Below are positions 1-38,829 of a DNA stretch of 38,829 nt, piece by piece (the first letter of the stretch is position 1; every line of letters begins with the position of its first letter). The translations under genes were made by a program, and so were the position numbers. Location: contig JAHBMJ010003899.1 in the NCBI GenBank assembly GCA_018398765.1, forward strand, positions 30,001 to 68,829, in the 5' to 3' direction. This stretch comes from Chromera velia. Its lineage: Eukaryota > Sar > Chromeraceae. Below the pieces are notes generated by a model that did no database searches, was not told the DNA's origin, and saw only the letters and a list, made by a program, of their open reading frames with translations.

Positions 1-894
1 GCGGACACCCCCCCAGGACGGGAGAAACGCAGATCCGTCGGGCTCTCCAGGCGGGAGTCCCGGGACCCTCTCCGTCTTCCCTGAGGGCTCCTTCCTCTTT
101 CACCCCTCCGCAAAGGAGAGAAGCCCCCACGGGCCCCGGCGGAGGGACTTCGGTCATGACTGTCCACTGAGGAAGACGAGTAAGACTCTGCTGCGTCGGA
201 CGAATCGGAGCTGACGGGACCAGCGCGTGTCTGTCTCTGATGGGCAACTGAAGCGCGACTGCTGTTGGAGACTTCACCGTCGTTCAGCCAACCACCAAAG
301 CCTTTGAAGCCACGTTTCGGTACTCCAGTTTTCTCAAATTCTTCTTCCCTTGCGTTTGCGTCCCAAGGTTTGACGGGAAAAACAACGCCTAGCTCGACGT
401 TGACAGACTTCAAAATCTCGTCTAACCTGGTCCACATTGCCTTTTGCCTTTCTCTTGACATCCCCTTTCCTGTAATTGAATACGCAGCTCTCTCCATTTC
501 GTTCTCTCTTGTCATCATTTGAAATGCCTGTCTCATGTGGCTGACATCAAAAACGCCCAAAGTCTTTTCGTTCAAAGACAAACGACGACAACATCTGCAG
601 ATACGTCGAGAACTCCATCGTGACTCTGCAACAGCCCTCTTTGAGGCCCGAAAAGCCAAAACCCTGCGAGGGTTGAAGTACTGTTTCAGTCTGATCAGAT
701 GCGCACTTTGTTTCAAACGCTCAAAGTCAATTGGCATCGAACTTTCGCCCCCCCTCTCCTTTTCCCCATCCACCTCCTTTTTGACAGCTGCCTTCTCCCC
801 CCGGAGACTCAATAGACGCACAGTCGCGGAAAGAATACTCTTCGAGGGGCGCATGTCGAGACTGGGCAGGTCGCGCTTTTCACTGAGCGATGCC
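1..894 (-). CDS. Exon for the cytoplasmic tail (partial, continues past the window edge)
   Basis: One frame stays open from an acceptor at about 894 (TATGCAG; an alternative acceptor at 882 keeps the same frame) to base 1, about 297 codons. The phase fits the transmembrane exon, joining TG to G to make tryptophan. The content is hydrophilic: a basic stretch ([20 protein letters not shown]), a mixed central part that may be folded ([20 protein letters not shown]), then serine/arginine-rich low complexity ([18 protein letters not shown]). No kinase, phosphatase or channel motif was recognised. A plus-strand open frame at 535-1032 is its antisense shadow. Confidence 0.65.
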
Positions 895-3114
895 CTGCAT
901 ACAAACACGCACAACAAAAGGCTCACTCAACAGAATGATCTGAGGATTTACAGTAAAGAAAGGGCAAGAAGCCAACTCGGCCAAGGGGGAAGCGAAGCGT
1001 CCGTGCGTCTACAAGCACAAAACGACTCATAGAGCACAAAACACCGGACCCAAAGAAATGCGGTAGGCGTTCTCATAAACCGACCTCACATAGATCGCGG
1101 AAAAGAAAATGAAGAGTTGACATACATCCAAAAGGTCTCAAAGCTCATGAGAATGTGTACCCATCCAGTCAAACAAGACCCAAAAAAGACCGTGCATTTC
1201 TGCCTGATTGACAGATGTTTCTCAAGGCCTGTATGTGGTGCACAGAAGGGAAGGACCGACGGAGACACTCACTCGGCCCCCCACATGGAGACAGAGACAG
1301 TTTTGCTGAATTGAATTGAGTGTCTGTCGGTTTGGATCCTGTCCTTCCTTCGCCTGGTCTCTCTCACATCCTCTTTCTCTCTCGGGAACAAAGAACGAAG
1401 GAAGCTGGGGCACTTACCAGAACAGCACACTCAAAAAGAGCACAAGCACCGTTCCGCTACTGAGAAGAAGCCAGCCAAAGTTCGCCTTGCCGCCGTTGCT
1501 GTTCTTTTCAGACTTCAAATGTCCAGAAATGCTGTCGACAGAAATCGGCGAATTCCGCTCCGGAGGTATATACTGCGATCATCCATATTCAGATGCATAT
1601 GCAAGCCTGCGGCGGCACGTGTTTGGTTTGGAGGGCGCTGTGTCGCATGATGTTTCCTGGCCAATCTCGACGACTTTTGCGCGATCTCTTTCGGCCTTCT
1701 TCCCGACTTGCCTGAATTAAGACGAACATACGGTTCGAAACCATCCAAGGCCTTGCGCCGTCAACTGCTGCAACAACTGACCTGACCGTCGCAAGCGGCA
1801 CTAAATTCTGTCTGTGTTGAGTCTCATTCCCGCTCTCTGACTCACTCATCCACTTAATTACTCACTCACTAAATCTCTCACTAAATGAGTCAGTCAGTCA
1901 GCTACCCACCCACTCACCCACTCAGCTGCTCACCTCCTTTCTCACTCGGCCCCAGTTTTCCTCTTCACTACATACTTGCACACGTCCCACTCAAGGGCTC
2001 ATCAGCTATCCGGCATTCACTCAGAAACCGATCACTCCCATCACATGCAGATTTTGTTCGATCGAGCCATGAACAACCGATCATCGATCCACTTCAAATA
2101 TCACGCATGCATGCAGTCTGTTTTTTGAGACGTCTGTCCCATGCAGCTCTCACTTTACAGACTCACCCTGAGTGCCAAAATCAGAGTCGTTTCGAGCACC
2201 CTCAGTTTGCACGTGCACAGAACATTTTGTCCCTCTGACTTCTCCTCCGGGCCCTGGCAGCCTGCAGGCAGGCACGTGCATGGATGTACGTATGTATGCA
2301 AACACACCACAAATACGCATTGCATCCATTGTGCAGACTCAGGTGCAGATAATCCATCTATGTGACACGTCCAGTGCAGGAAATGTTTACACCTGCACCG
2401 TCTGTGTTGCTCTGAAGAACAGACTTCACGGGAGTGCCTCTGCGTTGAGCATCCTTTGAACCCGAGCAGACGAACCCAAAAACTTAGTCGAGACCTCACG
2501 CACAGTCCCTTGCCGGGTGCGTCGCCTCGGTGGGCTGCTCAACATTCCACACTTCAGATGACCGAAAGGCCAAGAAAAAGAGAGAAAGGGTGAAGAAGTT
2601 GAATCATAAATATGAGAAACGGACGGCAAAATGTGTTTCATTCCAGCACAAATTGTTCTTGACTGTGCGCAATCCCAGATGCATTCACAGAAGTATGCTT
2701 TTCACTTTTGTGCACTTTGCAGTCGTTCGTGAGGCTCACGCCGCTACCTGAACCTCCACAACGGCTTTTTTCCTTTTTCAACCTACCTGATGAGGTCCAT
2801 TCCTCGTTCTGGACATCCATCTGGGCACACTCCTGAATCCACTCCCCTCCTGATATGCCCAGCTCGCCCTTGTAGAGAGATTCCAGCTGGAGGATCTTCA
2901 GAGCTACCGCGGTGGGACTCGGTGTGGGAAGCAACATGCTCAGCACACCGGCCGAAACGGCGTCCTCGTCCATCGCATCGCCCAGGAGACGGACAGAGGT
3001 GCGTCCGTCGGAGGAACGGGATGACGTCGATAAGGGCACCCGGCCTGAGCCCACCACCTTCCCGTCCTGCCGGGCAGCTGCCAGCACATCGACACACGCA
3101 AAGCGAAGATTACT

Positions 3115-3154
<40 letters not shown>

Positions 3155-5314
3155 CGCTTGCTCAGAGATAGATAGATAGATAGATATAGATATAGATATA
3201 GATAGATAGAGAGAGAGCGTAAATGAAAGAGAGAACGCGGTATACTGGCCGACCGACCGAGAGACAGACACACAAACAGACCGACAGACAGACACACATA
3301 CGGACCGACAGGCCGACAGACAGACCAAGTCTATGGAATCGCGAAATCCCAACCATCACGAAGCCGCCCTCCCTCGTGCGTTCGCCAAGAGAAGGCGCGG
3401 GTGAGGCTTTGCTTTCCACGAGGAGGAGAGAGAGCGGTCCCCCGCCCTGTACCGCAGTTGCTTGTGCGTCTTTGCCCAATGCACCGAAAACAGAATTGCC
3501 GATCAATTCCTTCCACGTCGGCGTACCTGCAGAGAGATGTATGACCCAAGAGTTGATTTTGAAAATCTATGACGAACAGCAAGTTGCATTTTATCGCTGG
3601 CAGATCAAGACCGAATGAGTGTGCAGGAAATGAGGAATGTAATATCGAAGAACACATGATGAATACGTGTGAATCAGATCTCCCGGGTAGAATCGACTGA
3701 GGGAGGCACTACGGACTGAGCGAGCAGTGTGAATGCAGCCAAGCAAATCATCTGGCGGATCGGAAAGGGAATAGCACCCCTGCTTAAATTGGAAGTGGTT
3801 TTCTTTATCTTCTTCCAAGACTTCTGAGCCTGTGTCTAGATCAAAGTCTTTTTCTCTCTTAGCCTCGACTCTTCCATCTTTTTTCTCTCCTTCTATTTCT
3901 CTATGTTTGTCCACTTTTCCTTCGCCTCAGCATCTTTGTGTGAGACCAACGCCATACGTATGATTTACAAGGGGAACAGATATGTTGTAAAAAAACGAAA
4001 GTAGACTGAAAGTCAACGTCGTCAGCGCAATCAAGTTTGCGTTTCGCCTGAAAAGAGAACGGGGTGACTTTCCTCCAATCGAGTCAGACAGACAGACAGA
4101 CCATACGGCGACGACCCTTCTGGTCTTGTGAGTGTGAGAGACGAATGGGGGGAATCCGCCTCGAGTGTCGTTGACCCATCAACAGAGTTTGCAACTGTGA
4201 TCGCGATCTCGTCTGTTTCCACCGTCGTACTACCAGGAGTTGACAGAACTGCAGCGAGGCTGTCCCCTGTACACAAAGAGAGAGAGAAAGAGAGACAAGG
4301 GACAACAGAGACGAAAAGCACAGTGAAGGTCAGTCTGTGTCTTCCAAAGGACAGGAGGAAGAATCTGAGAGAATTCATTTATGGCACATGAGAGCGCTGA
4401 GGGATTCTGCATCTGTCATATTCATCTCAGCAAGCTTCGCGTTATCTCCGAAGCCGTAGTGTCTTGTCATGTTATGTTTTCTCTTTTGACTAGTGTCGTC
4501 GAGACGTCAACTGAACTTTCTTTCAGGACTGTGCTTGAAAAACGGAAGTCCGATTCCTTGAAACATCCCTCTCCTGCCTGACACGTTGCTTCGATCACTT
4601 CATTCTATTGTAGCTGACCTACCTATGTCGTTCAAAGAATCCAAAATATCACCTTCAGAGGAGGCCTGACACAAAGGCAGAAAATTCATCCAGTCACTTC
4701 TATTCAGCGTGAAATATGCACGAAAAAAGCAAGAGCCGAGAGGCACAGATAGATGTTCACAGTTGTGGATTGATTGCCATGGGCCTTTTCTGAAAGCCCG
4801 CATCATACATGCTGCTCATCTTTCATCTCCCTCCTGGATATCCTCTTGGGCTTCTTCTCAGTTTCGGTTTCCCGCCGGTGTTCTGTTCATCTCACGGCAG
4901 ATATTTGCACAAACAATGAAAAGCTGGTGAATCACACAATATTCTAAAAGAACCATTGTGCTCCTTTTGTGGGCAGACCTTGGGGTATTTCCGACTGACT
5001 GGCTCTACAGAACAACAAGAAGAGAGAGAAGAAAAGACGGACCACGCTTTCAAGGGCCTTCAATGCGACCGTCTCGACAAGCGCTTGCTGGTCTGCTTGG
5101 GGATATAGAACGACGCAGGCGTCGAGTTTGTCGCTGAGTTCCTGCTGTTGGGCCGTCATCTGAGAGCACGCAGATGCAGACGCAAAGCCGTACACACAAA
5201 CAGAAATAGCGGCCCATTTTAGTGCTCTTTCGCCCACAGCTGTCAGCCAGTCAGTCAGTCTGTCTGTCTGTCTGTCTCTCCCTCTCTCTCCCTCGCAAGC
5301 ACACACACGCACAC

Positions 5315-5353
<39 letters not shown>

Positions 5354-6802
5354 AACCACTGAACGATTCAGTCGTGTTTTCTCCCTGCAGAAAAACTGTT
5401 TTTCTTCCTTCCACACATAAAGTCCTGTCCATTGTCACCGAATTTGGCACGCTTGTTGAAACAGAAAACAGAACAGGCAAACAATCCAGCACGTCTTGAA
5501 AGGTGCCTGCGTATGTGTTTACTCACGATTAGCCTCTCTGAACTCTTTGCCGTGGAGCGCGAAATTATTAGGCAGACAGAGTGAGAATGCCGGCAGATCG
5601 AGACTCATGACAACAACCAACCGTGCGCCAGCGACGTTTTCAAAGGACTCTTGCTCTCTTTCTGTCCGTCTCATGGCTGTGGAATACCTCTTTTTTTGGC
5701 TTTCTACGGACTCAGTTAGTTGTTTTTGCAAATAATGGGTGGGTCCTTCTGTTTTTGCTTACTGACCACCTCCTCCAGAATTGGGTGGTTCGGATTGTCG
5801 TTGGCCCACTGGTCGATTGCTTGCAATGCCGTTTCGTAGTTGCTTGCGACTTCATTGATTGGAGTGGTTCCGTTCGAGTTGCACAACTCGCCTAGCTGAA
5901 AGAGGGACTCAGGGATGAGAAAGAGAGGGACATGAAAAGGAAGCAATCGGAGAGAATACCTCCGGGCCTTCCTACATATCAATGAGTTGCATCACGCAGA
6001 AAGTTTGGAGAGGCAGCACAGAATTCTTTGTCTTTCTTACTAAATGGAAACCGAAAAACGCTGAGAGGAGGCGGAAGGGTCACCATGCTTGGAGACTCGT
6101 TGAAATTTTACAGGAATACAAGAAAGTCATCATGCCACGTGCTGTACAAATCGAACTAAGCTGAGGCATGCACCATTCCCTTGTCGAATGACTACGCAGG
6201 TGAGGTGAGAGACTCGTAACAACTGACGTCTGGGCCGGGCATTTCCTCTGCAATCATTCAGACGCACAAAACCGCAATAATAAAATTATTGATTGCGGGC
6301 GGAAACTCACTCATACACTTTTTTTGCATTCTGTCTCATTCCATGTCGCCTCTGTCTGCGCCGTGCTGCCATTCTTTTGATTGAACAGTATCTTCTTTTC
6401 TTAGTTCTCTGTTCGATCATCAGATATCCCCCCCCGCCCACTTGCCAAGCTGCTTTTCTTTCTTGAAACGGTCGTTATTGTCCTCCGCGGAGAGCTGACT
6501 CTGAGACAAAATGGATGATTAGGGTTCCTGCTTGTTGTCAGCTTGTTGGTCTCACTCCCATGCTGGTGGCCATCCTGATCCTTCTTCACTTTGTTTTCGA
6601 ATCAGATTCACGCTCTCAGTTAGACTTCTCAAAAGGCTGAGTACCTACCTACCTACCTGAACAGGCAACGCCATCCCCCTCATATCCGCTGTTGCAGCTA
6701 CAAGTAAAGGACCCTGTGACGTCAGTGCAGTTGCCGAAGGTGTTGCAGTTGTGCGTGCTCAAAGTGCACTCATCCAGGTCTGCAGAAATATGATGCGGGA
6801 AG

Positions 6803-6836
<34 letters not shown>

Positions 6837-7730
6837 GAAGACAGCATGCATGCATACGGAGAGAGAGAAATGGAAGAATTACACGGGCAGGCAGGATGGG
6901 TACCTGCATCATCTAGACGTTGCATGCCCTTGAGCTTAGCAGAAAGAAAAAAACGATTTTTCGATCCATCGAGAAACACATACAGACATCGAACGCCAAA
7001 AGGACACATACATGCTCGCCGCGGTGCGAGAAACCCGACCAGACCCTACTGCATCTTCCCCAGAGAAGACCGTTCTCCCTTCACTGAGTGAACAGGGCAC
7101 AAAGGAGAGTTCTACAAATTCATCCTGCCAAACTTACTTGTACAAGTGATACCGCCCCCAGAGTACCCAGCGTTGCAAGCGCAGGTGAACGACCCTGTGG
7201 TGTCTGTGCACGTCGCACCGCCGGTGTCGCAGTTGTGGACGCTGGTTGAGCACTCGTCAATGTCTGCAACACAAAAACACCAAGGAAAGAAGCATATGTC
7301 ATCGATCGAAGGGGGGAAAGCAGGAAGATTAAGGAGCGAAGCGCAAAGCGACGGCCACATTTACAGGTCTCACTGTAATCAGACTGACTTGCACATGCGA
7401 CGCCGTCTCCAGAGAACCCGACGTTGCACGCACATGTGAAGGACCCTGTGGTGTCTGTGCAGGTTCCGTTGGAGTGACAATTGTCAACACTCGTGGCGCA
7501 CTCGTCGACGTCTGCAGAGAAGTAGGAGGCGTATTCAAGGAAGGAGGTCGTGTAAGAAGTGAGACCCAAGTTTGCGGCACGCAGGATGGACACCATCATA
7601 CTGGGCAAATTGTCTCAGACAACTGTGTCTGAGAAACGGGGCACGATCCTTTTTCCCAAAGCAACTAGGACCGTTTCTTCCTTTGAAGAACCGACCGGTG
7701 CCGGTGGAACTCTGTGTGATGTCGTGCTCG

Positions 7731-7765
<35 letters not shown>

Positions 7766-9710
7766 GGTGTTGAGTGAGAAGTTTGTTGTCAAATTAGGCA
7801 TCGAAATCAGAATTCAAACTCACTTGTACAAGTGATACCGCCCCCAGAGTACCCAGCGTTGCAAGCGCAGGTGAACGACCCTGTAGTGTCTGTGCACGTC
7901 GCACCGCCGGTGTCGCAGTTGTGGACGCTGGTTGAGCACTCGTCAATGTCTGCAACACAACACAACACAAGCGCACTCAAGAATCATGAAGAACCAAGTC
8001 ATCGCGCGTGAGCTCAGTCCTCTCCCGCCACGTACTTGCAGAGTCAGGGTTTTTGACCAGAAAGAGAAGCGCACTTTGGCGGACAATCCCACCCACACTG
8101 ACTGACCAGCGCAGGTGATCCCGTCTCCAGAGAAGCCGACGTTGCACGCACAGGTGAAGGACCCTGTGGTGTCTGTGCATGCAGCGTCTCCGTGGCAGTT
8201 GTCAACCGTTGTTGTGCACTCGTCGATGTCTGAAGAGGAAAGCAGTAGAGCACGGGGGCCCACACGAGGCGTCGATTGAGCAAGCTGTGACTTTCAATTA
8301 GTACAAAACGAAGATCACGACGAGCGTGTAAAACAGCGAACAACCACGGCTGAAGAAAGCGACACCTCGAGTAGCGGTGCGTGCACTGCCTCCGTTCGAG
8401 AGCCGATCGATTTCCTCCTGGTTCCCCCGTTTTACGGTATTCCCATTTGACTCGCTTTCTTCAAATGTTTAAGGAGAGAACAAAATGTCTCGTCATGCAT
8501 CAACAAGCCATCTGAGAAGTGTGCACTCCGATAATTAAGCATTCATGAGCAAGAACAAACAATGAATTGCACGAAGTCGATTTGATCCTCTCAATCTAGT
8601 GCGTCGATCGAAAACAATAGGGAACATCCCGGAAGCATCGTGTCAGCGACTGCTTCATCTCATCAAAATTGATCATGTTGCAGAGATCGGACGTGCAAGA
8701 GATAATAGAACTCACTTGTACAAGAAATACCGCCCCCAGAGTACCCAGCGTTGCAAGCACAGGTGAACGACCCTGTGGTGTCTGTGCACGTCGCACCGCC
8801 GGTGTCGCAGTTGTGGACGCTGGTTGAGCACTCGTCGATGTCTGCAACACAACACAGAGCAAAGCGCATTCAAGAATCGTGAGATCAGTCCTCTCCCGCC
8901 ACGTACTTGCAGAGTCAGGGTTTTTGACCAGAAAGAGAAGCGCAGTTTGGCGGACAATCCCACCCACACTGACTGACCAGCGCAGGTGATCCCGTCTCCA
9001 GAGAAGCCGACGTTGCACGCACAGATGAAGGACCCTGTGGTGTCTGTGCATGCAGCGTCTCCGTGGCAGTTGTCAACCGTTATTGTGCACTCGTCGATGT
9101 CTGAAGAGGGAGAGAGGAGTGGAGGGGATTGAAGGGAAGGGCAAAAGGCGATCAGCCATACTGAATACACAGGAGCAACCCTTCTTTCTCTGCATTGATT
9201 GAGGACACCCGGTGGCGATACCATCACAGAAACCCCTCTTTGGACTGGAAGGACGAAGGAAGGCCAAAGAGGTGAGGGACAATCCCTGCAGGCAATGGGG
9301 GGAGCACCCACTCACTTGCACAGGTGATGCCGTCCCCAGAGAAGCCGGCGTTGCAGTCGCATGTGAAGGAATGGAAGGCGTCTGTGCAGGTGCTGTTGGC
9401 GTCGCAGTTGTGCGTTCCGAGTGTGCACTGATTTTCAGCTGCATCGAAAGCAAACACTCATCCACTCATTCAATCGCGTGTTGTTTCTGCCAAATGCATC
9501 CCGCGGTTCACTCCCACCTCTGCCATCAGCCAAGTTCCGTGCACCCTCATATGAATTCAAGGTCAACTCAAGACAGAGGGAGAAAGAGGTTTAGAAAGCG
9601 TGTAGCACACTCACACACAGAGACACAATTGCATGCTGGCACAAGCATCCGCATGCATGCCTTAGCTTCTTTCTCGTAGGGTATGAACGGTGCGTCTAGA
9701 CACTTACACA

Positions 9711-9747
<37 letters not shown>

Positions 9748-11853
9748 CCGGAAAATGAGACCACACACAAAATGAAAATGAAAATGAGACCCGGAAAATG
9801 AGTCCACCCACGTACGTGTGCACGAGACCCCGTTTCCAGAGAACCCGGTGTTGCACGCACACCCGAAGGACCCTGTGTTGTCTGTGCACGTCGCGTTGCC
9901 GTTGCAGTTGTGGACGCTCGTTCCGCATTCGTCGATGTCTGCACGAGAAAGTAAGCAGGAATTCAAACAGCATCAATAGTGACATGATAGACTAAAAAAG
10001 GACACCGAAGCAAACAATCAGACAGATACTCTCCAACACAGAGTCTCTTCCTTCGCCACTCCACGATCGATGAAAGTCTGCAACAGGTTCGTTGTGCTTG
10101 AGCCAAGAAAACAACGAAAGTAATACAAATAACAACGACCAGCGGAGAGGGAAAGCAAGGCACCAACCCACCTGTGCACACGAGACCCGTCCCAGAGAAC
10201 CCTGTGTTACATGCACACGTGAACGACCCCGTCGTTTCTGAGCAGGTTGCGTCGCTGTGACAATTATGGGCGCCAGTGGTGCACTCGAGAACATCTGCAT
10301 TCAGAGTGCAAATAGCCATACAGAGCTAGACCATCTCGATTGGCCGTCAAAGCACTCCGCTGGTTCGAATAAACTTGGAATGTGTGCGGTTTAATTTCTA
10401 GCACTCTATGCACAGCACAATGAAAACAAGCGTTCACACAGCGGAATTGAAAATACGTGCCGCAGGAAGGCCGCAGGGATCTCTTGACGTGAAAACTTGC
10501 AGAGATGTAACTGAACGAGCTGTAAGCGTTTTTCTTGAAGCAGATGAGTACTTGCATGATTTCTTGAATTCTGGGATCCCTTCTCTCTCGATCCTGGTCC
10601 CTTCCTTGGACTTGCTTTGGCGGATGAACCAGCTCCGATAGGCAAAGTCAACATTTAGATCTGCATGGAAAGAATACGCTTAATTGTGTCCTTTGTCCAC
10701 ATCCATCCGATTGCCCCAGCTGCCGCTGACCGACCGTCGCACGCTGTGTCGGCCCCTGAGGCGTCGTCATTCGCGGCGTTGGTCGTTCCCGATGGGCAAG
10801 CAGTGCAAACGTTGGAGGCCACGTATTCGTTTGTCCCGCAAAGCGTTGCTGCAAAGAAGCAGAGAGAGTCGGAGAGATGTGAAGGCACACCACTGGCCAT
10901 AACAGTCATTCGCCGGTCTCCGGTCAATTTTGCATCCGTTTCCCATGCAGCGAAGAAACCGATGCAGTCAAACTGTAAGCCGTGCACCAAGTGTCACCCA
11001 CCGACCGTCGCACGTTGTGTCACCGCCAGAGGCGTCGTCGTTTGCCGCGTTCGTGGTTCCCGCAGGACACGCAGTGCAGACGTTTGAACTCACGTATTCA
11101 TTTGCAGAGCACAACGTTGCTGCAGGACAGAAAGTATCCATACATACCTCTTTGGCCATGAACACTTCAAATTTCTTTGTCTGGTGGACAGAAAAGAACA
11201 GTTCGATATTTTTTAGTGGACACAAAAGAACAGTTCGAATTTTTTTGCTGGACACAAAAGAACAGTTCGAATTTTTTTGGTGGACACAAAAGAACAGTTC
11301 GAATTTTTTTGGTGGACTCAAAAGAACAGTTCGAATTTTTTTGCTGGACACAAAAGAACAGTTCGAATTTTTTTGGTGGACACAAAAGAACAGTTCGAAT
11401 TTTTTTGGTGGACACAAAAGAAGAGTTCGAATTTTTTTGGTGGACACAAAAGAACACTTCGAATTTCTTTGGTGGACACAAAAGAGGACTTTGCAGATCG
11501 ACAGGCAAGCAGAAAAGAGTAACGGCAAACGAAGACAACCGGAGAATAACTCAGTGCAATGTACATGAAAGGAACCGAAAATTTACCGTCGCAACTAGTG
11601 TCTGCTCCAGAAGCGTCGTCACTTGCCGCGTTTGTGGATCCCGGAGGGCAAGCAGTGCAGACATTTGAGCTCACGTATTCGTTTGCAGAGCAGAAAGTCG
11701 CTGCACGCACACCACTCACATTCACAGACACATGAATGAGTTTGGCTTTCACGCAGAGTGGAAAGGCCCGGTGTATCATTACAGCTCACTACAGCTCATA
11801 AGAACATGAAAAGCATTTTCGAGGCAATAAGGAGAAAGAAAGAAAGAGAAAGA

Positions 11854-11898
<45 letters not shown>

Positions 11899-14318
11899 GA
11901 AAAGAGAAAAAGAGAGACAGAAAGCAAGAGAGAGAAAGAGGGAGAGAGAGAGAGAGAGCGAGAGGGGGGGGCAGAGAGAGAGAAAAAAGGGAGGAAGGAA
12001 GGAAGGAAGGAAAGAAGGAAGGAATGGAAAAAGGAGGGAAGGAAGGAAGGAAGGAAGGAAGGAAGGAAGAAAGAAAGAAAAGAAGGAAGGAAAGAAGGAA
12101 GGAAGGAAAAAAGGAAGGAAGGAAAGAAAAGAAGATGCTTCCCGCAGAAGTCTGTCTCTGTATTCTCCTCTTACTCAGAGACCTTGCAAGCGTTCACCAA
12201 GGGCATGCTGCAGTTCTCGCAAGCTGACCGGTGCATGACGTGTCGGCGCCGGTAGCGTCGTCACCCGCCGCGTGCGTGGTTCCCGCAGGGCAAGCAGTAC
12301 ACACGTTGGAGCTCACGAACTCATTTACGCCGCAAAATGTCGCTGCAAATCGAAAGACGTGCACGTTGAGCAAATTAGGCTCCTTCCATACTTTTCCGAT
12401 GCACAGTCTTCTTGATGTTCAATCCTCTGTCAGGTTTTTTGTCTAGAAAGTGACACGGAATCAACACAAGAAAAGGCGTCGGTCGATTGACTGACTGTCG
12501 CAAGTAGTGTCACTGCCCGACGCATCGTCCCCTGCCGCATTCGTCGTTCCCGCAGGACACGCCACACAAGCGTTGGAGCTCACGCGCTCATTCGCCGAGC
12601 AGAGCGTTGCTGCAAAGCACTCGCATATGCAAATATCTTGAAGCAAAATGCGTTCACAGAAGATTTTGCACATGGAAGCTGGGCACAAGGGCCTGCCTCA
12701 CAATAAAAGCATGCGACTCCACGCCCAGACGGCTGAAAGCAGACTAGTAACGTAGAAATCGCCTCTCTTGCTCACTTACTATCGCATGAGGTGTCGGCTC
12801 CTGAAGCGTCGTCGTTGGCAGCATTTGTGGTTCCCGCAGGACACGCAGTGCAAACGTTGGAGCTCACGTACTCATTGGCTCCGCAAAGTGTGGCTGCACA
12901 ACACTCAAATACATGCACAGACCTGACCTCTCAACAGAAAAAACCGTGCAAGGCTAGTCGACCATTCGTGTTCTCTGTGCGATGGCTAATATCTCTTCAT
13001 GGTTTTGGACTAGAACCACTCAGCTGGGAATTTGTCCCGGTCGGAGGTTCCCCTTACAGAAATGCAAATCGATGGAATTCGGATACAGACAGGCGGTGTA
13101 GGGAGAGGAGCTGCGGTCTTGGAAAAGATTGTTGCTGATTCTGCGCTTCACCTGAAGCACAAAGGCTACACGGACTTGCACTCCTTATGCAAAATGTACT
13201 GTGATTCGCGTGTTTTCCTCCCTAACTGACCGTCACAAGACGTGTCTGCTCCCGAAGCATCGTCGTTGGCAGCGTTTGTTGTCCCCGCAGGACACGCAGT
13301 GCAGACGTTTGAGCTCACGTACTCATTGGCTCCGCACAACGTGACTGCACGTGAGTGCAAAACAGGCAGATAGGCAATAAGTTGTAGATCGCGGTGCTTC
13401 TCGATTTACTAACTTACCTGTCCAAACAGAAAGGAGGAACATTCATTCACTCCATTTGTTGAGTGATCTATTCGTCCCATGAGTAAAACAAACAAACAAA
13501 CGCAAGTCGATTGTAAACCAATTGATGAGCTCACCATCACAAGTCGTGTCACTGCCCGACGCATCGTCCCCTGCCGCATTCGTCGTTCCCGCAGGACACG
13601 CCACACAAGCGTTGGAGCTCACGCGCTCATTTGCCGAGCAGAGCGTTGCTGCAAAGCACGCGCACGGGCAGAATGAGCTCATGAATGCAGACGATACACA
13701 GGTTTGCCTTTTCGTTTCCCGCTGCGCTCGTTGAGAGAATCGAGGCCAGCATCCGATTCATTCCCTCTGACGGCGACGGGAAATAGAAATGATTTCATTC
13801 CCACTGACTGACCGTCGCAGGAGGTGTCACCGCCCGAGGCATCGTCATTTGCAGCGTTGGTTGTTCCAGCAGGACACGCAGTGCACACGTTGGAGCTCAC
13901 GTATTCATTTGCCCCACACAACGTGACTGCAAAAGAGGGAGTTGGAAGGGAGCACAGATGATCGAGTGCTCACACCTTTGGCGAAGTTCAACGACTACGC
14001 TTGTGAGTGTTTGTGGAGCGATATTCATGTGCAAGGGAAGAAGGGAGGACAGAGAGATATCATGGAGTAGCAAGTGGCTGCCTGGAAGCCATGCGCAAAG
14101 AAAAAAGTTTGCGTAATGAGGGATGAAGAAAGGGTCCAAATATGTCTGAGATCGAGAGAATCCATTCGATCCTTCCCAATCGACAAGCATCGTCTTTCCA
14201 TGAAGCCCCTCAAATTTTTTCAGCAGCCCACTGTGGTCTTTCTTTTCTCAAAAAAGGCCCTCTAGATACTCTTCCGCTTTAGTTCCTCACAGACACACAC
14301 ACACACACACACACACAC

Positions 14319-14353
<35 letters not shown>

Positions 14354-14378
14354 TAGACAGACATTCAGAGAGACATTC

Positions 14379-14409
<31 letters not shown>

Positions 14410-14477
14410 TCGAGAGACAGACGGACGGGGCGGATGGACGGACGGACAGACAGACATTCAGACAGACACACACACAC

Positions 14478-14508
<31 letters not shown>

Positions 14509-14521
14509 TTCAGACACACAC

Positions 14522-14552
<31 letters not shown>

Positions 14553-15428
14553 CACACACACACAGACAAACAGACAGACAGACAGACAGACCGTCACATG
14601 TCGTGTCTGCACCACCCGGATCGTCACCGGCCACATTGGTTGTCCCCGCAGGACACGCAACACACGCACTGGAGCTCACACGCTCATTTGCCAAACACAG
14701 GGCAACTGCAGGAAGAGATCATAGGAGACTCCGAGGAATGTACAGTAAAACATACTGTCCACAATGCACATGGGTGTGCATATCTTGACTTCCGGAGTCT
14801 GTTTCCCCATAGTCGGGACACAATAAAAGAAGACAGAGATTTGTAAACCAATTTGGCGCAGCTCTCTTGTTTTTTTCGATCGGTTGAAAGAGGCAGACGA
14901 TACTCAGACCGTCGTCCCCTCTTGGAGGGATGAAAAAAGATCCCTTCGCCTCTTGCTCGTAGGCTTGTTCTCGAGTATGTTTACTTTCACGCAAAGAATC
15001 GCAATACAAAATTGGATATTCAAAGTCCTCAAGATTTGCGCATGGTGCTGAACAACACTAAAGGTATTCCCGTTTGAGCTATATGTACAAATAGCAGCTC
15101 ATGCAACAGCTTAACAACACTGCAGCTGACCGCATGAGACCCCGTCCCCTGTATGTCCTGCGTTGCACGAGCAAGAGAAAGTACAGCTTGCCTCGTTGGT
15201 GCAGGCAGCGTTGGCATGACAGTTGTCTGTTCCCATCTCACAGACACCCACGCTGCCCGTGGAGAACCCTGCAGACAGACATGTCATGCGTGCATGGGAA
15301 GGAGGCGTTCGAGGGAGTGCAGTGATGAAAAGAAGCGAGCTGTTTAAAGAGTTGGAGAGAAAGGATACAAAAGCTAGAAATGGAACCACCCACCCACCCC
15401 CCCCCACACACACACACACACGCAGAGA

Positions 15429-15464
<36 letters not shown>

Positions 15465-17681
15465 CAGAGAGAGAGAGAGGAAGACCTTTGGACAAAAGAA
15501 AGATGTACGATCAAAAGAAGCCAATTAACCGACTGACCAGATACCGTGGCCAGACAGTCGGTCGTTCCCCCTGTAGACCCCACTCCAAGTTGTCCGTAAG
15601 TGTTCTCTCCAAACACCACCAGTCCGTCTCCTGTTGAAAGTATAGACTGTCCCATGCCTGCACTCACTTGAGCGATATCGGTGATTCCAGATACCCCCGT
15701 CACAGTTTGAAACGTCGTTTGGTCTGCCCCTGCGGCCGTGCCCAATTCTCCCGCGGTGTTGTCTCCCGCTGCTCTCAGGGTTCCGTCAGTCATCAGAACC
15801 AGCGTGTGGTCCTTCCCCAGTTCCACCCCTGCCACCCCTGATGAAATGACCTCCACCCATGTGGCCTGATTTGTTGTTCCCCCGGTACCCAAACGACTGC
15901 AGGTAGGCAGGCAGGCAGGCAGGAAGCAATTTTTGTGTGAAGAAGAAAGAAAGTGTCTGTCTGTCAAGGTTCTGAGAGACAAACAAAAGGGAGAACAGAA
16001 ATCACGACGTGTCTGGCGACGCAAATTGCAGAAGCTGTTCGAGGAGGCTGCATGTCAAGCTCTAACGGCGGTTCAGAGAGAAGTGTTGGTAAGAACGAGA
16101 CGGGTTCGAAAGAAGGCAGGAGGAATGAAGTGAAGGACAGGTGAGGATTGCAGATGGTTGGAAGGAAAGCCTGCAGGGGGAAGGGGTGAAGAGGAAACAC
16201 AGACGCAGGGCGGCAGAGGGAATCAAGAGGTAAAGAGGTAAAAGGCAAGCACACAGGTGGTCGAATGTCCAGATCAAGCAAGCAAGCGATCAATCAAACT
16301 TCCTCACCCATCGTCAGCTCTCCCAGTGACAAACAACTTCCCACTCGCAGTCACCACAGCCGACGCCTGATCTCCCATACTTCCCTGCACCACCTGTTCC
16401 CCCCCAGGCAAGCTACTCAGCACAGGGCTTAACTCCTCATACGAACTTGCAGAACTCGTTCCTGTCCCAAGAGCTCCCTCATACCCCCACCCCCACACAT
16501 ACAGGGCTCCCGTGTCTGTCCATGCCATACTTTGCGATTCCCCCGCCGATACTCCCACCACAGTCACGCTGTCCAGATCAGTGATTTTCACCGGACTAGA
16601 CTCGTCGCTAGTGCCCCCGAGGCCTAGCGCACCTTCGCCTCCCTCTCCAGTCACGTACACGTCTCCGTTGGTATCGAGAATGACGGTGTGCCGCTGACCA
16701 CACGCGACAGAGTCCACGCTGCTCATGATCGATTGCGGAGTGTTCACATTGGAGGTACTCCCCGTACCCAACCGCCCGTTGCTTCCTCTTCCTGCAGGCA
16801 TTGAAGCAGACAGACAGCGAGGCAGATAGGCAAGCATGAGCAGGCAAAGAGATGATCAAGAATGCAGACACGAGGCCGGAGAGAGCACGTGAAGGAGAGC
16901 GGCCGTCAGAATGTGGGGGTGCTGTGGTGATCCAGTAGACTGAAATGAGGGCATGCGTATCCGCATGCATGTTCGGATCGTGCTCTGGCTTTGATCTTGG
17001 CTTTAAAGTGACTGACCTGAGGAGACAAAACTCACGCAACGCTCATCCAGGCCGACATGCACTCGCCCACTCCGGAAAAGGGCTGTCGCATTATATGTGC
17101 TTCCTGATTCATCCAAGCAACCAACAGGGACAAGCAGAGACCACCCCTGGAGACACAAACTCCTACCAACAACCTATGTATCCCTTCCTTTTGTGTGCAT
17201 TTTGGTATACATATACAGGGCTGGCGTATACCAAAACTTCAGTCGGTCCTAGACTAACACTAGCAAGCCCACTGATTCACTTACCCCACGTATGCAATTG
17301 GCCTGCTGTCGTTACTGCCGCAGTGTGTGATTCTCCTGCACAAATCTTGTTCACGTTCGAGAGGGAGGTAATCTTGGTCCAGTCCGAACTGTCTGTCCAG
17401 CTGCCAGTCCCCAGGGATCCATGCGCTCCGTAACCTGCAGAGAGAGAGAGAGAGAGAAAGGGCGCGCATGCAAAGAACGGAACGGCACGCGGTTTCTAAC
17501 GATGATCCCAAATGCCACTCGAAAGAGTCATTCGAAGCCATGCAGCTGACCTACCTGTAGTCCAGACTTCCCCATTTTCATCGAGAATCACAGAGTGGTA
17601 GTATCCAGCAGCAACCGCATTAACCCCCAGACCCTCGACCCCTCTAAAGTAAAGGAAGAAAATGATGAACAAGAACTTCAT
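1..17681 (-). CDS. Large multi-exon surface receptor/adhesion-like protein: RCC1 propeller, Cys-rich modules, EGF modules, GAIN/GPS, one TM helix (partial, runs off left edge)
   Basis: Seen: about 35 minus-strand exons with GT...AG borders whose phases join. Proposed exons, 5' to 3': 17681-17555, 17434-17285, 16791-16308, 15896-15538, 15268-15131, ten 114-nt exons (14705 to 10735), ten 123/126-nt exons (10294 to 6657), 6247-6228 (weak), 5895-5763, 5676-5527, 5239-5043, 4665-4623, 4266-4102, 3526-3326, 3077-2787, 2453-about 2340, 1572-1418 and 894-1. About 2,000 residues are visible. Family knowledge: EGF and GCC2/GCC3-like Cys-rich repeats are extracellular, and GAIN/GPS domains sit just outside the membrane in adhesion receptors and polycystin-1-like proteins. 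Inference: a type I membrane protein with a very large ectodomain. The ligand is unknown. An automatic gene finder could split this gene; splice phase and module order argue for one. Least certain are the first exon, the 20-nt exon and the stretch between 2340 and 1573. Confidence 0.72.
1418..1572 (-). CDS. Exon with the single visible transmembrane helix
   Basis: The 155-nt exon starts in phase 0 after CGCAG and ends in phase 2 before a strong GTAAGTG donor. A polar lead ([12 protein letters not shown], then [10 protein letters not shown]) precedes a hydrophobic stretch, [20 protein letters not shown], about 20 residues long. This is a good transmembrane helix and places the EGF/RCC1 side outside the cell. 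Confidence 0.75.
2340..5895 (-). CDS. Membrane-proximal exons: GAIN-like region ending in a GPS motif
   Basis: Exons 5895-5763, 5676-5527, 5239-5043, 4665-4623, 4266-4102, 3526-3326, 3077-2787 and 2453-about 2340 join without a frame break. The first part is helical in style ([52 protein letters not shown]). Strand-like sequence follows ([20 protein letters not shown]), the order expected of GAIN subdomains A and B. The end carries a GPS-like pattern across an intron: C-x9-W-x3-GC ([11 protein letters not shown], then TSS-GC), then CRCKHFLHW. The usual HL(S/T) cleavage triplet is replaced by HFL, so self-cleavage is doubtful. The last exon's 3' border is unresolved, and the 5676 acceptor is weak. 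GAIN assignment is by pattern; GPS assignment is firmer. Confidence 0.6.
3118..3330. repeat. Compound microsatellite (CT)n, (GATA)n, (GACA)n
   Basis: CT repeats (3118-3152), GATA/GATATA repeats (3166-3210) and GACA/GACC-type repeats (3240-3330) fill the intron between exons 3526-3326 and 3077-2787. The last tract abuts the proposed donor at 3325. Confidence 0.9.
5246..5352. repeat. Compound microsatellite (CAGT)n, (CTGT)n, (CT)n, (CA)n
   Basis: Simple repeats lie in the intron just upstream, in the sense of the minus-strand gene, of the exon starting at 5239. Confidence 0.9.
6228..6247 (-). CDS. Candidate 20-nt micro-exon between the EGF array and the membrane-proximal region
   Basis: The last EGF exon ends in phase 1, but the exon at 5895 is open only in phase 0. 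A short exon after ATTGCAG at 6248 and before GTCAGT at 6227 repairs the frame and adds E-EMPGPD. Both borders use motifs seen elsewhere in the gene. This is inferred from phase bookkeeping; another unseen exon could do the same. Confidence 0.35.
6657..10294 (-). CDS. Ten single-exon calcium-binding-type EGF modules
   Basis: Exons: 10294-10172, 9938-9816, 9438-9316, 9100-8978, 8841-8716, 8229-8107, 7949-7824, 7511-7389, 7263-7138, 6779-6657. Seven are 123 nt and three are 126 nt; all are phase 1-1. Typical content is [18 protein letters not shown], then [20 protein letters not shown], with six cysteines and the D-x-DEC lead of calcium-binding EGF domains. In the exon at 9438 the lead is AENQC, and at 10294 it is DVLEC, so calcium binding may be weakened there. 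Acceptors are TGCAG or TTCAG; donors include GTGAGT, GTAAGT and GTCAGT. Such tandem EGF arrays form rod-like extracellular stalks. Confidence 0.9.
7735..7763. repeat. (GT)n microsatellite
   Basis: A near-pure dinucleotide run in the intron between the EGF exons at 7949-7824 and 7511-7389. Similar short tracts sit in other introns of this gene: (GAAA)n at 6800-6838 and (CA)n(GA)n at 9711-9747. Confidence 0.9.
10735..14705 (-). CDS. Ten single-exon Cys-rich modules (GCC2/GCC3 or ciliate surface-antigen type)
   Basis: Exons, all 114 nt and phase 1-1: 14705-14592, 13926-13813, 13648-13535, 13344-13231, 12893-12780, 12609-12496, 12342-12229, 11700-11587, 11119-11006, 10848-10735. Each encodes 38 residues on the plan C-x9-C-x2-C-x17-C, with core motifs [20 protein letters not shown] and [11 protein letters not shown]. 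The same spacing occurs in GCC2/GCC3-type repeats and in the repeats of ciliate immobilisation antigens, which are surface proteins. Two subtypes are visible: ER...NACVAC (exons at 14592, 13535, 12496) and EY/EF...NVCTAC (the other seven). Exons 12496-12609 and 13535-13648 differ at only a handful of bases, so copying was recent. Function beyond an extracellular disulfide-rich stalk is unknown. Confidence 0.85.
11167..11491. repeat. 32-bp tandem repeat, about 10 units, in an intron
   Basis: The unit is roughly tggacacaaaagaacagttc followed by gaattttttt and a GG/GC/AG variant; successive gttcgaat motifs are 32 bases apart. It lies in the intron between the Cys-rich exons at 11700-11587 and 11119-11006. 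Because 32 is not a multiple of 3 and the unit lacks stops, several frames on both strands stay open, which creates false ORFs. Confidence 0.92.
11829..12136. repeat. About 300-bp polypurine tract (GA)n, (GGAA)n, (GAAA)n
   Basis: An almost uninterrupted purine strand in the intron between the Cys-rich exons at 12342-12229 and 11700-11587; in the sense of the gene it is polypyrimidine. Lys/Glu/Arg-only ORFs here are translation artefacts. Confidence 0.92.
14288..14591. repeat. About 300-bp (CA)n/(CAGA)n microsatellite ending at a splice donor
   Basis: A CACA run followed by CAGA/GACA repeats with ATTC, GACG and GGGG interruptions. Its right edge is the donor of the Cys-rich exon ending at 14592; in sense orientation the intron begins GTCTGTCTG, which is the repeat itself. 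Confidence 0.92.
15131..15268 (-). CDS. Exon 5: EGF-like module linking propeller and Cys-rich array
   Basis: This 138-nt exon starts after CTGCAG, ends before GTCAGC and is phase 1 at both ends. It encodes one six-cysteine EGF-like module: [15 protein letters not shown], then [14 protein letters not shown]. The calcium-type DxDEC lead of the later EGF exons is absent; [11 protein letters not shown] stands in its place. This module is separated from the other ten EGF modules by the whole Cys-rich array. Confidence 0.8.
15403..15481. repeat. (CA)n(GA)n microsatellite
   Basis: Lies in the intron between the last RCC1 exon (15896-15538) and the EGF exon at 15268-15131. In sense orientation it is a CT/GT-rich tract. 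Confidence 0.9.
15538..17434 (-). CDS. Exons 2-4: rest of a seven-blade RCC1-type beta-propeller
   Basis: Exons 17434-17285 (150 nt), 16791-16308 (484 nt) and 15896-15538 (359 nt) join in phases 1, 2 and 1. They carry the RCC1 signature: a glycine-histidine core ([28 protein letters not shown]), then a strand ending in W/V/F-x-G, then a G.LG.G turn (GSLGTG, GRLGTG, GALGLG, GALGTG, GRLGTG, GELGTA, GQLGVG). With exon 1 this gives seven repeats of about 50 residues, the number needed to close an RCC1 propeller. Classical RCC1 proteins are nuclear or cytosolic exchange factors. Here the propeller is joined to EGF modules, so it is more likely an extracellular interaction platform. Acceptors are strong, and that at 17435 follows an intron end of pure CT repeats. 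Confidence 0.85.
17555..17681 (-). CDS. Exon 1: probable signal peptide and start of RCC1 blade 1
   Basis: The ATG at 17681 opens [14 protein letters not shown], a short basic-hydrophobic leader that fits a secretory signal peptide. It runs directly into RCC1-like sequence ([20 protein letters not shown]). The exon ends at 17555 in phase 1 before GTAGGT, and the next exon begins with two bases that complete a glycine. Exactly seven blades follow, so the propeller looks complete from this start. Alternative: the hydrophobic codons could be an intron pyrimidine tract ending in TTTAG, with the exon starting just after it at about 17646 and the true start further upstream. The DNA alone does not settle this. 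Confidence 0.55.
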
Positions 17682-18594
17682 TATCTAATAAAATGTTTGG
17701 AGCGTGGATTGATTCGACGATTCTTTTAAAACGTGACAGCCTGCATACCCACCCAATCCCCATATTTCCCCCAGACGAATGCCTGCATGTCTTTCGGTCC
17801 ACATGAGTGTGCAGAGCGTCCCTGCGTGTACCAAACTCTTGCACGACGATGTTTCTCTACAAAATGGGTTCCAGAATACAGGAACATTCTGCCACTGAGC
17901 TTTGCAGGCCAGGTGGACATGCAGGAAAGCTGACGGGTGCATATATATGTCTGACCTTTTCGATCATTTGCGTGAGCTAGCGCGCGTGCATGCATGCATA
18001 TAATGCATGTCCCTACGGGACATGCCGTGGCCCCAAGGGGTGAGAGGTGCGTATGAGGTGCGTATATACATGCATGATCGTGGCACATGCAACAGATGTA
18101 CACGTTGTTGTCGGATCCGTGTCAGACCGCGCTATAGCTATCCGTAAATGCCGGAGAGGTGTACCGCGCGCGCGTATACGGAGAGGGCAGGAGAGGCCGA
18201 GTGTTAGGTACGGCTAGAGACGGCCAGAGACGGCTGGATGAGTTTCAAGGTAAAAAGAAGAAACAAGGAGAGCTCTGCTGTTAGACACGTTGTTACATAT
18301 TCAAAAAAAAAAGACACACAGGGAGTTATAGTTAACAAAAGCTGCTAACGCTAAGACCTCCCTGTACCTAACTACCACTTAAAAGTTTAAGCCGCATTTT
18401 TGAATAAGCTTGATAGTCCATGCCGCAGGCGCGGATCATTTACGGTGTTTTGAAAGCCAAAGCCATATATCTGGACGGTGTCTTGACCGTCTACGCCGCA
18501 GGCACAGATAGTCTCTTGAAAAACGATGTCGCAGATAGAGATCATCTTGATTATATTTTTTTAAGTAGCACTTAGGTTCAGAGAGGTTAACGCT
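17682..18594. other. Non-coding upstream region of the receptor gene
   Basis: No coding pattern seen on either strand. Contents: tgcatgcatg-rich DNA, a TATATATA motif at about 17942 (too poorly placed to call a promoter), two hairpins at 18005-18040, alternating CG at about 18165, and at 18419-18545 three degenerate copies of a motif like tacgccgcaggcrcagat. The 3' margin becomes AT-rich toward the LINE repeat. A promoter for the minus-strand gene would be expected here but is not identifiable. Confidence 0.5.
18005..18040. other. Two adjacent short inverted repeats
   Basis: gcatgtccc-tac-gggacatgc (9-bp perfect stem, 3-nt loop) is followed within a few bases by cccc-aa-gggg. Both lie about 330-360 bases upstream of the proposed start codon. 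Function unknown. Confidence 0.6.
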
Positions 18595-18838
18595 AGTACT
18601 AACGTGAAAGACTTAGAAAGAAAAACTTAAATTATGGTGAAAGTATAGATGAAAGACTCAGAAAGAAGAACTTAAATTATGACTGCACAGACACATGATA
18701 GATAAATCTTTCAATTATCTTTGTTTTTACTAAAAAAATAAGAAATATATAAAAAAATGCCCCCTGATTTATTCATAACTTAAATTTACTTACCGTTTTA
18801 TTTTACGGGGTGGATATTTTGCTAGGTTTTTTACATGT
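18595..18838. repeat. 244-bp direct repeat, copy at the 3' side of the LINE
   Basis: This copy and 22609-22852 are the same length and differ at about 8 positions. It has an internal duplication (gaaagactyagaaagaaraa, then cttaaattatg, twice) and ends in ttttttacatgt. It lies downstream of the LINE ORF in the element's minus orientation. Confidence 0.93.
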
Positions 18839-18972
18839 GATGATTGAGGGTTAAATCTTATATTTAGCGACGCCAAATCCCAAGCCACTAACAAGGCTTT
18901 GAGGACAACCCAGAGCACACATTCATGGGGAGGGGGGTGAGGAAGCCTGCATGCCAGTCGGATTAATTCGCC

Positions 18973-21900
18973 TCAACTTGCCTTATCGACAGAATAGACC
19001 TTCTTGAGATAGTCTGCTATAGCTTTGGAACCGCTTTTAGGCAGGATTGTGTACAACAGCAACACCATATCCTTCATTTTCTTCTCATTATCAGAAGTGC
19101 CCTTCCCGGTTACATCTACAACACGTTGTGCAATCTGTATTCTTATGTCAATGGGCGCTCTCTGCTTCGTAATTTCGTATAGTTCTTTCAGCCTGTTCCA
19201 TTCCCTTTCTGTGTCCTTACACTCCGTCAAGATATAAACCTCATCTTTGATCATACGCGAGGGGGATAAACATTTATCGCACAGCCGTTCTGGTTAGGTT
19301 CTATCTATATCCCCCCCTGTGAGAGCCCTAAAAAGCGTACGGAAGCCTGCAGAGGACTGCAGCAGACTCTTTGGCAGAGGTTCAACACTGCACTCTATTC
19401 TTTCACTTCTTGGACGCCATTTCCTTTCACACAGAAGGTGCATAGCCAAACGCTGTCTGGTCGGATTTTCTGACCGGAAAGGGGAGAGATCTGCAAGGCG
19501 GGGAAAAATTCTGTCTCTGTCTCTAAGGTTCCTAGTTTCTTTTTTCAACCAGTTGGACAGCCAAGCACCCTCCACGATCTTTTTTGCCACCCTTTTCCTT
19601 CTGCTCTTGCCCTTCCTTTTAAACTTATCCCCCACCGTGCTTGGCAATGGAGGCCACAAAAGGGAGCAATCTAATGGAACGGCCAGCCATTTTACTGTCT
19701 TAACAAAGGGTTTGCACGAACCAGCTAAGCACTCATTCCACACTGCCCGGGGTAGAGCACGGTCGATCAATTTGATGCATAGGATGAAGCCCCCACTCAG
19801 TTTACTAAGTAGAGAACTGAATAGCTCAAGAAAGAGAGAGAGAAGGGAAGGCAAAACAAAGGAGTGATAAGAGAGACCAAAACAACATCGAACAAAACAT
19901 AATTGTAAAGCATCGAGGCAAACAATATCTGTTTTTCTCAGTGGGATCGTTTCCAGTCCATACAGCGCGACTAGTAGCCAGAGGGCCTTAAACAAAGTAA
20001 TTTTGGAAAAGGAAGAAACAAAGCCCAAAGAAGAAAGAGTACTAAACACAGCCCCCAGTGCCTTCTCTGCCGCCTCAATGCGGGCTTCGACTGTCTTGCT
20101 AAGGTCCCCGCCCTCAAAAACCCAGTTGCCAAATACTTATATTTACTCACCGCTTCCACTGGTCTGCCTTCATAAAGAAAAGGGGTCCGGGGCACTAGGT
20201 CGGGGTGGGGGGAGGAGAGATGCATAACTTTTATCTTTTTTAAATTCACCTTAAATTCAGGCCGTGCTCCTTACAATAGTCCTCGAGGCGAGACAGACGT
20301 TTCTGTAAGTCTGAAGCACTGTGGGCAAACAGAACAAGGTCGTCAGCGTACCCGATGCTTTCGATTAAAACGTCAGACAGACTTTGTCAGTCTGATGAGA
20401 GTCTCTCTATCAGTATCCCCAGCCGAGCTTTGATTCCTGTTTTCATTATCGGAGCTGACAGACTTATGCAGATTGTTGATGAAAAGAAGAAAGAGGAGAG
20501 AAGAGAGAGGATCGCCTTGTTTCATTCCTCCGCCTTCTGGAAAGCATTCTGTTGCCCTATCCATCCGAGCCTTCACCTGACTATACATCGAATAAATCAT
20601 CCAAACATTGGCTTGGCTTACCCCTTCCTCCCTGAGCCTCTCTAATATTTTGACCCGAGGAACTGTATCAAACGCCTTGCTGAAATCAACAAACGTGGCA
20701 ATCAGAGGGCTCTTCTTATTTTTGGAGCTGAGAATTAACGAAGACAGAGCAGCGAAGGCCTCCCTTGTCCCTACCTCCTATCTGAAGCCGAGCTGCCTTT
20801 CGTCAATTTTCATCTCTTTCCTGATCTTTGAGTCCATCAATAAAGCAAAAATCTTACCCAAAAGCCCCCTAGGAAGCCCTACAATGTAGATCGGGCACCA
20901 TTCGTTACAGTCGAGACTCGGCAGGCCCTTGGGGACGGGAGCAATGCGCAACATATTCCAGCGTTCAGGCCAAAAAGAAAAAAGGTGAAACAAATTGAAA
21001 AAGACAAAGAGCAGCAAGCAAGAGAGAGGAGAAAAACCAAAACATAACGAGAGGTGACAGGGGCCAACCCTATCCAAACCCAACGCTTTCTTTAGGTCAA
21101 TTCCTTTCAGTGTTTCCTCAATTATGTGTATAGAGAAAGCGGGCTGAGAAGGAGGGGGGAAGGCCAGACCAACAGGTGCAGGCAGAAGACCAGGACCGTC
21201 GAAGACCCCAGCCCAGAACTGAGTGAAGGAAAATGCAGCGCGTTTATTATTATCCCCTCCCCTCTGTGTTTTGATTTTCCTCTTCCATTACCAAACTTTC
21301 GAGGGGTCAACTGCTGCTTCTCTAGCTAGTCTCTCTGCTGTCTGTTGCTTGAGTTTACTCCTTTTTGCTGCAAACAATCGAGCTAGCTCTTTCCCTTCTC
21401 AGTTTGACACATTCTTTTCGTAGAGGGTGAGAAGGGTTCGGAACATGTCTTGCCTTTTCCTTTGTTTCCTTCACCTTCAAATGAATCAGGCGGCATTGAG
21501 GGTCCCACCAAGCCTGACGGGTGCTCTGCTTTCTCCCAGACCATCTTTTCTTCTTGGATGCCTTTCCCTCGTCTACCACTGCACCCACTTTGCTGTCTGC
21601 CAGCCTTTCTTCCCAGGAAAGACCCAACTGTTCCAATTGGTCAAGATAAGAAGCCTTGCTGAGGGAGTTGGGGGAGGGAGCATTCTGAGGAGGAGGTGGT
21701 TGTGGGGGAAGGGGTGGTGGGTCAGGGGGAGATGGGATAGGGGGAACAACTTGACCTCCTTCACGCAGTTCGTTTACCCCTCTGTTGAACAGGCCGGGAA
21801 AAACCGTCTCAGAAAACGGCAGGACCGCTCTGGTGAGAGGAATCATTTTATCATCAGTCACCGGGGAAGTTCTATTAACAGTGAGGAGAGGGGGGAGAAA

Positions 21901-22600
21901 AGAGAAATTCTTTTTGCCCGTGGGGGCATGCGGAGGATTAGAAGACATAGGGGGAGGAGATGAATCAAGAAAAAAAGAAAGAGAAAGAACAATATGTTGA
22001 GGGGCAAAGTCAGCTTCCAGGTTTGAAGTGGCAGAGGACCAGGCTGTCAAAAGAAAAGGATCTACAAAAAAGTGATCGATCGCTGTTGTTTCTTCTCTTG
22101 CTTTAAAAAAGGTGCACGGGCCCGGAAAGAAGACATCAACACCCAGCCTCTCATATTTCAAGGACAGACCGTGGAGAGGAATTAAGTTAGAGCGTTCACA
22201 AAGACAGATCAGCCAATTTCCTTGCTCGTCAGGTTGACTGCCATGGCTGCAGGCTGACAATCAAGAGGGCTTGCAAGCATCAACTTCATTCTCTTCTCTG
22301 CTTTTATCAGTGGGACATAGCATTCTTTCCCAAGTCAGCCCTTCCGGCACCCGAGTCCCCAGCTTGCCGTTCATATCCCCAACTAGGATACGCAAATCCT
22401 TGAGAGGTACCTGACACATTGCATCGATCACACCCTCTCAGAGTCTCTCTCTGTCTCTTTGCTCCCTGTCTCTCTGTCTTAGGTCAGACTCTCTAGGTAG
22501 AAAGTATACACCAAAAACATGGAGGACTCTCGTGGCTAACTCCCCCCCTTCTGGGGGAGAAGGCACATTCACTGACAGATGGACCAGATTTTGACCTACC
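18973..22600 (-). pseudogene. LINE ORF2 remnant: endonuclease plus reverse transcriptase
   Basis: Endonuclease (about 22600-21800): ILVGDMNGKLG matches the GDFN motif, GNWLICLCERSNLIPLHG the middle motif, and TAIDHFFVD the SxIDY/H motif; its N-terminus is lacking. A proline-rich linker follows. Reverse transcriptase (about 21080-20000): MLRIAPVPKGLPSLDCNEW, GMKQGDPLSSLLF, then IGYADDLVLFAH with the catalytic DD at about 20345, then LYEGRPVEAVSKYKYL. C-terminal region (20049-18973): basic stretch and a CDKC...YILTEC zinc-finger-like end. Decay: an in-frame TGA at 22261, frameshifts near 20380 and 20265, and further shifts between the endonuclease and RT blocks. The clade within LINEs was not assigned. 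Confidence 0.85.
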
Positions 22601-22608
22601 AGCCACCC

Positions 22609-22852
22609 AGTGCTAACGTGAAAGACTTAGAAAGAAAAACTTAAATTATGGTGAAAGTATAGATGAAAGACTCAGAAAAAAGAACTTAAATTATGACTAC
22701 ACAGACACATGATAGATAAATCTTTCAATTGTCTTTGTTTTTACTAAAAAATTAAGAAATATATATAAAAATGCCCCCTGACTTATTCATAACTTAAATT
22801 TACTTACCGTTTTACTTTACGGGGTGGATATTTTGCTAGGTTTTTTACATGT
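22609..22852. repeat. 244-bp direct repeat, copy at the 5' side of the LINE
   Basis: Same orientation as 18595-18838. It abuts the point where recognisable endonuclease coding begins on the minus strand, so the endonuclease N-terminus is missing. The ends are not TG...CA, which argues against a conventional LTR. Confidence 0.93.
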
Positions 22853-23184
22853 AGAAACATTTTCTTTTAGCTACTTTTAGCTTCCTTTATTTATATGACA
22901 TTCGAGTAGTTTATGGACATTACATGTTTTTTATTATTATATTGTTCTTCTAAATCATGTCTGAGATGTTTTAATAGTACGTCTAAACTATACGCTTGTT
23001 GTAGTTGACTGTGCCCACTTATTCACTCACCAACATATTCAGTCACTCACTCACTGAGTCGTTTTTGCTCTCGTTACTCACTCACTCACTCACTTGCTCG
23101 ATCACTCACTTACTCTCTCACTTTCCCTGTCTCTCTTCTACTCTCTTCTATCACTCACCCACATGCTCAAAGTCAATGGCTTTT
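22853..23184. other. AT-rich spacer and CACT-rich simple sequence
   Basis: 22853-23005 is AT-rich without a usable frame. 23010-23160 is built of ctcactcactcac-type simple sequence. No gene was recognised. Confidence 0.6.
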
Positions 23185-24420
23185 ATTCATACTCTCACAC
23201 CCACACGTCCAAACGGCTTCTATTCACACACTTGCTCTCTCTGTCTCTCTTCGTTTATATCTATTTACCTACAGGCCATCGCGGCTTGAAGTTCTGTTAA
23301 CACACTGGGTCTCGACGTTCTCTCTCAGTGACAGGCTGTCTCTCTTTATTCACATATCCGCACACCTATGTAAACATCTTCTGTTCACACACTTGTGTGA
23401 GTTCTTGTTATTCCTTGTCCCTTTTTATTCACCCATACGCCTAAACGGCTCCTCTTCATCTAGCCTGTTCACACCGCTTCACACACTCACTTTCCCTGTC
23501 TGTTTTCATTCACCCACACCGTTGTGACACCCCAAACGGCTTCTGTTTACACACTTGCTCTCCATGTCTCTCTTTATTATTCTTCATTTATTCACTACCT
23601 GAGGCCCAAGCGGCTTCTGTTCACACACTCGCTTTCCTTATATCTCCTTGTCTTTCTTAATTTATCCACACTGTCAGGCCTAAGCAGCTTTTGTTCACAC
23701 ATTTGATCTCTCTTTATTTATTTATCCACAGGCCTACACAGGCCCAAGCGGCTTCTGTCTAGGCTTCTGTTCTATGACACATACTTGATCTCTCTTCATT
23801 CATCCACGGGCCCAAGCAGCTTCTGTTCACACACTCGCACCCACACACCGAAACGGCTTCTTTTCACACACTTGCTCTCCCTGTCTCTCTTCATTCATCC
23901 ACATGCAGGCCCAAGCGGCTTCTGTTTACACATTCGCACCCACACGCCCAAACGGCTTCTTTTCACACACTTGCTCTCCCTGCCTCTCTTCATTCATCTA
24001 CTTGCAGGCCCAAGCGGCTTCTGTTTACACATAGTCTTGCACGTGTCAGGGCCACACGCCAAAACAACTTCTCTTCACATACTTGATTTCACTTCATTCA
24101 TGCCCGGGCCTAAGCGGCTTCTGTTTACATACTCGTTCTCCTTGTCTCTTTTTCTTCGCCTGCACGCCCAAACGGCTTCTGTTATCACACTCATACATAC
24201 TTATATACACACTCGCTTTCTCTGTCTCTCTTCATTCATCCACCTGCAGGCCTAAGCGGTTTCTGTTCATGCACACACTTTCTCCCCATATCCCTCTTTC
24301 TCCATGCACCCACACCGTGGCTAGCACCGTGGGCCACATACCCAAACGGCTTCTGTTCACACACTTACTTACCCAGCTTCATCCACAGGCCCAAACGTCT
24401 TCTGCTGACATCTCTCTCTC
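23185..24420. repeat. Degenerate minisatellite, about 18 copies of a CGGCTTCTGTTCACACACTT motif
   Basis: The core cccaaacggcttctgttcac (variants caagcggcttctgtttacac) recurs about every 40-75 bases, separated by ttgctctccctgtctctctt-type spacers and catccacatgcaggc. Long plus-strand frames here (for example 23785-24255) are repeat translations with no domain content. Confidence 0.85.
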
Positions 24421-25362
24421 TTGAACTCACCAAGTGCTGGACCCATACACGGTGAGCGTTTCCATAACATTTCAAAGCGAATATATACACATAGTACTTC
24501 GTATGCTCAAGCGGAGGTCGAAGGAAGTCAAGAATCCAGGCGCTGAAGAACGACAAGAGGAGCCAGGTAGAGAAAAAGAAGACTGACAAAAAGAAAAGAT
24601 CTAATATTTCGATTCCTACAGATCAAATTAACCATTTTTTCTCTTTGTCAAGCGCACTCAGTCGAGTTGTGGTGGCTTACTCTTCACTTTATAGGGCAGC
24701 ATGTCTTAACTTGCCACTGAGCTTGGTAGCATTGTCAAACAATAGCTTCACTTAGACAGTGTGCTTTTATCACCTTCCTTAAAAACTACAGAGATGAATC
24801 TATATACGTACAGTTCCCTTTTTGTAGAGCTCTTTCTTCATATGTATTTTTGTACCGATATATCAAGGTTGGAAAAAAGGTCCATGATCGCCACGCGCTG
24901 TATTGCCTCGAAGGGCAGCTCAGCTCTACTGAGATCAGCCGAGAGGCCCTGAGATCGCACGCACTCGCATAACGCATTAAATTTTTTTCATTTTTGAGGG
25001 GGGGATCGGTTCTGTCTCCGTCACGGTCGGTGTTACCCGAGTTCCAAAATGTGCCCCTCAAGCAACTCGTACGGAGCCGCGATCACACATACCTTAATTA
25101 CTTTGCACATGCGTGCCCCTCAAGTAACTCGCACGGAGTTATACATGCATATAACGCGTGCACGGTCCCGAAAAGCATACTTCGCTGCCATGGCCCCCGC
25201 CCCATGGCAGCACACAACTTAGACATGCCCAAGCCCCCGATCAGTATTTCTAGAGCAGCCTTGGTGAGTACTGTGGCTGCGCTGCGGTGCCTGCCCAAGC
25301 TTTCCACAGCGCTAGCGCCGCGGTTCTAGCCTACTTCTGACCGTTTGCCACCCCGCGGCGAC
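24421..25362. other. Non-coding region with a short duplication and a hairpin
   Basis: No coding pattern accepted. It holds two copies of gtgcccctcaagyaactcg (about 25049 and 25111), a perfect 9-bp inverted repeat ctgccatgg...ccatggcag at 25185-25210, and GC-rich DNA up to 25330. Confidence 0.5.
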
Positions 25363-25563
25363 AACCGTACCTCTCCTTCTCTCCTTTCTCAACTCTCTCC
25401 TTCTCTCCTTCCTCACGTCTCTCCTTCTCTCCTTCCTCAACTCTCTCCTTCTCTCATCTTCTCTCCTTCCTTACGTCTCTTTTTCTCTCCTTCCTCAATT
25501 CTCTCCTTCTCTCCTTCCTCACGTCTCTCCTTCTCTCCTTCCTCACCTCTCTCCTTCTCTTTT
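25363..25563. repeat. Pyrimidine minisatellite, CTCTCCTTCTCTCCTTCCTCA type
   Basis: About eight units of roughly 24 bp, differing mainly in the last bases (caac, cacg, cacc). The copia element is inserted at the right end of this tract. Confidence 0.88.
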
Positions 25564-25832
25564 TGTTAGGTGCCTAGATGTCCTCCTGCTTATCTATGCT
25601 TATGATCACAGCATAAAGGAGCCAAGCGCTCCAGTTGAGTCTCTTGCCTATTAGATTTGTCTGGATCGATCGGTTTCTCTATGCATGATTTTGAATGCTC
25701 TCAATTACTCGATTAATTGCAAAACATGCAAGCAACACTTTACAACACTGAACCGATCATGCGATGCGTCCCGCGGCCCGCCACTCACTTATATCATGGC
25801 ATGCCAAGGCCGGTGCGACGCGGCCTCCAACA
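25564..25832 (-). repeat. 3' LTR of the copia element
   Basis: 269 bp; in element sense it begins TGTTGGAGG and ends CCTAACA, giving short inverted termini. Compared with the other LTR I count about 15 transitions, 1 transversion and one 1-base indel. Confidence 0.93.
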
Positions 25833-25865
25833 ATCACCCCCTGACCGAAGCAATGAGGGAACCAT

Positions 25866-28800
25866 TCAGGAGGCATGCATAAACTCAATCCTTTCTTTTT
25901 TTATAGAAAAGTTGAGAGACTTCAATCGAGCACTCTCCTTCTCAACCACCTTCTTCTCTTTAGGTACCCATTCAGTTCCTTTGTCCTTCTGAAGCTTGAG
26001 CTTTGTTTGCTTGTCTGCACACATCTTGTCGGTTAACACCCAAAAGACTTTTGCACGCAGTACACGCAGCTCCTGTCTGACATACTTTAAAAGACCGTCC
26101 ACACGAGGTTCTGCCTGAGCATAACCTATCTTGAGCTACTCCATGAGCGGACCAGAGTCCGTCATAAACTCAACTGGCACTTTCTTTCTCCAAAGCCTCT
26201 CTGCCAATTTCTTCCACGCAAAGGCTTTCTTCACCACATCTGAAAGAGCACACAATTCAGACGAAGTACTCGAAATCAACTTTTTCGTCAACTTTTTGCT
26301 CTTCCATGCAAACAGGTTTGACTCTCTCATATCAGGAACCTTTTCTTCTTCATTCATAATGAACGCTTCCATTCCAACCCTTCCTTCACATTTATGAAGT
26401 GTATACGATCCATCATAGAAAATGCGTAACTTCGGATTCTCGTAAGCAGTGAAATGCAAAGGCGCCTCAATGCTTTTCACATGCATCAACAAGCAAACTG
26501 CTCCCTCCACTTTCTCTGCAGAAGGCTTGAGAGACCAGTGAGACAATTCGCCGAACAAGAAAGAGATTGATGGAATTATGCGAGCAACTCATCCAACAAC
26601 CCCCATACATTTCTGCATGAGAGGCACGTAGTCTTTTCGATTCTCTTCTTCTTCTGGCGGGTCGATCAGACTTCCGTTTAACCTTCCTCCTTTCAGCTTA
26701 CCCTCATCAACATTGATCGCATCAAGATACTCCTTTTGTCCGATTTCGTATCCTTCTTTTGTTCTGCTCAGCGTCATGCTAATATAAATCATCTTTCCTC
26801 CTTCTTTAAGCAACTCAGGCTTGTCCATTTTCAATCGGGATTGCAGAGGGGAGAAGAGAGACATAGGGTCAGAAGAGAAAATAACAAGATCATCAATATG
26901 CATGATCATCACCCCTTCAATTTCCCCTCCCTTTCCTTCCTTCATAAAAATGCTCTCAATCACTTCTTCCCACCCCTCTTCTTTTGCTATTTATTTGAAA
27001 TGCCTCGTATAGAGGCGAGGGGCATCTGCAAGACCATACATTGCACGCGAAAGAGAAAGCACCTCACCTGCCTTGAGGCCATCAGGCGCACCTTCAAGCA
27101 TCTCTGCAGGAAGCTGCACAAAAACTTCATCATTCATTTCTGCTGTAACAAATGTAGTCCTCACATCTGACTTCGCGCAGTTCCATTGACGAGTAGAAGC
27201 AAAAGACAAAACAAAAAGCAAAGACCACCAGTTGGCAGTTCTACTGTATATCTCTAAGTCTTTTCTGTCATCTTGGAATCTTTTTGCAACCAACCTGGCT
27301 TTTGCCACCCTCTTTCCTTCCTTTAGCTTCCACGTCAAGACCCATCGTGTCTTGATTGCCTTTTTTTTTCTCGGCATTTGCCTGCCTCTTCTGAACACCT
27401 GCTCATCAACAAAGCTCTGAAGTTCCTTCAACATGGCGGATAAATGACTGCCTTCTTTCACCTCTTCCTTGCTGGCATCTATATGCCCCTTTCTTGGATT
27501 CACATGATTCCTTATCCTTTCGATCACCTCTGGATCGACCTTGACAATTCGAGGCAACGGCCGTCTCCTTTTCTCCTTTTCCTTTATTAGTTGCTGAAGT
27601 TTGCCCTGAAGCTCAGCAATTCTTTCCTTTGTCTTTTCCACCTCATCCTCTCCACCTACCTCCTGTGCTCCCTGCACCCCGTCTACCCCCTGTGCCGCCT
27701 GCACTCTGTCTGCCTCCTGTTCTTCCGAACCAAAATCTCTTCCAATCCAGACCCTATCCTCAGGGACAGGGATCTCTTCCTCCTCTACTTCTGCTGGCTT
27801 ACCGGCAGAGACCATCGATTCTCGTGCTTCTTTCTCCTCTCCTTCCCCCCCCCGACGCTGGACTGACAAACCCGGATTGGTGGTCCGAGGCTGCAGACCT
27901 GTGTCGTTTAAACCGGAGAGAGACGAAGAGAGCCCTGCTGACTGGGCACCACCCCTGCTAATATGCTGTTACCCAAGCTGCTGAACTGCCGCTCGAGGGA
28001 CGTCTGCATGAAAAATTGTGGAATCGAAAGAAGAAAAGAAATGTGTGGGCCCATCGCCCATCACTGACCTCTCTCCATCATCCATTGAAAAATCAGACCA
28101 AGTGTCTGCCCCCTCATTTCCCTCTTCTGCTTCCCACCCCCCAATCTGTGCACTCTGGGAGAAGCCACGCATAGACACAAGAGAGACTTGAGAGGGATGC
28201 ACCTTGAGAGGGCGCCATCCATTTCCTTTCTTCGCGATAATACAGACAACAGACTCACTCTCCACATGCACAAAGAATCCTTTGACCCCGTGCACTGGAA
28301 GAGAGTCCTCAGCCTTTGGCTGAGCCTCGAATAACACCACCCGATCTCCCACAGAAAGAGAAAAAATCTTTAAGACTTCCTTTCCCCCTGACTCGTCTTT
28401 CTCTGGAGATCTTTCTGTCTTTGCATGGACACATTTATTCAAATTCTGACAAACCCCCCGCCAAAACCACTTACTGCAATACCTGGGGAGTCCCAACTCT
28501 CGCAACAGCTTCCAGATTGCTCGCTTTACCGTTAGGTTCGCTCGCTCTACTGGGCTCTGTGTCTGAAGGGTATAATCTGCCCCCTTCTGGTGATGCAACC
28601 CATTCTGCTCACAAAATTCATCATACTTTTTGCCAAACTCACCTCCATTGTCTGTGTATACTATCTTTGGCCTACCTATTCTTTTCTCTTCATTCTTTCT
28701 GACTATCTGAATCAAATGTCTGACTGCTCTATCTTTCTTCCCAATCACTAACCCATCCATCTTTCCGTTCGCTGGATCTACAATCAGACTTACAGGGACA

Positions 28801-29777
28801 ACACCAGGAAGAAAAGAAAGGTTGTGAAAGAGACGAGCACCTTCTGTCTTTGCAAACTCTCCTTTTTTTGAACGAGAACGAATTCTTCTCATACACCTGT
28901 TTACTTCTTGACACACATGACAAAGACCAGCCATCTGTCTACATGCCTTCCACGTTGTTCATTTTACCAGGCCTCTCTCTCTTAAACTTAAAAAGAGACG
29001 ATTTCCTGTCGCATGGGCAAACCTGCAGTGCCACCCATAAAGCTCAGAGAGAGACATCGGTTCAGCGGAATCAGAGGAAGGAACAGAAAAATTCACCCCC
29101 CCCCTATCTTTCTTGCTCTGCCTATCTCCGCCTGACTCTTCCATACCTTTCGGCCTAGCTGATTCTATCTTGCCTTGCGGCCTTTCTTTTTCGATGTCTT
29201 TCTCGCTTTTCGGCCTATCTTCTTTTCCATTCCCTTTCTCACTGTCTGTCTCTACATTCACTTTCACGAAATCACACGCAAAACGAACACGAGACCCATT
29301 TATGCACGAAACATCATCATGGAGCACACGCACAACATGCACACCATCCTTTTCATAGAGCCGTGCTTTGATTTTGTTTCCATTTCTCTGCGGCAATTCA
29401 ACCCAAAAAGGAGGGAAAACTTTCTGAACTCGCTCACCCTTCAAAGAGACGAGAGTTTGTGGAACCTTTCTAGAGTAATATGCACCTTGGAGATATACAG
29501 GAGCCCTCTCTCCATCAATTGTCTCCACATCCACTTCAACCCCTGCTTCCTCTTCTGGCAAAAACTCACTTCCCGCTGCCTGCTCATAGTTGAAAACATG
29601 CCGTCTCTTCCATTTGACATTCATTTCAACATCACGCCCGAGAAGGGTGCGACTACATCCAGTGTCTGCAATCATATCATTCCCCCTTTCTCCCTTGGAC
29701 TCATCTTCTTCATCGAGACGTGCAAAGATGGAAAAACGATTTGCCCCCACACGATCCCATCCCTGCTGACGAGATAG
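25866..29777 (-). pseudogene. Copia pol (protease, integrase, reverse transcriptase, RNase H) with in-frame stops
   Basis: The frame is the same as gag throughout. Protease: MIADTGCSRTLLG near 29666. Gag-pre-integrase: LYGWHCRFAHATGNRLF. Integrase: LCHVC, then catalytic D in SLIVDPANG (about 28778), D in YTDNGGEF (about 28652) and E in SPVERANLT (about 28547), near the usual D-35-E spacing. Reverse transcriptase: TRWVLTWKLKEGKRVAKARL, EVFVQLPAEM, AMYGLADAPRLY, and catalytic MHIDDLVIF (about 26894; the family norm is YVDD). RNase H: YDGSYT, SSTSSELCAL, MTDSG. Stops at 28961 (TGA), 27971 (TAA), 26993 (TAA), 26591 (TGA) and 26138 (TAG) break it; no frameshift was seen. The final TGA at 25868 lies about 33 bases from the LTR. 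Confidence 0.9.
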
Positions 29778-29783
29778 TCATGC
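29775..29783 (-). promoter_or_regulatory. Candidate stop-readthrough site between gag and pol (TGA CTA)
   Basis: gag ends GCA TGA CTA and pol continues in the same frame without another stop for about 270 codons. UGA followed by CUA is a known leaky context in some readthrough genes. A CGA-to-TGA mutation explains it equally well, because pol carries similar stops further on. Confidence 0.35.
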
Positions 29784-31121
29784 AGTGCCGCTCCCCCCCC
29801 GATTCTCCGAGGAGGAAGCGGCCTTCTCATCCTTCTTCCCTCTATTCTTCTCACAGATGGGAGCAGAGGCGAAGTGCCCCTTCTCCCCACACGCCTTGCA
29901 CGTGACCTTCTTCCCCCAGCATTCCCCCAGGTGCTTTCGCCTACACGTTTGGCAAATAGTGCGGGTGTCAGGACACTGATCGCGGGACTTCTGCTCTGAC
30001 TGTTTGTTCCCCCCTTTCTGTCCCTTTCCTTTCTGAAACCCCCTGGCTGCCTTGTCCTTCTTTTCCTCTGCCTTCTTCCCCTTGTACTCCGCCTCTTCCA
30101 GAGAGGCCAACCAGTCGAAATGAGGCTTCAAATCGGACCAGCTGATGTAGTTGAGATCGAGGGGAATCTTCGCACCGCTGGAGCGGGCGAGGGGGATGAG
30201 TCTCTCTTTCTGCTCTTTGGTCAGAGCATGAAGGATCATGGACACGATAGCACCGTTGTTGAGATCTCTGCTGACCGCATGGGCTGCGTTCTGCAGGTCT
30301 GTCAGACGCTTCTTCAGGATGCGGAACCTGAAGACCATCTTCGGCTTAAGGACGTTACCATCTTTGTCCTTCTTCGTGATGTCGTAGGGGAACGCACGGA
30401 TCCTATCATCAATCGTCATCTGTCTGGCAAGGAGGTTGCTCAGGAACTCCTCCTTCAGGGCACAGAGAATCTTTCTGGGAGAGCGGCGAGCAAATGCGTG
30501 TCTTTGGACGGCCTGCTTGAACGCCTTGGATGTTCCTGCTGCCTTCAGAAGGGTGAGACGATACCTACGGGCCCACTGATCCCTGGAGGGGAAGCGGGCA
30601 GGGTTCAACTCCTCCTCAGCAAAATCAGTCCACTCAGGCTCAAACACTTCATACCCGTCTTCCTCAGAAAACAGGGGGCAGAGAGAAACGTCCACCTTCA
30701 CCTTCTTGTACGTGTTGCTTGAACATGCCTCTGTCTCCTCACCAGATCCCTCTGCCTTTTCCTTATCTTCATTATCACTACTCTCTCCCTTCTCTCTGTC
30801 TCCGTTCTCTGCATCGGAATCGCCACTGGCAAGGTAGCCGTACGCAGTACCAGCCTCAGACTCGGAATTGGACGACCCTTCTCCTTCTGCATCTTGGAAC
30901 TGATCTTCAGCACGGGGGGAAGCTTTGTCTTCTACTGCTGCTGCTGCTGCAGGAGTCTGGGTTTCTTCCTTTTTCTTCTTTCCCGACTTCTTCAGAAAAC
31001 CTTCCAACGCAAACTCTGCGGCCTTTTCACTGGCTTTCGCAATCAGAACTTTCAAATCATCTTCAGTCACGAGAAGCTTCTTTCCTTTTCCTCCACTTCT
31101 TGTCTTCACACCAGACGACAT
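29778..31121 (-). CDS. Copia gag polyprotein (nucleocapsid-type zinc knuckles)
   Basis: 447 codons from the ATG at 31121 (MSSGVKTRSGGKGKK) to TGA at 29780-29778. The frame is also open up to 31157, but without an ATG. An acidic N-terminal half (DSDAENGDREKGESSDNEDK) is followed by a helical capsid-like region (KMVFRFRILKKRLTDLQNAA; DLKPHFDWLASLEEAEY), then a basic stretch and Cys/His motifs CQTCRRKHLGEC and CKACGEKGHFASAPIC near 29850-29960. These bind RNA in the particle. The second knuckle has six residues between His and the last Cys instead of four. The frame is intact, in contrast to pol. The stop is followed directly by CTA and an open pol frame. Confidence 0.88.
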   Translation of the reverse strand: MSSGVKTRSGGKGKKLLVTEDDLKVLIAKASEKAAEFALEGFLKKSGKKKKEETQTPAAAAAVEDKASPRAEDQFQDAEGEGSSNSESEAGTAYGYLASGDSDAENGDREKGESSDNEDKEKAEGSGEETEACSSNTYKKVKVDVSLCPLFSEEDGYEVFEPEWTDFAEEELNPARFPSRDQWARRYRLTLLKAAGTSKAFKQAVQRHAFARRSPRKILCALKEEFLSNLLARQMTIDDRIRAFPYDITKKDKDGNVLKPKMVFRFRILKKRLTDLQNAAHAVSRDLNNGAIVSMILHALTKEQKERLIPLARSSGAKIPLDLNYISWSDLKPHFDWLASLEEAEYKGKKAEEKKDKAARGFQKGKGQKGGNKQSEQKSRDQCPDTRTICQTCRRKHLGECWGKKVTCKACGEKGHFASAPICEKNRGKKDEKAASSSENRGGSGTA

Positions 31122-31175
31122 CTTTTTCTCTTTTTGTTTCCTTTCGGACTGTCGCACCAGTTTGACGCACTGATT

Positions 31176-31445
31176 TGTTAGGTGCCTAGACGCCCTTCCA
31201 GCTCATCTATGTTTATGATCACAGCATAAAGGAGCCAAGCGCTCCAGTCGAGTCTCTTGCCTATTAGATTTGTCTGGATCGATCGGTTTCTCTATGCATG
31301 ATTTTGAATGCTCTCAATTACTCAATTAATTGTGAAACATGCAAGCAACACTTTGCAACACTAAACCGATCATGCAATGCGCCCCGCGGCCCGCCACTCA
31401 CTTATATCATGGTATGCCGGGGCCGGTGCGACGCGGCCTCCAACA
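31176..31445 (-). repeat. 5' LTR of the copia element
   Basis: 270 bp with the same TGTTGG...CCTAACA ends. It should contain the element's promoter, but no TATA motif stood out. Adjacent CTTTT at 31446 is the right-hand target duplication. Confidence 0.93.
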
Positions 31446-31450
31446 CTTTT

Positions 31451-33043
31451 CCCCCGCCTGCTGAGTGGCTGCTCTCAGTTGATCGCTTAACAAGAATCTG
31501 TACAGCTCTCTGGGCTGAGAGCTGTCAGAGCAATACTTAGCGGACTTGATCTTGACGATCCATTTTTTTTTTTTTCGATGCCGCCGCGGAGAGACAAAGG
31601 CAACGGTCCCACCGCTCTACGGCGGACCCGCCGTAAAAACTTGCTCGACTGGCACCACGCGGCTCCGCGGCGCACCGCGGCGTGCGGTGTCTAGAAACGC
31701 TGCCTCCGATGGTGTGCATCAATTAGCGGACCCCTAAATAGCCCCCCGAAGCACTCACCTAACTGGTTGGGTGTATCCCGTGAATATACATGCATGTAGT
31801 TGCTGGAAAGCGGGTCCCAAAAGGCAAATATAACCCGATTGGTACCAGTTTTCGACTTTTTTTAATTTTTCCATAGGTGCGGCTAAGGGCCTTAACAGAT
31901 ACCATGGCCGGGGGCCATAGTATGCATGCATGTGCACGCATATTACGCACATGCATGGTTCGAGTGCAGGCGAGATGGATACTGGTCCGACAAAGGTCCA
32001 GAGAGATACTAAAGAAGATGGTTCGAGTATATGCATGTATCGGGGGAACCATAATTAGCATACTGGCCGGACATAGCTAGGACCAGAGAGACACTAAAGA
32101 AAATAATTAGCCCCAAGTCACACGCAGCGGCCCGTCTATGCATGTCGCATGCTTGATGCAATCAATTGATCAATGTGTAGTCGCTGGTGGTTTTAGGGCG
32201 GAACTTATCGACAAACTAGGCTAGATCCTCCTCCTATATATAAGGACGCGGCATGTATAACAAAACCCTCAATCATCAAGTGATCAATGTGTGGAGTGTT
32301 TGAGAGAAGGAAGTTCTAGAACAGACCTTTCAGGCTAGTGGTCGGTCTGTATATCGAAGTGGCCGTGTTTGGACAGTTTTTATTTATGTGGAACGACCCT
32401 CTTTTTCTTTACCAGTGTCCTAACTTAAACAATTGATGCATTCTCTATTTGAAAATCTAGATACGTCCTCTCTGTTCCTTTCCCCTCTGTATCATTCTTT
32501 AGCCTCTGTCTGTGTATACCTAGGATAAGTGTTCCATTAATTGTAGCGGCTCCGATGCATGCATCAAAAGCTGTTGCCTATAGCTCTGTGGCTGTCCACG
32601 CCCGTCACTGAGGGCCCCCGTGAAATAAGCATTTAACCCTAGATTACCCTAGTTACCTAGCTCACTATATGATCACCATACACCATCACCATTCTACATT
32701 AGTTCACACAAGCAGAGTAGGTTTCGATTTATTAGCAAAACTTTGCGATTATTATAAAATATCATAAAATAGTTTCAATAATGTATCAACTTTACACAAT
32801 ATGGGTTGGAACCGGTTAAACATACATTTGATAGATTTGTTTTCTATTATTAAAAGAATTACAGTCTAGATTACAGTACTAATCGATTGATTGATTGATT
32901 GAGCTGGTCAAAGCCGATGAGCCAGCTTCGGCTCTCGCTAGTTGCTTAGTTATCAACAAAATTTCAGACTTGTAAACATTAAACCGACTAGCTTCATCTC
33001 AGTGCGACTCAAAAGTGTGTGACGGTGCAAGATGATCATGCGG
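31451..33043. other. Non-coding interval between the copia element and the glycosylase gene
   Basis: No gene accepted. Contents: poly-T run at 31563-31575, GC-rich inverted-repeat-prone DNA at 31580-31690 (gcggctccgcggcgcaccgc), a perfect short hairpin atggcc-ggg-ggccat near 31905, two related segments (about 31978-32016 and 32056-32098) sharing atactggtccgacaaaggtc and cagagagayactaaagaa, and AT-rich DNA from 32380 with a (GATT)n run at about 32884-32900. Confidence 0.5.
32236..32246 (+). promoter_or_regulatory. TATA-like motif (tatatataagg)
   Basis: A strong TATA-box match on the plus strand, followed by gacgcggcatgtataac. No gene follows, so it may belong to an unrecognised repeat or solo LTR. 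The duplicated tgatcaatgtgt on both sides (about 32168 and 32281) hints at a repeat but was not resolved. Confidence 0.2.
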
Positions 33044-38595
<5,552 letters not shown>

Positions 38596-38829
38596 GGCAG
38601 CCCGAACCGACACTCCCGTGGGAAGCCAATGGCCGTATCAAGAATGGGGCAGCCGACTCAAGAAGCTGAAATCCAAGCTTCTTTGGGAAAGGTATGGTAT
38701 GAAGCCTCAGTGAAATCTCACATGCAGTCAATTGCATGAGCGGGCTCGTCACGCGGATGCATCACCCCGGAGGTCCGCACGGGGGGGGTCAAATGACGGT
38801 TAGAGGGCGGAGGGATGGCTTCAAATCTG
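38596..38829. other. 5' flank of the glycosylase gene
   Basis: No coding pattern was recognised beyond a short in-frame extension without an ATG upstream of 38595. No promoter element is clear. Confidence 0.4.

Follow-up and report, generated by a model that had tools for sequence, protein, structure and literature searches.

The closest described systems are the cysteine repeat modular proteins (CRMPs) of ciliates and apicomplexans, which are multipass proteins with ectodomains of the EGF-receptor type (PMC9670195). According to that account, Tetrahymena CRMPs have a GAIN domain detected by HHpred and five predicted transmembrane (TM) segments, those of Toxoplasma and Plasmodium have nine predicted TMs, and the proteins act in stimulated exocytosis and have been proposed as contact sensors (PMC9670195). 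Many diverse CRMPs have been reported in Chromera (PMC9815656). The chromerid 'CAST multi-domain' proteins are described as an amplified family with a Cys-rich ectodomain, a single TM, a coiled coil and a conserved cytoplasmic part, by the same source that names the Chromera organelle the chromerosome (PMC4501334). Among plants, CRINKLY4 receptors are described as combining a signal peptide with seven extracellular repeats that bear a distant relationship to RCC1, followed by a TNFR-like domain, a single TM and a kinase (PMC4617170); the listed classes of plant receptor-like kinases include an RCC1 class (PMC9603095). In Symbiodinium, RCC1 genes are expanded and are discussed as chromatin proteins (PMC4083563).

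The locus described here lies in a window of 38,829 nucleotides from Chromera velia (contig JAHBMJ010003899.1, hereafter C3462, positions 30001-68829), and the genome searched comprised 177.8 Mb in 4040 contigs. A gene on the minus strand was modelled as 34 exons from 17681 to 1, where it runs off the start of the window, giving 1907 codons uninterrupted by a stop, with 33 GT-AG introns. Its parts were ordered as signal peptide, RCC1 propeller, EGF, 10 Cys modules, 10 EGFs, GPS-like juxtamembrane domain, TM and hydrophilic stretch (Table 1). The mosaic noted from the letters alone (RCC1 head, 10 Cys modules, 11 EGFs, GPS-like motif and TM) was borne out by the model in combination with Pfam and a GPS HMM. 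The splice sites were picked to be AG/GT and in phase; the 34-exon model is a feasible gene model and not independent proof of one gene. Among these hand-chosen sites, the third intron position was C at 16 of 33 donors (GTCAGT, GTCTGT and the like). An additional exon (2551-2504) was tried and dropped, as was position 1512 for the start of the TM exon, since the paralogues pointed to a direct junction of 2787 with 2261 and to a start at 1572. The signal peptide in exon 1 was called by eye and hydropathy only; besides this, hydropathy identified one TM-like segment in the model, at residue 1593.

Table 1. Parts of the C3462 gene model, with coordinates in the window
Part	Position	Strand	Basis
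Exon 1: initiation codon and signal peptide [17 protein letters not shown], then first RCC1 repeat	17555..17681	-	Hydropathy peak at residue 3
Exons 2-4: remaining RCC1 propeller	15538..17434 (17434-17285, 16791-16308, 15896-15538)	-	Pfam
Exon 5: lone EGF module between RCC1 head and Cys array	15131..15268	-	EGF_3, E 1.1e-8
Exons 6-15: ten 38-residue Cys modules, 114 nt per exon, phase 1-1	10735..14705	-	PF23091 x10
Exons 16-25: ten EGF modules, exon length 123 or 126 nt, all phase 1-1	6657..10294	-	EGF_3 x10, EGF_CA x10
Exons 26-30: juxtamembrane domain	3326..5891 (5891-5767, 5159-5043, 4665-4623, 4266-4102, 3526-3326)	-	Like exons in C2956; paralogue matches to exons 29 and 30
Exons 31-32: remainder of juxtamembrane domain, with GPS-like motif [17 protein letters not shown]...CTCKLR that lacks HL[S/T]	2167..3077 (3077-2787, 2261-2167)	-	GPS HMM, shuffles
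Exon 33: linker YIPPE... and TM1	1418..1572	-	Hydropathy, paralogue sequences
Exon 34: first 297 residues of conserved hydrophilic loop; exon extends past window	1..894	-	Matches in paralogues

Other features were observed in the window and the genome. On the minus strand, the region 26994-28958 contained Copia-type retrotransposon-like fragments (RVT_2, E 3.1e-14, with a weak integrase core at E 3.3e-5, under the cut-off), and 35441-36436 contained an open frame with matches to helix-hairpin-helix (E 3.2e-5) and, weakly, to HhH-GPD DNA-repair (E 5.9e-5). Across the genome there were 58 matches to chlorophyll-binding proteins and 11 of alveolin type, which suits a chromerid, although each of the two models also matched one of 14 control genomes (Synechococcus, Caulobacter).

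The head was matched strongly by PF25390 (E 1.8e-67), by PF00415 in 6 stretches and by RCC1_2 in 7 stretches; the latter would fit the RCC1 repeats of a seven-blade domain. The closest solved chains were the RCC1-like propellers of HERC2 (E 7.7e-53) and UVR8 (about 1e-47). Both of these are intracellular, whereas the propeller of the C3462 gene comes after a signal peptide. A position of the RCC1 head outside the cell is supported by this signal peptide and by the fusion to disulfide modules. The sequence-only reading had presented the propeller as the N-terminal head of a protein with a signal peptide, which stood, and had supposed that such propellers are normally intracellular, a premise with exceptions in plant CRINKLY4. 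The head is not unprecedented, since CRINKLY4 receptors of plants carry an RCC1-like propeller and TNFR-like repeats outside the cell (PMC4617170). As described, CRINKLY4 is similar in having a signal peptide and a seven-repeat RCC1-like propeller ahead of a TNFR-like Cys-rich domain, a combination that was present here in the seven RCC1_2 stretches and the ten PF23091 modules. It is dissimilar in being single-pass with a cytoplasmic kinase, in having neither an EGF array nor a GPS, and in propeller repeats that are distantly related to RCC1, whereas the C3462 head is a strong RCC1 match carried on a different membrane part. Pfam identified no protein kinase in the part of exon 34 within the window, in nine paralogue loop frames or in the membrane part of a paralogue on C3805. 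Among the literature matches listed, no title concerning an RCC1-headed receptor in an alveolate was found; work by Templeton and Pain from 2016 is cited for chromerid extracellular proteins and may describe an RCC1-Cys-EGF-GPS-TM layout. Across the genome, RCC1 repeats were highly expanded, occurring in at least 150 places; this is a lower bound, as the best 150 of 381 candidates were scored.

The Cys modules, which the sequence-only reading called ciliate-antigen-like, were matched in 10 stretches by PF23091, a TNFR-like module (59.6 bits against a cut-off of 33.2). There were 11 EGF modules in total, one ahead of the Cys array and ten behind it (EGF_3, E 3.3e-80, 10 stretches). The 10 Cys and 11 EGF modules counted previously from the letters match the Pfam stretches, and the RCC1, EGF and Cys modules were all above their cut-offs. 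Some of the Cys and EGF exons are recent copies: exons 19 and 21 were 98% identical, exons 20, 22 and 24 were 96-99% identical, exons 8 and 11 were 96% identical, and intron 19 shared 98% identity with intron 21 over 100 nt. A short repeat, open in more than one frame, was observed on the minus strand in the intron between exons 13 and 14 (window about 11170-11550). A six-frame genome search with PF23091 returned a single place, below the cut-off, although this model marks all ten modules of the C3462 gene; it was replaced by a protein query, which returned 84 places. EGF modules were also highly expanded in the genome, in at least 150 places (best 150 of 1379 candidates, again a lower bound).

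The GPS-like motif required comparison beyond Pfam, which found RCC1 and EGF_CA on the joined protein and matched neither GAIN nor GPS in the C3462 gene, nor any other family in its juxtamembrane part (matches were listed up to E 10, and HMMER filters drop most above 0.1). GPS was matched by Pfam in two of five paralogue juxtamembrane pieces, at E 0.087 and 0.43, both below the cut-off. The genome contains canonical GPS motifs with HL[S/T] in other genes, at 18 places (L012-L029), and an HMM was built from 14 of these. Exons 31-32, once joined, scored 16.3 bits with this HMM, and five paralogues scored 9.1-12.8 bits, compared with no more than 0.2 bits on windows of the gene model that did not overlap the motif. 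When 20,000 shuffles of the C3462 segment were made, of which 19,087 were scored, none reached 16.3 bits and seven reached 9.1. The motif noted as a GPS is supported as a GPS relative by HMM and shuffles, but the HL[S/T] cleavage tripeptide is absent from it (CTCKLR), and the canonical cleavage site occurred at none of nine paralogue loci (L052-L060), all nine of which had CxC-x-L-R. Comparison of the whole domain with GAIN was weak and aligned mainly at the GPS end (hhalign gave a probability of 5.5% and a score of 25.3, where the highest of 60 column shuffles was 19.6); the juxtamembrane domain is GAIN-like by position only. RCC1 was located upstream of canonical GPS genes on C185 and C3575, and also on C3608, where the distance is about 30 kb; on the first two of these, the canonical GPS lies 3' of RCC1 and EGF arrays.

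Searches with the membrane core, using juxtamembrane, loop, membrane and C-terminal queries, identified 40 contig/strand groups on 39 contigs, of which 36 had at least two parts and 13 had all four. The order of parts was kept wherever it could be counted: juxtamembrane before tail (25/25), tail before TM (26/26), juxtamembrane before TM (33/33) and TM before the C-terminal exon (14/14). This count used all 78, 27 and 67 core matches and all 64 RCC1-head matches, a few of which match the EGF end of the query only; an earlier count with 50 of the 78 juxtamembrane matches and reduced RCC1 and EGF lists gave the same result for the core. In each of the 8 groups with an RCC1 match, out of 40, this was upstream of the core on the same strand, and no RCC1-head match on the opposite strand of a core contig was present among the 64. 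Seven groups had the head within 16 kb upstream (C3462, C2956, C3397, C3805, C3945, C432 and C3880, the match on the last of these carrying stops); the RCC1 match on C57 was 87 kb from the core and is probably unrelated to it. Six groups had both RCC1 and Cys matches, and in five of them RCC1 lay upstream of the array, the exception being C3575, where a single Cys module was ahead of RCC1; C3880 and C3608 add the same order as the five. For this comparison all 84 Cys matches were used, with RCC1, EGF and juxtamembrane positions picked by hand. In the earlier count, EGF matches (a reduced list of the best 150 of 1379) were on the same strand in 15 groups and on the opposite strand in one. C2956 repeated the complete series of RCC1, Cys, EGF, juxtamembrane, TM1, loop, TM2-5 and C-terminus, and C1852 had the closest head among the matches listed (62% identity), behind which came a match to the exon 5 EGF, then a Cys array and an EGF.

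Since splice sites were chosen for phase, the repetition of this order among paralogues provides the independent support for one gene. In-phase joining had been offered previously as the argument for one transcript; the conclusion of one gene gains from the paralogue order, while phase itself is not independent proof. That the parts belong to one gene is well supported in so far as paralogues keep their order on one strand. The possibility that there are two neighbouring genes, one for a secreted RCC1-Cys-EGF protein and one for a separate GPS-TM protein, can draw on the fact that phase agreement was built into the model, but is highly improbable given the shared order and strand of the paralogues and an EGF-to-juxtamembrane exon junction that can be joined in phase.

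The start of the loop in exon 34 matched 26 other places in the genome (E 4.8e-48 to 0.0535), nine of them with E <1e-24, in open frames of 320-1287 codons, part of which may be unspliced flanking sequence. Nine of the frames (L052-L060), when read, had a common block around PRR or PKR, with HDRSP in 8/9 and APMAI[VI]AP[LF]DVSR in 4/9; Pfam gave two matches only among them, at E 0.05 and 0.079, both under cut-offs. In the paralogue on C3805, the loop was followed by an exon with four TM-like segments by hydropathy and then by a C-terminal exon, and nothing in Pfam or PDB matched this membrane part. Exon 34 of the C3462 gene runs from the window into an adjoining 5,000 N, where its predicted TM2-5 region would lie; the far side of the N is abutted by C3462:24827-25003, which is 64% identical to the C-terminal exon of C3805. 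Because of the exons on C3805 and the C-terminal match at the N, the gene most likely runs on through the N and the protein is probably multi-pass, not single-pass, with TM2-5 predicted from collinear paralogues and from hydropathy in one of them (C3805). A single-pass topology was dropped on the same evidence. Of the 'TM + tail' in the sequence-only reading, TM1 remained; the supposed tail is the start of the conserved loop, and the family points to a multi-pass protein.

The layout resembles that of CRMPs, a likeness drawn from published descriptions. It includes Cys-rich and EGF modules in a large modular ectodomain, a CRMP trait that was present by Pfam, with a putatively GAIN-like motif and, as predicted from paralogues, several C-terminal TM helices (five are described for Tetrahymena). 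The C3462 gene departs from CRMPs in the RCC1 head, the long module arrays and the long loop predicted between TM1 and TM2. The CAST proteins, as described, are similar in their Cys-rich ectodomain, amplified family and conserved cytoplasmic part, but are single-TM with a coiled coil, whereas the C3462 family appears to be multi-pass. A claim that the gene represents a new class of adhesion receptor is weakened by the presence of the core in 40 groups within the same genome and by a layout that resembles CRMPs. Since the layout matches CRMPs, a mechanism involving exocytosis is proposed, in which belief and doubt are about evenly balanced: one gene would encode a large multi-pass surface receptor, and its likeliest output would be regulated exocytosis, as for ciliate and apicomplexan CRMPs. 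The ligand bound by the propeller would sit on an adjacent cell or on a surface, and the Cys/EGF stalk would hold the propeller clear of the membrane. Binding or force would be relayed by the GPS-like domain, which stays uncleaved, to the loop and the membrane part with its five helices, and the loop may recruit cytosolic partners. Any link between the chromerosome and this family is speculation.

Other functions can be envisaged for a multi-pass protein of this kind. A polycystin-1-like mechanosensor or channel partner would share the inferred topology of GPS, TM1, large loop and TM2-5. Polycystin-1 has eleven helices, however, against one plus four TM-like segments here; no PLAT was found in the first 297 loop residues of the C3462 gene or in the nine paralogue loop frames (to E 0.1), no channel family was found in the C3805 membrane part, and none of 16 PKD_channel matches in the genome were on contigs of the 40 core groups, which together make this function improbable. 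The modular ectodomain and the GPS-like motif beside TM1 are likewise reminiscent of adhesion GPCRs and of signalling through G-proteins. This is very unlikely when the cleavage site HL[S/T] is missing, the one plus four TM-like segments (four from C3805) are divided by a long loop, no 7TM family was matched and the topology, as predicted, is not 7TM. A mainly structural role, as a cell-wall or cyst adhesin or a mating-type recognition protein with no link to exocytosis, is rather doubtful, but would agree with the repetitive, recently duplicated Cys and EGF exons and with the large paralogous family; against it stands the family-wide conservation of the loop and the membrane core, which argues for signalling.

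If the core of the regulated-exocytosis receptor proposed here is indeed CRMP-like, the Chromera genome offers numerous natural variants of a contact sensor of which most apicomplexans have few copies, and the exchangeable heads would show what the core can couple to. It may be suggested, tentatively and against the balance of probability, that these expanded, uncleavable GPS-like five-helix contact receptors, some of them with an extracellular RCC1 propeller as the head that binds the ligand, correspond in a free-living organism to the CRMP that senses invasion in apicomplexans, and that heads were already being exchanged on a single membrane core before parasitism arose. The proposed receptor would also add to plant CRINKLY4 a second case among eukaryotes of an RCC1-type propeller that serves as an extracellular binding head beside TNFR-like Cys repeats.
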